Under the pieces are notes generated by a model. The model was not told the origin of the DNA, searched no databases, and saw nothing but the letters and a program-made list of their open reading frames with translations. Positions 1 through 64,000 of a DNA stretch of 64,000 nt are shown one piece after another (positions within the stretch are counted from its first letter, which is position 1; the number at the start of each line of letters is the position of its first letter). The stretch comes from Atopobium massiliense (lineage in GTDB: Bacteria > Actinomycetota > Coriobacteriia > Coriobacteriales > Atopobiaceae). Made by a program: the position numbers and the translations under genes. Location of the stretch: positions 62,001 through 126,000 of the forward strand of contig OPYK01000005.1 in the NCBI GenBank assembly GCA_900343135.1. Direction: 5' to 3'.

Positions 1-1313
1 GTATCGAGCGGCTGCTCGTCGTTATACAGCCAGCTCGAAAGCACCTGAATCGCCAGGGCAACGCCGTCGCTGTACGTGCTCCAATCGCGCTCACGCAGCA
101 TAAATTCCGTTTGCGCAAGCGTTGCATTAATGCGCTTGCGATCTATGCCATCGCGCACGTACTGCGCGCAGCGCTCTTCGATAAGTGCCTTAAACTGCGC
201 TGCTACACCCTTATGAGCACCTTTAAGCTGAAACATAATAACCGGCTGCGCACACTCATCTACCAGCATTGCGCTCATGTCATCACCAAGATTTGCATCA
301 AGTACATCGCGTTTAAGGGGCGAATCGTTGGTTGCGCACAAACTTTCGATAATAACGCTTGCCGCAAGCACCTCTTCGTGCGTAATGGGCGCATCGATAA
401 CATAACTTACCTGCACCATTGTGTTGTCGGGCGTGGTTTTCATGGTAAATTGCACGGGCTTTGGGCTGTGCGGATGCTGCAGTCGCAGCTCATTGGGCGC
501 GCCCATGGGCGCCGATGCGTTACTAAAATGCCCGTCGATAACCTGCAGCATATCATTCAAGCAGAGATCGCCATACAAAATGGTATAGCTGTTTGCAAGC
601 TGGTAGTGGCGTTTGTGCGTGTCGATAAACTCTTCATACGTAAGGTTTGGAATTTCGCGCACGTCACCTCCCGACACGTACCCGTAGCAGGTATCGCAAA
701 ACAGCGTTTCCATTGTTTTGTGGTACACCATTGTTTCGGGGCTCGAAAGCGACCCGCGCATTTCGTTCAGCACTACGCCGTTATAACACAAGGTGTCCGC
801 ATCGGCGTTTAGCTCCAGGTGCCAGCCTTCTTGCTTAAAAATGTCGGGCTTGGTGTAAATGTTGGGGTGCAGCACCGCATCAAGATAAATATTAGTGAGG
901 TTAATAAGGTCTTTTTGGTTGGTGCTCGAAACCGGATACACGGTTTTATCGGGGAAGGTCATGGCATTAAGGAATGTTTGCATGCTTGTTTTAAGCAGGT
1001 GCACAAATGGTTCCTTTACCGGGTAGCGCGCAGATCCGCACAGCACCGCATGCTCAAGGATGTGAAACACACCGGTTGAGTTTGTGGGCGGGGTTTTAAA
1101 TGCAATGCTAAACGTTTTGTTTGTATCGGCACATGCAAGCCACATAAGGCGCGCATGCGTTTGTTCATGCTCAAAAATATATGCATATCCATCGATTTCT
1201 TGCACCGCCTGCATGCTTGTAAGCTTGAAATGATGGTAGCTTTTAGTAAGATGAAGGAAGCTCAAAGGAGAAGTGTATACAGGGGTTGAAGTGGGTGTGT
1301 CTTTTTCAGACAT
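1..1313 (-). CDS. M16 family zinc metallopeptidase, PreP-like (partial)
   Basis: N-terminal about 437 residues of an M16C (presequence-protease-like) peptidase; the C-terminus lies beyond the left edge. The inverted zinc motif HxxEH is visible as H84-I-L-E87-H88, and the third ligand is E184 in the VLNEMRG segment, spaced as in the family. PreP-type enzymes enclose and degrade short unfolded peptides. No signal peptide is seen, so it is probably cytoplasmic. The ATG at 1313 is chosen because an AAGGAG box lies seven bases upstream on the minus strand. It is divergent from the DMT exporter, so 1314-1519 should hold back-to-back promoters. The fold family is secure; the exact substrate is unknown. 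Confidence 0.9.
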   Translation of the reverse strand, partial: MSEKDTPTSTPVYTSPLSFLHLTKSYHHFKLTSMQAVQEIDGYAYIFEHEQTHARLMWLACADTNKTFSIAFKTPPTNSTGVFHILEHAVLCGSARYPVKEPFVHLLKTSMQTFLNAMTFPDKTVYPVSSTNQKDLINLTNIYLDAVLHPNIYTKPDIFKQEGWHLELNADADTLCYNGVVLNEMRGSLSSPETMVYHKTMETLFCDTCYGYVSGGDVREIPNLTYEEFIDTHKRHYQLANSYTILYGDLCLNDMLQVIDGHFSNASAPMGAPNELRLQHPHSPKPVQFTMKTTPDNTMVQVSYVIDAPITHEEVLAASVIIESLCATNDSPLKRDVLDANLGDDMSAMLVDECAQPVIMFQLKGAHKGVAAQFKALIEERCAQYVRDGIDRKRINATLAQTEFMLRERDWSTYSDGVALAIQVLSSWLYNDEQPLD

Positions 1314-1519
1314 AGGTGCTCCTTTTGGTGCGTGTACATACAATACCCATGCTGCACCTGCGTGTTGCCCTTGCGCGTGTGCGTTGTTGCGATTTTGCGC
1401 GTATGTGCTTTGGTGCATTGTGGTGCCCACATGGCGGACTCGTGTAGCTGCAGCATTTAGGTTGCATTCCATTGTATACTACTCACGTTTTACCATGCAT
1501 ACCGCATAAGGAGTTTGTG

Positions 1520-2476
1520 TTGCATCATACAGATTACAAACGTGCCCTCACGCAGCGCTTTTCTCTCGAGCGCATCACATCCGCACTGCAAAACTCACAC
1601 AATCGTCGCCTTCTACATGGCATTATGCTTACGCTTGCTGGCGGCTCGCTATGGGGCGCCAATGCAACACTTTCAAAAATAATCATGGACACCTACGCCA
1701 TTTCGCCCTTGTGGCTTGCATGTATACGTGAAATTTTTGCAGCGTTGTTATTTTTGCTGTGTGCTTATAAGCAAACGCCTGACAAGGTGCGTGCCGTGTT
1801 TGAACATCCTTCATCGCTCATCTCAATTGCGCTTGTAGCGTATGATGCTATTTTGCTCTCGCAGGTGTCGTACCTGCAGGCAATTAACTGGACAAACTCG
1901 GCAACGGCAACGATTTTACAAAACATCTGCGTAATTTTTGTTATGGTGTACGTATGCGTTGTAAACCGTCGTGCGCCCAAACGTCGCGAAATAGCGGGGC
2001 TTATATTGGCTATTGTTGGCACGTTCTTTATTTGTACGGGCGGCGACCCCTCCAAGTTTTTGCTGCCACCAGAAGGTCTTATGTGGGGTTTGAGCTGCGC
2101 ACTTGCGGCTGCGATTTTAGCTATTCACCCGCTTGCGCTTATTGAAGCATACGGTAATTTTGTGGTTAACGGTTTTGCATTTTTGGTTGCGGGCACCACG
2201 CTTGCGTGTGTGGTGCAGCCTTGGAACCACCTGCCTGCACTTGATGTGCAAGGAGTTATATATCTTATTGCAACCGTGGTATTGGGCACATTTGGGGCAT
2301 ACGCGCTCTTTTTGGAAGGTGTAAAAGAAGTTGGCTCTGTTAAAGGCTCAATGCTTGGCACGAGCGAGCCGCTTGCCGCAACTATCACCGCTGCTGTTGT
2401 TGGAGGAGCGGTGTTTTCGCCTGGTGAGTTGTTTGGCTTTGCGCTCATTATTATTATGGTGTTTCTTACTGCGTAG
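1520..2476 (+). CDS. DMT superfamily (EamA) inner-membrane transporter
   Basis: About 318-residue polytopic membrane protein with the two tandem EamA repeats of the drug/metabolite transporter superfamily (about ten hydrophobic segments; Gly-rich first helix with GGSLWGANATLSK). Members export or import small metabolites; the substrate cannot be read here. An upstream in-frame ATG exists at 1472, but a TATACT -10 element at 1475-1480 would place the transcript start after it. AAGGAG at 1508-1513 sits six bases before a TTG at 1520 (GTG at 1517 also possible), so a TTG start is preferred. It is convergent with the next gene. Confidence 0.85.
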   Translation: MHHTDYKRALTQRFSLERITSALQNSHNRRLLHGIMLTLAGGSLWGANATLSKIIMDTYAISPLWLACIREIFAALLFLLCAYKQTPDKVRAVFEHPSSLISIALVAYDAILLSQVSYLQAINWTNSATATILQNICVIFVMVYVCVVNRRAPKRREIAGLILAIVGTFFICTGGDPSKFLLPPEGLMWGLSCALAAAILAIHPLALIEAYGNFVVNGFAFLVAGTTLACVVQPWNHLPALDVQGVIYLIATVVLGTFGAYALFLEGVKEVGSVKGSMLGTSEPLAATITAAVVGGAVFSPGELFGFALIIIMVFLTA

Positions 2477-2480
2477 AGCT

Positions 2481-2510
2481 GCGCGTTATAGAACCGCGCA
2501 TTATAGAACG
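2481..2510. repeat. 15-bp tandem duplication in convergent spacer
   Basis: Two adjacent 15-bp copies (2481-2495, 2496-2510) share the core TTATAGAAC and differ at two positions; a degraded third copy follows to about 2525. It fills the spacer between convergent genes. No terminator hairpin is obvious. Confidence 0.6.
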
Positions 2511-2518
2511 TTGCGTTA

Positions 2519-3613
2519 TTAAATTTTGCTCATTTCGTTTAAGCAGGTAGAATACCAAAAACTTGCATTTGGCGGACAATATTTGCGCGCGGCAGAAGGC
2601 GTAGGTGCCGAGCCATAGCCTTGGGCAAGGCCTGCCACATGTGCGCGTATAGCCGATTGCCAGTTTTGCCAGCTGCTGTTTCCCCAGCCCCAAGCGTTAT
2701 ACGGCTTAAAGCAGGCGGCGCCTTTGGAGCTTTCGATGTTAGATATAGCTGGTGACCAGCGCGGATCGACGCCGTTATCCCAGGCTGCTTCGGCAAACGT
2801 TTTGCCCGTACCCGCAAGTGGTGATCCTGCTAGATAGTTGTTAATGCGCTGCGTCCATTTTGCCACAAAGGCCTCACGCGGCTCGGTAAGCGACACATCG
2901 GCAACCGGCTTTGAGGGCGTTTCAACTGCTACTTTATTGCCTTGCTCGGTGGTAAATTGTTTTTGCGCTTGCGCTGCTTGTTTGGCTTGTTCTTCTGCTT
3001 GTCTAGCAGCTTCTGCCTCGGCTTTTTTGCGTGCTTCAAATTCGGCTTGTGCGCGTTTTCGCACTTCAATTGCTTGGTCAAAGGCATCCTTTGCCTGGCT
3101 TTGTGCGCGCTCACTATCCGATTTTTCTTGCTCGAGGTCGCTTTGCGTTTGCTTTATGTCGTTTACTACCTCGGTTAGCTTGGTAATTGCCTCATTATTT
3201 TTATGCTGTATTTTATTGAGGTACTGCATAATGCTAATAAAATCGTTAAAATCTTTTGCCGAAAAAATAAGGTCGATAAGCGATGCATTCGACTGGCTAA
3301 ACCGATACATAACCTTTATTGAATTTGCTGCTTGCGTGCGCAATTTTGGGAGCTCATGCTGCATTTCGTTGAGTTTTTCAGTGTTTGCTTCGAGCTTTGC
3401 CTGAATTTCTTTTACACGCTGCGTGCTTTGATTGTAGGCATCGGCTGTTTGTTGTACCTGCTGTTGGAGCTGGTCGAGTGTGGGGTCTTGTGCTTGTTGT
3501 GCATCGTCTGCGTATGCAAACGTGTGGCCGGCATGCGTTGCACCACATACCACGCCGCATGCGAGACCGCATGCAACAGCGCCTGCCATTACGTTGTGTA
3601 AGATACGATGCAT
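2519..3613 (-). CDS. Secreted coiled-coil protein with lysozyme-like C-terminal domain
   Basis: 364 residues in three parts. An N-terminal signal peptide spans about residues 1-35 (small, hydrophobic, ending near FAYA). A long Ala/Glu/Lys/Gln-rich coiled coil spans about 40-245, of the PcsB/CwlO N-terminal type. A C-terminal domain at about 265-364 contains a likely catalytic Glu (E294, in NIESSKG), which resembles the Glu of SLT-type transglycosylase/lysozyme folds, then Trp/Gly-rich sequence and two late Cys. The inferred role is cell-wall cleavage outside the membrane, with the coiled coil controlling activity. The start is ATG at 3613 with GGAG eleven bases upstream. Specific bond cleavage is not established. 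Confidence 0.75.
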   Translation of the reverse strand: MHRILHNVMAGAVACGLACGVVCGATHAGHTFAYADDAQQAQDPTLDQLQQQVQQTADAYNQSTQRVKEIQAKLEANTEKLNEMQHELPKLRTQAANSIKVMYRFSQSNASLIDLIFSAKDFNDFISIMQYLNKIQHKNNEAITKLTEVVNDIKQTQSDLEQEKSDSERAQSQAKDAFDQAIEVRKRAQAEFEARKKAEAEAARQAEEQAKQAAQAQKQFTTEQGNKVAVETPSKPVADVSLTEPREAFVAKWTQRINNYLAGSPLAGTGKTFAEAAWDNGVDPRWSPAISNIESSKGAACFKPYNAWGWGNSSWQNWQSAIRAHVAGLAQGYGSAPTPSAARKYCPPNASFWYSTCLNEMSKI

Positions 3614-4015
3614 GAGAACACAATCTCCTTACTGCTTTAAGCACATGCGTTCATGCGGATACACGTGCGTTATGCTCCGTACAGATTTATATATAATACC
3701 GTATTTTGCTATTGTGCATAATACTGCCGTGTTCATACATGGGCGTTTATGGTGGTCTTGCGCATGCGCCTGTGCATAAAACGCTACGAAAAAGGCGTGT
3801 TTGCACAGCTACATGCATTATGTGTGCAAAACACGCATTCGTGTGGAGTTGCTATGTAATTACGCGCAGTATGCATGGGCATGCGTGTATGCATGCAGGT
3901 GTAGCATGTGTGCGTTACACCGTGCATTACCTGTTCGGCATGTACGCCATGCGCAGATATTGTACTATGCGTTTGCAGTAACACGCCGCCTTTAACACGC
4001 TATCTTACCGGTTAC
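3614..4015. other. Intergenic region between two minus-strand genes
   Basis: 402 bases without a credible gene; overlapping small ORFs here lack ribosome sites. It contains the terminator of the stress-protein gene (3787-3836) and, nearer 3614, an AT-rich minus-strand stretch around 3680-3725 (TTATGC, 17 bases, TATTAT) that could be the promoter of the coiled-coil gene. The remainder is rich in GCATGC/ATGCAT-like short palindromes. Confidence 0.5.
3787..3836 (-). terminator. Rho-independent terminator of the stress-protein gene
   Basis: On the minus strand, arms at 3823-3836 and 3795-3807 pair over 13 bp with one bulged A. A CCTTTTTC tract follows directly. It lies about 180 bases beyond the stop codon at 4016. 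Confidence 0.7.
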
Positions 4016-4462
4016 TTACTTTACAACCAGCGTGTCGCATTGCGTATAGCGTGCCAAAAACGTGGAAATTGAGCCAAGCAGCGCATACTTAATGGTCGAA
4101 AGCCCGCGCGCTCCGCAAATAATAAGGTCGGGTTTAAGCACATCGAGCATGTCTTCTTTGAGCGTTTCGCGAATACGTCCCGCTTTTACCAGGACATCTA
4201 CGTTCGGAATATCGGGGTCGGCTCTAAGCGCTTCCACATCGTGTTCAATCGACGTTAAAAAACTCTCTTGCAAGCTGTTAAGCAAATTGGCTGGATACGT
4301 GCTTGCTGTTTCGAGCGTGGATGAATCGACAACATGCGCAATGGTGAGCTTTGCGTGATACGTGCGAGCAACATTAGCTGCACGTTCAAGAACGTAATCC
4401 TGATTTTCGCTTCCATCGAGCGCTACAAAAATTGATGAATATCCGCCTGCGTGCTCTGTCAT
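4016..4462 (-). CDS. Universal stress protein, UspA family
   Basis: 148-residue cytoplasmic single-domain Usp. It begins with the typical hydrophobic strand and acidic turn (SIFVALDGSE) and ends with the ATP-binding signature G-x2-G-x9-G-S (GARGLSTIKYALLGS) followed by a final strand. This is the ATP-binding subclass; its role is stress endurance by an unknown mechanism. The ATG at 4462 is preferred over the upstream in-frame ATG at 4483 because AAGGAG at 4472-4477 sits nine bases before it. It is transcribed alone, with its own terminator near 3800. Confidence 0.92.
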   Translation of the reverse strand: MTEHAGGYSSIFVALDGSENQDYVLERAANVARTYHAKLTIAHVVDSSTLETASTYPANLLNSLQESFLTSIEHDVEALRADPDIPNVDVLVKAGRIRETLKEDMLDVLKPDLIICGARGLSTIKYALLGSISTFLARYTQCDTLVVK

Positions 4463-4704
4463 GTGAATCAACTCCTTGAACATAGGTGCAGCTGATACGA
4501 CGTGTATCGTGCAGTATCTCCAAACCTAGCCTTAGTGTAAACTACTCGCACCTCGCGCACACGTAAATTTTGTGTGAGCGGTTGTAGTAGGCGCGTGATT
4601 GGCGCAAACTAGCACCCGAGTATCTTCGTGAGCCATGGGCACGTTGCCTGCCCGCGCGCACACAACAACTTCAACCACGTGAGCTACAAGCACAAAGGAG
4701 TTAT

Positions 4705-5727
4705 ATGGCCGCTGCAATATCCCTTGTTGAGCTTATAAAAGCTGCATTGTATGGTGTTATTGAGGGCGTTACCGAATGGCTGCCCATTTCGTCTACAGGG
4801 CACATGCTGCTTTTTGAAAAATTTGTTCAGCTGCAGGTAAGCGCTCAGTTTTGGCACATGTTTTTGGTGGTAATTCAGCTGGGTGCCATTTTGGCTGTGT
4901 GTGTTACGTTTTGCAAACAGCTCAACTTCCTTGCACCTTCGCTTACGCCTTCTGCGCGCAAAAACACGCTTGTGCTGTGGGCAAAAATTATTGTTGCTTG
5001 CATTCCTGCAGCTGCGGTGGGTATTCCGCTCGACGATTGGATGGATGAGCATCTTTCGAGCCCCTATATTATTGCGGCGGCGCTTATCGTGTATGGCGTG
5101 GCATTTATTGTGGTTGAGAAGATCTTTACTGCGCGCGAGCGTGCGCTGGGTGCGCGTGAAGCTACAGGGTTGGCAGCTGCGCCAGCTATGCCAGCTGGTG
5201 CTGAGCCGTTGCCTCATCATGCGCCAAAACATATGGCTGTAGCTGCTCATGATGCATGTGCGTATACTGATGCCGCCCATGCTGGTGCTCGTGTTGGTAC
5301 TGATGCAGCAGCAGAAACAAGCCGCATAACCACCCTTGAGGCGCTTAACTGGAAAACAACCATTGGCATTGGCATATTTCAGGTGCTTTCGATTGTGCCG
5401 GGCACGTCGCGCAGCGGCTCAACCATTTTAGGTGCCCGTATGCTGGGCTGTTCACGCAGTGTTGCTGCACAATTTACCTTTTTGCTTGCGGTGCCCGTTA
5501 TGGTGGGGGCAAGCGCGCTTCGTCTTGTTAAATATATTCTTAAGAAAAATATCCCAACGCCCAACGAAGCTGCTATTTTGGCGGTTGGCTGTATTGTGGC
5601 GTTTGTGGTGTCGCTTTGTGTTATACACGGCCTTATGCGCTACATTAAACGCCACGATTTTCAGGTGTTTGGCTGGTATCGCATTGTGCTTGGCATTATT
5701 ACCATTGCATACTTTGCGCTTGTGTAG
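4705..5727 (+). CDS. uppP: Undecaprenyl-diphosphatase
   Basis: 340-residue integral membrane protein of the BacA/UppP family, which recycles undecaprenyl pyrophosphate to the monophosphate carrier for peptidoglycan synthesis and gives bacitracin tolerance. Both signature motifs are present: the Glu-rich EGVTEWLPISSTGH near residues 20-33 and PGTSRSG near residue 231. A hydrophilic Ala/His-rich insertion of roughly 60 residues (about 150-215) interrupts the middle of the protein and makes it longer than the usual 265-280 residues. AAAGGAG precedes the ATG. Function is confident; the insertion is unexplained. Confidence 0.95.
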   Translation: MAAAISLVELIKAALYGVIEGVTEWLPISSTGHMLLFEKFVQLQVSAQFWHMFLVVIQLGAILAVCVTFCKQLNFLAPSLTPSARKNTLVLWAKIIVACIPAAAVGIPLDDWMDEHLSSPYIIAAALIVYGVAFIVVEKIFTARERALGAREATGLAAAPAMPAGAEPLPHHAPKHMAVAAHDACAYTDAAHAGARVGTDAAAETSRITTLEALNWKTTIGIGIFQVLSIVPGTSRSGSTILGARMLGCSRSVAAQFTFLLAVPVMVGASALRLVKYILKKNIPTPNEAAILAVGCIVAFVVSLCVIHGLMRYIKRHDFQVFGWYRIVLGIITIAYFALV

Positions 5728-6193
5728 GGAAGGCACGCACGCTCCTTGCTGCGTGCTTGCGTCGTAGTCCCTGTACCCTGCGTGTGTTGTTACATAAGCT
5801 GAGTTCACAACCTGCGCACAACCTGTCCACATGCTGCGCATACGACATTCACGAGGTGCGCACAACAAAGCCACATGATGCGTATTATCGTGCACGGTTG
5901 CGCGCGTTTGTCCGCAATGTGAAATATGTCTGCGCGCTTGGGTATAAGCAGGTGTACATAGCACTAAACATGCAGTTACAGCCCATATTTGCTCGACAGG
6001 CTTATATGCAGTGTTTGCAACCATCACAAGGGTGCGCGCGCGTATCGCGAAATATTACGATTGTGAAACATTCAATAATTCGTAGGCTGTTTTGTGCGTT
6101 TTGTACAGTACTATGCAACAAATCAGTATTTTGGTGTATCAATTACGTCATCAATTGCATACGCCATCGACTTTGCCTTAAGGAGGTAGCATT
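5728..6193. other. Intergenic region upstream of amino-acid ABC operon
   Basis: 466 bases without a supported gene; an open frame running through it lacks coding character. Just after uppP, GCACGC (about 5735) can pair with GCGTGC (about 5753), a weak hairpin without a U tract. Near the operon a direct repeat ATCAATT occurs at 6138-6144 and 6150-6156, a 12-bp spacing that would suit a regulator binding one DNA face. No recognisable riboswitch was found. Confidence 0.4.
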
Positions 6194-7192
6194 ATGGCAC
6201 GTTCGTTTAATCGTTCAACTATCACTCGACGAGAAGCTATTCGCTTAGGATTGGTTGGCATGTGTTGTTTTTCCAGCTTGGGGCTGGCAGCTTGTGCACC
6301 GGAAGATAAACTTTCGCAGCAGCAGCAAAACGGCGCTACCGCATCTAACGACGCGCCAACTCCTGTGGCTATCGATGCCGCTGCGTTTGATGCTCTTATC
6401 GAACAAGGTCCTGTTGCTGATGCCGCACGCATTGCAAAAAGCACGTGGGCTACAAAGGTTGCCCAGGCAGGCAAGCTGCGCATCGGTGGCGTTAAAACGT
6501 CGATTTTGTTTTCTATTCTCGATGAAAAAGATGGTAAGGTGCGTGGCTTCGATGCCGGACTTTCGCAGATGCTTACGCGCTACATATTAGGCGACACGCA
6601 AAAGCAGGAGCTTACGCTGGTTACGTCGAACACGCGCGAATCTGTGCTGCAAAACGACCAGGTAGACGTTGTGTTTGCAACGTACTCCATTACCGACGCT
6701 CGCAAAAAAGTTATTTCGTTTGCAGGTCCTTATTACACCACACAGCAGGGCATTTTGGTTACTGCCGACAACACCAGTATTAACGGCCTTGCCGACTTGG
6801 CAAACAAAAAAGTTGCTGCGCAGTCGGGTTCTACCGGCCCTTCAATTTTGGAAAAACTCGCGCCCGAGGCTACAGTACAAGAATTTGCAACCGACGAGGA
6901 AGCGCGCGGCGCGCTCTCGCAGGGTCGCGTTGATGCCTACGTTATCGACGAAACCATGCAGCGTGGCTCCATTGTGCGCAATCCCGGCAAATATAAGCTG
7001 GTAGGCGAGTCGTTTGGCCCGGTAGACTCATATGGTATTGGTGTTCCTCACGACTCAGACGCCGCCCAATTTATCAACGAATTTCTTAAGATGATTATTG
7101 ATAGTGGCGTATGGGAAAAACTGTGGAACATTGCCATTAGCGCACGTACGCAGGCTACTAAGGCACCGCAACCACCTGCACTTGGCGTTTAG
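6194..7192 (+). CDS. Amino-acid ABC transporter substrate-binding lipoprotein with Tat signal
   Basis: 332 residues. The N-terminus carries a twin-arginine motif (R12-R13 in ITRREAIRLG) followed by a hydrophobic stretch and a lipobox LAAC with Cys at 34. It therefore looks like a lipoprotein exported folded by Tat. The remainder is a family-3 periplasmic-binding-protein fold (SBP_bac_3): GFDAGLSQML early, then SNTRESVLQNDQVDVVFATY and the C-terminal lobe. The family binds polar amino acids; specificity is unknown. The Shine-Dalgarno TAAGGAGGT is near perfect. It is the first gene of a four-gene importer operon, like gluABCD but with the ATPase last. Confidence 0.92.
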   Translation: MARSFNRSTITRREAIRLGLVGMCCFSSLGLAACAPEDKLSQQQQNGATASNDAPTPVAIDAAAFDALIEQGPVADAARIAKSTWATKVAQAGKLRIGGVKTSILFSILDEKDGKVRGFDAGLSQMLTRYILGDTQKQELTLVTSNTRESVLQNDQVDVVFATYSITDARKKVISFAGPYYTTQQGILVTADNTSINGLADLANKKVAAQSGSTGPSILEKLAPEATVQEFATDEEARGALSQGRVDAYVIDETMQRGSIVRNPGKYKLVGESFGPVDSYGIGVPHDSDAAQFINEFLKMIIDSGVWEKLWNIAISARTQATKAPQPPALGV

Positions 7193-7206
7193 TATAAGAG
7201 CGCATT

Positions 7207-7866
7207 ATGTCGTTTGCAGAATTATTATCTACCTATGGCAACAACTATGTTGTTGCCTGGGTTGTTACTATGTATATGGCGTTACTTGCGTATGTGCTTG
7301 CCTGCGTTATTGCTGCAGGTATAACCGTTATGCGCATTAGCCCCATTGCTCCGTTGCGCACCATCGGAGCTGTGTGGGTTCAAATTTTTCGTAATATTCC
7401 GGCTATATCGCTGCTGGTTATCGTTGTGTATGCGCTGCCAAACTTGCGCATTACGCTGCCTTACGACGTGTGCGTAATACTTACCGTTACCCTTATTGGC
7501 TCGGCATTTGCGTCCGAAAATATTATGACGGGCATAAATACCATTACCAAAGGGCAAATTGAGGCGGCGCGCACGCTTGGCTTTACGTTTATGCAAATGC
7601 TGCGTTTTGTGGTGATGCCACAGGCGCTGCGCTCGTGCGTGCTGCCTATGACCAACCTGCTTATTGCTATGATGCTTACCTGCGCCATTGGTTCGCAGGT
7701 GCCACTGTCTCCGCAAGAGCTCACGGGGCTTGTGTCATACATTAACACCCGCACCGTGGGCGGCATTGAGGCCTTTGCCATCTCGGCTTTGGGCTATGTT
7801 GCAAGTGCGCTTGTTATAAGCTTTTTAGGCAATAAGCTCGATAAGGCGGTGAGAATAAAACGATGA
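7207..7866 (+). CDS. Amino-acid ABC transporter permease (HisM/GluC type)
   Basis: 219-residue permease with about five membrane helices and the cytoplasmic EAA loop (EAARTLGFTFMQMLRFVVMPQALR region, residues about 118-141) that docks on the ATPase. It starts 14 bases after the binding-protein gene, and its TGA overlaps the next ATG as ATGA at 7863-7866, indicating translational coupling. Confidence 0.92.
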   Translation: MSFAELLSTYGNNYVVAWVVTMYMALLAYVLACVIAAGITVMRISPIAPLRTIGAVWVQIFRNIPAISLLVIVVYALPNLRITLPYDVCVILTVTLIGSAFASENIMTGINTITKGQIEAARTLGFTFMQMLRFVVMPQALRSCVLPMTNLLIAMMLTCAIGSQVPLSPQELTGLVSYINTRTVGGIEAFAISALGYVASALVISFLGNKLDKAVRIKR

Positions 7867-8837
7867 ATGCTTCTTTAGATTCGGCACATTCCGTGCTATA
7901 CGAGCCGCCCGGTCCACGTACGCAGCGCATAATGCGTATTGCAACTGTGCTATCGATTGCCGTGGTGGTGCTGCTTGGCGCCGTTGTTGTGTATCGTTTT
8001 TACATTACCGGGCAGTTGCAGCCGCGCTTGTGGAATTTCTTTTTACTGCCTTCTACCTGGCGTTTTTTGGGTCAGGGTTTTCTTGGCACGCTGTCTATTG
8101 CCGTGTGCGCCGGCGCGCTTTCGCTTGCGCTTGGCCTTGTGCTTATGCTGTGCCGCATTTCACACAACGTGGTGCTCACCTGGGTAGCGCGCATTCTCAT
8201 CGACTTTTTCCGCGGTGTACCAAGCCTGCTTCTTATTTACTTTTGCTTTTTGGTTATTCCGCGCTACGGCATTAAGCTTGCTTCGTTTTGGATGATTACG
8301 CTACCCGTTGCCTGCGCTGCGGCAGCAGTGTTGGCTGAGGTGTTTCGTGCGGGCGTGCATGCTGTGGGTAAAGGACAAAAAGAGGCGGCGCGTGCGCTTG
8401 GATTTTCGCGCTGGCAGGTGCTTAAGTTTGTGGTGCTACCGCAGGCTATTCGCTATGTTATACCTGCACTTATTTCGCAGCTGGTGGTTGTTGTGAAGGA
8501 TACCACCGTAGCGTACGTTGTGTCGTACCCCGATCTTATGCAAAACGCGCGGGTGCTTATTACCAATTATGATGCACTTGTTTCGGTGTATTTTGTTATT
8601 GCTGCGATATATATTCTTGTTAACTGGGGGCTTAATTCGGTTTCGGTGCGCTATGCGCGCGGCGGACGTGTGTCTGCAGCTGCTGCTGGAGGTGCTGGCG
8701 GCGCTGGTACTGGTAGCTTTGCTGCGGGCGCAGCTGCCGGTGGAGTTACAGGTGCGGCGGGTGCCTTGGGTGTGCCGCTACCAGCGGATATGCCGCAAAC
8801 GGATATGCCACCAACTGTAGAAATGAGAGAACTCTAA
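7863..8837 (+). CDS. Amino-acid ABC transporter permease (GluD/HisQ type)
   Basis: 324 residues, the second membrane subunit of the importer. It has an N-terminal helix, then the BPD_transp_1 core with the EAA loop (KEAARALGFSRWQVLKFVVLPQAIR region, about residues 176-200). Beyond the final helix it has an extra Gly/Ala-rich, Pro-ending tail of about 55 residues of unknown use. It overlaps the preceding permease by four bases, and its stop TAA overlaps the ATPase start as TAATG. Confidence 0.92.
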   Translation: MNASLDSAHSVLYEPPGPRTQRIMRIATVLSIAVVVLLGAVVVYRFYITGQLQPRLWNFFLLPSTWRFLGQGFLGTLSIAVCAGALSLALGLVLMLCRISHNVVLTWVARILIDFFRGVPSLLLIYFCFLVIPRYGIKLASFWMITLPVACAAAAVLAEVFRAGVHAVGKGQKEAARALGFSRWQVLKFVVLPQAIRYVIPALISQLVVVVKDTTVAYVVSYPDLMQNARVLITNYDALVSVYFVIAAIYILVNWGLNSVSVRYARGGRVSAAAAGGAGGAGTGSFAAGAAAGGVTGAAGALGVPLPADMPQTDMPPTVEMREL

Positions 8838-9631
8838 TGAGCGATGTAACTTTCGATATGGGCGAGACTGCTGCTACAGCTACTACGGCAGCTCCAGCGC
8901 GTACTATTGTTGAGCTTGCAGGTGTAAATAAGCATTTTGGGCCTGTGCACGTGCTCAAAAACATTAACCTTAGCATTCGCGCAGGTGAAGTTGTGGTTAT
9001 TATTGGACCCTCGGGTTCGGGTAAGTCTACGCTGTGCCGCACAATAAACAGACTCGAAACCATTGATAGTGGCACTATCACCATCGATGGAAAGCCGCTG
9101 CCACAAGAGGGCAAAGAGCTTGCCGCCATGCGTGCAAAAATTGGCATGGTGTTTCAGTCGTTTAATTTGTTTGCTCACAAAACGATTCTTGAAAATGTCA
9201 CGATGGCACCCATGCAGGTACTTGGGCACACGCGCGCTGATGCTGAGCGTACGGCTCAGGCGCTACTTGAGCGTGTGGGCGTGGCGCAGCAGGCACATAA
9301 GGTGCCAGCGCAGCTTTCGGGCGGACAGCAGCAGCGTGTGGCTATTGCGCGCGCGCTTGCAATGAAGCCCGAAATTATGTTGTTTGATGAGCCTACAAGT
9401 GCGCTCGATCCCGAAATGATTAACGAAGTTCTTGAGGTTATGAGCGGGCTTGCGCGCGATGGTATGACCATGGTTATTGTGACGCACGAGATGAATTTTG
9501 CACGGCGCGTTGCCGATCGCATTGTGTTTATGGCCGATGGTGAAATTTTGGAGCAAGCCGCGCCTGAGGAATTTTTCTTGCACCCGCAAACAAAACGCGC
9601 GCAGGATTTCCTTGCGTCGATTAAGCACTAG
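8837..9631 (+). CDS. Amino-acid ABC transporter ATP-binding protein (GlnQ/GluA type)
   Basis: 264 residues. All nucleotide-binding motifs are intact: Walker A GPSGSGKST, Q-loop in MVFQSFNLF, signature LSGGQQQR, Walker B IMLFDEPTSALD and the H-loop THE. The ALDPE element after Walker B is typical of polar amino-acid importers. It begins inside the stop of the upstream permease (TAATG), so all four genes form one operon. A hairpin at 9675-9710 ends the unit. Confidence 0.95.
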   Translation: MSDVTFDMGETAATATTAAPARTIVELAGVNKHFGPVHVLKNINLSIRAGEVVVIIGPSGSGKSTLCRTINRLETIDSGTITIDGKPLPQEGKELAAMRAKIGMVFQSFNLFAHKTILENVTMAPMQVLGHTRADAERTAQALLERVGVAQQAHKVPAQLSGGQQQRVAIARALAMKPEIMLFDEPTSALDPEMINEVLEVMSGLARDGMTMVIVTHEMNFARRVADRIVFMADGEILEQAAPEEFFLHPQTKRAQDFLASIKH

Positions 9632-9674
9632 GGGTTAGTAGCTGCATAACGTTTGTATAGTAAAACAAAGTCTC

Positions 9675-9710
9675 TGCCGCACCGCGCGCGTACCTGCGCA
9701 CGGTGCGGCA
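9675..9710. terminator. GC-rich hairpin after ABC importer operon
   Basis: Perfect 10-bp arms at 9675-9684 and 9701-9710, with a further internal GCGC/GCGC pairing. There is no T-run afterwards, so it is a candidate intrinsic terminator or 3'-end stabiliser rather than a classical U-tract terminator. Confidence 0.55.
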
Positions 9711-9756
9711 AGCTTGCACGTCGAAAGTGTTGTGCTGATGTCAAAGGCTGACTAGG

Positions 9757-9784
9757 TTGATTTATAAATGCGGCATAATATAAT
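9757..9784 (+). promoter_or_regulatory. Sigma-70-type promoter of the Abi-linked small RNA
   Basis: TTGATT (9757-9762), 16-bp spacer, TATAAT (9779-9784, a perfect -10). The predicted start is near 9791, immediately before a structured RNA rather than a gene. Confidence 0.7.
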
Positions 9785-9790
9785 TGCCTT

Positions 9791-9850
9791 AACAGAACCT
9801 CTCCACGCTTAATGTAGTTCTTCTACATGCGGACCACGGAGAGGGCTTTT
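9791..9850 (+). ncRNA. Structured small RNA with terminator, upstream of an Abi_2 relic
   Basis: Outer stem CCTCTCC (9798-9804) with GGAGAGG (9838-9844), inner stem ATGTAG (9812-9817) with CTACAT (9823-9828), then GCTTTTTG. With the perfect -10 element just upstream, this is a self-contained roughly 60-nt transcript ending in a U-rich terminator. Family knowledge: Abi_2 proteins of the AbiF/AbiD group are often preceded by the conserved abiF RNA motif. Assignment to that motif is inference from position and nested-stem layout; a covariance search would decide. A 5'-leader attenuator is the alternative. Confidence 0.5.
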
Positions 9851-9869
9851 TGTATGAAAGAGTATACGT

Positions 9870-10146
9870 ATGACATTGAAACCAGCTTTAACGTATGCCC
9901 AACAAATTGCAAAACTGGTAAACGACCATCACCTAAAAATATCTGACACCAAATTTGCAGAAAAAATTTTAATGAGGATCAACTATTATAGACTTTCTGG
10001 TTATGGTGTAGGGTTAAAGAATGCTAAAAGCAAATGAACAGTGGTGTTCTCTTTTGAAAGACCTGAAAAGTACGTTTGCTAAATATGAAGGTTCGTTTAA
10101 ATTTGATTTTATGGGATTTCTTAAAAACTGGGAGGAAATCCTTTAA
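9870..10146 (+). pseudogene. Abi_2 (AbiD/AbiF-like) abortive infection protein, internally deleted remnant
   Basis: Two fragments remain. From ATG 9870 the frame reads a typical Abi_2 N-terminus (KPALTYAQQIAKLV, then ILMRINYYRLSGYG) and stops at 10037. Overlapping in another frame, 10021-10146 encodes a typical Abi_2 C-terminus (QWCSLLKDLKSTFAKY, then MGFLKNWEEIL). The central 200 or so residues, including the conserved RNxxxH-type region expected in the family, are absent. A deletion plus frameshift therefore inactivated the gene. Low GC relative to the flanks fits acquired DNA. Confidence 0.75.
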
Positions 10147-10244
10147 GTGCTGGTTTAAATTGCTATAGTTTCAAATTTAGCGAAGAGTGTTAGTGTGCTC
10201 TAGTTGTTTATGTTTTGGGGAACAAAATGGTATAAAAATCGTAA

Positions 10245-10480
10245 AAAAGTGCCTTACATTATTTGATTTCTCATCGTAATGGCTTGTTGGTTATTCCAGA
10301 AAATAGGGTTCCTGAGTTTAAGAAGTTGCTTGTTGAATATTATGAGGGTGAAGATTTGCATGTGATTGCTTCGTTTATGAGGGAATATTGTTGGAAGCAT
10401 TAAACGCACGCGATGATATTTGCTCTTCTGTTTCTGCAAACCTTGCCGTTTATGCAAAACTAGAGTTTGCTAGTAAATGA
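10245..10480 (+). pseudogene. Decayed coding fragments of unknown origin
   Basis: An open stretch without a start (10245-10403) reads a plausible protein C-terminus (HRNGLLVIPENRVPEFKK, then a region ending FMREYCWKH). A second stretch in another frame (10391-10480) reads LEALNARDDICSSVSANLA to a stop. They overlap and may be one frameshifted gene tail. The family is not recognised. No ribosome site or intact ORF is present. Confidence 0.4.
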
Positions 10481-10483
10481 ACA

Positions 10484-10545
10484 GATTAGCATTAATAATC
10501 TAGACAAATTAATAAAATATATATATAAAGATTATTATGCTAATC
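10484..10545. repeat. Inverted repeat upstream of lipoprotein gene
   Basis: An 18-base arm at 10484-10501 is the reverse complement of 10529-10545 except for one missing base, with a 27-base AT-only-like loop. It could be a transcript hairpin in the lipoprotein leader, an operator, or a scar of a mobile element. Confidence 0.6.
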
Positions 10546-10634
10546 AAAGTGATGGTAAATCCTGTTTACTTAATAATCTGTTTTATGATCATTTGACACA
10601 GATTTGTGTTAACGAAAAGGAGGCTAGTAGCGTT

Positions 10635-11069
10635 ATGAGGAGTAAAACTATTTTTTGTAAAACCATTTTTCAAAGTTGTCTTGTTGTGCTTCTGTTGCTA
10701 GGTTCTCTCTTTTCTCTTGCTGGGTGCGCTGACGATGAGGAGAAGGCGGAGCTTGCGTCGTATCATTGGGAAACAGTGGCGGTGTCTCAAGAAGAGTCTC
10801 GTATACCAGAAAACTATATGAATAAGGATGAATTGTATCTCTTTGTGTCGCGGGATATTCTTGATTCTCATTATGATTTGTCTCAAGTCACTCTTGGAGA
10901 TAAGCGTATTAAGTTAGTTGACTCATCGTTTAATTTACCTGGTTCAGGATATAAAGCTTTATTTTTAGTTGGGAAATTTGACTTAAAAGATAAGCCAGAC
11001 TCTGATGATCTTAAAGTACCAGGACTTAATAAAACAGGTAATGTTGCTATAGGTTATAAGGAAAAATAG
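10635..11069 (+). CDS. Small lipoprotein of unknown function
   Basis: 144 residues. A basic N-terminus (MRSKTIFCK) and hydrophobic core lead to a lipobox ending LAGC near residue 31, so it is a predicted diacylglyceryl-anchored surface lipoprotein. The mature part is acidic and hydrophilic (about 110 residues) with no domain I recognise. AAGGAGG at 10617-10623 sets the ATG at 10635, although the frame is open back to 10467. Codon use and AT content match the island, not the flanking genome, so it was probably acquired. No partner gene is apparent. Confidence 0.75.
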   Translation: MRSKTIFCKTIFQSCLVVLLLLGSLFSLAGCADDEEKAELASYHWETVAVSQEESRIPENYMNKDELYLFVSRDILDSHYDLSQVTLGDKRIKLVDSSFNLPGSGYKALFLVGKFDLKDKPDSDDLKVPGLNKTGNVAIGYKEK

Positions 11070-11112
11070 TTATATTTTTCACTCAAGAATTAAGCTATTA
11101 AGCCAACCTTAG

Positions 11113-11148
11113 ACCTTTTAACGATAGCTTTTCCTATCGTTAAAAGGT
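11113..11148. terminator. Perfect 15-bp inverted repeat after lipoprotein gene
   Basis: Arms 11113-11127 and 11134-11148 are exact reverse complements around a six-base loop. The ends are A/T-rich, so on either strand the stem finishes with AAAAGGT/ACCTTTT rather than a clean U run. It is most likely the transcript end of the lipoprotein gene or an insulator before the ABC-F unit. Confidence 0.55.
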
Positions 11149-11229
11149 GCACCCACTTTGCACCCAGCTTTGTGAAATAAGTAAGACGATAGTTAAGTTG
11201 CTTGAGATACTAAGTTATATATGAGGACA

Positions 11230-11340
11230 TGGTATGATAGTGACAATTATTTTCGGAGGTATCAAAAGATGGTAATTAATAAATCCTGTTCTGACTAATG
11301 TAGAGAGGTTAAATCCTCTCGGTATTTTCAAGGAGGATTT
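11230..11340 (+). promoter_or_regulatory. Promoter and attenuator leader of the ABC-F gene
   Basis: An extended -10 (TGgTATGAT, ending 11238) predicts a start near 11245. The leader then holds a nine-residue uORF (11269-11298), a hairpin GAGAGG (11303-11308)/CCTCTC (11315-11320) followed by GGTATTTTC, and the gene's AGGAGG (11331-11336). AAATCCTC at 11311-11318 is exactly complementary to 11333-11340, covering the ribosome site. AAATCCT at 11281-11287, inside the uORF, can pair with the same site. These mutually exclusive pairings are the layout of drug-inducible attenuation known for ABC-F, Erm and Cat genes. Confidence 0.65.
11269..11298 (+). CDS. Leader peptide (MVINKSCSD) of the ABC-F gene
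   Basis: Nine codons with their own Shine-Dalgarno (CGGAGGT at 11254-11260, eight bases upstream of ATG). The Lys-Ser-Cys codons overlap AAATCCT at 11281-11287, which can sequester the downstream ribosome site. A ribosome paused here would therefore alter leader folding. It is a typical size for resistance-gene leader peptides. Confidence 0.6.
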   Translation: MVINKSCSD

Positions 11341-12780
11341 ATGATACGTATTGATGATTTAACAAAAGTTGTAGGTGCAAGAACTTTATTTGCGATTGAT
11401 CATCTATCTATTGGTGCTTGTGACAAGGTTGGTTTAATTGGTGATAACGGCACAGGCAAAACCACCTTTTTACGTATACTTTCAAGTCTTGATACTGACT
11501 ACGCGGGGCGAGTTCAAATGAACGACGAGATTAGTTATTTGCTCAACAATTTAGAAGATGAACTCGGTTTTATATATCAGCGTCGTTTTCAGCAGAATTG
11601 TAGTAGTCCAGGCGAGCAGCAAAGATTGAAACTGGAGCACTTTTTAGTTGATAATAAAGCATTTTTGCTTATTGACGAGCCTACATCACATTTAGACATT
11701 AAGCAAAGAAAGCTATTAGCTAAACGGCTCTATTCTCGCAATAAGGGTTTTATTCTTGTCTCCCATGATCGAGATTTTATTAATCAAACCTGTACGAAAA
11801 TTTTCGAATTGGTCAATGGGAAAATTGAGGTTTATAGCGGTGATTATTCGTTTTACCTATGCGAAAGAGAAAAGAGGTATAAGTGTGCTGAGAGGGAATA
11901 TGAGAGTTATGTAAAAGAAAAGAAGCGTCTTTTACAGGTTGCAAATGCAATAAAACAGCAGTCAGCAAAAGTAAAAACCACACCCAAAAGGATGGGTAAC
12001 TCAGAAGCTAGGCTGCATAAAATGGGTGGGCAACAAAATAAGAAGAAGCTCGACAAACAGGTAAAAGCCACTTTAGAAAGAGTAAATCAACTAGAGGTGA
12101 AGAGTAAGCCATACCAAAATGCAGCCATCAAGCTCAATATGGACGAGCGAGAAAAAATTCATTCCAAGGTACTCATCAGGGCAGAAAATCTCAATAAGAG
12201 CTTTGATAGCAAGGTGATTTTTAAGAATGTCAATTTTACGATAGACAATACAAATAAAGTTGCCTTATTAGGTGACAACGGTTCAGGAAAAACCACTTTG
12301 CTCAACATGATTCTTAACGGTGAAACGTGGACACATCCGAATTTACGAATTGGTTACTATAGTCAGCTAGGAGAAACACTCGACTATACAAAAACGATTC
12401 TGGACAACGTATTACCTTATTCAATCTATGACCAGTCAATGACAAGAATCATCTTGGCTCGTCTAGTTTTCAAAACAAATGATGTGTTCAAGCAAGTGAA
12501 TGTGCTTAGTGATGGTGAAAAAGCCAAGGTGAAATTGGCGAAGCTTCTAACAGGTAACTTTAATTATTTAGTGATGGATGAGCCAACTAACTTTTTAGAT
12601 ATTCGTGCCATAGAAGCCTTAGAAGAGCTGCTTCAGGGCTACGACAGACCCTTGCTTTTCGTGACGCATGATGTGTCCTTTATCAATAATGTAGCGGATT
12701 CTTTGTTACTTATCGAGAATGAAAAGATTACTGGTTTTGAAGGTAATTTGCAGCCATATAATGAGGAAAATGAGGTTTAG
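11341..12780 (+). CDS. ABC-F ribosomal protection ATPase, Vga/Lsa-like
   Basis: 479-residue soluble protein with two nucleotide-binding domains and no membrane segments. NBD1 has Walker A GDNGTGKT (34-41), an atypical signature SSPGEQQR (88-95) and Walker B LLIDEPTSHLD (about 109-119). The short Walker A-to-signature distance is characteristic of Vga-type proteins. A basic linker (about 165-270, Lys-rich) forms the interdomain arm that reaches the ribosomal exit site. NBD2 has GDNGSGKT (311-318), SDGEKAK (about 390) and DEPTNFLD (412-419). Family members displace lincosamides, streptogramin A or pleuromutilins; the spectrum here is inference. AGGAGG lies four bases before ATG, behind an attenuator leader. 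Low GC marks acquisition. Confidence 0.85.
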   Translation: MIRIDDLTKVVGARTLFAIDHLSIGACDKVGLIGDNGTGKTTFLRILSSLDTDYAGRVQMNDEISYLLNNLEDELGFIYQRRFQQNCSSPGEQQRLKLEHFLVDNKAFLLIDEPTSHLDIKQRKLLAKRLYSRNKGFILVSHDRDFINQTCTKIFELVNGKIEVYSGDYSFYLCEREKRYKCAEREYESYVKEKKRLLQVANAIKQQSAKVKTTPKRMGNSEARLHKMGGQQNKKKLDKQVKATLERVNQLEVKSKPYQNAAIKLNMDEREKIHSKVLIRAENLNKSFDSKVIFKNVNFTIDNTNKVALLGDNGSGKTTLLNMILNGETWTHPNLRIGYYSQLGETLDYTKTILDNVLPYSIYDQSMTRIILARLVFKTNDVFKQVNVLSDGEKAKVKLAKLLTGNFNYLVMDEPTNFLDIRAIEALEELLQGYDRPLLFVTHDVSFINNVADSLLLIENEKITGFEGNLQPYNEENEV

Positions 12781-12897
12781 ACGGTCAAGCTCTCACTTTG
12801 GTGTAAATTCATTTCCTTCCCTTTATCTGATATTTTTATGTTCAAACTCAAACAAAAAAATAGGCGGGGCTTCCCCACCGTCACGGCACTTGACCGT
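12781..12897. repeat. 9-bp inverted pair flanking the spacer after ABC-F
   Basis: ACGGTCAAG at 12781-12789 recurs inverted as CTTGACCGT at 12889-12897. The right end also forms CACGG/CCGTG (12883-12897), and GGGG-CTT-CCCC lies just before. It may be a transcript-end structure or a junction scar of the resistance cassette. Confidence 0.4.
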
Positions 12898-12968
12898 GCT
12901 ATAAGATGCAGGAATGCGAACAGAAAAATCGTGTATGACAGTCGAAAAATCCCATTCGTGCGAATGTG

Positions 12969-12997
12969 TTGCAATATGCGACACAGTATTTTATGAT
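12969..12997 (+). promoter_or_regulatory. Promoter of the toxin-antitoxin operon
   Basis: TTGCAA (12969-12974), 17-bp spacer, TATGAT (12992-12997). A GAAAAATC direct repeat lies upstream (about 12922 and 12943), which could be bound by the antitoxin for autoregulation. Confidence 0.6.
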
Positions 12998-13019
12998 GTG
13001 TGTATGGAGGTTGATTGAT

Positions 13020-13322
13020 ATGGCAGTTACTAAAACAGCGAATGTGAATGTGAGAATACAAGAAAATATTAAGCAGCAGGCGGAGCAGATTTTAGAAATG
13101 ATTGGAATCCCTAGGGCTACTGCTATTGACATGTTTTATCGTCAAATCATTCTTAATAATGGTATTCCATTTTCGCTTACTATTCCAAAGTCGCTTCCGG
13201 CACGAGATGATATGGATGAGAAAACGTTTAACGCGTTGATGGCTAAAGGTTATGATCAGGCAGTTCGTGGTGATAGTTATCCTATAGATGATGTTTTTGA
13301 AGAGCTTGAACGAGGTCTTTAA
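13020..13322 (+). CDS. RelB/DinJ-family antitoxin
   Basis: 100 residues. The N-terminal ribbon-helix-helix (TKTANVNVRIQENIKQQAEQ, with a strand then two helices) is typical of RelB/DinJ antitoxins. The C-terminal half is acidic and would wrap the toxin. GGAGG at 13006-13010 selects the ATG at 13020 rather than the upstream in-frame start. Its TAA overlaps the toxin ATG by one base (TAATG), the usual coupling in these pairs. It should neutralise the partner and repress the operon from the promoter at 12969-12997. Confidence 0.88.
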   Translation: MAVTKTANVNVRIQENIKQQAEQILEMIGIPRATAIDMFYRQIILNNGIPFSLTIPKSLPARDDMDEKTFNALMAKGYDQAVRGDSYPIDDVFEELERGL

Positions 13323-13645
13323 TGGATGAGTATAAGATAAAAGTTACCCGTCAGGCGAAAGAGCATCTTGCACTTATTCGAGAATATATCGCAACGGAGC
13401 TAAAAGAGCCGATAATAGCTAAAAGAATACTTGAGCTGTTGAAGTCGGAAATGATGTCTTTACAGACGATGCCTTATCGTGTGAAGTGTATAGATGAGCA
13501 GCCGTGGGGTGAGCTTGGTTTTAGAAAAATACGCGTAAAAAATTATTACGTTTACTTTTGGATTGATGAGAATAAAAGAGAAGTCCAAATACTCGCTGTT
13601 ATTTACACGAGAAGAGATCAGGCTACGCAACTGAAACAATTGTAA
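13322..13645 (+). CDS. RelE/ParE-superfamily toxin
   Basis: 107-residue basic protein with the RelE/ParE fold order: two N-terminal helices (KVTRQAKEHLALIREYIA), then the sheet with GFRKIRVKNYYVYFWID and VQILAVIYTRRDQ. Family members either cleave mRNA at the ribosome (RelE) or poison gyrase (ParE). The FRKIRVKNYYVYF strand and the ending are closest in style to ParE-like members, so the target is uncertain. It is translationally coupled to the antitoxin and ends the AT-rich island. Confidence 0.87.
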   Translation: MDEYKIKVTRQAKEHLALIREYIATELKEPIIAKRILELLKSEMMSLQTMPYRVKCIDEQPWGELGFRKIRVKNYYVYFWIDENKREVQILAVIYTRRDQATQLKQL

Positions 13646-13862
13646 TGTAACACGCTATCAGGACTAATATTGAGCTTGTGCCTGTATCGTCTGAACCGCC
13701 TTGTTGGTTGGAGGTTGTGTTATTTGTCCAGTGCGCTGATGCAGGCTATGTATAGGATCTTGTTTTTTATTTTTTAGAGCAATTTTGCGTGCGGTTTTCT
13801 TTATGTCGAGCGTGTCGTGTAGACTAGTTCTACTACGCGGTTTTACACAAAGGAGAACGTCT

Positions 13863-16484
13863 GTGAGTTTGCAGCCAACATTTTCGCTATTTGAACCAAC
13901 TACGCCTGCTCAGGGCACGCAGCCTGCTTTGCATGAGCAATCGCATGAGCAATTCCCACCGCACACGCAGCCACAACCACAGGCACAGTCGCAGTCAAAG
14001 CCAAAGTCCCAGCCGCAAGCACCTGCAACCCCAATGGTGCCCATCAACCTTTCAACCTTAAACCCGCAACAGCGCGAAGCAGTTACCTGCACAAAAGGAC
14101 CTTTGTTGGTGCTTGCCGGCGCAGGATCGGGCAAAACGCGCGTGCTCACTCACCGCATTGCATACATCATTCAGCACGAGCAGGTGCAGCCCTGGCGCAT
14201 ACTAGCCATTACGTTTACGAACAAAGCGGCAAAAGAAATGCGCGAGCGTTTGGAAATGCTGCTTAGCGAAACGATGCGCGGCATGTGGGTGTGCACGTTT
14301 CACGCCATGTGTTCACGCATTTTGCGCGAGCATGCCGACGTGCTTGGGTATACGAGCAACTTTGTTGTGTACGACGATTCGGATTCGAAACGCCTTGTAA
14401 AAACCATCATGGACGATTTGAGCCTCGATACAAAAAAGCTCTCGATAAACGCGCTGCGTGCACGTATTTCGGCAGCAAAAAATGCTGCAAAAACCTGCGA
14501 CGATCTTGAGCGTGAGGCGCAAGGCTCATATGTGATGGAAGCAGCGGCAAAGGTATACCGCGAGCTCAATAGCCGTCTTTTGCGTGCTAATGCTATGGAT
14601 TTTGACGATTTGTTGCTCAACACCTTAACGCTGTTTGTTCAGCATCCCGATGTGCTTGCAAGCTATCAGCAGCGTTTTTTGTATGTGAGCGTAGACGAGT
14701 ATCAAGACACCAACGGCGTGCAATATGCGCTTACGAATTTACTTGCCAAAACACACCACAACCTTATGGTAGTGGGAGACGACGATCAGTCGATTTACTC
14801 GTGGCGTGGCGCCGATATTACGAATATTTTGTCATTTAGGCACGACTACCCTGAAGCGAAGGTTGTAAAGCTTGAGCAAAACTATCGTTCAACAGCGCAT
14901 ATTTTGCATGCAGCAAACGCTGTTGTGAAACACAACGAGCATCGCGAAGAAAAAGAATTGTTTACAAAGGCGGGCTCGGGTGAGCGTGTTGAAGTGTTTC
15001 AGGCATCCGATGAGCGCGATGAGGGGCGGTGGATTGGCGGCGAAATCGAAAAGCTGCACGATAATGGCGTGTCATACCAGGATATTGCCGTGCTTTATCG
15101 CACTAATGCGCAGTCGCGTATCCTTGAGGATATGTTTCTGCGTGCCGGCGTGCCGTACAGCATTGTTGGTGGTACGCGCTTTTTTGATCGCGCCGAAATT
15201 AGAAATGTAATGGCATATTTGCGTGTAGTGGTAAATCCTGCCGACGACGTGAGTTTGCTGCGCATTATTAACACGCCGCGCCGCGGTATTGGCACAACTA
15301 CGCTCCAGCGCTTGCAAGCGTACGCGCAAAGTTTGCAGTGTAGTTTGTTTGCTGCCATTAAAGACGCTGTCTTGCGCGGGGGTGTTGTTGCCGCGCGGGC
15401 AACGTCGCAGCTGCAGCAGTTTGTTGACTGCATTGAGCAGGCACAACGTATGTCGGGCGATTTTAGTGAGGTTATTCGGGCTATTATCGAATCGACGCAC
15501 ATGATTGAAGCGCTTGAAGCCGAAAACACTATGGAAGCGCAAAGCCGCATAGAAAACATCCAAGAGTTTTATAGCGTTGCTGCAGAATTTGACCTTACGC
15601 ACGAGGACGCGCAGGAAACGCTTGAAAGCTTGCAACAGCTGCGTGACGCTGGCGTGATTGCAGAAGGCGAGCTTGAGCGCGTGGACGCGGCGGGTGCTGA
15701 ATCTGGCGCGCCCGCTGCGCTTGAGACGGCACCTGGCGCGGATGCCGCATCTGCGCCTGCCAGCCAAAACGACACGCAGGTGCAGCTGGCAGCATTTATG
15801 GAATGGCTTGCGTTGCGATCGGATCTCGATACGCTTTCGGGAGAAACGAGTTCCATTACGATGATGACTGTTCATGCAGCAAAGGGCTTGGAGTTTGATG
15901 TTGTGTTTGTTGCTGGCATGGAAGACGGTATTTTTCCTCATAGAAGCTTTGATACCGAAGATTCGAACATCGAAGAAGAGCGCAGGCTTGCCTACGTTGC
16001 TATTACTCGTGCGCGCAAACGGTTGTTTTTAAGTTACGCCACCACGCGGCACATGTTTGGCAGCGTGCAAACGAATCCAAAAAGTCGTTTTTTGCGCGAA
16101 ATACCTGATGAAGACATGCATACAACGGGCGTTGGTTCGGAGGGATTTGCAGGCGTTGGCTGGGAAAAGCGTGGCGATCGTCACGGAACCTTTGGCAGCG
16201 GACGCGGAAGTGACGTGTATGGCGGCAACGTGTTTGGCTCATACACGCGTTCAACGGGCGTGCGCACGCAGGTGCCCACCGCACCTCAAGCTCGTGGTAT
16301 TACGCGCGATGCAACCCAAGCGCGCGCAAGCTATAAGCCGGGCGATAGGGTATCGCACAAGGTATTTGGTGTGGGCGTTGTGCAAAGCGACGCGGGCGAT
16401 ATGGTTACCGTGCGTTTTAGCAAAACAGGTAAAACTAAAAAGCTTATGAAAGGCTTTGCACCGTTAGTAAAACTTACAGAGTAG
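13863..16484 (+). CDS. pcrA: ATP-dependent DNA helicase PcrA/UvrD
   Basis: 873 residues of an SF1A 3'-5' helicase. After an unusual Pro/Gln-rich N-terminal extension of about 55 residues come Walker A AGAGSGKT (about 85-92), VDEYQDTN (about 277), GDDDQSIYSWRGAD (about 306), QNYRST, TVHAAKGLEFD (about 668) and the VAITRAR motif VI. An Ala-rich insertion sits near residue 610. The C-terminus has the PcrA Tudor-like RNA-polymerase-binding domain (GDRVSHKVFGVGVV). The GTG at 13863, nine bases after AAAGGAG, is preferred to the in-frame ATG at 13785. Roles: nucleotide excision repair, clearing of recombination intermediates and transcription-replication conflict. Confidence 0.93.
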   Translation: MSLQPTFSLFEPTTPAQGTQPALHEQSHEQFPPHTQPQPQAQSQSKPKSQPQAPATPMVPINLSTLNPQQREAVTCTKGPLLVLAGAGSGKTRVLTHRIAYIIQHEQVQPWRILAITFTNKAAKEMRERLEMLLSETMRGMWVCTFHAMCSRILREHADVLGYTSNFVVYDDSDSKRLVKTIMDDLSLDTKKLSINALRARISAAKNAAKTCDDLEREAQGSYVMEAAAKVYRELNSRLLRANAMDFDDLLLNTLTLFVQHPDVLASYQQRFLYVSVDEYQDTNGVQYALTNLLAKTHHNLMVVGDDDQSIYSWRGADITNILSFRHDYPEAKVVKLEQNYRSTAHILHAANAVVKHNEHREEKELFTKAGSGERVEVFQASDERDEGRWIGGEIEKLHDNGVSYQDIAVLYRTNAQSRILEDMFLRAGVPYSIVGGTRFFDRAEIRNVMAYLRVVVNPADDVSLLRIINTPRRGIGTTTLQRLQAYAQSLQCSLFAAIKDAVLRGGVVAARATSQLQQFVDCIEQAQRMSGDFSEVIRAIIESTHMIEALEAENTMEAQSRIENIQEFYSVAAEFDLTHEDAQETLESLQQLRDAGVIAEGELERVDAAGAESGAPAALETAPGADAASAPASQNDTQVQLAAFMEWLALRSDLDTLSGETSSITMMTVHAAKGLEFDVVFVAGMEDGIFPHRSFDTEDSNIEEERRLAYVAITRARKRLFLSYATTRHMFGSVQTNPKSRFLREIPDEDMHTTGVGSEGFAGVGWEKRGDRHGTFGSGRGSDVYGGNVFGSYTRSTGVRTQVPTAPQARGITRDATQARASYKPGDRVSHKVFGVGVVQSDAGDMVTVRFSKTGKTKKLMKGFAPLVKLTE

Positions 16485-16549
16485 GTGGTTGAGTGCCCAG
16501 GCATCATCCACAGCATACAAACACGTCATCTTACGAAGAAAGGCGCTAT

Positions 16550-17275
16550 ATGAAAGCTCCCATTGGTATTATTGGTGCTATGCAGGTAGAAGTTGAACTC
16601 CTGCAACAGCACATGACTAACGTCACTACAAAAACGATAAGCTCAATGACGTTTTACTGCGGCGAGCTTGCGGGCGCGCCCGTTGTTGTTGCGCAAAGTG
16701 GTGTTGGCAAAGTGAATGCGGCTATGTGTGCGCAGGTTATGGCAACAATTTTTTCGGTGGGTGCGTGCATTAACACGGGTATTGCTGGCTCACTTGCCCA
16801 CGATTTGCATGTGGGTGATATTGTTATTAGCACAGATGCAGTGTATCACGATGTTGATGTTACAAATTTGTCGTATAAGCCAGGTCAGCTACCCGACCTC
16901 GACACGCTGGCGTTTGCGGCAGATACTGCGTTGCGTGAGTGTGCTTATGGGGTGTGTTCGCGCTACGCGGCCGAGCATGGCCAGCGCTGCATTATAGGGC
17001 GCATTGCATCGGGCGATCAGTTTGTGTGTACGCGCGCACGCAAAGAGGCCATTGTGCAGGAGTTTGGTGCTGCGTGTTGCGAAATGGAAGGCGCTGCTAT
17101 TGGGCACGTGTGCTACCGCAACCAGGTGCCGTTTGTTGGTATTCGTACTATGTCGGATAGTGCTGATGAGGTGTCGAAACTCGACTATCCAAGCTTTGAG
17201 CGCACCTGCGCCTACGCAAACGCTGCGTGCATTGAAGAGATGCTGCGCGTAATGAATAGCGACGGTGTGGAATAA
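16550..17275 (+). CDS. mtnN: 5'-methylthioadenosine/S-adenosylhomocysteine nucleosidase
   Basis: 241 residues, PNP/UDP-phosphorylase superfamily. It hydrolyses methylthioadenosine and S-adenosylhomocysteine to adenine plus thioribose products, in methionine salvage and the methyl cycle. Recognised from the N-terminal GIIGAMQVEVE (Glu14 matching the catalytic Glu12 of the E. coli enzyme), NTGIAGS, the ribose-binding CEMEGAAI and the catalytic Asp in MSDSADE. The ATG at 16550 follows a GAAAGG ribosome site; the frame is open to 16493 but no ribosome site is seen there. It is convergent with the DegV gene. Confidence 0.93.
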   Translation: MKAPIGIIGAMQVEVELLQQHMTNVTTKTISSMTFYCGELAGAPVVVAQSGVGKVNAAMCAQVMATIFSVGACINTGIAGSLAHDLHVGDIVISTDAVYHDVDVTNLSYKPGQLPDLDTLAFAADTALRECAYGVCSRYAAEHGQRCIIGRIASGDQFVCTRARKEAIVQEFGAACCEMEGAAIGHVCYRNQVPFVGIRTMSDSADEVSKLDYPSFERTCAYANAACIEEMLRVMNSDGVE

Positions 17276-17321
17276 TTAGCGCGTGCGGCGCGCTGGCACG
17301 CAACAAACTAAGTTTTGCGCC

Positions 17322-18203
17322 TTACGCTTCGTGTTCCTTATCAAACGCTTTTTGAATGGCAACACCAACGAGCTCAGGTCCGGTGTGAACAAGCAGCTCA
17401 GCAGTAATGTCTACGTGGAACAGGTCTACCAATTGAGCAATGTTGGCATCAAAGCGGGTTTTAAACTGCTCAAAAATGTCGTCGTTAACAATAGATGTGC
17501 ACACGGCTATGCGACATGGTCCATACTCAGCGGCATATTTTTCGATAAGCTCGCCTAGGGTATCAAGTGCTCGCTGCCAACCACGCGCCTTTTTAGTCAT
17601 GGTGTATGCGCCTTCGGCATCGCAGGTAAGGATGGGTTTAATGTTGAGCACCTGGCTTACGCGATAGAGCGCCTTGTTAATGCGGCCACCCTTGTACACG
17701 TAGTCGAGCGTTTTTGCGCAGAAAAACACGTGCGTGTGTGTAACATATTTTTGCAGGTTGTTTTCCAGCTCGTCAAACGGCGTACCAGCTTCGATGAGCT
17801 CAACCGCGCGAGCAACCACAAGACCTGCCGCCATGCCAATAGAGCGCGTGTCAAACACAATGGTTTCAAAATCGGTCATTTGGTTGCACACAAGCTGCAT
17901 GGTTTCGTATGTTGCGGATAGTTTTGATGCAATAGTAATAAGAATGGCCTTTGTGTAGCCTTCTTTGCGCACTTCATCGAGGGTTTGTTGAATGCGATGA
18001 GGAGAGGGAAGTGACGTGGTAGGAATTTCTTGCTCAAAGCGCTTGATAATATCTGCTGGTTGAATGTCTACGCCACTTTCAAAGGTGGAGCCATCGGAAT
18101 AGCAAATGCGCAAGGGCACAATATGCACATTGTGCGCTTTGGCATATGCGCTTGTAACGTCGGTACCCGAATCGGTAATAACTGCAATTCGTTCGTTATT
18201 CAT
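17322..18203 (-). CDS. DegV family fatty-acid-binding protein
   Basis: 293 residues with the DegV/FakB fold. The N-terminal ITDSGTD phosphate/carboxylate-binding loop is followed by SxPSPHRIQ (the TSLPSPHRI segment) and the conserved RSIGMAAGL. The C-terminal domain includes YKGGRINK and HTGPELVGV. FakB proteins bind fatty acids for phosphorylation by FakA; no fakA is nearby, so function beyond lipid binding is inference. GGAGG precedes the ATG on the minus strand. Gap 18204-18345 separates it from nhaA upstream. Confidence 0.92.
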   Translation of the reverse strand: MNNERIAVITDSGTDVTSAYAKAHNVHIVPLRICYSDGSTFESGVDIQPADIIKRFEQEIPTTSLPSPHRIQQTLDEVRKEGYTKAILITIASKLSATYETMQLVCNQMTDFETIVFDTRSIGMAAGLVVARAVELIEAGTPFDELENNLQKYVTHTHVFFCAKTLDYVYKGGRINKALYRVSQVLNIKPILTCDAEGAYTMTKKARGWQRALDTLGELIEKYAAEYGPCRIAVCTSIVNDDIFEQFKTRFDANIAQLVDLFHVDITAELLVHTGPELVGVAIQKAFDKEHEA

Positions 18204-18345
18204 ATATCCTCCACTAAAAGTGATAGCCTGGTGCTATTTTCTCATGACTTGGGCAAGGCAAGGGCGGCTAGCGCACAATTCACAAATTATCTTGCACCCG
18301 AGTATGTATCCAGTACTTACACGCATGCGCACGTCACTAGATCTC

Positions 18346-19731
18346 TTAGTTGGTACTCAGTTTTTGCGCCACGCGTTTGCGATATGCTTTTGCGCGTGTT
18401 GATTGCGCTATACGTATAAACAAAATGCCGAGAATGCTTGCAGTAAATGAGCCCACAAGCACGGCAAACTTGGCCGCAAGTATTTCTTTTTCGCTTGAAA
18501 ATGCCAGCCCCGAAATAAGAATCGACATCGTAAAACCAAGCGCACCCATAATACCAACGCCAATAATTTGTACCCAGTCTACATGGTTGGGAAGTTTTGC
18601 AAAGCCAATTTTTACGAGGATAAAGGTAACAAGAATAATGCCCAGTGGCTTGCCGATAACAGCCCCTAAAAATACACCCTGGCTTACGCTGTCACATGCA
18701 AACTCAAGCACGTTTACATCTACCAGGCGAAGCTGCGCATTGCTAAACGCAAACAACGGCAAGATAACAAAGTTAACGGCAACTGAGATGTAGTGCTCCA
18801 TGCGCTGTAAGGGCGGGGTAATGCGGTGTACCACGTGCTCAATACGCTTTGCGGTTGCAGTGGCCTCGTGCTGACCCAAAATGTGTTCGTCACTTACGAG
18901 TGTGCCTTCGAGCTTATCAACCTGACCAGAAAGCCACATGTGCAAATGCGAAAAGTGAATGTCGCTTTTTGCCGGCAAGAAAAATGCCAGGATAACGCCT
19001 GATAACGTGGGGTGAATACCCGAGTTAAACATGCAAAACCACAGCGCTACACCAAGGATGAGGTAGGGTTTAGATGAGTAAATGCGACCGCGCGCACATG
19101 CCGCAAGCAGCACAATAACAATAAGCGTGGCGGCACACCAACTAATGTTGAGCGACTGTCCATAAAAAAGCGCCAGCACCACAATGGCAAGAAGGTCGTC
19201 GGCAATGGCAAGTGTTGAGAAAAACACTTTCGTTTCGGCGGCAATGCGCTTGCCCAAAAGCGACATAATGCCCAGCGCAAACGCGATGTCGGTGGCGATT
19301 GGAATTGCCCAGCCGTGTGCGGTTGGCGCGGGGTTAAGCAGTGTGTAAATGAGGGCCGGCGCGCATACGCCGCCTACTGCCGCAAGCATGGGAAGCATCG
19401 CCTGGCGCGGACGGCGCAGTTCGCCTACAACCATCTCGTATTTGAGCTCAATACCTACCAGCAAAAAGAATATCGACATAAGAAAGTCGTTGATAAAGGT
19501 TTCGAGCGGCATAAAAAGCCCAATCGTGCCAAACGAAATGCCAATGTGCATCGCGAACACTTTGTGTACGGGCTCAAAGAGCGCGGAGTTTGCCACAATG
19601 AGGGCTAAAAGCGCCGAACACACCATTACACCTGCAGCGATGGTACCGTTTGAGGTAATGTGTTCGAGGGTTGATTTTGCAATAAGACGCTCAACAATGG
19701 AGGATTTTTGGATTGACGTCTGTTTGGTCAT
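18346..19731 (-). CDS. nhaA: Na+/H+ antiporter NhaA
   Basis: 461-residue polytopic membrane protein. The NhaA core is clear: FFLLVGIELKYE, PIATDIAFALG and AIADDLLAIVV, with the paired Asp of the transport site, and the C-terminal GFTMSILI. A loop of about 55 residues with HMWLSGQVDKLE and an Ala/Glu stretch is inserted between the two halves, a common variation. It exports Na+ in exchange for protons and supports pH homeostasis. It is encoded alone on the minus strand. Confidence 0.95.
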   Translation of the reverse strand: MTKQTSIQKSSIVERLIAKSTLEHITSNGTIAAGVMVCSALLALIVANSALFEPVHKVFAMHIGISFGTIGLFMPLETFINDFLMSIFFLLVGIELKYEMVVGELRRPRQAMLPMLAAVGGVCAPALIYTLLNPAPTAHGWAIPIATDIAFALGIMSLLGKRIAAETKVFFSTLAIADDLLAIVVLALFYGQSLNISWCAATLIVIVLLAACARGRIYSSKPYLILGVALWFCMFNSGIHPTLSGVILAFFLPAKSDIHFSHLHMWLSGQVDKLEGTLVSDEHILGQHEATATAKRIEHVVHRITPPLQRMEHYISVAVNFVILPLFAFSNAQLRLVDVNVLEFACDSVSQGVFLGAVIGKPLGIILVTFILVKIGFAKLPNHVDWVQIIGVGIMGALGFTMSILISGLAFSSEKEILAAKFAVLVGSFTASILGILFIRIAQSTRAKAYRKRVAQKLSTN

Positions 19732-19921
19732 GAGGACATGGCCTTTCTCTTATGAGTATCGTTGATAGAGGGCACACACGTACATAGGGTAGCGCCCGCA
19801 GCGCCATGTACGTGCAGTATCAGTGTACCCACGCCGCGTGCACGACGGTTGTAGTTTGCATGCTAAACCATGGTTTGTCTACAATTGCGCTGTGCGCGCT
19901 TGCATTACTGGCCTTGCAGGC

Positions 19922-20254
19922 TTACTCTACACAGCCGTACACGTATCCCCAGCCGTGAGCAGTGATTATCGAATTTAAGTGGTCGCACAACACGCTGCGT
20001 TTATAGCTTCCACCAGGCAAAAGAGCAATTACTTCGCGCAAATCGTCTGACACATCGTCGATATCGGCGCGGCTTAACACGTCGAGTTTTGTAACGCTGC
20101 CCGACGGCTTGTGTGCAAACAGCTCGTCTACCACATGCTGCAGCTCGCCATAGTCTTGTGCTGCAATGCTGCCTGCCGGCGCCGCTGTATCGTGCGCGGC
20201 ATCGCTTGTTGGGCGCAGGTCTTGCAGACTTCTGTGCTGCAGATTAGTATTCAT
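19922..20254 (-). CDS. Hypothetical small protein
   Basis: 110 residues, acidic, soluble, no signal peptide. It has a low-complexity N-terminal third (Ala/Asp-rich). The ordered C-terminal half contains VTKLDVLSRADIDDVSDDL and LREVIALLPGGSYKR, which could form a small helical domain. I do not recognise the family. The start at 20254 is chosen because AAAGG lies seven bases upstream. It is divergent from the aminotransferase gene, sharing 20255-20375 as a promoter region. Confidence 0.65.
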   Translation of the reverse strand: MNTNLQHRSLQDLRPTSDAAHDTAAPAGSIAAQDYGELQHVVDELFAHKPSGSVTKLDVLSRADIDDVSDDLREVIALLPGGSYKRSVLCDHLNSIITAHGWGYVYGCVE

Positions 20255-20375
20255 GAGCAAACCTTTCTTACACACGGTGTAGCATACTAAGTAGATGTGT
20301 ATTTCATCTTAATGGGCTTTTACGTGCATGGAAGTGTATATACTAAACTCACATCTTTTACGAAAGGTAGCAACT

Positions 20376-21671
20376 ATGAATCGTCCTTATGCTCAGTGTT
20401 CATCTGAGGAGTTATGCCAGCTCTACAACGAGTGTTCGCGTCAATTCCAGGCGTTTTGTGATAAGCACCTTGCGCTTGATATGTCGCGCGGAAAACCATC
20501 GCCGCAGCAAACTGAGTTGTCGCGTGGGCTTCTTGCAACCTTGTGTGAGCCGGGCGAATTGTCGGATGCCGGCGTTGCCGCAGATAACTATGGCTGCCCC
20601 GACGGCCTGCCGCATTGTCGTGCGCTTGCCGCGCAAATTTTGGGCTGCGACGTGGCCAACACCATCGTGTGTGGCTCTTCGAGTTTGCAGCTTATGTACA
20701 ACTGTGTTGCCGAAAGTTTTATACATGGTCTTTCATCGCAAAAGCCTCTCTGCCTGCAGGAATCCTGCCGCTGGCTGTGCCCTGCGCCCGGCTACGATCG
20801 TCACTTTGCCATAACGGAGAGCTTTGGCTTTATTAACGAAGCTATTCCCATGCGCAACGGTGGTCTTGATATTGAGCTTATTTGTAAGCGTGTTGAAAGC
20901 GACCCAACCGTAAAGGGCATTTGGCTTAATCCCAAGTATCAAAATCCGCTGGGCTTTACGTTACGCGACGAGGACGTTCTTGCGCTTGCGCGTTTGCGTC
21001 CTGCCGCACCCGATTTTCGCATCTACTGGGACAACGCGTATGCGCTTCACACCTTTGGCGATACCGACACGCCACTTCTCAACATTTTTGATGCAATTTC
21101 GCAGGTTAATGGCGTTGTGCACGTGTTTGCCTTTGGCTCGTTTGCAAAAATTACGTTTCCGAGCTCGGCTATTGCCTACATGGCTGCTCACACAGCCGAT
21201 ATGCAGCAGCTGCGCCGCGCCTTTAACGTGCAGCGTGTAAGTCCCGAAAAGCTCTCGCAGCTGGCGCACGTGCGCTACTTTACGTCGCTCGACGACGTGT
21301 ATGCTCACATGAAAAAGCATGCAGCGTTGCTTAAGCCGCGTTTTGATATGGTTGAGCATACACTCTCTTCGCAGCTTGGAGGTTTGGGCATTGCCGAGTG
21401 GACGCATCCAACTGGTGGATATTTTGTGGGACTTACCGTAATGGAAGGCTGCGCGCGCAAGGTAGTAGAAACCATGCAGCAAGCAGGTGTTACGCTTACG
21501 GCTGCGGGTGCGTGCTGGCCATATGGCAAAGATCCCTTTGATGCAACTATTCGCCTTGCACCTACATATCCGCCGCTAGACGACCTTGCCTGTGCGCTTG
21601 ACATTTTGTGCTGCGTGGTAAAACTGGTAAGTTTACAAGCTCTTATGGAGCGTGCGAGCAACCCGGCGTAA
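20376..21671 (+). CDS. PLP-dependent aminotransferase, MocR-like/AspAT subgroup Ic
   Basis: 431 residues, fold-type I aminotransferase resembling the Aminotran_MocR family (proteins annotated as aspartate aminotransferase or putative GntR-less MocR domains). Visible elements are LDMSRGKPSPQQ near the start, the NPKYQNPLGFT loop, YWDNAYALHTF (Asp and Tyr contact PLP), and the lysine segment FGSFAKITFPSS in which the Lys should form the Schiff base. No DNA-binding domain is attached. GAAAGG precedes the ATG at 20376, with a TATACT -10-like element near 20337. Amino-acid substrate is not determined. Confidence 0.85.
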   Translation: MNRPYAQCSSEELCQLYNECSRQFQAFCDKHLALDMSRGKPSPQQTELSRGLLATLCEPGELSDAGVAADNYGCPDGLPHCRALAAQILGCDVANTIVCGSSSLQLMYNCVAESFIHGLSSQKPLCLQESCRWLCPAPGYDRHFAITESFGFINEAIPMRNGGLDIELICKRVESDPTVKGIWLNPKYQNPLGFTLRDEDVLALARLRPAAPDFRIYWDNAYALHTFGDTDTPLLNIFDAISQVNGVVHVFAFGSFAKITFPSSAIAYMAAHTADMQQLRRAFNVQRVSPEKLSQLAHVRYFTSLDDVYAHMKKHAALLKPRFDMVEHTLSSQLGGLGIAEWTHPTGGYFVGLTVMEGCARKVVETMQQAGVTLTAAGACWPYGKDPFDATIRLAPTYPPLDDLACALDILCCVVKLVSLQALMERASNPA

Positions 21672-21846
21672 AGGTTGCGCACATAACGAAGCCAACACAC
21701 GCATGCTACTCTCAATCAAATTCGCGCACGTGTATTATATACTGTAGTCTTGCGATACATAGGTGTTCGCCACCTGTTCGCAACGCAACGCAGGTGCCCT
21801 ACGTGCACACGCATGGCACCAACAGCAGATGATGAAAGGTAGAACT

Positions 21847-22755
21847 ATGGCGCTTAGAGCCTCAAAGAAACGTTCAGCTCGCACAAAACGTGCTGGTCAT
21901 TCACCTAAAAAGGCAGAAAACCAAAAACCAAAAACTGCCGAAGAGCTCAAAAAAGAGCGTAACAAAAAGCTGTTTGAAGCTGCCGTTGTTGCGTTTGGTG
22001 TGCTTATGGCATTGGGTATGATGTTGCCCGCCTTGGCGCCTATTTTTTCTCATCAACAGCAAGAAAATGCACGTAATGAGGCAAAAGAGCAGGCCAAAAA
22101 GCAGCAGGAACAAGACGAAAAAGATGCTGAAGCTGCAAGCGACCAATCAGATGATAAAAACGACCCGGATAGCATGTATAAAAAATCGGTTGACAAGCTT
22201 ACGAAAACGCTTAAGGATGATCCGAACAACTTGCCTGCGCTGCTTAACCTGGCAGCTGTGTATGCTGGAGCAGGTGAGCGCAAGCTTTCGGATGCAGGTA
22301 CCGATGCCGAAAAAATGAAAGAGGCTCTTGGCATTTTGCAAAAATCGCTTGATACCTATGATGCATACCTCAAGATTAACGACTCACCAGCAGCACGCGT
22401 GAATCGCTGCATGGTGCTGTATGCTATGAGGGATTTTGATAAGGCACAGCAAGGTTTGCAAGACGTGTTAAACCAGCATGAGTCGTACCCGCCAGCGCTG
22501 CTTAATTTGGGTATTATCGCCATGCAAAAACAAGATTATGACGGAGCAGAAAACTACTTTAACCAGGCAAAACAGGCTGATGGAAACGGTGAGTATGGTG
22601 TTGCGCGCGCCGCGGATGCGTATTTGCTGCGTCTAAACGATGCTAAGAACAAAAAAGATGGCAAGGCAAGCGGCGATGGAGCGGGCTCGCAGGATGCATC
22701 GGGCGGAACACAGGAAAACCCAACCAACCCGCTACAAAATTCGACGCATAAGTAA
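21847..22755 (+). CDS. Membrane-anchored TPR protein
   Basis: 302 residues. A highly basic cytoplasmic N-terminus (Arg/Lys-rich, residues 1-55) leads to one transmembrane helix (about 58-78, VVAFGVLMALGMMLPALAP). A charged Gln/Glu/Lys linker follows, then at least three tetratricopeptide-like repeats (LTKTLKDDPNNLPALLNLA; YPPALLNLGIIAMQKQDYD) and a Gly/Ser/Asp-rich tail. TPRs scaffold protein contacts on the outer face. It lies directly before the STAS/Tat cluster and may be co-transcribed with it. Function is not known. Confidence 0.8.
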   Translation: MALRASKKRSARTKRAGHSPKKAENQKPKTAEELKKERNKKLFEAAVVAFGVLMALGMMLPALAPIFSHQQQENARNEAKEQAKKQQEQDEKDAEAASDQSDDKNDPDSMYKKSVDKLTKTLKDDPNNLPALLNLAAVYAGAGERKLSDAGTDAEKMKEALGILQKSLDTYDAYLKINDSPAARVNRCMVLYAMRDFDKAQQGLQDVLNQHESYPPALLNLGIIAMQKQDYDGAENYFNQAKQADGNGEYGVARAADAYLLRLNDAKNKKDGKASGDGAGSQDASGGTQENPTNPLQNSTHK

Positions 22756-22757
22756 TC

Positions 22758-22833
22758 GCGCACGTGAGCGCACGTGAGCGCACGCAACGCGTATACCAGC
22801 GCGTATGCTAGCGCGTACACCAGCACGTATACA
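22758..22833. repeat. Two families of short tandem repeats between TPR and STAS genes
   Basis: First, GCGCACGTGA occurs at 22758-22767 and 22768-22777 with a partial third copy to 22784. Then four 12-bp units follow (22786-22797, 22798-22809, 22810-22821, 22822-22833) of the form AGCGCGTAtacC with drift. The array ends just before the ribosome site of the STAS gene. Confidence 0.75.
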
Positions 22834-22847
22834 GGAATGGAGCGTAT

Positions 22848-23165
22848 ATGTCACTTGCAATTAAGACGCATACCGAAGGTGCCCAAGCGCACGTTATTGT
22901 TGAGGGTGAAGTTGATGTAAGCTGCGCCGCGCAGCTTCGCGAGCAGCTAACTGCTGCGCTTTCATCTGAGGCTACAGAAGTTGTTGTTGATGTTTCTGCT
23001 ATGAGCTACATCGATTCGACGGGTATTGGTGTGCTTATGGGCGCAGTGCATCACGCGCAAACGTCTCATAAAACGCTACGTGTTGCGCACCCGCAAAAAA
23101 ATGTAACACGCGTTTTTGCGATGCTTGGCATATCGGACGAGCTTGGCATAAACGAAGCGCGATAG
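22848..23165 (+). CDS. STAS domain anti-sigma factor antagonist
   Basis: 105 residues, a single STAS domain like SpoIIAA/RsbV. The phosphorylatable serine motif is YIDSTGIGVL (Ser57). Such proteins sequester an anti-sigma kinase when unphosphorylated; no kinase is present in the window. GGAG precedes the ATG by seven bases. Only ten bases separate it from tatA, so the two are probably co-transcribed, although a functional link is not implied. Confidence 0.9.
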   Translation: MSLAIKTHTEGAQAHVIVEGEVDVSCAAQLREQLTAALSSEATEVVVDVSAMSYIDSTGIGVLMGAVHHAQTSHKTLRVAHPQKNVTRVFAMLGISDELGINEAR

Positions 23166-23175
23166 GGGGCATGTT

Positions 23176-23964
23176 GTGTTTGGTATTAGCGAAACAGAGC
23201 TTGTTCTTATAGTATTGTTTGGATTCTTGCTTTTTGGACCCGACAAATTGCCTGGTATGGGGCGTACTATTGGCCGTATGCTTAAGCAATTTCGTGAAGC
23301 TCAAGAAGACTTTACCGAAGTTGTGCAAAACGAAGTTATGGATCCGTTTCACGATGCCGTAAATCAGGGCTCTAACGAAGATGCACAAAAAGAGGCAGAA
23401 AAACGCACACATGCGCTCGATTTAGATGCCGACGACGAAGACGCCGCTGAGCCAGCGGCAAAGCGTGAAACATTTGCTGAGCGTCGTGCGCGTCTTGAGA
23501 AAGAAAAGCGTGAAAAAGAGGAGCGCGAAAAGCGCGAGAAGGAAGCACGCGAAGCAGAAGCGCACAAGAAGGAAGCTGCTGGTGCTGCGGCTGATGGCGC
23601 TGACGGTAGCGCGGCTGATAGTGCTGCGGCTGATAGTGACAAAGCTACTGGTACGAATGCTGGTACAGACGCTGGCGCAGATGCTGGAACAGACGCTGCA
23701 ACGGCGAACGACACTGCCGCGGCTCGTGCTGCTCAGCCTTCTGCCGAACAGAACTCAAACGCAGCTGAACCTGCAGCTGCAGCTGCTCCCGTACACGAAC
23801 CAGAGCCTGCACCTACAAGCGCTCAAGCGCTCTACCAGCTAAAACCGCATTCAACCTATGCCGAAAGCGCGGCTGCAAAAGAAGAGTACACGCCGCAGCT
23901 TGAAACACCCGCAGCTGAGCCTGCGCACACACATGCACCTAAGGAGGACAGCTCATGCCAATAG
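23176..23964 (+). CDS. tatA: Sec-independent translocase protein TatA/TatB family
   Basis: 262 residues. The TatA/B signature is at the N-terminus: FGISETELVLIVLFGFLLFGP (a short transmembrane helix then the FGPxxLP hinge) and an amphipathic helix (MGRTIGRMLKQFREAQEDF). The remaining 200 residues are a charged coiled coil and Ala/Asp/Thr-rich low-complexity tail, much longer than normal TatA (about 60-90). GTG start at 23176 after a GGGGG box. It may serve both TatA and TatB roles, since no second member is seen. It overlaps tatC by ten bases. Confidence 0.9.
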   Translation: MFGISETELVLIVLFGFLLFGPDKLPGMGRTIGRMLKQFREAQEDFTEVVQNEVMDPFHDAVNQGSNEDAQKEAEKRTHALDLDADDEDAAEPAAKRETFAERRARLEKEKREKEEREKREKEAREAEAHKKEAAGAAADGADGSAADSAAADSDKATGTNAGTDAGADAGTDAATANDTAAARAAQPSAEQNSNAAEPAAAAAPVHEPEPAPTSAQALYQLKPHSTYAESAAAKEEYTPQLETPAAEPAHTHAPKEDSSCQ

Positions 23965-24740
23965 GTCCAGCCCGCATGCCCTTAATGGATCATCTGGGAG
24001 AATTACGTCGCCGTTTAACGATTATTGTGGTTTCGGTTATTGCTACCGCACTTGTTGTGTATGCTGCTACGCCCGTGCTTATCGACATTATGATGGACCC
24101 CATCCAAAGCGTTCTGCCCGAAGGCTCGCGCCTTATGGTTCTTACGGTGCTGGGCGGTTTTACCATTCGTTTTAAGGTGGCAATGTTCTTTGGTGTTATC
24201 ATTTCGGCACCTATCATTATCTGGGAAGTTATGGGATTTTTCCTGCCGGCGCTTAAGCCGCGCGAGCAAAAATGGGTAGTGCCCACTGTTGCCGCCATGG
24301 TGTCTTTGTTCATCTTTGGCATGGTATTTTGCTACGTTGTTATTCAGCAAGCAGCACTTGGCTGGATGATTGACCAAATTACCGATTTCGCTACCGTTGC
24401 ACCCGACGCCGAAGATTATCTCAACATTATTATGCTGCTCGAAATTGGCTTTGGCTTTGCCTTTCAGCTGCCGCTTGTTATTTTCTACCTGTCAATTTTC
24501 CACTTGGTTCCCTACAAAGTGTTTCGTCAGCAATGGCGTCTTATCTATGTGGGATTGCTTATTATTTCGAGTGTTGTTACGCCCGATGCATCGCCTGTAA
24601 CCATGATTCTTATGTTTGCGGCGCTTGTATCGCTCTACGAAATTGCTCTTGCGGTTGCGCGCTATATTCTTATTGCGCAGCACGGCAAGGCATCACTTAG
24701 CTGGACTCGCGAAGAGTATAGTGAGCACCTAAACAACTAG
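23955..24740 (+). CDS. tatC: Twin-arginine translocase subunit TatC
   Basis: 261 residues, six predicted membrane helices. Recognised by the N-terminal MPLMDHLGELRRRL (the signal-recognition segment) and by the loop FFLPALKPREQKW. It recognises RR signal peptides and forms the core receptor. AAGGAGG nine bases upstream lies inside the end of tatA, giving tight coupling. A likely client is the lipoprotein encoded at 6194-7192. Confidence 0.96.
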   Translation: MPIGPARMPLMDHLGELRRRLTIIVVSVIATALVVYAATPVLIDIMMDPIQSVLPEGSRLMVLTVLGGFTIRFKVAMFFGVIISAPIIIWEVMGFFLPALKPREQKWVVPTVAAMVSLFIFGMVFCYVVIQQAALGWMIDQITDFATVAPDAEDYLNIIMLLEIGFGFAFQLPLVIFYLSIFHLVPYKVFRQQWRLIYVGLLIISSVVTPDASPVTMILMFAALVSLYEIALAVARYILIAQHGKASLSWTREEYSEHLNN

Positions 24741-24855
24741 CACCTACGCTCGAAGGCTCGTTGTACGTACAACCGCGCACGCCAGCATATGTACCATACG
24801 TACGACATACTACACACGCGCTTACCAAAGCAGATATCTTGTATAGGGGTTTTAC

Positions 24856-27630
24856 ATGAATCTTATTGTTACCGAGAAACATGATGCTGCGCAGCAGATA
24901 GCTCGCTTACTTTCAACTGTGGGCAGCCCCAAGGCCGATAAGGTGTACGATACGCCTATCTACCGCTTTACCTATCATGGTGATGACTGCGTGTGTATTG
25001 GACTTCGCGGTCACATTATGGTGCCCGATTTTCCCGTGTCGATGCATTTTGGCCCGCGAAAAGGCTGGTATGCTACGTCGCAAGATGGCGAGCGACTTCA
25101 AAGTGCCGCGCCTGACACGCTACCTCGCCCGCCTTACGACAAAAAACGCAAGCCCTACCTCAGTGACGGTATTGATATTAAGGGTTGGAAACTCGACAGC
25201 TTGCCCTACCTTATTTGGGCGCCTATCGAAAAGCTGCCAAGCGAAAAGGGCATTATCCGCGCGCTTAAAAACCTTGCTAAAAAGGCAAGCTCCATTGTGA
25301 TTGCTACCGACTTCGATAGGGAAGGCGAGCTTATAGGCTCAGATGCGCTGCACCAAATGCAGCAGGTAGCACCCGATATTCCGGTGTTTCGTGCGCGCTA
25401 TTCGGCGTTTACCAAACAAGAAATTGACACGGCGTTTTCGCATTTAGTTACCCTCGACCAAAATTTGGCCGATGCGGGTGAAAGCCGCCAGTATATCGAC
25501 CTTGTGTGGGGTGCTGTGCTTACGCGCTACTTAACGATGGCGCGTTTTAGCGGTCTTGGCAACGTACGCTCAGCAGGTCGTGTGCAAACGCCTACGCTTG
25601 CTCTTGTGGTTGAAAAAGAGCGTGAGCGGCAAGCGTTTATTCCCGAGGATTATTGGGTTATTTCGGCAACATTGCACGAAGGCGCTGAAGGCGCTGGCGC
25701 TCATGCTGATAGCGACGCTGATAAAACCGCTGCTGATGCAGACGGCAGCTTTAAGGCAACGCACACAACCGCGCGTTTTACCAACAAATCCGAGGCAGAT
25801 GCTGTGTATGCAGCCGTTAAAGACGCCAGCTGTGCGCGCATCACAAACCGCGAAGAAAAGTCGCGCACCACACGGCCTCCCGCGCCGTTTAACACTACAT
25901 CTCTGCAAGCTGCTGCTGCAGCAGAGGGGCTTTCACCTGCGCGAACGATGCGTATTGCCGAGTCGCTTTATATGGAAGGTTTAATTTCATATCCGCGCGT
26001 TGATAACACGGTGTATCCGTCGTCGCTTAATTTGCGTGAGTGCGTAACCATGCTTAAAAAGGTGCCGCAGTATCGTCCATATTGTGAACAGCTGTTGGCG
26101 CAGCCGCAGCTCCACGCTACGCGCGGCAAGCAGCAAACTACCGACCACCCGCCCATTTACCCAACGGCGCCTGCCGACCCGCAAAAGTTGCAGCCCGCAG
26201 CTTGGAAGCTGTATAACCTTATCGCGCGCCGCTTTTTAGCCACGCTGTCGCAGCAGTCGGTGAGTTTGCAAACAAAATTAACAATTGATATTAATGAGCA
26301 GCCCTTTGTTGCTACGGGTGTGGTGCTTGCAACGCCTGGTTTTCGTGCCATTTACCCATTTGGTCTGCGTAAAGACGACGTGCTTCCCAATTTGCAGCCG
26401 GGTGATGTGGCTTCGGTATTGGCTATTCAGTACGATGCAAAACAAACGGAGCCGCCCGCGCGGTATAGCCAGGGACGCCTTATTCAGGAGATGGAAAAGC
26501 GCGGCTTGGGCACCAAATCAACGCGTGCGTCTATTATTCAGCGTTTGTACGACGTAAAGTACCTTAAAGACGACCCCGCATGTCCGAGCCAGCTTGGTTG
26601 TGCGGTTATTGATGCGCTCTCGCAGTATGCGCCGCACATAACAACGCCCGAGATGACAGCACAGCTCGAAGAGGATATGACAAACGTTGCCGAAGGAAGA
26701 GACACGCAAACGAGCGTGGTTTCTCACTCGCGCGCATTATTGGCATCGATGATTGACGCGCTTATTGCGCACGTAGATGACGTGGGCGAGGCGCTGAAAG
26801 ATGCTGTTACTGCTGATGCAAAAGTGGGCGTGTGCCCAACCTGCGGCAAAGACCTTGTGATGAAAAATTCGCCCAAAACGCGGTCGCATTTTGTGGGCTG
26901 CTTGGGCTGGCCTGATTGTTCGGTAACCTATCCTGTGCCAACGGGCAAAATTGAAGCACTCCAGGGCGACGCTGCGCGTTGCAGTGTGTGTGGCGCCCCC
27001 AAAGTTAAGGTGCATCCGTTTCGTGCGCGTGCGTATGAACAGTGCATTAACCCAGCGTGTGCATCCAATCAGGAGCCCGATTTGGTGGTTGGCACGTGCA
27101 GCGTGTGTGCGCCGTTGAACAAGCCTTGCAAGCTTATTGCGCATAAAAGTGAGCGCACCGGCAAGCGCTTTATACGTTGCGAAAATTATGAGGAGTGTCA
27201 GGTGAGCTATCCTTTGCCGCAGCGAGGCGAGCTTGAAGCAACGCAGGATACCTGCGACGCATGCGGAGCACCTGAAGTTATTGTGCACACGCAGCGTGGC
27301 CCTTGGCGCATTTGCGTGAATATGAATTGTCCTACCAAAGCTGCGGTGGCGTCGGGTGCGCGTGGACGCGGGCGAAGTGCGAGTGCTAAAAGTGCTGGTA
27401 GTAAGGCTAAAAGCAGCAAGGCGGCCAAGAGTACTGGTGCAGCTAAGACTTCAAAGACTACTAAGACTACGCGCGCTACCAAAACTACCAAAACTACTAA
27501 AACTACTAAAACTACTAAAACTACTAAAACTACCAAAACTACCAAGGTAAAAACAACCCGTGCAAAAGCTGTTGCTGCAGACGCTGTATCAGCCGCAGAT
27601 AGCGCCTCTACCACCACCCCGTTGGCATAG
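24856..27630 (+). CDS. topA: Type IA DNA topoisomerase I, archaeal-like, with zinc ribbons and Lys/Thr tail
   Basis: 924 residues. Toprim domain at 1-170 (LIVTEKHDAA start, acidic ATDFDREGELIG near 151). The catalytic region GLISYPRVDNTVYP places the active tyrosine near 378. That motif is the archaeal/reverse-gyrase form, where most bacterial TopA has ITYMRTDS. From about 659 come four Cys-rich ribbons (for example CPTCGK and CSVCGAP). The last 90 residues are Ala/Ser/Lys then (Thr-Thr-Lys) repeats, a basic DNA-binding tail. It relaxes negative supercoils. A palindrome GTTGTACGTACAAC lies in the upstream spacer at 24760-24773. Confidence 0.92.
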   Translation: MNLIVTEKHDAAQQIARLLSTVGSPKADKVYDTPIYRFTYHGDDCVCIGLRGHIMVPDFPVSMHFGPRKGWYATSQDGERLQSAAPDTLPRPPYDKKRKPYLSDGIDIKGWKLDSLPYLIWAPIEKLPSEKGIIRALKNLAKKASSIVIATDFDREGELIGSDALHQMQQVAPDIPVFRARYSAFTKQEIDTAFSHLVTLDQNLADAGESRQYIDLVWGAVLTRYLTMARFSGLGNVRSAGRVQTPTLALVVEKERERQAFIPEDYWVISATLHEGAEGAGAHADSDADKTAADADGSFKATHTTARFTNKSEADAVYAAVKDASCARITNREEKSRTTRPPAPFNTTSLQAAAAAEGLSPARTMRIAESLYMEGLISYPRVDNTVYPSSLNLRECVTMLKKVPQYRPYCEQLLAQPQLHATRGKQQTTDHPPIYPTAPADPQKLQPAAWKLYNLIARRFLATLSQQSVSLQTKLTIDINEQPFVATGVVLATPGFRAIYPFGLRKDDVLPNLQPGDVASVLAIQYDAKQTEPPARYSQGRLIQEMEKRGLGTKSTRASIIQRLYDVKYLKDDPACPSQLGCAVIDALSQYAPHITTPEMTAQLEEDMTNVAEGRDTQTSVVSHSRALLASMIDALIAHVDDVGEALKDAVTADAKVGVCPTCGKDLVMKNSPKTRSHFVGCLGWPDCSVTYPVPTGKIEALQGDAARCSVCGAPKVKVHPFRARAYEQCINPACASNQEPDLVVGTCSVCAPLNKPCKLIAHKSERTGKRFIRCENYEECQVSYPLPQRGELEATQDTCDACGAPEVIVHTQRGPWRICVNMNCPTKAAVASGARGRGRSASAKSAGSKAKSSKAAKSTGAAKTSKTTKTTRATKTTKTTKTTKTTKTTKTTKTTKVKTTRAKAVAADAVSAADSASTTTPLA
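27478..27546 (+). repeat. 9-bp coding repeats in the topA tail
   Basis: About seven and a half copies of a 9-bp unit, ACTACTAAA or ACTACCAAA, each encoding Thr-Thr-Lys. Near-identical units suggest recent slippage, so tail length probably varies between strains without breaking frame. Confidence 0.85.
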
Positions 27631-27647
27631 TTGGGTGAGTGATGAGT

Positions 27648-28271
27648 ATGTTTATTACGTTTGAAGGCATTGACGGCTGCGGCAAAACAACGCAGGTAAA
27701 ACGCCTTGTTTCGGCGTTTCGACGTGCTGGTAACAAGGTGGTGTCTCTGCGTGAGCCGGGCGGTACCACGATTTCTGAGGCAATTCGCTCGATGGTGCTT
27801 AATCCTGCGATGTCCTCGATGTGCAATGAAACTGAGCTTTTGCTCTATGAAGCAGCACGCGCACAACTCGTGCGCGAAGTAATTGAGCCTGCGCTTGCGC
27901 GCGATGTGGTTGTTGTGTGCGACCGGTATGCCGATTCGACCTTTGCCTATCAATACGCAGCACGTGGCCTTGATAAGGAGCTTGTATGCAGGGCAAATGA
28001 GCTTGGCAGCTGCGGTGTTGTGCCCGATATTACGATTGTGCTTGATATGGACGTTGATACTGCATACCGCCGTGCAACTGCTCAAAGCTGCGATCGTCTT
28101 GAGCAAGAAGGCAGGGAGTTTCAAACGCGCGTGCGTAATGGATATATTGAACTTGCGCGGCTGTATCCCGAGCGCGTACACCTTATTGGCGGCGATGACA
28201 CCCCGCAGGCGGTGTTTAACCGTATTTGCGTTGTGCTTGGTGAGTGCAAGAAGGCCGCGGCGCTGCTGTAA
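27648..28271 (+). CDS. tmk: Thymidylate kinase
   Basis: 207 residues. The P-loop FEGIDGCGKTT begins at residue 4, and the DRYADSTFAYQ motif and the REPGGT dTMP-binding loop are all present. It phosphorylates dTMP to dTDP. The ATG at 27648 gives the common MFITFEGIDG start with GGTGAG eight bases upstream; GTG 27639 and ATG 27642 are in-frame alternatives. It opens the conserved tmk-holB-ricT order also known in Bacillus. The 28290-28301 palindrome GGTACGCGTACC lies in the following spacer. Confidence 0.95.
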   Translation: MFITFEGIDGCGKTTQVKRLVSAFRRAGNKVVSLREPGGTTISEAIRSMVLNPAMSSMCNETELLLYEAARAQLVREVIEPALARDVVVVCDRYADSTFAYQYAARGLDKELVCRANELGSCGVVPDITIVLDMDVDTAYRRATAQSCDRLEQEGREFQTRVRNGYIELARLYPERVHLIGGDDTPQAVFNRICVVLGECKKAAALL

Positions 28272-28445
28272 GCGGCATTGTTGTAAAATGGTACGCGTAC
28301 CTGCGGTTTGCATAGCGCTCTTTGTAGTGCACACAAAGGGCATGCTGGTGTGCGCATGGTTGATTGTGCACCTGTTATGCAGCGGCTTTTATGCCGGTGG
28401 CCGGCGTATACATGTGAGTTTTAACGGTTGAGTGTGGGGGATCTT

Positions 28446-29633
28446 TTGGCGGTATTCGACATGTCGCACGATAATGCACACATACGAGCCTTGCAGCCTC
28501 GTGTCTGTACATTTTTTCAGCGGGCGTATACAACGCAGCATCTTTCGCAAAGCTATTTGTTTATTGGCGCCGATGGTACCGGTATCGACGAGGTTGTGTG
28601 CGGCGTTGCGCAAATGCTTATGTGCCCGCATGGTGCTTGCACCAGTTGCGAGGCGTGTACGCGTGTTGCCCGCGGTGTTCATCCCGATGTACACATCCTG
28701 CAGCCCGAAAGCGCAAGCGGCTATGTTATTGCTCAAATTGAAGATCTTATTGAGCAAGCATGGCGCGGACCAATTTGCGCACAAAACAAACTGTTTGTTA
28801 TTCACAAAGCGCAGCTTCTGCGTGACAACGCTGCAAATGCGCTGCTCAAGATACTTGAAGAGCCGCCTTCTCATACGCATTTTATTTTAATTGCCCGCGA
28901 TGCATCCCTTGTGCTTTCTACCATTGTGTCGCGTTGTCAGTGTATCCCATTTGTAATGCCCACCCGTGCGCGCGCAGAAGAGCTTGTTGAACATGCTGCA
29001 CATGTGGAGCCCGCTTCCGCGAAAGCTGCCCTGTATGCAGCGCAAAATCCAAAGCGCGCCATTGCTATGCTTACCTGTCCCGCTTCACAAGATGTGCGCG
29101 CGCAAATTATTGCCCTTATGCAGCGCATGCATACAGCAGATAGTTGGGATATTATTGAAGCAGCTGATGCTATTGGCGAAACCATGCAGCTACCTGTAGA
29201 CACTGAGGCACAAAGCCTTGCATCTGAGCTTGAACATACCAAAGATTTTTTGAGCAGTGCCGCAAAAAAGCAGCTTGAGCTAAAGCAAAAGCGTCAGGTA
29301 ACAGCTCTTCACAAGGCGCAGCTGTTTGACAGCTTAGATATGGTGCGTGCACTTTTGCGTGATGCTTTGTGTATGGCAACAGGCATGGATGCGCAAGAAA
29401 CGGACAGTGCTACCGAAGCGCCTGGTAGTGAGAGTGTGCTGGTGTGTGCCGACGCGCACGATGTGTGCGTGTTGCTCAGCCAAACATGCACACCAACAGC
29501 GCTTATAGCTGCGCTTTCGTTTATCGACACTATACATGAATACATTACACGCAACGTTACGCCACAATGCTGTCTTGAAGCCTTATTTGTAGGCATAAAG
29601 GAGAAGCTCTATGCCAGTAGTACTACCCGTTAA
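28446..29633 (+). CDS. holB: DNA polymerase III delta' subunit
   Basis: About 395 residues. AAA+ clamp-loader subunit with the zinc-binding cysteines CPHGACTSCEAC, NAANALLKILEEPPSH and the SRC motif (STIVSRCQ) used in clamp-loader activation. The P-loop position reads GADGTGIDE, with no GKT, consistent with a non-hydrolysing delta' protomer. The start is uncertain: TTG 28446 follows a G-rich box, while TTG 28428, GTG 28434 and ATG 28461 are in frame. It overlaps ricT by 23 bases. Confidence 0.88.
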   Translation: MAVFDMSHDNAHIRALQPRVCTFFQRAYTTQHLSQSYLFIGADGTGIDEVVCGVAQMLMCPHGACTSCEACTRVARGVHPDVHILQPESASGYVIAQIEDLIEQAWRGPICAQNKLFVIHKAQLLRDNAANALLKILEEPPSHTHFILIARDASLVLSTIVSRCQCIPFVMPTRARAEELVEHAAHVEPASAKAALYAAQNPKRAIAMLTCPASQDVRAQIIALMQRMHTADSWDIIEAADAIGETMQLPVDTEAQSLASELEHTKDFLSSAAKKQLELKQKRQVTALHKAQLFDSLDMVRALLRDALCMATGMDAQETDSATEAPGSESVLVCADAHDVCVLLSQTCTPTALIAALSFIDTIHEYITRNVTPQCCLEALFVGIKEKLYASSTTR

Positions 29634-30564
29634 ATGTAAGTTTTCTGCCCATGAGCTGTGGTTTAACCCGGCGTCGAGCAATGCGCATACTGCCGATCAC
29701 GTTATTTGCACCACGTCGCGCGGCCAAGTTATGGGCGTTGTTGTGGGCGAAGCCTATAGCATTTCCGATAGCCATTACGAAACCGTGTGTGGCACCTGCG
29801 AGCTTAAAAGCGTTGTGCGTGTGGCAACCGATGCCGATTTGGAGTATGCGTCTACGCTTTCTTTTAAGGCGTCAGCCGCGCTTGATGTATGTAACAGGCT
29901 GGTAGATGAGCTTAAGCTCGATATGAAGCCTGTTGGCGTTGAATATATGTTTTCGGGCGATAGCGCTGTGTGTTATTTTGTGGCGGACGATCGTATCGAC
30001 TTTCGCCAGCTTGTACGTGCGCTTGGGCATGAATTGGGCGTGCGTATTGACATGCATCAGCTGGGTATTCGTGAACAATCGGCACTTGCCGGCGGCTTTG
30101 CTCATTGCGGACAAGAGCTATGCTGTGCGCGGTTTGGTCGTGGCTTTGACAGCGTGTCGATACGCATGGCAAAAGAGCAGGATTTGCCCTTAAATTCGGC
30201 AAAAATTTCGGGCGCGTGTGGCAGGCTTATGTGCTGTTTGCGCTATGAGTTTGAAGCCTATCACGATTTTAAAAAGCGTGCGCCTAAACCGCGTGCGCTT
30301 ATTTCAACGCCACTTGGTGTGGCAACAGTTATTGAACACAATACGCCCAAAGAGGAAATTGTGCTGCGGCTCGAAGACGGTAAACGCATCGTTATTGCAC
30401 TGCGTGACATGGATACATCGCCGCAGGCACATGGCCATGGTGTGCAGCAGGGTTGCACGTGTAGACCCAATCGCATTACGCACGACGCGTTGGCGCGTCT
30501 TGATTCTCCCGAAATTAAAAAAGCACTTGCTGAGCTTGAAGCAAACCGCAGCTCGCAACATTAA
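29611..30564 (+). CDS. ricT: PSP1-domain protein RicT (YaaT)
   Basis: 317 residues. The PSP1 domain contains FAHCGQELCCARF and the downstream ISGACGRLMCCLRYE, whose cysteines match the Fe-S ligating residues of RicT. In Bacillus RicT acts with RicA and RicF in mRNA processing by RNase Y; those partners are not in this window, so the partnership here is inference. AAAGGAG gives a clear start within the end of holB. The C-terminal third has a His/Cys-containing low-complexity segment. Confidence 0.92.
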   Translation: MPVVLPVKCKFSAHELWFNPASSNAHTADHVICTTSRGQVMGVVVGEAYSISDSHYETVCGTCELKSVVRVATDADLEYASTLSFKASAALDVCNRLVDELKLDMKPVGVEYMFSGDSAVCYFVADDRIDFRQLVRALGHELGVRIDMHQLGIREQSALAGGFAHCGQELCCARFGRGFDSVSIRMAKEQDLPLNSAKISGACGRLMCCLRYEFEAYHDFKKRAPKPRALISTPLGVATVIEHNTPKEEIVLRLEDGKRIVIALRDMDTSPQAHGHGVQQGCTCRPNRITHDALARLDSPEIKKALAELEANRSSQH

Positions 30565-30633
30565 CTACTACATATGACGCTCGCTATATGCTCGCGTGCA
30601 GCGTTTGCGCGCCCGCAGTTGGAAGGAACTACT

Positions 30634-31107
30634 ATGGGGTTTGGACTTAAAACAGAAGCGCATTTTAATGCGGCACATTTTCTTACCGATTTTCAGGGGA
30701 AATGCGAAAACATTCATGGTCATCGCTGGCGTGTGGTGGTGTATTTGTATGCCGATACGCTTGATACCTCGGGCGAAAACCGCGACATGCTTATCGATTT
30801 TGGTGTGTTTAAAAAGGCAGTTCGTGAAGAAGTTGCCAAGTTTGACCATCAATTTATTGTTGAGCGCGGCTCGCTTGCAAACGATACCATTGCGTGTCTT
30901 GAGCGTGAAACATTTTCGCTGCTCATGGTAGATTTTAGAACTACTGCCGAAAATTTTGCGCGTTATTTTTATACGCGTCTTTCAAGCCGCGGTTTTGGGG
31001 TGTCGCGCGTGGATGTATACGAAACGCCTAATAACTGCGCCATATATTATGGACCTTGTGGCGGGCCTCATGACGGCTCGGATGCGTCCGTTGTACATAT
31101 GGCATAA
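30634..31107 (+). CDS. queD: 6-pyruvoyl-tetrahydropterin synthase/QueD family protein
   Basis: 157 residues of the T-fold PTPS/QueD family. The zinc triad is H15, H28 and H30 (CENIHGHRW), with C24 as the candidate catalytic cysteine. The queuosine-pathway enzyme makes 6-carboxytetrahydropterin. No queC, queE or preQ1 riboswitch is beside it, so pathway membership is not proven by context. GGAAGGA precedes the ATG at 30634; upstream in-frame starts lack such a site. Confidence 0.88.
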   Translation: MGFGLKTEAHFNAAHFLTDFQGKCENIHGHRWRVVVYLYADTLDTSGENRDMLIDFGVFKKAVREEVAKFDHQFIVERGSLANDTIACLERETFSLLMVDFRTTAENFARYFYTRLSSRGFGVSRVDVYETPNNCAIYYGPCGGPHDGSDASVVHMA

Positions 31108-31329
31108 GCTTTATGTATACCATTTTGAGCATGTAGTATGCATGCTACGAATATGTTTTGCGCCCTGCATAGGCACCTTGTTTTGGTGCAGTTTTAGTGC
31201 GGTTAGTGTTGTGCAGCCCCGCACGAAACGTGCCGCGCTTACGTATGTACAATGATATGTCTAGCCTATGGAGTATCCTTATACATACGCAAAGTACGCG
31301 TATTGTTAGGCATTAAACAAAGGGGTTTC

Positions 31330-34300
31330 ATGTACTCAGTATCATCATATGTAACCTTACCTGTTTTAGAAGGCGATCAGGCTCCCTGTGACGAAGGCGC
31401 AGCATGTGCATCTGATGCATCTGCCACGTTACCTGCTATTACGTCATTTGTCGATGCAGTTAAGAGCGCAGCGCGCACACATGAGCGTGTTGTAGTACTT
31501 GCGCAAACACCCGCCGAGCACGCTATGCTCAAACACTGTATTGCGGCTGCGGCTGGCGCAGCATGTGGCATAAGCGTTGTATCGTTGAGATCGTGGCTGA
31601 GCTCTACCTGGGATACCTGGGGCGATGGTCGCACGGTTATTACGCCAGCTGCGCGCTATCTTGCCTTGGTACGCGTGCTTGAGCGTGTGCATAAAACAGG
31701 TGTAGTGGCAACCGGTGCTAATACTGGTACTGATGGAGATGCCGCCGCTGCAGCTGGCGCTGATGTTGCTAGCGAAGATGCAGCTACTAATACCTCGACT
31801 GCCGCGTGCTACAACGTGGTGTATAACGATGTTGCACTTAGCAACGATGCACCCGCAGGTGCACTTGAATTTGCTGGTAGTCATAGCATAACTCCTGGTA
31901 TTGTGTCTATCATGGCGCGCATGATGGAGCGCGCATGTGCATACATACCGCCTTCAACCAGTGCCGATACGCCCTATGTGCAGTGGGTGGCACTTGTTGC
32001 ACAAACGTATTGCAATTACATACATACGCGCGGATTTATTGAGCCTACAATGCTTGTCGGCGAACTTGAGGCAACACTTTCACCCTCCTTTTCGTATCCC
32101 GCGTTTGTTGTGTGGGGCGATATGGCAACTTGTGCGTTGTCTGCGTTCGATATTCATACATATAACTGGCTTAGCACCAAGCGTAGCATTACGTTTGTGC
32201 ATCCGTATTCAGGTGAGGTTTCGCTGTGGCGCGCGCGCAATGCGTGGTGTGGGCCCAGCAGCGATGCTGCAAACGCACACAATGAAGCAGATATGTTTTG
32301 TGCGTATCGCCAGCACTATGGCCTATCTCGTGAGCTTGATGCAGTCCGCGCGGCAATTTTTACCGGTCGTGTTATACGCGATGAGCGCGCTGGTGATGTA
32401 GACGTGCTGCATGCTGCGGCGTCGCTCAGTGTGGCTGAGCTTATACGCCGCAAAGTAGCCACCTTATGTGATGAGGCGGGCTGTCGTAGCATTACGGTGA
32501 GCTGTTCTAATCCATACCGCATGTTCCAAAGCCTTGCACCTAAATTGTATGCGCAGCGCTGTAATGTACGTGCGTTTGTGCAGCTTCCGCTTTCGCGCGT
32601 TGCATGTGTGCCCATTATTCTGAGTTTTATGCGCAGTGTTATATCCCTTTATGAGTTGCAGCAATCCTGGCCACAAGCTACGCAGGTAGATGATGCTACG
32701 TTTGTTGCGCTTGGTGATATGTCGTGGTGGCCACCAGCCGAACTCACCGACTTTTTAACCTGTCAGGTTGCGCAGATGAATGTTGCCAATGCCTATAGGC
32801 TTAATACCATGTGGCGTCAAAACCGCCTGCTTACGCCCGAGCTTGTGTTAACGCACCTTATGTCTAAAACGTTTGTTTCAGAACCTACCATACAGTTTGT
32901 GCGCAATCTTTTAAAAGGTAGGCTGTATGCTGCACTTCAACAGCTTGCCTGTGTGTTTGAGAGTTATACACCTCAAAAAGACTGCGTGCCCGATGAACAC
33001 AACGGTGATATTGAGCTTGGGGAAAGCATGCGCAATGCCTTCTCAGAAGAGCTTACGCGCACCGCACTTTCGGCGCTTGTTCAGGCTGCACAAGGTGTAA
33101 CGCGCTGGCATACTATTGATGATATACGCGCAGGTGTAGGTGTAGACGCAGGCGTTGCAGACAGCCAGCGTACAAAAAAACAATCACCAACACCATTGCA
33201 AATTTGTGCACTTATGCGCCATCAATTCGATTTGCTCGAAAAGCTTACCTGTGAGCAGAGCGTGCACTGTGTGCCACAGCTGAGCTGCAGCAATGCACGT
33301 GCAACAGTTCAGCTCTGCACCATAACGCAAGCAGCACAAGCACCTGCGCAAAGTGTAGATGCTGTTATTATTGCCGATTCTACAAGCGCACAAAGTCCCA
33401 TTACCACAAATGAGCAGCAAGATGTGCGCACCCTCAATGAGCTGCATATTGAGCGCATGCCTGAACCGTTGGTAACTGCTCGCTATGCGTTTTTGCGCCT
33501 GTTGCATACAGCACGCACCCATGTGAGCGTTGAGCGCGAGCTGCTTATGAGCGATGCAAGTACCATGTATCCCTCGGTTATGACTATCGATTTATTGGCA
33601 TGCTATGGTCTTGAGAATGACAAACCAAAAGACGAAAAATCAAAAGACGACACGCCCCGCTCCTTGCCCACGTATGCACTCTCCGAAAAAGATGTGCTCA
33701 GCTGCATTGATGCTGCCTTGTGTGATGGCGCGTCCACGCGGCAGGTAACTGAAGAAGAAGTTGATTATGCAGGTCATCTTGCACAAGAAAACTATCCGCT
33801 TCTTAACATGCATTCGCAGGGGTCGATGGTGCCACAGCATGAGTTTATATTGAGCGCGTCGCAAATTGAAGAATATTTGCACTGCCCGTATAGCTGGTTT
33901 TATAGCAGGCACATTCCGCCAGCGCGGATTGATGCTGAGTTTTCATTTCCCGAAACAGGCACCTTTGTACATGGCATACTCGAAACACTCCATCGCAAGC
34001 TCTACGAAGACGCGGTACCAGCGCAGGTATTTACCAAAACAAGTACGCCTGCAAGCATGCCCTATTACAGTGCCACGGCACGCATTACCGAAGACACATG
34101 TGCTTTGGCACAGGCCTTATTTGAAACGCTCTGGCAGCAGCGGTTGCACGCGCAGTATCGCAAACGTAGTGGTAAAGAGCTTATGCGCAGCCAGGCATAC
34201 ATTCCGCACACTGTGCAGGATAAACGCTTGCTCGATGAAGTGCACGATAATGTGCGTGGTTTTTTGAAGTTTGAAGCGGGGCGCTTGTGTGGTTTTTCGC

Positions 34301-34977
34301 CCACGTTTTTTGAATGGCGATTTGGTAAAGGCGATGGCTTAGTGCGCTATGCAGGCATGTATGTTGCAGGCTCGATAGACCGCGTTGATATCGACGATAA
34401 GGGACGCATGCTTATTATCGATTACAAATACAAAAATCCCGATAAGCTCGATGATTATGTACCCTTGAGCTCTGAGGCGGCAAAGGTTGTACAAGAAACC
34501 CTGCAGGTAAGCGACATCGACCTGCCGCGCTACGTGCAAACACTTATGTATGCTCAGATTATTCGGCGTAGCTATGCGAACTGTCGCCTTGCTAACGGCA
34601 GCCCTATTACTATTGCAGGTGCGTTGTATGTGTCGGCTCAGCGGTCTTCGTCGCGCGACTACACCATACGAGGTGCTATTCTTGAGGACTTTGAGGCGCG
34701 TGTGTTTGGAGATAGTGCCCTTATGACCCATGATAAAACGTGTGCGCGTATGGTTGTGCCAAAGGACTTGTATTACGAAAAAACAGGCGCATATGGCATG
34801 AACGCGCTTCTCGATTATGTAGAAGATTGCATTGAACAGCGCATGTCTGCGCTGGTAGAAGGCACCATTGCGCCTGCCGATATAAGCCTTAAGCACCAAA
34901 AAGATTGTCGCGTGTGTGCGAGCGCAGCGAGCATTGGCCGCGTGCTTTATTGCACACCCGCAGCATCGCTGCAGTAA
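31330..34977 (+). CDS. addB: AddB-like nuclease/helicase subunit of AddAB
   Basis: 1215 residues. It is the likely AddB: the large N-terminal two-thirds have helicase-like length but no Walker A. The C-terminal third has a PD-(D/E)XK nuclease (GSIDRVDIDD and IIDYKYKNP, about 1020-1035), with cysteines at about 850 (HCPYSW) and 1192, 1195, 1207 (CRVCAS region) that would bind a 4Fe-4S cluster. An Ala/Thr-rich insertion sits near residue 130. AAAGGGG precedes the ATG at 31330. It is followed 13 bases later by addA. Confidence 0.88.
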   Translation: MYSVSSYVTLPVLEGDQAPCDEGAACASDASATLPAITSFVDAVKSAARTHERVVVLAQTPAEHAMLKHCIAAAAGAACGISVVSLRSWLSSTWDTWGDGRTVITPAARYLALVRVLERVHKTGVVATGANTGTDGDAAAAAGADVASEDAATNTSTAACYNVVYNDVALSNDAPAGALEFAGSHSITPGIVSIMARMMERACAYIPPSTSADTPYVQWVALVAQTYCNYIHTRGFIEPTMLVGELEATLSPSFSYPAFVVWGDMATCALSAFDIHTYNWLSTKRSITFVHPYSGEVSLWRARNAWCGPSSDAANAHNEADMFCAYRQHYGLSRELDAVRAAIFTGRVIRDERAGDVDVLHAAASLSVAELIRRKVATLCDEAGCRSITVSCSNPYRMFQSLAPKLYAQRCNVRAFVQLPLSRVACVPIILSFMRSVISLYELQQSWPQATQVDDATFVALGDMSWWPPAELTDFLTCQVAQMNVANAYRLNTMWRQNRLLTPELVLTHLMSKTFVSEPTIQFVRNLLKGRLYAALQQLACVFESYTPQKDCVPDEHNGDIELGESMRNAFSEELTRTALSALVQAAQGVTRWHTIDDIRAGVGVDAGVADSQRTKKQSPTPLQICALMRHQFDLLEKLTCEQSVHCVPQLSCSNARATVQLCTITQAAQAPAQSVDAVIIADSTSAQSPITTNEQQDVRTLNELHIERMPEPLVTARYAFLRLLHTARTHVSVERELLMSDASTMYPSVMTIDLLACYGLENDKPKDEKSKDDTPRSLPTYALSEKDVLSCIDAALCDGASTRQVTEEEVDYAGHLAQENYPLLNMHSQGSMVPQHEFILSASQIEEYLHCPYSWFYSRHIPPARIDAEFSFPETGTFVHGILETLHRKLYEDAVPAQVFTKTSTPASMPYYSATARITEDTCALAQALFETLWQQRLHAQYRKRSGKELMRSQAYIPHTVQDKRLLDEVHDNVRGFLKFEAGRLCGFSPTFFEWRFGKGDGLVRYAGMYVAGSIDRVDIDDKGRMLIIDYKYKNPDKLDDYVPLSSEAAKVVQETLQVSDIDLPRYVQTLMYAQIIRRSYANCRLANGSPITIAGALYVSAQRSSSRDYTIRGAILEDFEARVFGDSALMTHDKTCARMVVPKDLYYEKTGAYGMNALLDYVEDCIEQRMSALVEGTIAPADISLKHQKDCRVCASAASIGRVLYCTPAASLQ

Positions 34978-34990
34978 GGAAGTGCACTAC

Positions 34991-37900
34991 ATGGAAACTA
35001 GCACAAACGCAATCAAAAGTTCCTCACAAGCCGCCGCACAAGGTGCATCCGCGGCTCACACCATTCTTTGCAACGCAGGACTCAATGATAACCAGGCACG
35101 TATTGCCGAAATGCTTAGCTCGCCTGTGTTTGTAGAAGCGGGCGCGGGCTCAGGCAAAACGTTTACCCTTACGCAGCGCATTGTGTGGGCGCTTACCAAA
35201 GGCTCGCTTGATGCCAACCACGCATACATAACCGATCTTTCGCAGGCGCTCATTATTACGTTTACACATGCCGCCGCACGCAGCATTAAAGAAAAAACGC
35301 GCGAGGCGCTGCGCCGTGCGGGTATGCACGCACAGGCGCTGCAGGTAGATGAAGCATGGATTTCTACCATACACGGTATGTGTTTTCGCTTAATTAAGCT
35401 GTATGCCCTTGAGCTGGGTATCGATCCAAATTCGGCGATAGTGTCCAATACTAATAGCGAGTACTTGCTGCACCAGGCGTTTAACGACGTTATGCGTTCC
35501 ATTATGGATAGTGACCATCGCGAGCAGGCGATTTGCGATTTGCTCGCGATGTATCCGCTCAAAGACAAACGCACAGCCGATATTGGCGCGCAATCGGTGG
35601 ATAACACCGTTACGCTGTACGAACTTATATACGGAATAATAACCAAGCTGCGTATGCAGCCTGGTGGCATAAGCGCCGAGCCAATGATATTTGAGCATAT
35701 TGATGGTGCGCATGAAATGCCGATGCCTTCGTTAGATTACCTTATTGAGATGCTCACGCAGTTAAACGAGATAAATCCTAAACGCACACCAACGCAGGTA
35801 GCAAACGCAGATGCCTGCGCGCGCCAGCTTGAGAATTGTATGCGTGCGAAGTGTGAGTGGCGTGATATGTGCCGCTCAGATTACATGAAGGTATGTGCGC
35901 TTTTGAGTGGTATTACGCACGGGCTTGGCAGTAAAAGCGTTCCAAAAGAAATGAAAGCCTGCATGACTGCCATTCAAACATATACACAAACCTGGACAAA
36001 CACGCTTCTGCTCCGGCAGATGAGTCCTGTTACTCGCGCATGTATTACCATTGCCCAAAAGGTAAACAGCCGCTATGCAGCGTACAAACGAAATGCGTGT
36101 CTTCTTGATAACGACGATTTAATTATCGAAGCTCTACGGCTGCTTTCCACCTATCCTGCTGTTGCTCAAGAACTCTCACGCCGCTTTAAGCTTGTTATGG
36201 TAGACGAGTTTCAGGACACCGATGAGGCGCAGCTTAGTCTTATTTCGCGTCTGTCGAATAATGGCGAGCATTTAGCCACAGTAGGCGATGCTCAGCAATC
36301 GATTTATAAGTTTCGCGGCGCCGATGTGAGTGTGTTTATTGGTCGAGGTAAACAGGTTGACCAAACATATCACGTAAAACTTGATGAAAATTTCCGTAGT
36401 CACGAAGCCATTCTTGCGTTTGTTGAAGCTATTTTTGCGCCTACGTGCGGTGGTGGTGCTGGTGACTCTACGGATGCTGCTGCACCGAGCGCCGGGCGTC
36501 CCATTATGAAAAGCTTTATGCCGCTTCATGTAACAAAAGATCGCCACGATGCTATGAATGATGCTGCGCTGCGGGGTTTCCCGCGTATTGACGTAGAAGT
36601 GCTGCATAAAACTGGCAACGCAAGCTATAAAGGGTGTACCGCCGCCATGGTAGCTTCGCGCATTAAAGAATATGCAGATAGGGGACATAGGTATTCTGAT
36701 GTAGCGCTGCTTATGCGAAGCATGACTTCTGCCAGCGTATATGTAGATGCCATGCGAAGCCTTGGTATTCCCGTTGTGGTAAGTGGTGGCTCTGGTTTTG
36801 TTACCACCACCGAAGTAGGCATTGTAGCTGCGCTTCTTCGGGTGCTTGCTAACCCTGCACAAGACGACAGGGGTCTGCGTACGCTGCTTCTTTCAGACAT
36901 GTTTGGCCTTGATGACAACGACATGATTAACCTTGCAAGTATGCAGTGCGATCGCGCATGCGACGCTGCTCGTGATACCAGCAACGCAGCTCAGCCTGCC
37001 ACGTTTATATCGAAGCGCCCAGCGTTCCGCGGGCTTGAATGCATGATTGAGAGTGATTCATTCATATTTGGTCATGTATATTCAAAGCGCGTGCAACGTG
37101 CGCACGATATTTTAATTGGTGCGCGGCATGCACTTGCCGCATATACACCAAGTGAGGCGTGCTTGCGTGTGATTGAGCAGTCGGGCTGGCTTGAGCGTCT
37201 AAGCGCGCGTGGATCTGAAGGCCAGGCGATAATAGCCAACATCCTTGCAGCTATTCGCTATATTGATGAGCTGTGTACAACAATGGGTTTGGGCATTGCT
37301 CGCGCGTCACGTGAGTTTGATTTGTGGCGTGCGTCAGCACGCATTTCGCCCTTTACGCTTGCCTCAGATAAGAGCGATTTTGTTCGTGTTATGACCATTC
37401 ACAGCTCAAAGGGTTTGGAGTTTCCGGTTGTGGTGCTTGCAGATTGGGCACCGGGTCGCAAACGCACCCCCTCCCTTCTTTTTGAAAAACAAGATAATAC
37501 CAGCGCAAACGCAGCAGACAGGATAAACGATAGCGCTCAGACGCAGCCGCAAGCACAGCCGCTAACGCCGCGCGTTCTTGTAATGCCAAAAAAGCGCGCT
37601 GATATGCCGGGTGCGTGTGAATATGACGTTTCGACGCTGTGCGACGCGGATACGCCAAGCGCCGCTGTGCAACACCTTGTGCATAGAGAACACGAGCGTG
37701 ATGCCGAAGAAGCAGCGCGTTTGCTGTATGTTGGTCTTACGCGTGCGCGTGAGTGTTTGGTGCTTTGCCTTTCCGATCATGAAAGCAAAAACAAAGATGG
37801 TGATATACCACTTGAGGAGCAGGTGTACACCGCGCTATTTGGCAGCACGCGTTTTGAGCCCGGCGATTATACCTGCACGTTTGCTGCGCGCTATGCGCAG

Positions 37901-38989
37901 CGCAGTCGCGAGGATGTTGCCGCAGGTATAGAGCCGAAATCTGCAAAAACATACGATATGCGCGTGCGTGTGTGTGCATGTTCAAAAAACAAAGAAACGA
38001 AGCAAATTGCTGTTGTAGCTGGCGAAGCATACGAAACGCTCAACGCTACGTTATTTGATGACGATGCTGCGATATGTGCAGCAAGCACGCTGTTTGTGCC
38101 ATGTGTGCAGCCATCGTGTGCAGGTGGTGCAGCAAAGCCTGCAGCAGGAAGCGACGCTGCAGGCGCCGATGCGCAGGGCGCACAACAGGTCACATGTCCT
38201 GCGCGCCAACGCTTTGCGCTGTATACCTATCCAGAGGCTCAGCCTCTGCATATGAGTTTTGGTCGCGCACAGGAGGGCGTGTACAGTTATTCGTATATGC
38301 AGCACTATGACGCAACGCATCCAGCGAGCGCTCCTGCAGATGCATGTGCAGATACCGCTACCGATAACGCTGCCGATAAACCCGCAGGTAAACCTGGTGA
38401 TATGCCTGCAGCGCCGCTCGCCGCCGCGCCCAAATCTACAGCCACAGCGCCCACGCCCAAAGCTGCCCGTGTTCTTGCCGGCGATGCTACACCTGCTACA
38501 AACTTTGGTAGTGCGTTTCATCAACTGGCTCAACTTATGGTCGAAGAAAACGCGTATCCATCTGAACTGCGTTTTGCTGCCGTGTGCAGGCGCTGGTGCA
38601 TACCTTCAAAAAGCGCTGCGCGCTTGCGCGAGGCTCTTCAGCGCTGGTATACGTCTTCCATTCGCAAAGAGGCGCTTTCGTATCCTTCTTGCGCCGCTGA
38701 GCTCGATTTTATCTATCACTATAAAACGGTGTATGGCGATGTTATCGAAGGTGCGTTTGACCTTCTTGCATACGACGATGCGGCACATAAAGCGCTGTTA
38801 ATCGACTACAAAACAGGTGATGCGAATTTGCCGTACGACGAGGTTTATGCGCGTCACAAACGTCAAGCTCATGTGTATTACAACGTGTTGCGTGCGCGTG
38901 GGTTTACAACCATTACCTGCGCATTTGTTTGTGTGGAGCGCGAAACTAACGACGGGCAACCACTCGTGGTATATTATCAATTCTCGTAA
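34991..38989 (+). CDS. addA: AddA helicase-nuclease
   Basis: 1332 residues. UvrD-type helicase motifs: AGAGSGKT (about 49-56), VDEFQDTDEAQ (about 404), GDAQQSIYKFRGAD, ENFRSHEAI, HSSKGLEFPVV (about 803) and YVGLTRARE. The C-terminal PD-(D/E)XK nuclease has GAFDLL and LIDYKTG (about 1271). With AddB it resects double-strand breaks to 3' overhangs for RecA. Long Ala-rich insertions occur near 1045 and 1125-1165. ATG 34991 is downstream of AAGGAAGTG; AddB and AddA are one unit. Confidence 0.93.
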   Translation: METSTNAIKSSSQAAAQGASAAHTILCNAGLNDNQARIAEMLSSPVFVEAGAGSGKTFTLTQRIVWALTKGSLDANHAYITDLSQALIITFTHAAARSIKEKTREALRRAGMHAQALQVDEAWISTIHGMCFRLIKLYALELGIDPNSAIVSNTNSEYLLHQAFNDVMRSIMDSDHREQAICDLLAMYPLKDKRTADIGAQSVDNTVTLYELIYGIITKLRMQPGGISAEPMIFEHIDGAHEMPMPSLDYLIEMLTQLNEINPKRTPTQVANADACARQLENCMRAKCEWRDMCRSDYMKVCALLSGITHGLGSKSVPKEMKACMTAIQTYTQTWTNTLLLRQMSPVTRACITIAQKVNSRYAAYKRNACLLDNDDLIIEALRLLSTYPAVAQELSRRFKLVMVDEFQDTDEAQLSLISRLSNNGEHLATVGDAQQSIYKFRGADVSVFIGRGKQVDQTYHVKLDENFRSHEAILAFVEAIFAPTCGGGAGDSTDAAAPSAGRPIMKSFMPLHVTKDRHDAMNDAALRGFPRIDVEVLHKTGNASYKGCTAAMVASRIKEYADRGHRYSDVALLMRSMTSASVYVDAMRSLGIPVVVSGGSGFVTTTEVGIVAALLRVLANPAQDDRGLRTLLLSDMFGLDDNDMINLASMQCDRACDAARDTSNAAQPATFISKRPAFRGLECMIESDSFIFGHVYSKRVQRAHDILIGARHALAAYTPSEACLRVIEQSGWLERLSARGSEGQAIIANILAAIRYIDELCTTMGLGIARASREFDLWRASARISPFTLASDKSDFVRVMTIHSSKGLEFPVVVLADWAPGRKRTPSLLFEKQDNTSANAADRINDSAQTQPQAQPLTPRVLVMPKKRADMPGACEYDVSTLCDADTPSAAVQHLVHREHERDAEEAARLLYVGLTRARECLVLCLSDHESKNKDGDIPLEEQVYTALFGSTRFEPGDYTCTFAARYAQRSREDVAAGIEPKSAKTYDMRVRVCACSKNKETKQIAVVAGEAYETLNATLFDDDAAICAASTLFVPCVQPSCAGGAAKPAAGSDAAGADAQGAQQVTCPARQRFALYTYPEAQPLHMSFGRAQEGVYSYSYMQHYDATHPASAPADACADTATDNAADKPAGKPGDMPAAPLAAAPKSTATAPTPKAARVLAGDATPATNFGSAFHQLAQLMVEENAYPSELRFAAVCRRWCIPSKSAARLREALQRWYTSSIRKEALSYPSCAAELDFIYHYKTVYGDVIEGAFDLLAYDDAAHKALLIDYKTGDANLPYDEVYARHKRQAHVYYNVLRARGFTTITCAFVCVERETNDGQPLVVYYQFS

Positions 38990-39062
38990 GTTTGTACGCA
39001 TAAGGTTTACAATCACGCGCGTGCTGCTCATGCAGCGCGCACGATGGTTATAAGGAGCAGGC

Positions 39063-42000
39063 ATGCCTTTTGTTCATCTTCATAATCATTCACAGTTTTC
39101 GATATTAGATGCTGCAACATCCATACAGCGTATGGTAAAAGCTGCTGTTGAGCGTAACATGCCCGCACTTGCCCTTACCGATCACGAGTATATGTTTGGT
39201 GTGCCCGACTTTGACTTGGCGTGTCGCAGCTACAACGATGCGGCTGCCGATATGAAACAGTGGAAGCACGACGTTGAGTGTTTTAAAAAGAAATGGGATA
39301 ACCCCGAGCCTGCGGCTGATGCTGCGGATGCGCCGCGCCATGAGCAGGTGCACAGACAGTGGCACGAGGATATGACCATTTGGAATGAAACGCACGATAT
39401 TGCCAAGGTGCAAGAAAATAAACCGCCGCGCATTATCACGCCAATTTTTGGCTGCGAGGTTAACCTTATACCGGATAGTTGTATTGAGCGTGGTACTACG
39501 CAAACGCGGTATCACTTGCCCTTGCTCGTAAAAAATAACCAGGGCTACCACAACCTTATGAAGTTGGTGTCTGAAGCCTCAAACAAAATGATGTATTATC
39601 GTCCGCGCGTTACCCTGGATATGCTGCGTACCTATCACGAGGGGCTTATATGCCTCAGCGGCTGCTACCAGGGTGTTATTGCACGCATGGTAGTGCAGCA
39701 CGCGATGGATGAGGCAGAAGGTTGGGCACGCGCGCTGCAGGACATTTTTGGCGATGATTTTTATCTCGAACTCCAAGACCACAATATTTCGCTCGACTCG
39801 TGGGGCGGCATGACCGAAACCGATATTGCACACACCATTTACGACATGGGCAAAAAGCTGGGCATTGCCACGGTTGCAACTAATGACAACCACTATTTTT
39901 CGCGCGACGATGTTGAAACGCGTGATTTGTTAAGCTGCATTTCTGCAGGTACGCACCTTGATGAGTCGTATCAAACCACGCTGCCGGGTTCTGAGTACTA
40001 CATGAAAACGCAAGAGGAAATGTCCTCGCTGTTTTCGTGGGCACCCGATGCTATTGAGCAAACCTATGCCATTGCGCAAAAGTGTAATTTTGAGCTCGAC
40101 TGGACAAACATGTACCTGCCCAAGTTCCCTGGTCTTCGTGAAGGCGAATCATCGGAAGATCGGTTTCGTGCCGAATGTGAGGCAGGTCTTGCGCGTAAGT
40201 ATGGCAAGGATTGGGAACATACGGTTATTAACGGCGTTAATGTAAAGGAACGCTTTGAATATGAGTATGGCGTTATTTGTTTTAAGGGCTTTGCCGATTA
40301 CTTTTTAATCGTGCAAGAGTACGTGCGCTGGGCAAAGGAGCACGGTATTGGCGTTGGACCGGGACGTGGTTCGGCGGCAGGTGCTATTGTTGCCTACGCG
40401 ATGGACATTACTACCTTTGACCCGCTCGAAAACGGGCTGATGTTTGAGCGTTTTTTGTCGCCCGAGCGTACGGAAATGCCCGATATCGATATGGACTTCG
40501 ACGATGAGCGCCGCTTGGAAGTGGTGCAGCACGTGCGTGAGCTGTATGGCTCGGAGCGTGTGTGCCACGTTATTACCTATTCAACCATTAAGGCAAAACA
40601 AGCGATTAACGATGCTGCGCGCGTGCTTAATTACCCTGTTTCGCTGGGACAAAAGTTGTCCAAGATGATCTCAAACGATCCTAAGGTAAAACTTTCTTAT
40701 GTACTCGAAAAAACCGACGGTAAAGAGGACATGTACAACCCCGATTTTTTGAAGGAGTACGAAACAAATGCCGATGAGCGGCGCATCATTGATGCTGCCC
40801 GCGCAATCGAAGGCCTTACGCGTGGGGAGGGCGTGCATGCCTGCGCCGTGCTTATTGCTCCAACACCCGTAAACGATCATGTGCCAACCAAGCTCGATAC
40901 CAAGGGTGGCGTAGAAATTACGCAGTACGAAGGCCATTCGGTGGCGGATATGGGCCTGTTAAAGATGGACTTTTTGGGCTTGCGTACGCTTACAGTTATC
41001 TCAAAAACGCTCGAAAATATACGCACGCGCTACCCCGATTTGTCGTTGATAGACACGTTTTCGCCCACCGTTAAAGCGGCGCTTAAAGAGGGTGCAACCT
41101 CGATTGATATCGACCCGGCAAAGATTGATTTTAGCGATCCTGCCATTTATAAGCTGCTGAGCTCGGGTCATACGGCAGGCGTGTTTCAGGTTGAGTCGGA
41201 AGGCATGACGGCAACCATTAAAAATATGAAGCCGCGCGAGTTTCGCCAAATTGTTGCTCTTATTGCGCTGTATCGCCCCGGTCCTTTGGGTGCAGGTATG
41301 GTTACCAGCTACATTAACCGTATGAATGGCCGCGAGCCTGTTGTGTTTTACGACGACCGCCTTTCGGAGATTTTGGACGAAACCTACGGCACTATTGTGT
41401 ACCAAGAGCAGGTTATGCAAATTTCGGTAAAGATGAGCGGCTTTTCGAAGGGCGAAAGCGACTCGCGTATTCGTAAACCGGTGGCAAAAAAGAAGATTGC
41501 ACTGCTCACAAGTACTATTTTTCACTGGGAAAATGGTAAAGACGAAACTACCTACGATCACTGGATGGGTGGCGCGAAGGCAAACGGCTACAAAGAAGAC
41601 GTTGCGCAAAAAATTTGGGACGATGTCCTGGAATTTGCAAGCTACGCGTTTAACAAGTCGCACTCGGCAGGATACGCCATTTTGGTTATGCAAACGGCCT
41701 GGTTAAAGGCACACTTTCCGCGCGAATACATGGCGTCGGTGCTTACGTCGTACATGGGCAAAACCGATAAAATTACTCACTACATTTCGGCGTGTCACCA
41801 TGAAGGCATCGATATTTTGCCGCCCGATATTAACGAATCGCGTCGCGATTTTACTGCAACGGCGCAGGGCGTGCGCTTTGGCTTTGCCGGTATTCGCGGC
41901 GTAGGCGAGCAAGTAGGCGAGGCCATTATGCAGGAACGTGCAGATCATGGCTCATTTTTGCACCTGCACGATTTTGTTAATCGTAGCGATTCTGCCTGCG

Positions 42001-42971
42001 CAAATAGGCGCGTCGTTGAGGCGCTCATTAAAGCGGGCGCATTCGATGCATCGGGGTATCCGCGCTGCCAGCTTATGGGTTTTGTTGATAAAAACAACCC
42101 TAAAAACATTCTTGATAGTGCAGCTAAACAGCAAAAAAGCCGTTCGATGGGGCAGCTGTCGTTGTTTGATTTGTATGGCAACGTTGAAGGCTCGGGCTTT
42201 GAGCAGCATATTCCACCTATCGATCCAAACGATAGCTGGGATCAGGGCTTTATGCTGGCGCAAGAGCGTGAGGTGCTCGGCATTTACGTAAGCGACCACC
42301 CGCTTCGCCCATATCATGTGGCAGTTGAGCGTTCGCGTGATGTTTCAATTTCGCAGCTTGAGGAAACGCGCGAGGTGCACGACGAAGACGGCTCGCTTCT
42401 GCGGCTTGAATATACCGTTGCCGATCACCAAACCGTGCGGTTAGCTGGTATTATTTCGGCCTCAAGCGTTATTGTTACGCTTACCAAAAAACAGCAGCAA
42501 ATGGCGCGTTGTATGTTGAGCGATGAAGAAGCCGAAGTTTCGATGGTGGTATTTCCAAAAGTGTACACGGGCTCTGCGTCGCTGTTGCGTGGCGAAGATG
42601 CGCGGGCAACCGATGATGCAAGCGATACCATATTTGTGCAGGTAACGGGCACTGTTGAGCGCTCCGATAGGGGGCTGCAAATTATTGCGCAAGAGGTGGT
42701 GCCGCTTAATCGTGATGTGTCGTACAATTCTATTCACCTGCTTGAAGTGCGGCTTGCAAGCTCAAAGCTTACGCAATCAACCATCCGCGCGCTTAAAGAC
42801 ACGCTTGACAGATATCCGGGGTATGACAAAGTGGAGCTGTTGTTTGAAACGTCCGATCACGAGTGCATGCATATGGAAATACCTTGTCAAATTAACGCAC
42901 AAAGTAAACTGTTGCGTGCAGAAATTAAGCTCTTATTTGGCGAAGACTGTACGATTGCGGTGTTTGCATAG
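39063..42971 (+). CDS. dnaE: DNA polymerase III alpha subunit
   Basis: 1302 residues, DnaE1 class. PHP domain at the start (FVHLHNHSQFSILDA) with a charged insertion of about 80 residues (50-130) relative to typical DnaE. The palm has GPGRGSAAG (about 433) and PDIDMDFDD (about 473) with catalytic aspartates. Helix-hairpin-helix and OB-fold regions follow, ending in a tau-binding-like tail. AAGGAGC precedes ATG. It is the replicative polymerase core. Confidence 0.96.
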   Translation: MPFVHLHNHSQFSILDAATSIQRMVKAAVERNMPALALTDHEYMFGVPDFDLACRSYNDAAADMKQWKHDVECFKKKWDNPEPAADAADAPRHEQVHRQWHEDMTIWNETHDIAKVQENKPPRIITPIFGCEVNLIPDSCIERGTTQTRYHLPLLVKNNQGYHNLMKLVSEASNKMMYYRPRVTLDMLRTYHEGLICLSGCYQGVIARMVVQHAMDEAEGWARALQDIFGDDFYLELQDHNISLDSWGGMTETDIAHTIYDMGKKLGIATVATNDNHYFSRDDVETRDLLSCISAGTHLDESYQTTLPGSEYYMKTQEEMSSLFSWAPDAIEQTYAIAQKCNFELDWTNMYLPKFPGLREGESSEDRFRAECEAGLARKYGKDWEHTVINGVNVKERFEYEYGVICFKGFADYFLIVQEYVRWAKEHGIGVGPGRGSAAGAIVAYAMDITTFDPLENGLMFERFLSPERTEMPDIDMDFDDERRLEVVQHVRELYGSERVCHVITYSTIKAKQAINDAARVLNYPVSLGQKLSKMISNDPKVKLSYVLEKTDGKEDMYNPDFLKEYETNADERRIIDAARAIEGLTRGEGVHACAVLIAPTPVNDHVPTKLDTKGGVEITQYEGHSVADMGLLKMDFLGLRTLTVISKTLENIRTRYPDLSLIDTFSPTVKAALKEGATSIDIDPAKIDFSDPAIYKLLSSGHTAGVFQVESEGMTATIKNMKPREFRQIVALIALYRPGPLGAGMVTSYINRMNGREPVVFYDDRLSEILDETYGTIVYQEQVMQISVKMSGFSKGESDSRIRKPVAKKKIALLTSTIFHWENGKDETTYDHWMGGAKANGYKEDVAQKIWDDVLEFASYAFNKSHSAGYAILVMQTAWLKAHFPREYMASVLTSYMGKTDKITHYISACHHEGIDILPPDINESRRDFTATAQGVRFGFAGIRGVGEQVGEAIMQERADHGSFLHLHDFVNRSDSACANRRVVEALIKAGAFDASGYPRCQLMGFVDKNNPKNILDSAAKQQKSRSMGQLSLFDLYGNVEGSGFEQHIPPIDPNDSWDQGFMLAQEREVLGIYVSDHPLRPYHVAVERSRDVSISQLEETREVHDEDGSLLRLEYTVADHQTVRLAGIISASSVIVTLTKKQQQMARCMLSDEEAEVSMVVFPKVYTGSASLLRGEDARATDDASDTIFVQVTGTVERSDRGLQIIAQEVVPLNRDVSYNSIHLLEVRLASSKLTQSTIRALKDTLDRYPGYDKVELLFETSDHECMHMEIPCQINAQSKLLRAEIKLLFGEDCTIAVFA

Positions 42972-43161
42972 GCTATCGAGTATTATAGTATGACTACCGC
43001 GTTTGAACGTTGTGCGCAGCTGGCACCACGTCTGTTTGATCGCTCCGGTGTTTGGGCAATTCGTTTGAGATTGTAGCAAAAAACAGCTCGCATTCGTGCA
43101 GCGTTTATACGCGGAGCCATTCCACGCGGGTTTATGCTGAACTATTGGCAAGGAGGCTTAT

Positions 43162-46100
43162 ATGAGAATAGCGATTCCACAATGTACCATGTGGGCACAC
43201 AGTCAAAAAGAGGCGCTGTATCGTATTATCTCCGAAGATGCGCGTGCGCATCGTGCGCATGCCGATATTGTTGTGTGGCCGCTTGCTGCCTCGTGGGCGC
43301 TCGAGCCAGGCGCGCCTGCTGCACTAGCGTCACATGACCAGGATGTTGAGCCTGCTGTTCCGGCAGGTAGTGCTGCAGATGTTGCAACTCCTACGACGCA
43401 CACCAGTCACAGTACGCTCGAAATTCTTCACATTCTTGCACGTACTTTGCACTGTCCTACAAGCATTAGCATGAAGCTGATTGATTCACCTTGCGCGCGC
43501 TACATGTCATTTTTCATCTATAATAAGCACGTTTATGCAGGTAACGCCTTTGTATATGGTGGTCGCACATGGCGTGTGGTTTATTCGCGTGAAGACCTTG
43601 AGCGCATCCAAAAGCCCGCCGTGCAGGATGCTACCCAAAAGCAGCGCGCGTCGGCGGCGTTATGCGACATTGTTATTTTGCGCGATGCGCACCCCATACT
43701 GCTTGAGCAGTTTTGTAACGATGCGTCTGATATGCTGCATATGCTACCGCATGCCGTTGAGTCTATGGTTGCTTCCAATCCACATATTCCATCGAGTGTA
43801 TCTACGCTTGTGTATGCGCAGGCACCCGGCTTTGATACCGATCATTGCTATATGGGTGGCAGTTTTGTTGCGCTGCCACAAGCACAGGTTGTTGCGCGCG
43901 CATCGGCGCAAGACGATGAGCTGCTGCTTGCCGATATTGATGTGCCTGCTATAGTATCTGCGCCGGCAAGCGATCCCAATCCTGGTGTTCTTCTCCCTAC
44001 TACTAATAACGACCTTGAACTTTCCCTTGTAGCTGAAGCCTATCGCACCGCTGCACGTGAACATGCACAGACGCTCGAAGAAGAAAAGCTACGCGCGCCC
44101 GTATTGGTAAACCACTGTGCGGATGTACCGCATTCACTTCGCGCGGTGTATGCCCTTGTGTGGAAGTGTCTTACCTACGCGGTTGTTGATTATATGAAAC
44201 GGAGTGCGCATGCAGATGCTGCGTGTTATGTAGACGGCACGCTTGCAACTAACCTTTTGTGTGTGCTTCTTTGCGACGCGCTAGGAAGCGAGCACGTGCA
44301 TGTTTATCTGCCGCCGAGCCCCATGTGTACGGGTAAGCCTGGTATAAGTAAGCTTATGAAACAAACGGGGGTACACGTGCATACGAGCGACATAACGCTC
44401 CGCGAATATGTGTCTAATGCACCAAAAGCGCAGATAGCCTTAACAAAGTTGCCAATGGTACATGCCGATGTTGCGCAGTGGAGTGCCAATAATGGGTATG
44501 CACTTTTTTCTTCGCTCACCAAACTTTCGTGCCTTACGCGTCGCATGAGCGATCTTGTTACTGCTGCACTATGCCTGCCCTTTGGTGATTTGTACTTTTG
44601 TGATATTTTGCGGCTGGCAGCTGCGCGTAACGACATGTCGCCTGTATTGCCTAGCTGCGTGTATTCCAAGATCGAGCGCACACAGCTTGCAGATGAGTAT
44701 CAACAGATACAGCTTGCAGGTCCAAAAGTACTCGACAATGCATTGAACTGGGCATTGTTTATGATGCACCCGCGCTATCGCCGTGCCATGCTGCATAAAC
44801 AGCCTCGTATTAATCGCAATCCTTCGCCTGAACGCAGTATTATGTGTGAGTATCTCGCAAACGCAGCGGGTACCCGTCGTGCGCAGTTTCCCGTTGTGCA
44901 GCTGAGCGTGGTGCCGTTGCGTGATGTTTTGACGTGCACACATAAACCGTATGCGCATCGGAGCGTTATGGAGCACTATGTTGATTCTTCCTGTGCTGAT
45001 ATTGATACACAGCTTGCTGATGGGTTGCGTGCTGATGGAACAGATGCAGCTACAACGAGCACGCATGCTGCTACAAACGACAGTATTGCGGAGCTTGCAC
45101 AAGCGTTTGGCATAAAAAACGTTGATGAGTTTTCGCAGCTCCTTCACATGGTAAATGGTGATGACGATAACGATACTACCAGCGATACTACCAACGGTGC
45201 CAATAATCCAAACAAGCGTGGTGGCGATGATGTGCCCAGCGACGATGCCGGCGATATAGATGATGACTATGACGATTATGACGATGATGAACTTACTGAC
45301 GAACAATACGATGCATACTACAATGACAGCTATTACGCGGACGGTACCGATCCCGATGATGACGAAGATGAGGAAAACGAAGCCCGAGCACAAGCGATGC
45401 GGCGTTTTTCCGATTTTCTTTTCTCTTCTGATGACAAGGACGATAGTGATGACGCAGACGAGCAAACAAGCGATAGAGACTCTGATAGTGATGATGACGA
45501 GGGGCATATAACTGGCGTTATGTATATTAATGGCGCGAGCAATCCCGAAGACATTGCCAAGCAGTTGCACGATGTGTTTTCTCGCATAAAAAAATCGGCG
45601 CGTGACCACAACGGTGATGTGCATCACATAGAGGCATCTGCTGAGCTTACCGATATGGATGGCGAGCCTATTGATGTATCAAAGTTGCCCCCCGAAATTC
45701 GCAACAAAATTGAAGCTATTGAACATGCACTTACGGAAATGGGTGCCGAGATTTCGCATTCGCATGCTCATAAGGATGAGGATGACGAACTTGATGAGCT
45801 TGATGACCTTGATGAAGCAGATGCGGATGATGAGCCTCATGTGCCCGATGTGCAAGACACCATTCAGCGTGCACTTAATGCAGCAGGTGCCGGTTCGCTT
45901 GACGAATTTTTGCAGAATTTGGATGAGGACGACCTCGATGCGCAGCTGTATAGACCTGCAGGTAGGGTGGATGCAGATGGTGTGGTGCATGCGCCAACAC
46001 CAGACGAGATGATTGTGCATTTAATGTCGTCCATCGAAGTTGCTGCCCATGGTAACCCCGATTCAGGTTTTTACATTATGGATGCATTATTAAATTCGAT

Positions 46101-46398
46101 AGAATCAAAAGAGCAGGTAACAGCGGCAGACAAACGCCGCGCAAAAGAACATTTGGTGTTTTTGCTCGGCTATATTGTTGATTGTATGCATACGCGTGCA
46201 TATTTAGAGGAGCTCGACCAGCGTGACGCAGCCGCGAAAGCACGCGCTGATGCACAAAACGACAAAGGGCATGACATGCATACGTCCACGTCGAAGGGGT
46301 TCAATGACGCTGCACTTGACGCTGTAATTGCAAGCACGCAGGGCGTTGTTAATGCTGAGCACCACAATGCATCTAACAATCCGTTTTCTATTAATTAG
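43162..46398 (+). CDS. NAD+ synthetase-derived pseudoenzyme with acidic tail (unknown function)
   Basis: 1078 residues. Residues 1-285 follow a nitrilase/glutaminase fold (RIAIPQC; ADIVVWP near 33; GGSFVALPQ near 231). Residues 290-615 follow the glutamine-dependent NadE synthetase domain (LLCDALGSEHVHVYLPP; LPFGDLYFCDILRLAAARND; VLDNAL). The active sites appear lost: the nitrilase Glu in VVFPEL is replaced (VVWPLA), the Cys-Glu-Asp motif is not recognisable, and the SGGxDS P-loop reads VDGTLATN (about 356). From about 615 to the end is an unrelated tail with Asp/Glu tracts (about 665-782 and 871-895) and helical stretches. AAGGAGG precedes ATG. It sits between dnaE and ruvC. Homology is by eye; function is unknown. 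Confidence 0.75.
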   Translation: MRIAIPQCTMWAHSQKEALYRIISEDARAHRAHADIVVWPLAASWALEPGAPAALASHDQDVEPAVPAGSAADVATPTTHTSHSTLEILHILARTLHCPTSISMKLIDSPCARYMSFFIYNKHVYAGNAFVYGGRTWRVVYSREDLERIQKPAVQDATQKQRASAALCDIVILRDAHPILLEQFCNDASDMLHMLPHAVESMVASNPHIPSSVSTLVYAQAPGFDTDHCYMGGSFVALPQAQVVARASAQDDELLLADIDVPAIVSAPASDPNPGVLLPTTNNDLELSLVAEAYRTAAREHAQTLEEEKLRAPVLVNHCADVPHSLRAVYALVWKCLTYAVVDYMKRSAHADAACYVDGTLATNLLCVLLCDALGSEHVHVYLPPSPMCTGKPGISKLMKQTGVHVHTSDITLREYVSNAPKAQIALTKLPMVHADVAQWSANNGYALFSSLTKLSCLTRRMSDLVTAALCLPFGDLYFCDILRLAAARNDMSPVLPSCVYSKIERTQLADEYQQIQLAGPKVLDNALNWALFMMHPRYRRAMLHKQPRINRNPSPERSIMCEYLANAAGTRRAQFPVVQLSVVPLRDVLTCTHKPYAHRSVMEHYVDSSCADIDTQLADGLRADGTDAATTSTHAATNDSIAELAQAFGIKNVDEFSQLLHMVNGDDDNDTTSDTTNGANNPNKRGGDDVPSDDAGDIDDDYDDYDDDELTDEQYDAYYNDSYYADGTDPDDDEDEENEARAQAMRRFSDFLFSSDDKDDSDDADEQTSDRDSDSDDDEGHITGVMYINGASNPEDIAKQLHDVFSRIKKSARDHNGDVHHIEASAELTDMDGEPIDVSKLPPEIRNKIEAIEHALTEMGAEISHSHAHKDEDDELDELDDLDEADADDEPHVPDVQDTIQRALNAAGAGSLDEFLQNLDEDDLDAQLYRPAGRVDADGVVHAPTPDEMIVHLMSSIEVAAHGNPDSGFYIMDALLNSIESKEQVTAADKRRAKEHLVFLLGYIVDCMHTRAYLEELDQRDAAAKARADAQNDKGHDMHTSTSKGFNDAALDAVIASTQGVVNAEHHNASNNPFSIN

Positions 46399-46447
46399 CT
46401 GCGACGCCGCGATTTCAACCGTGACTTAAAGTAAATGAGCTGGTAGC

Positions 46448-47101
46448 ATGATTATTCTTGGCATCGACCCCGGGCTTGCGCATACGGGCTGGGGCATTAT
46501 CGAAACGAAGGGCAGTGTGTGCCGTGCGCGCGCGTACGGCTGCATTACCACGCATGCTGCAGAATCGCTTGATCGCCGATTGGGTAGCATTTACGATGGC
46601 ATTGAGCAGGCAATTTGTACATATGCGCCTGCGGAAGTGGCTATCGAAAAGATATTTTTTGGCGAGAACACCGCTTCGGCAATTGCTACTGCCCATGCCC
46701 GCGGCGCGGCACTTGTTGCATGTGCACGAGCGGGCATTGTACTGGGCGAGTACACGCCTATGCAGATAAAACAGGCTGTTGTTGGCACGGGCTCGGCAGA
46801 TAAGCGCCAGGTTATTTATATGGTGCGTACGATTCTTAAACTCGACCACGATCCCAGACCCGACCACTGCGCTGATGCACTTGCCGCAGCTATTTGCCAT
46901 CATAATGCTCAAAGCACGCAGCGCTTGGCGTATAAATCGGCATCTGTGCAAATGCTCGAGCAGCTTACTGCGCAGCAGGCCTACGAGCGTGCGCTTGCAC
47001 GCGAGCACACGCAGGCGGCAACACAGGCGCACGCCGATTATGCGCATGGTAAGGGTAACATTATGAACAAAACACGACAAAGCAGGAGAAATAGCTTATG
47101 A
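46448..47101 (+). CDS. ruvC: Holliday junction resolvase RuvC
   Basis: 217 residues. RNase H-fold resolvase with catalytic Asp in LGIDPGLAHTGWG (D7), Glu in AIEKIFFG and the terminal Asp pair in PDHCADALA. The last 50 residues are an Ala/Gln-rich extension. The ribosome site is weak. The TGA stop overlaps the ruvA ATG (ATGA, 47098-47101). Confidence 0.95.
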   Translation: MIILGIDPGLAHTGWGIIETKGSVCRARAYGCITTHAAESLDRRLGSIYDGIEQAICTYAPAEVAIEKIFFGENTASAIATAHARGAALVACARAGIVLGEYTPMQIKQAVVGTGSADKRQVIYMVRTILKLDHDPRPDHCADALAAAICHHNAQSTQRLAYKSASVQMLEQLTAQQAYERALAREHTQAATQAHADYAHGKGNIMNKTRQSRRNSL

Positions 47102-47724
47102 TTGTACAGCTTTCGGGAACGCTCGTTGAGCTTACAAGCTCACACGTAATAATTGATGTGTCTGGCGTTGGCTATGAGCTGGGCATTTCGGCAAGCTGCG
47201 CAGCACACTTGCCAGCCGAAAAGGGAAGTCCGCTTGTGTTGCTCACACGTATGATCGTAAAAGAAAATGCCCTTGAGCTGTATGGATTTGCCGACGCGTA
47301 TGAGCGTCTTATGTTTGATACCATTATTAGCATCTCGGGCGTGGGGCCAAAACTCGCCCTAGCAATTTTGTCGCTGTATACGCCTTCGCAGCTGCTAACT
47401 ATTGCACAAACGCAGGATGTGGCGGCGATGTCGCAGGTAAGCGGTGTTGGCAAAAAGAAGGCACAGCGCCTGCTGCTTGAGCTTGCCGACATGTGTGCGC
47501 GCACAGGTGAGCTGCAAGGATGCATGTCTGCAGCAGCTCCAAGCGCAAAAGCAGCGTCTTCAGAGCAGCGTGGCGACCCCATGTTTGATGCGCGTGCAGC
47601 GCTTTCGTCGATGGGCTTTACAGCAGTAGAAATTGAGCGCGCGCTTGAAGGCTGCAGTACCGACAATCAAACAGCAGAATCGCTGGTAGCGCATGCATTA
47701 CGTAGTCTTGCGCGAGGGTTATAA
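47098..47724 (+). CDS. ruvA: Holliday junction branch migration protein RuvA
   Basis: 208 residues. N-terminal OB domain (GTLVELTSSHVIIDVSGVGYEL), two helix-hairpin-helix motifs (ISGVGPKLAL and VSGVGKKKAQRL) and the C-terminal domain that contacts RuvB (ALSSMGFTAVEIERAL). It is translationally coupled to ruvC. It binds the four-way junction and loads RuvB. Confidence 0.96.
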   Translation: MIVQLSGTLVELTSSHVIIDVSGVGYELGISASCAAHLPAEKGSPLVLLTRMIVKENALELYGFADAYERLMFDTIISISGVGPKLALAILSLYTPSQLLTIAQTQDVAAMSQVSGVGKKKAQRLLLELADMCARTGELQGCMSAAAPSAKAASSEQRGDPMFDARAALSSMGFTAVEIERALEGCSTDNQTAESLVAHALRSLARGL

Positions 47725-47754
47725 TAAAGGTCGCGCACACGGCCGACAATGTGC

Positions 47755-47806
47755 CGGCGTGTTGTGCAACGTCGCCGCACAACACGCCGCCAGGCACCAC
47801 CTGGCG
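47755..47806. terminator. Tandem hairpins between ruvA and ruvB
   Basis: A 13-bp perfect stem (47755-47767 with 47777-47789) is followed by CGCCAGG/CCTGGCG (47788-47794 with 47800-47806), sharing two bases. There is no U tract. They may limit read-through or protect the ruvCA transcript end, making ruvB partly independent. Confidence 0.5.
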
Positions 47807-47866
47807 CAACACGAATCGTGCACTATTTGCAGGTATGCATCGTATAACGTAAGGTAAGGATAACGT

Positions 47867-48976
47867 ATGTGGGAAAACACGCACGACAATTTATTTGAAG
47901 ACGAGCCTGGTACGCAGGGTGATATGCGCACAGCTGCATATGCTTCGGCACACGAAAGTTCGCCCGCCGCTGCACTACCGCGTAATGTTGACCCTACCTG
48001 CACCGATGAGGATATTGACGTTGAGCGTTCGCTTCGTCCCGAAACGCTGAGCGATTATTGCGGACAAACGCGTGTCCGCGAAAACATGCGTGTGCTTATT
48101 TCGGCTGCAAAAGAGCGCAACGAAACCCTCGACCACGTGCTTTTTTCGGGTCCTCCGGGTTTGGGTAAAACTACGCTTGCATCCATCGTGGCGCACGAAA
48201 TGAACGCGCGCCTTAAAACAACGTCGGGTCCTGCCATTACGCGTACGGGCGATTTAGCAGCGCTGCTTACCAATCTTGAGGAAGGCGACGTGCTGTTTGT
48301 CGACGAAATCCACCGCCTTAATCACCAAATTGAAGAAGTGCTCTATCCCGCCATGGAAGACTTTGTGCTCGACATTGTTATTGGTAAAGGCCCGGCAGCA
48401 CGCTCGATTCGTCTCGATTTGCCGCACTTTACGCTGATTGGCGCTACTACACGCACCGGTTTGCTCAGCGGTCCTTTGCGCGACCGTTTTGGCATATCCT
48501 ACCAGCTTGATTACTATTCTGTGGAGGAGCTTGCCGCCATCGTTACCCGCTCGGCGGGCATTTTGCAAGTGGACATCGACAGTCAGGGTGCGCTCGAAAT
48601 TGCTTCGCGTTCGCGCGGTACGCCGCGTTTAGCAAACCGCCTACTCAAGCGTGTGCGTGACTATGCACAGGTGCGGGCTGCGGGTACTATTAGCTGGGAC
48701 GTTGCAAGCGATGCGCTTAAATTTTTTGAAATCGATGAGCTTGGCCTCGATTGGATGGATAAAAAAATTCTCGATGCGCTGTGCAAAACGTTCCGCGGCC
48801 GTCCGGTGGGTCTTACCACGCTGTCGTCTGCAGTGGGCGAAGATCCGGCAACGCTTGAGGATGTGTACGAGCCATATTTGCTGCAACAAGGCTTGCTCGT
48901 GCGTACGCCCCAGGGAAGGCAAGCTACGAGTATGGCGTTTGAACACGTAGGATTACCTGCGCCAATGTCGCAGTAA
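47867..48976 (+). CDS. ruvB: Holliday junction branch migration ATPase RuvB
   Basis: 369 residues. AAA+ ATPase with Walker [10 protein letters not shown] (about 94), Walker [10 protein letters not shown], sensor 1 IGATTRTG, arginine finger GPLRDRFG and a C-terminal winged helix (TPQGRQAT). An acidic N-terminal extension of about 45 residues precedes the family's usual LRPETLSDY start. AAGGA precedes ATG. Confidence 0.96.
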
Positions 48977-49033
48977 GGTGGCAAATCTTTAGCATGTTGC
49001 TTCGTGCGTGCCAAACGTCTCGCAATCGTGCAT

Positions 49034-49064
49034 GTTTACATGCCAGCACGTTTACATGCCAGCA
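49034..49064. repeat. 16-bp period duplication before a small gene
   Basis: GTTTACATGCCAGCA is repeated at 49034-49048 and 49050-49064, immediately upstream of the GAAAGGA ribosome site of the next gene. Confidence 0.7.
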
Positions 49065-49076
49065 GAAAGGATAGCT

Positions 49077-49469
49077 ATGCTTCACAAGGATTATCTCGAA
49101 GAAGCCCTCAAAAAGTTTGTGAGTTCAATTACGCTGCCGCTTACGCGCGCGTGGAAGGAAGGCGACCTTTCACTTCTTGGCGATGTTGATGGTGCAATTG
49201 GTGAGCTGCTCAATTTGTCACCGGGCGTGGTGCAAACGCTGGCTCCGCAGTCGCTTGTTACCATGATGGAACTTTCGGGTATTGGCGCCGACGTTTCGCA
49301 CGAAATTGCCTTCGTGTTGCGCAAGGAAGCGCTGCTGTACGACCGCTGCGATGCCGATGATGCATGCTGTGATGCCCTCGATAAGGCAGAAGCCATTGAA
49401 CATGCGTTTAACTGCGACGGAACACAGCCACCATATCGTTTTCATGCGCTTAATGACGCCCTCAACTAA
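49077..49469 (+). CDS. Hypothetical small helical protein
   Basis: 130 residues, acidic, no membrane segment. It starts MLHKDYLEEALKKFVSSI, a helical opening reminiscent of small uncharacterised Actinomycetota/Firmicutes proteins of the DUF6483 kind (weak, from memory). A central GELLNLSPG and late Cys pair (DACCDALD) follow. The GAAAGGA ribosome site fixes the ATG at 49077; the open frame upstream has no such site. It lies 100 bases after ruvB and may share its transcript. No function assigned. Confidence 0.7.
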   Translation: MLHKDYLEEALKKFVSSITLPLTRAWKEGDLSLLGDVDGAIGELLNLSPGVVQTLAPQSLVTMMELSGIGADVSHEIAFVLRKEALLYDRCDADDACCDALDKAEAIEHAFNCDGTQPPYRFHALNDALN

Positions 49470-49727
49470 TGGTGAAAACTACCTGTGTTGCGCTTTCGTC
49501 ATAAAAACTTCAATTGTGTGAATATTTCTTGAACATTTTATATAACTTTTAGGGTATTATAGAAGAGCAATCGACGTTCCTCGAGCAAGCATCGCACACG
49601 TCACACGTGGTTTTCGGTCACGTGCCACGCGCGGGTTGTGCTCCATGGGTACTGAGTTGCTTGGCATTGCGCGTGCTGCGTAGCGCGCGTCGTTTATGTC
49701 CTTCGGGACTAGTTAGAAAGGCACGAC

Positions 49728-49931
49728 ATGGCTCAAGGTACGGTTAAGTGGTTCAATCCAGACAAGGGCTACGGCTTTATTTCTCGTGAAGACGGCGACG
49801 ATTTGTTTGTTCACTTTAGTGAAATTCAAATGGACGGCTTCAAAACACTTGAAGAAGGTCAGGCTGTTGAGTTTGATGTAACCACTGGTCAGAATGGCAA
49901 GCTTCAGGCTTCCAACGTTCGCCGAGCATAA
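49728..49931 (+). CDS. cspA: Cold shock protein, CspA family
   Basis: 67 residues, single cold-shock domain with both RNP motifs (KGYGFI and DLFVHF). It binds single-stranded RNA and DNA and melts mRNA structure. AGAAAGG precedes ATG. The upstream 49470-49727 region is non-coding: an AT-rich promoter-like block (about 49510-49560, with TATTAT at 49555-49560) and then about 165 bases of probable 5' leader, as is usual for cold-shock mRNAs. Confidence 0.96.
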
Positions 49932-49950
49932 CGCTAACGCATACTAACAC

Positions 49951-49978
49951 AAACGGTGCGCGTCCTGCGCACCGTTTT
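49951..49978. terminator. Intrinsic terminator between csp and purH
   Basis: A perfect 11-bp stem (49951-49961 with 49967-49977) and five-base loop with T-rich right end and A-rich left end. It can therefore work for both the plus-strand csp gene and the minus-strand purH. Confidence 0.85.
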
Positions 49979-49981
49979 AGT

Positions 49982-50023
49982 ATGGTTACACGCTTATGGT
50001 TACACGCTTATGGTTACATGCGT
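49982..50023. repeat. 14-bp tandem repeat, three copies
   Basis: ATGGTTACACGCTT at 49982-49995 and 49996-50009, with a diverged third copy at 50010-50023, in the convergent spacer between csp and purH. Confidence 0.8.
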
Positions 50024-50048
50024 GTATTCTGTTATGTGGTGTCGCACG

Positions 50049-51692
50049 TTAGTGCCTAAAGTGCCTATATCCCGTAAAAATCATCGCGATACCATGCTCG
50101 TTTGCTGCGGCAATGCACTCTTCATCGCGTATCGATCCGCCAGGCTGAATAATGCAGCTCACGCCACGTTTTGCAAGCTCATCAACATCGTCTCTAAACG
50201 GGAAAAACGCATCAGACGCGCAGGCAAAATCATTGGCTGCAATGCCCATGCGCGCTGCCGCTTCAGCTGCACGTTCGCACGCCATAATCGCGCTATCAAC
50301 GCGGTTTGGCTGTCCGCACCCAAGCCCAATACCTGCATTATTTTTGGCAATTAAAATGGCGTTTGATTTTACCGTTTTGCACACCTTCCACGCAAAGAGC
50401 AAATCTTGCATTTGCGACGTGGTTGGTTTTTTTGTAGTTACGCAGGTAAAGCCTTCTGGTGCTTCGCTTACACTGTCGCGCGTTTGCACCAGCAGCCCGC
50501 CGCCAATACTCTTAAGCTCAAGTGCTTCTTCATGGTCGAGCCCACCTGTTGCAAGGACGCGCAAATTTTTACGCTTTGAAAGACGTTCGAGCGCGGCGCT
50601 GCTAAACGACGGAGCGATAATAACTTCAACAAATTGTTTATTAACGTCGGCAAATTCTGTTACAAAATCTAACCCGACTTCGCGATTAGCTGCGATAATA
50701 CCACCAAATGCACTTTTTGGATCGCAGGCAAAAGCGCGCTTGTACGCCTCTGTTACCGATGCCGCCACAGCAGAGCCACACGGGTTTTGGTGTTTTAAGA
50801 TAACAACAGCAGGCGCAGTAAACTCACACACAGCGCTCCATGCAGCATCGGTGTCAAGCAAGTTGTTGTACGACAGCTCTTTGCCCTGTAGCTGCGCTGC
50901 CTTGGCAACACTGTGCGGATTTGCCGCAGCCGCCCCATAAAACGCCGCACGCTGATGGGGATTTTCTCCATAGCGCAAATCCATTTGCTTGGTATATGTG
51001 CACGTAAACTGCTCAGGAAATGGTTGAGATAATGGCGCTTCGTTTGGCGTGGTGGCATCCGCGCCGTCTGCTTCGTGTGTTGCCTGCTCATTTGCTGCGC
51101 TTGTTAAATACGTCGTGATAGCTGCGTCGTAGTGCGCTGTTGTTGCAAATACCTTTCGCGCCAGCTCACTTCTAAGTGCAAGCGTTGTGTGTCCTGCATG
51201 TGCGTGCATTTCTGCAAGAACGCGCTCGTAGTCGGCAGGGTCGCATACCGTGGTTACTGCGGCAAAGTTTTTTGCAGCACTGCGCAGCATCGAAGGGCCA
51301 CCAATGTCGATATGTTCAACCGCATCTTCAAGGGTACAACCAGGCGTTTCTATTGTTTTTTCGAATGCGTAGAGATTAACGCATACAAGATCGATCATCG
51401 GAATGTTGTTTTCGCGTGCATCCTGCAGGTCGTGCTCATTATCGCGCCTGCATAACAGGCCGCCATGAATGCGCGGGTGCAGCGTTTTAACACGTCCGCC
51501 CATCATTTCGGGCGAGGCGGTATAGTCCTCAACATGCGTAACGGCAATACCGGCAGCTTCTAACACGCGTGCCGTGCCGCCCGTACTTAAAATTTCAACA
51601 CCAAAATCGTGGACGAGGCGAGTAGCAAATTCGCAAATACCATCCTTGTTTGTAACCGAAAGTAAAGCGCGCTTAATTGCTGCGTTTGCCAT
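50049..51692 (-). CDS. purH: Bifunctional AICAR transformylase/IMP cyclohydrolase
   Basis: 547 residues. N-terminal MGS-like cyclohydrolase domain ([32 protein letters not shown]) and C-terminal AICAR formyltransferase ([21 protein letters not shown], and the catalytic KHQNPCG). It catalyses the last two steps of IMP synthesis. A roughly 25-residue Ala/Thr/Glu insertion sits near residue 205. The ATG at 51692 has AGAAAGG seven bases upstream. The frame remains open to 51854 only by reading through a tandem repeat and is rejected there. Confidence 0.96.
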
Positions 51693-51754
51693 GGTAACCC
51701 TTTCTTGTGTGCGTTTGATATAAGACGGTGTGCCTGCGTGCGTGCTGCGTTTGC

Positions 51755-51830
51755 GCCGTGTAGCTGCATACATGCTTGTTGCCGTGTAGCTGCATACATG
51801 CTTGTTGCCGTGTAGCTGCATACATGCTGC
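51755..51830. repeat. 26-bp tandem repeat, about 2.9 copies, in purH leader
   Basis: Identical 26-bp copies at 51755-51780 and 51781-51806, plus a near-complete third from 51807 that diverges at about 51829. It begins about 60 bases upstream of the purH start codon, hence probably inside the purH 5' leader. Confidence 0.9.
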
Positions 51831-52167
51831 GGGCGTGCGTCTTTCGCGCCGCATACCACGCCGTGCGGGTGTATCGCAATCCCCGCACCTCTATTGTATG
51901 AAAGCCTCAACGTGCTGATATATGTTTTACAAATACAACGACAAATTGTAACGAAGTAGCAATTATTGGGCAGGGGTGTGAGCTACAGCAAGATTGCGTG
52001 CGGTTGTCTCGCCCGTAGATGCAGTCGCATGCCACGCACCCCCCGCCCGTACACCGACTACCACGCGCCCGCACACCGCACTCCATGGAAAGCTTGTGTA
52101 CGTTACCGATAAGCGGTATGCAGACAGCCGCAAGCGGCAGTGATCGCAGGTGTTTCGGCCGTGTCGT

Positions 52168-52196
52168 TTGTTAAAAGCTTTCGCACAGGCTATGGT
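52168..52196 (+). promoter_or_regulatory. Promoter of the M20 dipeptidase gene
   Basis: TTGTTA (52168-52173), 17-bp spacer, TATGGT (52191-52196), about 40 bases before the start codon. Confidence 0.45.
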
Positions 52197-52237
52197 ATAG
52201 GTATGCAGGTACATGGTGTACGTTGAAAGGACGCTCT

Positions 52238-53650
52238 ATGACAGATAAGCAGCTTAAAGAAACCGCTCACGAGTTTGTTGAAGCAAATTGGGATGCTATT
52301 GTTGAAGACATTACAACAATGGTAAAAATTCGCTCCGTTGAGGACCTTGAGCATGCGCAGCCTGGTATGCCGTATGGCCCTGGACCGTTTAAGGCGCTTG
52401 AAGCGGGTATGAATCTTGCAAAGCGCATAGGGCTTGACGTGCACAATTGCGACGGTCGCATTGCATACGCCGATTTAGCGGGTGAGCAAGACAAGCAAAT
52501 TGCTGTTATTGGTCATACCGACGTTGTTGCCGAGGGCTCTGGCTGGGAATATGAGCCGTTTGCTGTTACGCATAAAGACGGCTATCTTATTGGCCGCGGC
52601 GTGCTCGACGACAAAGGGCCGTTTGTGCTTGAAATGTATGCAGCAAAATTCCTAAAAGAGCAGGTAGAAGCCACGGGCAAGAAGTACCCCTACACCTTGC
52701 GCTGCATTATTGGTAATAACGAAGAAACTGACATGGCAGATGTGGAATGGTACGTTAAAAACTTTGAGCAGCCCGAGTTTTGCTTTACACCCGATTCGTC
52801 GTTTCCGCTGGTATGCGGCGAAAAGGGCGGTTTTTCGGCATCTATTCGCACGGCTGATATTGCAGATACTATCGTTGAATTGTGCGGTGGCCAGGCAGAT
52901 AACGCTGTGGCATCGGACGCATATGCGCTGGTTAAGGCCGATATTTCCACGCTTAAGCCGCGCGAGCGCATTGATATTGAGGATGCAGGCAATGGTCTGG
53001 TAAAGGTTATTGGGCACGGTGTAAGTGCGCACGCGTCAACGCCGCAGTCGGGCATTAATGCTATTGGCCTTGTGGTTGATTATTTGGTTGATAATAACAT
53101 TGGCACACCAGCCGAAAAACAATTTTTGGCCTTTGAGCAGTGCGTATTTGGCTCAACCGATGGCTCAACGCTTACGATTGCTGCGACCGATGAAATTTTT
53201 GACCCGCTTACCTGTATTGGTGGCCGCGTGTTTACCGAAGGTAAGGCGTTTAGGCAAACGATTGATGCGCGCTATCCGTCGTCGGTTACCGATGCATGGC
53301 TCTATGAGCAGGTGTCGACCCTTGCTGCGAAGTATGACTGTACGGTAGACGTTGATTTGGTGCTCGTGCCGTTTTTAACCGATCCAAACAACGAGTGCAT
53401 AAAAACGCTGGTAGCAACCTATAACGAGTATACCGGTCGTGAGGCAAAGCCCTTTACTATTGGCGGCGGCACGTATGCGCGTCATTTTAAGGCGGCCGGC
53501 GCGTTTGGTCCTAACGATCCTGCGTTCCCTATGCCGTCGTGGTTGGGTGGCGAACACGCAGCCAATGAAGGCTTTTCTGTTGAACAATTTAAGCGTGCAC
53601 TTGAGATTTACATTGTTTCGCTTGTGCGCATTATGGCGCTGGATTTGTAA
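52238..53650 (+). CDS. M20 family dipeptidase, PepV/Sapep type
   Basis: 470 residues. M20 zinc-site residues are visible: GHTDVVAEG (H93, D95), RGVLDDKGP with the bridging Asp, GNNEETDM with the general-base Glu, and a late His in the GGGTYARHF/GGEHAANEGF region. A lid domain with VSAHASTPQSG is inserted in the middle, as in PepV and Sapep. It cleaves dipeptides in the cytosol. GAAAGGA precedes the ATG at 52238. It forms a monocistronic unit. Confidence 0.92.
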   Translation: MTDKQLKETAHEFVEANWDAIVEDITTMVKIRSVEDLEHAQPGMPYGPGPFKALEAGMNLAKRIGLDVHNCDGRIAYADLAGEQDKQIAVIGHTDVVAEGSGWEYEPFAVTHKDGYLIGRGVLDDKGPFVLEMYAAKFLKEQVEATGKKYPYTLRCIIGNNEETDMADVEWYVKNFEQPEFCFTPDSSFPLVCGEKGGFSASIRTADIADTIVELCGGQADNAVASDAYALVKADISTLKPRERIDIEDAGNGLVKVIGHGVSAHASTPQSGINAIGLVVDYLVDNNIGTPAEKQFLAFEQCVFGSTDGSTLTIAATDEIFDPLTCIGGRVFTEGKAFRQTIDARYPSSVTDAWLYEQVSTLAAKYDCTVDVDLVLVPFLTDPNNECIKTLVATYNEYTGREAKPFTIGGGTYARHFKAAGAFGPNDPAFPMPSWLGGEHAANEGFSVEQFKRALEIYIVSLVRIMALDL

Positions 53651-54050
53651 ATGTGTAAGCGCACTGCTCGGCGTTGCTTAGTGTGTGTGCTGCCTGGCGT
53701 TCCTCGGCGCGCGCCGCTTGGTGCTGGCTGAGGCGTACTGCTTGATGTGTTTGCCCGTGGATGGTGCGTATGTGCTCACTTTGTGGAGCGTTTGCGTGCG
53801 CGTATGCTTGTGAGCGCATGCGCACCACGCGGGGTTGTTGTGCATACCAGTGCGTCTATTATGCATACCAGTGCATCTATTCAAAAGTTAACATAGGTTT
53901 AATAATTGCTTTCTTTTTGAGCGGGCAAGGCGTATACTTTTGTCGCTATGTTATATCGAGTACCATGGCGCTGTATCACGCGCACATTCGTGCACCAACG
54001 GTGCGATTGCGTGCGTGGAGCCATTCGAATGATAGAAAGGATGCTCACAC
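53651..54050. other. Intergenic region upstream of PfoR-type gene
   Basis: 400 bases without a supported gene. It holds a 21-bp tandem duplication (53841-53882), an AT-rich block and a TATACT -10-like hexamer at 53933-53938 with a poor -35. This would give a leader of about 100 bases before the next ATG. The first 150 bases show nothing recognisable. Confidence 0.4.
53841..53882. repeat. 21-bp tandem duplication
   Basis: Two adjacent copies, 53841-53861 and 53862-53882, with the core GCATACCAGTGC and only two mismatches, upstream of the PTS EIIC-like gene. Confidence 0.8.
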
Positions 54051-55139
54051 ATGGCTGACGTAAAAAGTGCCGGCGAAAACGACGCTCGTAAGAACAACGC
54101 CGGGCAGTTTGTTCTTAATATCCTCAACGGTACAACTATTGCTATCGTTGTCGCCCTTATCCCGAACGCAATCTTGGCAACGTTCCTAAAACCGTTCCCC
54201 GATTGCGCTCCATTGATGGAGTTCCTCCACGTAATTGTTGCGTTTCAGTTCCTAACACCGGCTATGGCTGGTTTTCTTATTGCGCATCAGTTTAAGTTTA
54301 ACCCCATCCAAATGGCAACAGTTTCTGGTGCCGTGTTTATTGGTTCGGGTGCGTGGCGTTTTGTTCCTGCAGCTACTGTGGGCGAAAAAACAGCTCCGCT
54401 CTTCCAAATTTTTGGTATTGGCGACATCATCAATGTTATGATTTGTGCCGCACTTACCGTGTTGGTTGTTCAAGCAATTGGTAATAAGCTTGGCTCACTT
54501 ACCATTGTTTTGCTCCCAATTATTGCTGGTGCTGGTATGGGTTACGTTGGTTGGAAAATCCTTCCTTTTGTATCGCAAATCACCAACTTCATCGGCCAAA
54601 TTATTAACACCTTTACTACGTTGCAGCCGTGGCTGATGTGTATTCTTATTGCAGCGTCGTTTGCCATCATTATTATTAGCCCGCTTTCTACCGTTGCTAT
54701 TGGTATTGCTATTGGTCTTACTGGTATGGCTTCTGCAGCAGCTGGTATGGGTGTTGCGTCGTGTGCTGCTATGCTCGTATGGGCGTGTGCGCGTGTTAAC
54801 AAACCCGGTGTACCTATTGCCGTTGCACTTGGTGCTATGAAAATGATGATGCCAAACTTTATGACTAATCCTGTTATGGCTCTTCCTGCAGCCCTTACCG
54901 CTGCTATTTCTTCGCTCACCATTCCTCTGTGGGAAATGGGCGGAACTCCAGCTTCATCTGGTTTTGGTTTAGTTGGTTTTGTAAGCCCGCTTGCGGCGTT
55001 AAACGTTGGTAACGTAAACATTATCCAAATTATTATTGGTTGGGTTGTTGTTCCGTTTGCTGTTGGCTTTATTGTTAACAAAGTTTTGTGCGACGTACTG
55101 CACGTTTACAAAAAAGACCTCTTTACATTTAAGGGTTAA
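54051..55139 (+). CDS. PTS EIIC_2/PfoR-type membrane protein
   Basis: 362-residue polytopic protein (eight to ten helices). It matches in style the PTS_EIIC_2 family that contains PfoR: VLNGTTIAIVVALIPNAIL near the start and Gly/Ala-rich paired helices such as AIGLTGMASAAAGMG. Family members are usually annotated as sugar permeases or toxin regulators, with little evidence for either. No EIIA or EIIB is adjacent. AGAAAGGA precedes the ATG. A strong terminator separates it from the PanE-like gene, with which it may form a partially coupled pair. Confidence 0.8.
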   Translation: MADVKSAGENDARKNNAGQFVLNILNGTTIAIVVALIPNAILATFLKPFPDCAPLMEFLHVIVAFQFLTPAMAGFLIAHQFKFNPIQMATVSGAVFIGSGAWRFVPAATVGEKTAPLFQIFGIGDIINVMICAALTVLVVQAIGNKLGSLTIVLLPIIAGAGMGYVGWKILPFVSQITNFIGQIINTFTTLQPWLMCILIAASFAIIIISPLSTVAIGIAIGLTGMASAAAGMGVASCAAMLVWACARVNKPGVPIAVALGAMKMMMPNFMTNPVMALPAALTAAISSLTIPLWEMGGTPASSGFGLVGFVSPLAALNVGNVNIIQIIIGWVVVPFAVGFIVNKVLCDVLHVYKKDLFTFKG

Positions 55140-55151
55140 TGCACACACGAT

Positions 55152-55198
55152 AAGCTTGCAAGTTGTATAACCACAATTTGCAAGCTTTGTTTTGTTGT
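55152..55198 (+). terminator. Intrinsic terminator after PfoR-type gene
   Basis: A 15-bp stem (55152-55166 with 55173-55187, one G-U pair), a six-base loop, and then TGTTTTGTTG. Confidence 0.85.
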
Positions 55199-55274
55199 GC
55201 AGTTTTACTTGACGTGCGGTTTGAGGCGAGCGTGCCTCATTCACTAGGGTATAAGCTTTATGAAAGGTGTTGCT

Positions 55275-56201
55275 ATGCGTATTTATATTGCTGGCTCAGG
55301 TGCTATGGGTTGCCGTTTTGGTTACCAACTTCAAAAGAGTGGCGAAGATGTTGTGTTGCTCGATAACTGGGAAGACCACATTGCTGCCATTCAAAAGAAT
55401 GGTCTTACCATTGTTGGTGATGAGCCCGACAACGTACCTATGACTATCATGAAGCCAACGCAAGCAAAAGACGTTGCCGACTTTATTATTTTGTTCACCA
55501 AAGCTATGCAGCTGCCCAGCATGCTTGAGGACATCAAGCAAATTATTGGTGCACACACTAAGGTGTTGTGCCTGCTTAACGGCTTGGGTCACGAAGACAC
55601 CATTCGCAAATACATCAAAGAAGAAAACATTCTTATGGGTGTTACCGTTTGGACTGCAGGCTTGAAGGGTCCTGGCGTTGCTATTTTGCAAGGTAAAGGC
55701 ACCATTAACATGCAGAGCTTTGACAAAAACGGCGCAGAGTCGTCGCGCGAGATTGTCGACGTTATGAACAAAGCCGGCCTTAACGTTATTTACGACGAGG
55801 ACGTTCTGCCTTCAATTTGGCGTAAAGCATGTGTTAACGGTACTATGAACTCTACCTGCGCATTGTGCGATTGCACCATTGGCGAGTTCTTTGCTACCGA
55901 AGACGCGCTGCACACGGTACGCTGCATTATTCACGAGTTCTGCGAAGTTGGTATTGCGTCGGGCATTAAGCTTAACGAAAAAGAAATTGTCGATTATGTT
56001 ATGCATGTGTCTGAGATTGCGGCTCCTCACTATCCATCAATGCATCAGGACCTTGTACAAAATCACCGCTTAACTGAGATTGACTTTATTAACGGTGCTG
56101 TTGCACGCAGGGGCAAGAAGCTCGGTATTGATACTCCGTACTGCCAGATGATTACCGACCTCATTCACGCAAAAGAGCACATTCTTAAGATTACCAAGTA
56201 G
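55275..56201 (+). CDS. Ketopantoate reductase (PanE/ApbA) family protein
   Basis: 308 residues. N-terminal Rossmann motif IAGSGAMGCRFGYQL binds NADP. The C-terminal helical domain has WRKACVNGTMNSTCAL, containing the Lys and Asn of the family. It reduces 2-dehydropantoate in pantothenate synthesis, or a related 2-keto acid. With no pantothenate genes nearby, and an EIIC-like gene before it, the true substrate may differ. The start ATG at 55275 has GAAAGG six bases upstream. Confidence 0.87.
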   Translation: MRIYIAGSGAMGCRFGYQLQKSGEDVVLLDNWEDHIAAIQKNGLTIVGDEPDNVPMTIMKPTQAKDVADFIILFTKAMQLPSMLEDIKQIIGAHTKVLCLLNGLGHEDTIRKYIKEENILMGVTVWTAGLKGPGVAILQGKGTINMQSFDKNGAESSREIVDVMNKAGLNVIYDEDVLPSIWRKACVNGTMNSTCALCDCTIGEFFATEDALHTVRCIIHEFCEVGIASGIKLNEKEIVDYVMHVSEIAAPHYPSMHQDLVQNHRLTEIDFINGAVARRGKKLGIDTPYCQMITDLIHAKEHILKITK

Positions 56202-56242
56202 TGTGTTTTTGTCTGAAAGCTGGTAGTTGGTTATATCCGAAA

Positions 56243-56275
56243 GCTGGTAGCGATACGTTCGCTACCGGCTTTTTT
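56243..56275 (+). terminator. Intrinsic terminator after panE-like gene
   Basis: GCTGGTAGCG (56243-56252) pairs with CGCTACCGGC (56260-56269) with one wobble, loop of seven bases, then six T. Confidence 0.9.
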
Positions 56276-56358
56276 GTTGCGTGCTTTTGTTGCATGCTCG
56301 CGGTGTGGGCGTGCTGCGCCGTCTTGTCCCTTGCGGGCGTTACAAAACTTTTTCACTC

Positions 56359-56550
56359 ATATTAGAAAAATACCCCACTTTGACACGCGTTTTGGTGTCG
56401 CTCAGGCGCGCTGCAGTACGCCGCGAAAAGTTGCGTTTTCTGTTTGCACAGGTAGGAGGGTTGCGGCTTTTTTGCTCAGCCGGCATATGTGCCTTGAAGG
56501 GCAATTTTTGGGTTCAAAACGCGTGTCAAAGTGGGGTATTTTTCTAATAT
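56359..56550. mobile_element. 192-bp element with 36-bp perfect terminal inverted repeats (MITE-like)
   Basis: Positions 56359-56394 are the exact reverse complement of 56515-56550. The arms contain TACCCCACTTTGACACGCG. The 120-bp interior is GC-richer and shows no coding gene. No target-site duplication is evident at the ends. A non-autonomous transposon or a palindromic intergenic repeat are the two readings. No transposase is present in the window. Confidence 0.6.
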
Positions 56551-56665
56551 CGTTCAACTTTTTTTGTGAGCAGCGATTCGGCTTTAAATATCTACTAAAA
56601 CGAACTGTCTTGCGGGTTTTGTAAGGCAGAAACCGCTCTGCCATTACCATACCTTTTATCTGATG

Positions 56666-57448
56666 TTATTGATTTGGTGGCGTCGCATTGTTCCCGTGAT
56701 AATAATTATCTAAATAAAAACGAAAGATAGCATCGAGAACAATATAAAGTGTAGTAAACATATTGTAATCGTCATTGTTTTTACTTGTTATTACTTTAAG
56801 ATCGGAATAACTGTAGTACACGTTATGTGGCGTAACTGCGGCTAGTTGATTTTGCGATAGTGGTGTAATGGTAATTAGATTGTTCGTTTTAAGCTGAATT
56901 GTTTTAGCCAATGGTACAATTTCTAAATCTTCTCCGCTAAACGAAACAATAATAACGCAGTCGTCTTGCGTAAGCGTTTTTTCCACCCATTTCAATTCGG
57001 TGATGGATGGAATAAAAATTATGTAAATGCCAATACACATGAAGTTACGCACAAACAATGTACACGCATTACGTTCCCCCCAATCACTACCAAAGATAAA
57101 AACACGCTTGCAGGTTTGGATGACTCTACATACTGATGCAATGTTAGTATTTTTTACCAACTCGATTGTTTTGGTAATATCCTGATGAAGCTTATCTAAG
57201 CTTTGATTTGAGCAATTATCAGTAGATTTTAGCTCTTCTTTGAGTGCAAAACGCAACTCGTTAAAGCCTGTAAATTTTAACTTTTTTGATAGGCGTGTGA
57301 TACTTGCAGCCGAGGAAAAGGTGTGCTGTGCAAGTTGTGTACATGACATCTGCGCGACGGCTTGTTTATTAAGAACAATATATTGAGTAATATTGTATTC
57401 AGTTTGAGAAAGCGCTCGTAACTGGTTTATTTTCTCTTCAATACTCAT
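56666..57448 (-). CDS. RpiR/MurR family transcriptional regulator (GlvR-like)
   Basis: 260 residues. N-terminal HTH_6 (AQHTFSSAASITRLSKKLKFTGFNELRFAL) and a C-terminal SIS sugar-phosphate-sensing domain (VFIFGSDWGERNA and CVIIVSFSGED). It is divergent from the GH4 gene, the arrangement expected for its regulator; GlvR of the B. subtilis maltose-6-phosphate operon belongs to the same family. AAGGATT precedes ATG. A candidate operator is the imperfect palindrome GTGAAAACTATTTTAC at 57621-57636. Effector is inferred to be the phosphorylated glucoside. Confidence 0.88.
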   Translation of the reverse strand: MSIEEKINQLRALSQTEYNITQYIVLNKQAVAQMSCTQLAQHTFSSAASITRLSKKLKFTGFNELRFALKEELKSTDNCSNQSLDKLHQDITKTIELVKNTNIASVCRVIQTCKRVFIFGSDWGERNACTLFVRNFMCIGIYIIFIPSITELKWVEKTLTQDDCVIIVSFSGEDLEIVPLAKTIQLKTNNLITITPLSQNQLAAVTPHNVYYSYSDLKVITSKNNDDYNMFTTLYIVLDAIFRFYLDNYYHGNNATPPNQ

Positions 57449-57676
57449 AGATAATCCTTAAGAAGTAGGCGTGCAGATAGTGTCATGTAATAATTGGCAT
57501 ACGTACTGGAATTGTGCGGTTTGAATTGTGCGATGAACTGCAAACATTTCCCTTCTTTGCATTGTCCTGTGCTAAGCTACGTAGAAAGTGGTTTTAGCAT
57601 TATCTAAGTACAGCTGCATCGTGAAAACTATTTTACATCATGAAAAAGCAATCAGAGCGATAAAGCGTAACCTTAC

Positions 57677-57705
57677 TTGCCGATTACAATAGCAATTTTT
57701 ATACA
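57677..57705 (+). promoter_or_regulatory. Promoter of the alpha-glucoside operon
   Basis: TTGCCG (57677-57682), 17-bp spacer, TATACA (57700-57705). It lies in the 315-base divergent spacer 57449-57763, about 50 bases downstream of the GTGAAAACTATTTTAC candidate operator. Confidence 0.5.
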
Positions 57706-57763
57706 AAAGTCATACTGTGAGAATAGGCGCTGTTAATCATGCAAGTTTGAAGGAGTGTGGCAT

Positions 57764-59092
57764 ATGAAAGACAGTCTTAAAGTAACTATCGCTGGTGGCG
57801 GTAGCACGTATACCCCCGGTATTGTAAAGTCGATGCTTGCGCAACAAAAACTTTTCCCCTTAGCAGAACTTGTTTTATATGATATTGATCAACAAAAAAA
57901 CGACGACATGTACGTTATTATCAATTACATGCTTGAGCAGGAGGGGCGTAGTGAAATTAAGTTAACGCAAACCCTCGATCCTAAAGAAGCCTTTACTAAT
58001 TGCGACTTTGTTTTTTCACAAATTCGCGTTGGCAGCTTTGCAATGCGCGAAAAAGACGAAAAAATTCCGTTAAAACATGGTTGTGTTGGACAAGAAACCT
58101 GCGGTATGGGTGGATTTGCATATGGTTTGCGCACTATTGGTCCTATGCTTGAGCTTATTGGTTTTATTCAAAAATACGCACCTTCGGCATGGATCCTGAA
58201 TTACACTAATCCGGAGTCTATCGTTTCGGAGTGTGTCAGGCGCGTTTACCCTCATATCCGTATGATTTGTGCATGCGATATGACTATTTCTATTGAGGAA
58301 ACCATTTGTGACAACTTTGGTTACGATCGTTCGAACTGGACTCCAACATATTACGGGCTCAATCATTTTGGTTGGTATCGCTCAATCTATGATAATGCTC
58401 GTGGTTGCGACGTTATGCCAGAAATTATCCAAAAGATAAAAGAAAAAGGTATGCAGGTAGCCGACTTTAATGCAGGTGATACTACCTGGCAAGAAGCGTG
58501 GGATAACCTTAGAAAGCAACTTGAGTTTTTCCCTGATGCTCTACCAAACAATTACCTTGAGTATTATTTATTCCCTGATGATAAGGTGAGTCATGCCGAT
58601 CCAAATTATACGCGTGCAAATATGATCATGGATGGTCGGCTTAAGCACACGCAGGAAATGGCATACAAGATTCGCCATCACGACAAAGGTGAAATTCTTA
58701 CCTTTAACTTTGGCGAGCACGGTAACTACATTGTTGATATGGCTGTTTCAATCTTGCACAATTTACGCAAGCGATTCATAGTTCTTGTTGCTAATAATGG
58801 AGCTATTCCTAACTTTAGACCAGATGCTGTTGTTGAAGTGTCTGCGTATATTAGCGCTGTTGGCGTAGAACCAGTTGCCCTACGTGAGCCTATTCCTAAT
58901 TTCCATAAAGGTATGATGGAAGGCCAAAATGCAGCTGAACAGTTACTTGTAGATGGTTATTTCGAGAAGTCATATATGAAAGTGTTACAAGCATTTACCA
59001 TGAATTTGACAACTCCATCGGCAAATCGTGCAAAAGCAGTGCTTGACGATATGATTGTCGCTAATAAAGAGTATTGGCCGCAACTCTCATAG
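57764..59092 (+). CDS. GH4 6-phospho-glucosidase, GlvA/MalH-like
   Basis: 442 residues of glycoside hydrolase family 4, which uses NAD+ and a divalent metal. Seen: the Rossmann start TIAGGGSTYTPG, VGQETCGMGGFAYGLR, NYTNPES, Cys171 (in CACDM) and His201 (GLNHFGW). These correspond by position to the metal ligands Cys172 and His202 of B. subtilis GlvA. The GLNHFGW form points to 6-phospho-alpha-glucosidase; beta specificity is not excluded. AAGGAG precedes ATG 57764. It is the first gene of the uptake locus. Confidence 0.9.
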   Translation: MKDSLKVTIAGGGSTYTPGIVKSMLAQQKLFPLAELVLYDIDQQKNDDMYVIINYMLEQEGRSEIKLTQTLDPKEAFTNCDFVFSQIRVGSFAMREKDEKIPLKHGCVGQETCGMGGFAYGLRTIGPMLELIGFIQKYAPSAWILNYTNPESIVSECVRRVYPHIRMICACDMTISIEETICDNFGYDRSNWTPTYYGLNHFGWYRSIYDNARGCDVMPEIIQKIKEKGMQVADFNAGDTTWQEAWDNLRKQLEFFPDALPNNYLEYYLFPDDKVSHADPNYTRANMIMDGRLKHTQEMAYKIRHHDKGEILTFNFGEHGNYIVDMAVSILHNLRKRFIVLVANNGAIPNFRPDAVVEVSAYISAVGVEPVALREPIPNFHKGMMEGQNAAEQLLVDGYFEKSYMKVLQAFTMNLTTPSANRAKAVLDDMIVANKEYWPQLS

Positions 59093-59159
59093 TGGACGTG
59101 CATTTCCTGCATTCTTCAAGCATTATGCATTGATACAACTAGTAGAAAGTGAGGCGAGT

Positions 59160-60368
59160 ATGGTATTTACTGATGTAGACTACCTGATACATGTGGTAAC
59201 ACGGGAAGATCGCGTTGTTTTTGTAGACTGTATTCCACGTTGCGTTTACACAGGTAAAGAGGCATACTCGCCATCTTCTGCTGAAAATCAAACGTTAATT
59301 GATAAATCGGCTACAAATGAAGAAACAGAAGATGCACCTATATGGAACGCACTGCATCCTTATTTTCTAGTACTTAAGGACACACAGCTACAAAAGAATC
59401 ATGTATATCGCATTCGTTTACAGGCACAACATAGTGAAGTGTTTAATCCAGAGCGCTTGGAGGTGCTGTTACAAACAGATTGGTTTGCCTATGCACTTAT
59501 TGGCGACAATCTCGAAGTATATTCGTATTCGCTTGTTTCAGAAGAAGATAATGAGTATCTGTATACATTAGCACGCTCGCCGCTTTGCGCGCCATCAGTA
59601 AAAGATGAATTTATGGCTGCAGACATCGCACAGCAAGTAAACACGTTTTCGGTTTTTTCATCCGGTGAGGGGCTTGCATCGGGCTTTCTAAACGCACAAC
59701 AAAAGCCTGTACTTATGTATGATATGGGATACACACCTTCATTTTTAAAAGGGAATGCTGGTAAACGTTTTAGGCTTGATACGTCCTGTTTACAGTGGCT
59801 TGTAATTTCTCACCGACATATGGATCACTACAATTACTTTTTACGGTATATAGAGCAGTTGCGCGCAACAAAACTTATCATTAATAGCAATGTATTGAGC
59901 TTGGCATCGCTTACTCTGCGAAAAATATATCGCACGTTTGCAAAGAACAACCAACTGTATATGCTTACGCAGCCAGTTGTGCAGCATATAGCAACTGGGT
60001 TTATTACGCTATTTCTTGCAGATAATCCAACGTATAACGAAACGGGTGTTCAAGCAGCTCATGAAGGTAGTAGTTGTATGCTGTATACGGGTAAACCGTC
60101 TATTTTTATGATGGGTGACAACTATTTGGACGATATTCGTTTTAATGAGTTGGGAGTAATTGATTATCTGCAGGCAACACATCACGGCAGTACATTTACA
60201 CGAAGTACGTATCAGACAATTCCTATGAGCACGGGGAAAGGCGTACTTATGATACCGAGTTCTTGTGAGCACTATAACCATCCCGACCACGTTGAGGAAT
60301 ATAGTATGCGCGGCTGGAAAACGCAATTGTACACTCAAGTCAAAACTATTACCATTCACCTAAAATAA
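59160..60368 (+). CDS. MBL-fold metallohydrolase of unknown function
   Basis: 402 residues. The zinc motif HxHxDH is intact (H218, H220, D222, H223 in ISHRHMDHYN), and a C-terminal THHGS (H341, H342) and MGDN are placed as in ComEC-type or lipid/nucleotide metallo-beta-lactamase-fold enzymes. The N-terminal 190 residues are an extra domain without recognisable motifs. No signal peptide. Only 67 bases follow the GH4 gene, and GAGG precedes the ATG, so it is likely in the same operon. A role in sugar metabolism is inference from location only. Confidence 0.8.
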   Translation: MVFTDVDYLIHVVTREDRVVFVDCIPRCVYTGKEAYSPSSAENQTLIDKSATNEETEDAPIWNALHPYFLVLKDTQLQKNHVYRIRLQAQHSEVFNPERLEVLLQTDWFAYALIGDNLEVYSYSLVSEEDNEYLYTLARSPLCAPSVKDEFMAADIAQQVNTFSVFSSGEGLASGFLNAQQKPVLMYDMGYTPSFLKGNAGKRFRLDTSCLQWLVISHRHMDHYNYFLRYIEQLRATKLIINSNVLSLASLTLRKIYRTFAKNNQLYMLTQPVVQHIATGFITLFLADNPTYNETGVQAAHEGSSCMLYTGKPSIFMMGDNYLDDIRFNELGVIDYLQATHHGSTFTRSTYQTIPMSTGKGVLMIPSSCEHYNHPDHVEEYSMRGWKTQLYTQVKTITIHLK

Positions 60369-60424
60369 TTTGCCACTGATATTGTGTTTGGTTAGTATCA
60401 GTTTTGAACAGGTGACTATAATTA

Positions 60425-60455
60425 GGCCTTAGCTCAAGCATGCTAGGGCTTTTTT
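60425..60455 (+). terminator. Terminator upstream of EIICB gene, possible antitermination target
   Basis: GCCTTAGC (60426-60433) pairs with GCTAGGGC (60442-60449), with one wobble and an 8-base loop, then six T. It lies between the MBL gene and EIICB. Since a BglG-type antiterminator is encoded downstream, it may be regulated by antitermination; a ribonucleic-antiterminator sequence just upstream is not clear by eye. Confidence 0.75.
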
Positions 60456-60511
60456 GTGCCCATTTTGCATGACTTTAGTTCTATAAACTGTCCTTTAGTG
60501 AGGAGGATACG

Positions 60512-62140
60512 ATGAAACAAAAGTTTCAGCAATTTGGTAAGGCTATGCTTGTTCCCATTAGTCTTATAGCATTATCAGGCCTTTGTTTAGGTTTAGGCGG
60601 CGCTCTTACCTCTAAACTTACTATGACCTCGCTTGGCGTCGATTGGTCATGGTATTCTACATCGATTATATTTGCGTTTTTCTCGGTATTTAAGGGTTTG
60701 GGTAGTGTAGTTATTGGTAATCTTGGCATTTTATATGCTATTGGCTGCGCGTTTTCACTGGCAAAGAAAGAGAAAGGGTGGGCGGCTTTTTCTGCAGCTG
60801 TTGGTTATTTTGCAATGATGAATACGCAGGAAGTGCTGTTAGGTATTGCTGGTTTTAATGCTGATAATACAACAGTACAAGCGCTCGTTTCTGCTGGACT
60901 TACAACACTTGAAGCAAGTAAACAGGCGGGCTTGTACACCACTTCACTTGGTTTCTTTACGTATGGTACAGGTGTTTTTGGTGGTATTGCTATCGGCTGC
61001 ATAGTTGCTTGGATAACGTCGAAATTCTACAACCAAAAGCTTCCTGTTGCGCTTTCATTTTTTGCGGGCTCACGTACTGTTCCAATTATCTCTCTTGTAG
61101 CAGGCGGTTTGCTGGGCATTATATTCTATTATGTGTGGCCAACTATTGGTGGTCTGTTTGTTAACATTGCAGCATTTGTATATCAATCGGGTTACGTTGG
61201 AACGTTCGTTTACCGTTTTTCTGAGGAATGTCTTGTCCCATTTGGTATGCATCCACTTATTTCTACGCCAATGCGTTGGACTGAACTTGGTGGCTCAGCA
61301 ATAATTGATGGAACGCGTGTTGTTGGCAACAGTGCAATTCAGCTTGCACAACTTGCTTCTAACCAGAGCGATAAACTTTTGGTTCGTGCTTTTATGGCTG
61401 GTATGGGTGTTATTGACTATGCTATATTCCCAGCTGTTGCGTGTGCAATGTATGTGTGCGCAAAAAAAGAGAACAAAAAGAAGGTTGCCGGTCTGCTTAT
61501 CCCAACAATCATTTCAACAGTGTTCTTTGGTGTTACCGAACCAATTTTGTTTACGTTCCTTTTTATTGCTCCGTGGCTGTACTTCTTGGTTTATGCACCT
61601 TTGGCAGGCTTGGCAGAAGTTTTGTGCGAATGGATGGGCGTCTCGGTTTTTCAGGGTAATATTAAGGATCTTATACCATTCTTACTGCGTCCTGAAAAAC
61701 TGAACCTGTGGCCCTACCTCATTATTCTGCCGGTATTCTTTGTCATTACATTTTTCCTCTTTACGTTCCTTATCAAGAAGTTCAATATTATGACTCCGGG
61801 TCGAGAAGAAGAAGCTAATTCAGATGACATCCACCTCCTCTCTAAAGCAGAATATAATGCTAAGATGGCTATGAAAGCTTCTGATTCTGATGACATTAAG
61901 CTTGCTAAGGGCATCATCGCTGCTCTTGGTGGGGCTGAAAACATTGAGGATCTGGATAACTGCATTTCGAGACTTCGCGTGGTTGTACGCGATAAGGGTA
62001 AGATGGCTCCAGACGATCTTTTCAAAAAGGAACTAAAGGCAATGGGTGTAATCCATATGGGTGATAAGGCAGTTCAGATTATTTATGGCCCTGCTGTCGG
62101 CGGAATTGCAGCAGATGTTCGAGAGTTGATTGGGGAGTAG
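60512..62140 (+). CDS. PTS alpha-glucoside EIICB permease, GlvC/MalX-like
   Basis: 542 residues. An EIIC domain of the glucose superfamily (residues 1-425, about ten helices; FGMHPLISTPMRW and GVTEPILFTFLF) is fused to an EIIB domain. The phosphorylated cysteine is C484 in DNCISRLRV. It transports and phosphorylates a sugar using a shared or distant EIIA, which is absent here. GlvC-type proteins take up maltose or glucose, fitting the GH4 enzyme. GAGGAGG precedes ATG; it ends one base before the next start. Confidence 0.92.
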   Translation: MKQKFQQFGKAMLVPISLIALSGLCLGLGGALTSKLTMTSLGVDWSWYSTSIIFAFFSVFKGLGSVVIGNLGILYAIGCAFSLAKKEKGWAAFSAAVGYFAMMNTQEVLLGIAGFNADNTTVQALVSAGLTTLEASKQAGLYTTSLGFFTYGTGVFGGIAIGCIVAWITSKFYNQKLPVALSFFAGSRTVPIISLVAGGLLGIIFYYVWPTIGGLFVNIAAFVYQSGYVGTFVYRFSEECLVPFGMHPLISTPMRWTELGGSAIIDGTRVVGNSAIQLAQLASNQSDKLLVRAFMAGMGVIDYAIFPAVACAMYVCAKKENKKKVAGLLIPTIISTVFFGVTEPILFTFLFIAPWLYFLVYAPLAGLAEVLCEWMGVSVFQGNIKDLIPFLLRPEKLNLWPYLIILPVFFVITFFLFTFLIKKFNIMTPGREEEANSDDIHLLSKAEYNAKMAMKASDSDDIKLAKGIIAALGGAENIEDLDNCISRLRVVVRDKGKMAPDDLFKKELKAMGVIHMGDKAVQIIYGPAVGGIAADVRELIGE

Positions 62141-62141
62141 C

Positions 62142-63554
62142 ATGATCTTTTCGGGTACTTTTAATAATGAAAAAGAGCTCGAAATACATCAACATATGCT
62201 TGAAGTGAATGGGGCTTGCTCCATTCACTTCACCCTTCTTAAAGGAGCATTTGAACACTTCTTTATTGAGGTTTGGGACAGCAATGCTTGTTTGCGAGCA
62301 GTACTAACATATAAAACAAGACTCACACGGTTTATTATTACCCCAGATGCCCGCACAACTACCAATTACTGTAAGTGCGGCGTGCTGCCGTCGGGTGAAT
62401 GGTGTATTAAGGTTATAAAGCCACAGGTAGTTAATGGTGGTTACGAGTTTTCTGTTACATTTGATGAAGAGCTATGTAGTGAGGATGATAGCGTTTACAT
62501 CAACCCTATGAAACAAGATTTTGCTGCAGTACATCAAAGTGAATGCCGGTGGTATAAGGGTGATCTTCACCTTCATTCAAAACATAGTGATGGCCGCGTA
62601 ACTCAAGAAGAGCAAATCTTTGAAGCAAATAGGCAGGAAATGGACTATATTGCGCCAACGGAGCACTCGGCGCTTACAACCAAATATCCTCTTTGTCGGC
62701 AGCTGGTTTTACCTGCTACAGAAATGACGTGGGACAATCATGGTCATTATAATATTTGGGGCGTACGCGAATTTATTGACTATGCCTTATGTATTGATGG
62801 CGCGGCGAATAAAAACGACGCTCTTAACAGGTTGTTTTCCTATTGTCACGAGAGAGGGTATGTTGTTTCGTTAAACCATCCATTTCCCTATGGTTGGAAA
62901 CTTTTGCACAATTTCGACCTTGCGAATATTTCGTGTATTGAAGTAATTAACGCGCCGCATCAGCTGAATCGCGAAGTTGATAACGAAAAAGCTTTACGCT
63001 TTTGGGATTTTCTGTGGCAACACGGCATATGCCTTATGGCTGTGGGAGGTAGCGACTCACATAAAAAGGAATACTTTTTGCATTACTCGCTTGGGTTGCC
63101 CACAACGCAAGTTTATTGTGATGGTTTGTCTGTTAATAATGTGCTAAGCGCACTTAAGAGTGGGCATACGTTTATTCATGCATTTGATGAAGCAGAAATT
63201 TGTTTTCACCGCATTGGCAATGTAAAATCCCTCGTATTACCAGGCAGCTATTTTAAGGGCACGTTTGTAATGCAGGCGCGTTGTTTGCATCCAGTTGACT
63301 GGGAGCTTATACAGAATGGCAATGTTGTATATCGAACCCATAGCGCCACATTCTACTGTGAACCAACTGTTGCAGCTGGCGATTACGTACGTTTGCAGGC
63401 ACGTAAAGACAATGAAGTAATTGTCCTGGTAAATCCGGTGCACGCGATGGAAATACAACCAAAACACTGTTTTTTCCAGGATGTTCTTGCGGAGTTCAAA
63501 AAAGTTGACCACACTGTGTTTCAACCTTTGCAAAAAAATATTGCGATTAAATAA
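62142..63554 (+). CDS. PHP-domain metal-dependent phosphoesterase, CehA/McbA-like
   Basis: 470 residues. N-terminal 135 residues are a beta-rich domain of unknown type. The PHP domain then shows GDLHLHSKHSDG (H143, H145), APTEHSAL, LNHPFPYGW and GGSDSH, together a complete tri-metal ligand set as in CehA-like enzymes. It ends with a second beta-rich domain. No signal peptide is seen. The start ATG at 62142 uses a GGGGAG box inside the EIICB end, so it is translationally linked to the permease. It may dephosphorylate a sugar-phosphate product, which is inference. Confidence 0.83.
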   Translation: MIFSGTFNNEKELEIHQHMLEVNGACSIHFTLLKGAFEHFFIEVWDSNACLRAVLTYKTRLTRFIITPDARTTTNYCKCGVLPSGEWCIKVIKPQVVNGGYEFSVTFDEELCSEDDSVYINPMKQDFAAVHQSECRWYKGDLHLHSKHSDGRVTQEEQIFEANRQEMDYIAPTEHSALTTKYPLCRQLVLPATEMTWDNHGHYNIWGVREFIDYALCIDGAANKNDALNRLFSYCHERGYVVSLNHPFPYGWKLLHNFDLANISCIEVINAPHQLNREVDNEKALRFWDFLWQHGICLMAVGGSDSHKKEYFLHYSLGLPTTQVYCDGLSVNNVLSALKSGHTFIHAFDEAEICFHRIGNVKSLVLPGSYFKGTFVMQARCLHPVDWELIQNGNVVYRTHSATFYCEPTVAAGDYVRLQARKDNEVIVLVNPVHAMEIQPKHCFFQDVLAEFKKVDHTVFQPLQKNIAIK

Positions 63555-63568
63555 CTGGGATGATTGTG

Positions 63569-64000
63569 ATGAAAAGTAATATGTACATCATTCAGGAAGT
63601 TTTTAACCATAATGCACTGTTATGTCAGCAACAAACAACAGATGAGAATTATCTCTTTTTTGGCAAAGGTATTGGCTTTAAGCGTAAGAGGGGAGATATT
63701 TTTGTAGTCGATAAAAATGTAGAGCGTGTTTTGTTAACCTTAACAAGGGACGCTATCGACCGCTATAAATTTTTGGTAGAGCAAGTAGAGAATAAGCAAC
63801 TTATCAAAATAGTTCAAAACATTGTTTTACAAGCTCAAAGCTATTTTGAACATACCATTTCGGGCGATTTGGAAATTAGCCTTCTTGACCATCTTAACTT
63901 TGCGATCCAGCGCCGTAAGCAAGGGTATGATATGCACTACCCATTTGTTAATGAGCTTAAGTTCTTATATCCAAAAGAATATACATTTTCACAAGAAGCT
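63569..64000 (+). CDS. BglG/LicT-family transcriptional antiterminator (partial)
   Basis: First 144 residues; cut by the right edge. The N-terminal RNA-binding domain has the family signature (IQEVFNHNALLC, GKGIGFKRKRGD). PRD1 follows, with a likely phosphorylatable His in LLDHLNFAIQRRKQG. Such proteins bind the nascent mRNA, prevent terminator folding and are phosphorylated by the PTS. The target may be the hairpin at 60425-60455 or a terminator outside the window. A second ATG at 63581 is possible. Confidence 0.88.
   Translation, partial: MKSNMYIIQEVFNHNALLCQQQTTDENYLFFGKGIGFKRKRGDIFVVDKNVERVLLTLTRDAIDRYKFLVEQVENKQLIKIVQNIVLQAQSYFEHTISGDLEISLLDHLNFAIQRRKQGYDMHYPFVNELKFLYPKEYTFSQEA

Follow-up and report, generated by a model that had tools for sequence, protein, structure and literature searches.

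A NAD synthetase-derived pseudoenzyme with an invariant FSxN end, retained between dnaE and ruvCAB in Atopobiaceae

Introduction

HisZ is a catalytically dead paralogue that regulates its active partner, HisG, while SSB carries a flexible acidic tail that ends in an invariant tip of a few residues, DDDIPF. Glutamine-dependent NAD synthetases (NadE) are either octameric (type 1) or dimeric (type 2) (PMC7196632). The type-2 enzymes are feedback-inhibited by NAD+, and PII is a known docking partner that regulates them (PMC7196632).

The protein described here, which together with its relatives elsewhere we call X, is encoded in a 64,000-nucleotide stretch of the Atopobium massiliense genome (the window; contig OPYK01000005.1, positions 62,001 to 126,000). 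Across its body, X has the same architecture and fold as the dimeric type-2 enzymes (PRK13981; PDB entries 5kha, 4f4h and 3n05), and so the same kind of body as that to which the regulatory protein PII docks (PMC7196632). However, it lacks the glutaminase Glu, Lys and Cys as well as the SGGxDS loop, it scores far below the NCBIfam cut-offs, and it has an extra tail ending in FSxN. With the octameric type-1 enzymes (the Mycobacterium tuberculosis type, 3dla) it has the two-domain superfamily in common, but it is not derived from them, matches them far more weakly and lacks their active sites. Like HisZ, X is a dead relative that seems to be kept as a non-catalytic partner, although its fold is different, its FSxN tail predates the loss of activity, and its own partner is a putative one. 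The likeness to SSB lies in the flexible acidic tail and the invariant C-terminus of a few residues; the tip is F-S-x-N rather than DDDIPF, X has no DNA-binding domain, and here too the partner is a proposed one.

Among open-licence papers, none was found that describes a NadE pseudoenzyme from these bacteria. The families that carry X are gut, oral and rumen bacteria, and they would illustrate clearly how an essential enzyme can give way to a different type of the same enzyme and yet be retained as a pseudoenzyme by whole families, with intermediate stages of loss visible in living relatives.

Results

The gene and its NadE-like body

A preliminary description of the window had pointed to a strong ribosome-binding site and an unbroken frame, and both are as described (Table 1): the 1078 codons contain no internal stop. 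Promoters and terminators at the locus show no excess over shuffled sequence. Elsewhere in the window, successive Lys-Thr-Thr repeats (27450-27630) form the end of a topoisomerase ORF (24856-27630).

Table 1. Features of the X locus, in window coordinates.
Feature	Position	Strand	Basis
dnaE, upstream neighbour of X	39063..42971	+	
dnaE-X gap, 190 bp; desulfoferrodoxin site in most relatives, none at this place in the window genome	42972..43161		
Ribosome-binding site AAGGAGG	43150..43156	+	sequence, 5 nt before X ATG
X, NadE-derived pseudoenzyme, 1078 aa	43162..46398	+	ORF; family profile; structure
Former glutaminase domain, nitrilase-like, about aa 1-263	43162..43950	+	alignment, AlphaFold model
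VVWPLA (aa 37-42), in place of the PExxxTG motif with the catalytic Glu	43270..43287	+	alignment with intact NadEs
NAD-synthetase-like domain, about aa 324-600	44131..44961	+	alignments, model
VDGTLATN (aa 357-364), in place of the SGGxDS ATP-pyrophosphatase loop	44230..44253	+	alignments
Lys454, counterpart of Lys in NKSE; 93/93 keep Lys	44521..44523	+	alignment
Acidic C-terminal tail, expanded and largely disordered, 477 aa, net -90	44965..46395	+	sequence, model
FSIN, the C-terminal F-S-x-N motif	46384..46395	+	sequence of relatives
ruvC, 49 bp downstream of X	46448..47101	+	
ruvA	47098..47724	+	
ruvB	47867..48976	+	

As a single query, the window protein finds almost no matches in Pfam, NCBIfam or PDB, so that a family profile is required. 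In single-sequence searches, it reaches 24.9 bits against NCBIfam PRK13981, the cut-off of which is 479 (a relative, L036, reaches 101 bits), and in Pfam it matches CN_hydrolase alone, below the cut-off. By contrast with the single query, the profile of the family (45 members) matches PDB 5kha with an E-value of 3e-60 over profile positions 2-515. The structure models, all of monomers, agree. The AlphaFold model of a 620-residue relative (pLDDT 89, pTM 0.88, with the tail disordered) matches NadE 3n05 in Foldseek (E-value 1e-30, TM 0.67/0.73); the model of the window protein itself is poorer (pLDDT 61 over 1078 residues), and the best match of its body is again a NadE, 4f4h (1.1e-18). X thus has the two-domain, nitrilase-like and synthetase fold of NadE that had been read from the sequence by eye, and the lack of any structural match, which would have told against that reading, is not what we see.

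Loss of both active sites

The preliminary description had also taken the nitrilase Glu and Cys and the SGGxDS loop to be replaced (by VVWPLA and VDGTLATN in the first and last case), and the alignment agrees. The residues listed for the aligned columns include the glutaminase Glu, Lys or Cys in none of the 93 aligned relatives, nor does SGGxDS occur in any of these 93; close homologues with the residues intact, which would have suggested a sequencing error, were thus not found. At the aligned columns, the P-loop Ser, second Gly and Asp are gone, other residues stand in for the Glu of NKSE and the Asp of YGD, and the Lys of NKSE is retained throughout. Short NadEs of other orders, taken as class-level outgroups, have all the sites, with the glutaminase triad intact in 5/5. 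By these residues, and by its score against PRK13981, X would be placed outside the catalytic NadE enzymes.

Distribution and selection

X is present in 134 of the 140 Atopobiaceae genomes (search plus a second pass with the family profile), the genera sampled including Olsenella, Atopobium, Olegusella, Thermophilibacter and Kribbibacterium. Of the six genomes in which it is missing, five are assemblies that are 57-82% complete, and the other one lacks dnaE and ruvC as well. A second family within the order (f3, probably Coriobacteriaceae) has X in every one of 67 genomes, with about 310 bits among the matches listed. One apparent joint loss of X and ruvC was dropped from consideration: in G025, a 99%-complete single-contig genome, dnaE is not found either, which indicates that the region, probably masked or missing, is absent from the data rather than truly co-lost.

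In 20 close pairs, dN/dS ranges from 0.03 to 0.38 (simple Nei-Gojobori estimates; the window copy, having no close relative, lies outside these pairs and is the most divergent of the set, with a branch of 3.69 in the maximum likelihood tree). X is kept by purifying selection as a folded protein, and with conserved loss of catalytic residues and wide retention it is a pseudoenzyme. The earlier view that this is a real, maintained protein and not a broken copy therefore stands, and it is far from being confined to one strain.

The C-terminal region

The C-terminal region of the window protein is 26% Asp/Glu and has a net charge of -90 over 477 residues. The long acidic region that had been remarked on is thus there, but it is not a feature of the family, except for its last four residues: in 44 relatives, the tail that follows the body has 66-128 residues (median 88) and a median net charge of -11. 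Since a tail of 477 acidic residues is private to the window genome among the genomes compared, it cannot be the function of the family; it may simply hold the same FSIN tip on a longer and more highly charged tether.

The most telling feature of X is this tip. All 92 relatives with a complete end terminate in F-S-x-N-COOH, mostly as PFSEN, and the invariant motif gives a direct handle toward the partner of X. In the AlphaFold model of the relative these residues are disordered and unplaced, which may resemble the behaviour of a docking peptide; packing of FSxN into the dead active site, which we considered, is unsupported, as the tail is unplaced in the model.

The motif is also found on a NadE of the still-active type, that of family f10, which has SGGxDS intact and ends in FSKN, so the tail was present before catalysis was lost. 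NadEs of family f9, with the synthetase site intact, have comparable ends, such as FLDN and ISAN, although this likeness could be convergent, because f9 is not sister to X in the tree. In L205, L206, L223 and further f9 genomes, there is a single NadE with a dead glutaminase domain, an intact synthetase site and the end (F/I/W/Y)(L/S)xN. L205 additionally has, beside relA and NadE, an ORF in which a RecJ-like exonuclease is joined to a DEAD/Helicase_C helicase (2571-5855).

Ancestry

Loss of the sites appears stepwise across the order. In all 32 aligned short NadEs of the same order (families f2 and f5-f10), the glutaminase Glu and Cys are gone and SGGxDS and NKSE are kept, and in X of the Atopobiaceae (f1) and f3 both sites are lost. 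Nearly all of these short NadEs that were checked are the sole NadE of their genome, with G140 and G281 having both kinds. In the maximum likelihood tree, X forms one group (100/100) beside the short NadEs of its own order, which are of the type-2 kind; its closest neighbours are two NadEs, that of G396 (family f10) and one from f5 on a long branch.

A long NadE that is separate from X and has its SGGxDS and CED motifs intact is found in X-bearing genomes and co-occurs with X in nearly all Atopobiaceae genomes. The window genome has a single intact NadE of its own (L001, with SGGLDS; 98.7 bits), located on a different contig from X, which answers the question of whether a second, intact nadE exists. 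By its length and its likeness to the M. tuberculosis enzyme, the long NadE is probably of the octameric type 1, and its intact motifs indicate that the NAD-making chemistry is supplied by this separate protein. The staircase of site loss, taken together with the position in the tree, leads us to infer that X was the native type-2 (dimeric) NadE of the lineage, was supplanted by the long type and degraded afterwards; the glutaminase site, which is already gone throughout the order as sampled, was the first to be lost, and loss of the synthetase site followed in X.

Gene neighbourhood

The usual gene order in relatives is dnaE - desulfoferrodoxin - X - ruvC - ruvA - ruvB, which looks like an operon for oxidative stress and DNA repair, desulfoferrodoxin being a superoxide reductase. 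The gene is directly followed by ruvC on the same strand in 117 of the 130 family genomes that have both on one contig, in keeping with the conserved synteny that had been anticipated. Desulfoferrodoxin lies at most 400 bp upstream of X, on the same strand, in about 61 of the 74 loci with enough flank (an approximate count, some genomes being represented twice), and often only 7 bp away.

Desulfoferrodoxin also adjoins the active NadE of f10, near which neither ruvC nor dnaE was found; the pairing thus predates the loss of catalysis, and desulfoferrodoxin is apparently an older neighbour of X than ruvC. The DNA-repair setting assigned to X in the preliminary description is accordingly right in that its place between dnaE and ruvCAB is conserved, but the link to ruvC is the younger one. 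RuvC as the original partner of the tail is likewise weakened as a candidate, the tail existing on an active NadE away from ruvC. In the window, no match to desulfoferrodoxin was found between dnaE and X or anywhere else in the 64 kb, and in several other genomes, too, it is not adjacent to X while the tail is kept.

Variations in the neighbourhood include an SNF2-family helicase between dnaE and desulfoferrodoxin in a genome of the second family (L184, 4102-7575) and a DUF4012 gene between X and ruvC in L059 (11108-13120), with similar spacing in other genomes of genus g30. The desulfoferrodoxin genes of L184 (7588-8088) and L207 (10325-10723) are directly upstream of X or of an active NadE of the ancestral type.

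Discussion

We give about even credence to X being a non-catalytic adaptor or regulator that docks by its FSxN tip onto a conserved partner, in a cluster for oxidative stress and DNA repair. The NadE-like body, which would be dimeric as in type-2 NadE, would display a flexible acidic tether, the FSxN-COOH tip of which would dock onto the partner, and X would be made together with the superoxide-defence and recombination genes. The best candidate partner may be desulfoferrodoxin, or a protein working with it, because both the pairing of desulfoferrodoxin with NadE and the FSxN tail predate the loss of catalysis. In the window genome, the tether would have been stretched to its 477 acidic residues, desulfoferrodoxin no longer being adjacent. 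Two observations speak against the adaptor: the tail is kept where desulfoferrodoxin is not adjacent, the window genome included, and the invariance of Lys454 and a few pocket residues would fit ligand binding. Going further, we suggest only tentatively, and with more doubt than belief, that X founds an undescribed family of NadE-derived docking proteins, in which FSxN links superoxide detoxification by desulfoferrodoxin with Holliday-junction repair (ruvCAB) and replication (dnaE), in the Atopobiaceae and in a sister family, and in which a displaced essential enzyme has kept a second job that existed before the loss of catalysis.

That same Lys, present in 93/93 relatives, and several other invariant positions of the synthetase domain could instead belong to a metabolite sensor, which would bind NAD+, NaAD or ADP without turnover and signal the NAD or redox state to the repair and stress genes; feedback inhibition of type-2 NadE enzymes by NAD+ (PMC7196632) offers a precedent. 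We think this unlikely, since the losses in the P-loop (Ser, second Gly and Asp), of the Glu of NKSE and of the Asp of YGD make canonical binding of ATP and Mg by X improbable, and sensing alone leaves the FSxN end unexplained.

Dead paralogues regulate active partners in other pathways, as HisZ does HisG, and co-occurrence with the long-type NadE would also suit X as a regulatory subunit of that enzyme. However, the tailed protein of the f10 genome is the only NadE there, so binding of the long type is not what FSxN arose for, and in the window genome the two genes are on different contigs; a subunit role seems to us more unlikely still. PII was also considered as a general partner, by way of its regulation of type-2 NadE. 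It has a match in 60 of the 140 Atopobiaceae genomes and none in 54 of the 101 good-quality genomes of the family or in the window genome; lacking a match in more than half of the good-quality genomes, it cannot be the general partner of X.

The acidic DNA mimic or scaffold suggested in the preliminary description, which would modulate RuvC, AddAB or DnaE, draws on the net charge of -90 and on the adjoining repair genes, with ruvC so regularly next downstream. As a conserved function it fails, tail length and charge in the other members (66-128 residues, about -11) ruling out DNA mimicry for the family, and X is also kept in genomes where ruvC has the opposite orientation, lies far away or is on a different contig; even in the broader form of a scaffold we regard it as very unlikely.

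Re-purposing of the NadE scaffold for a different reaction at a new active site could account for the strictly conserved Lys, Asp, Arg and Ser in the synthetase-like domain. But every catalytic residue recognised in the two domains is either variable or gone, and no new invariant nucleophile is seen in the alignment of relatives, making such an enzyme highly improbable. That X is a decaying pseudogene on its way to being lost, as its divergence might suggest, above all in the window copy, is scarcely tenable given frames that are open in nearly all genomes, its presence in about 200 genomes of two families, the low dN/dS and the invariant C-terminus.

Many members of X match the Pfam and NCBIfam NadE models weakly and so are at risk of being annotated as NAD synthetases; misannotated, they may enter metabolic models or surveys of drug targets as redundant copies of NadE. 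In the type-2 NadEs aligned across the order, the glutaminase site has been lost and the domain retained, and this order-wide loss raises the question of where these bacteria obtain the nitrogen for NAD synthesis.
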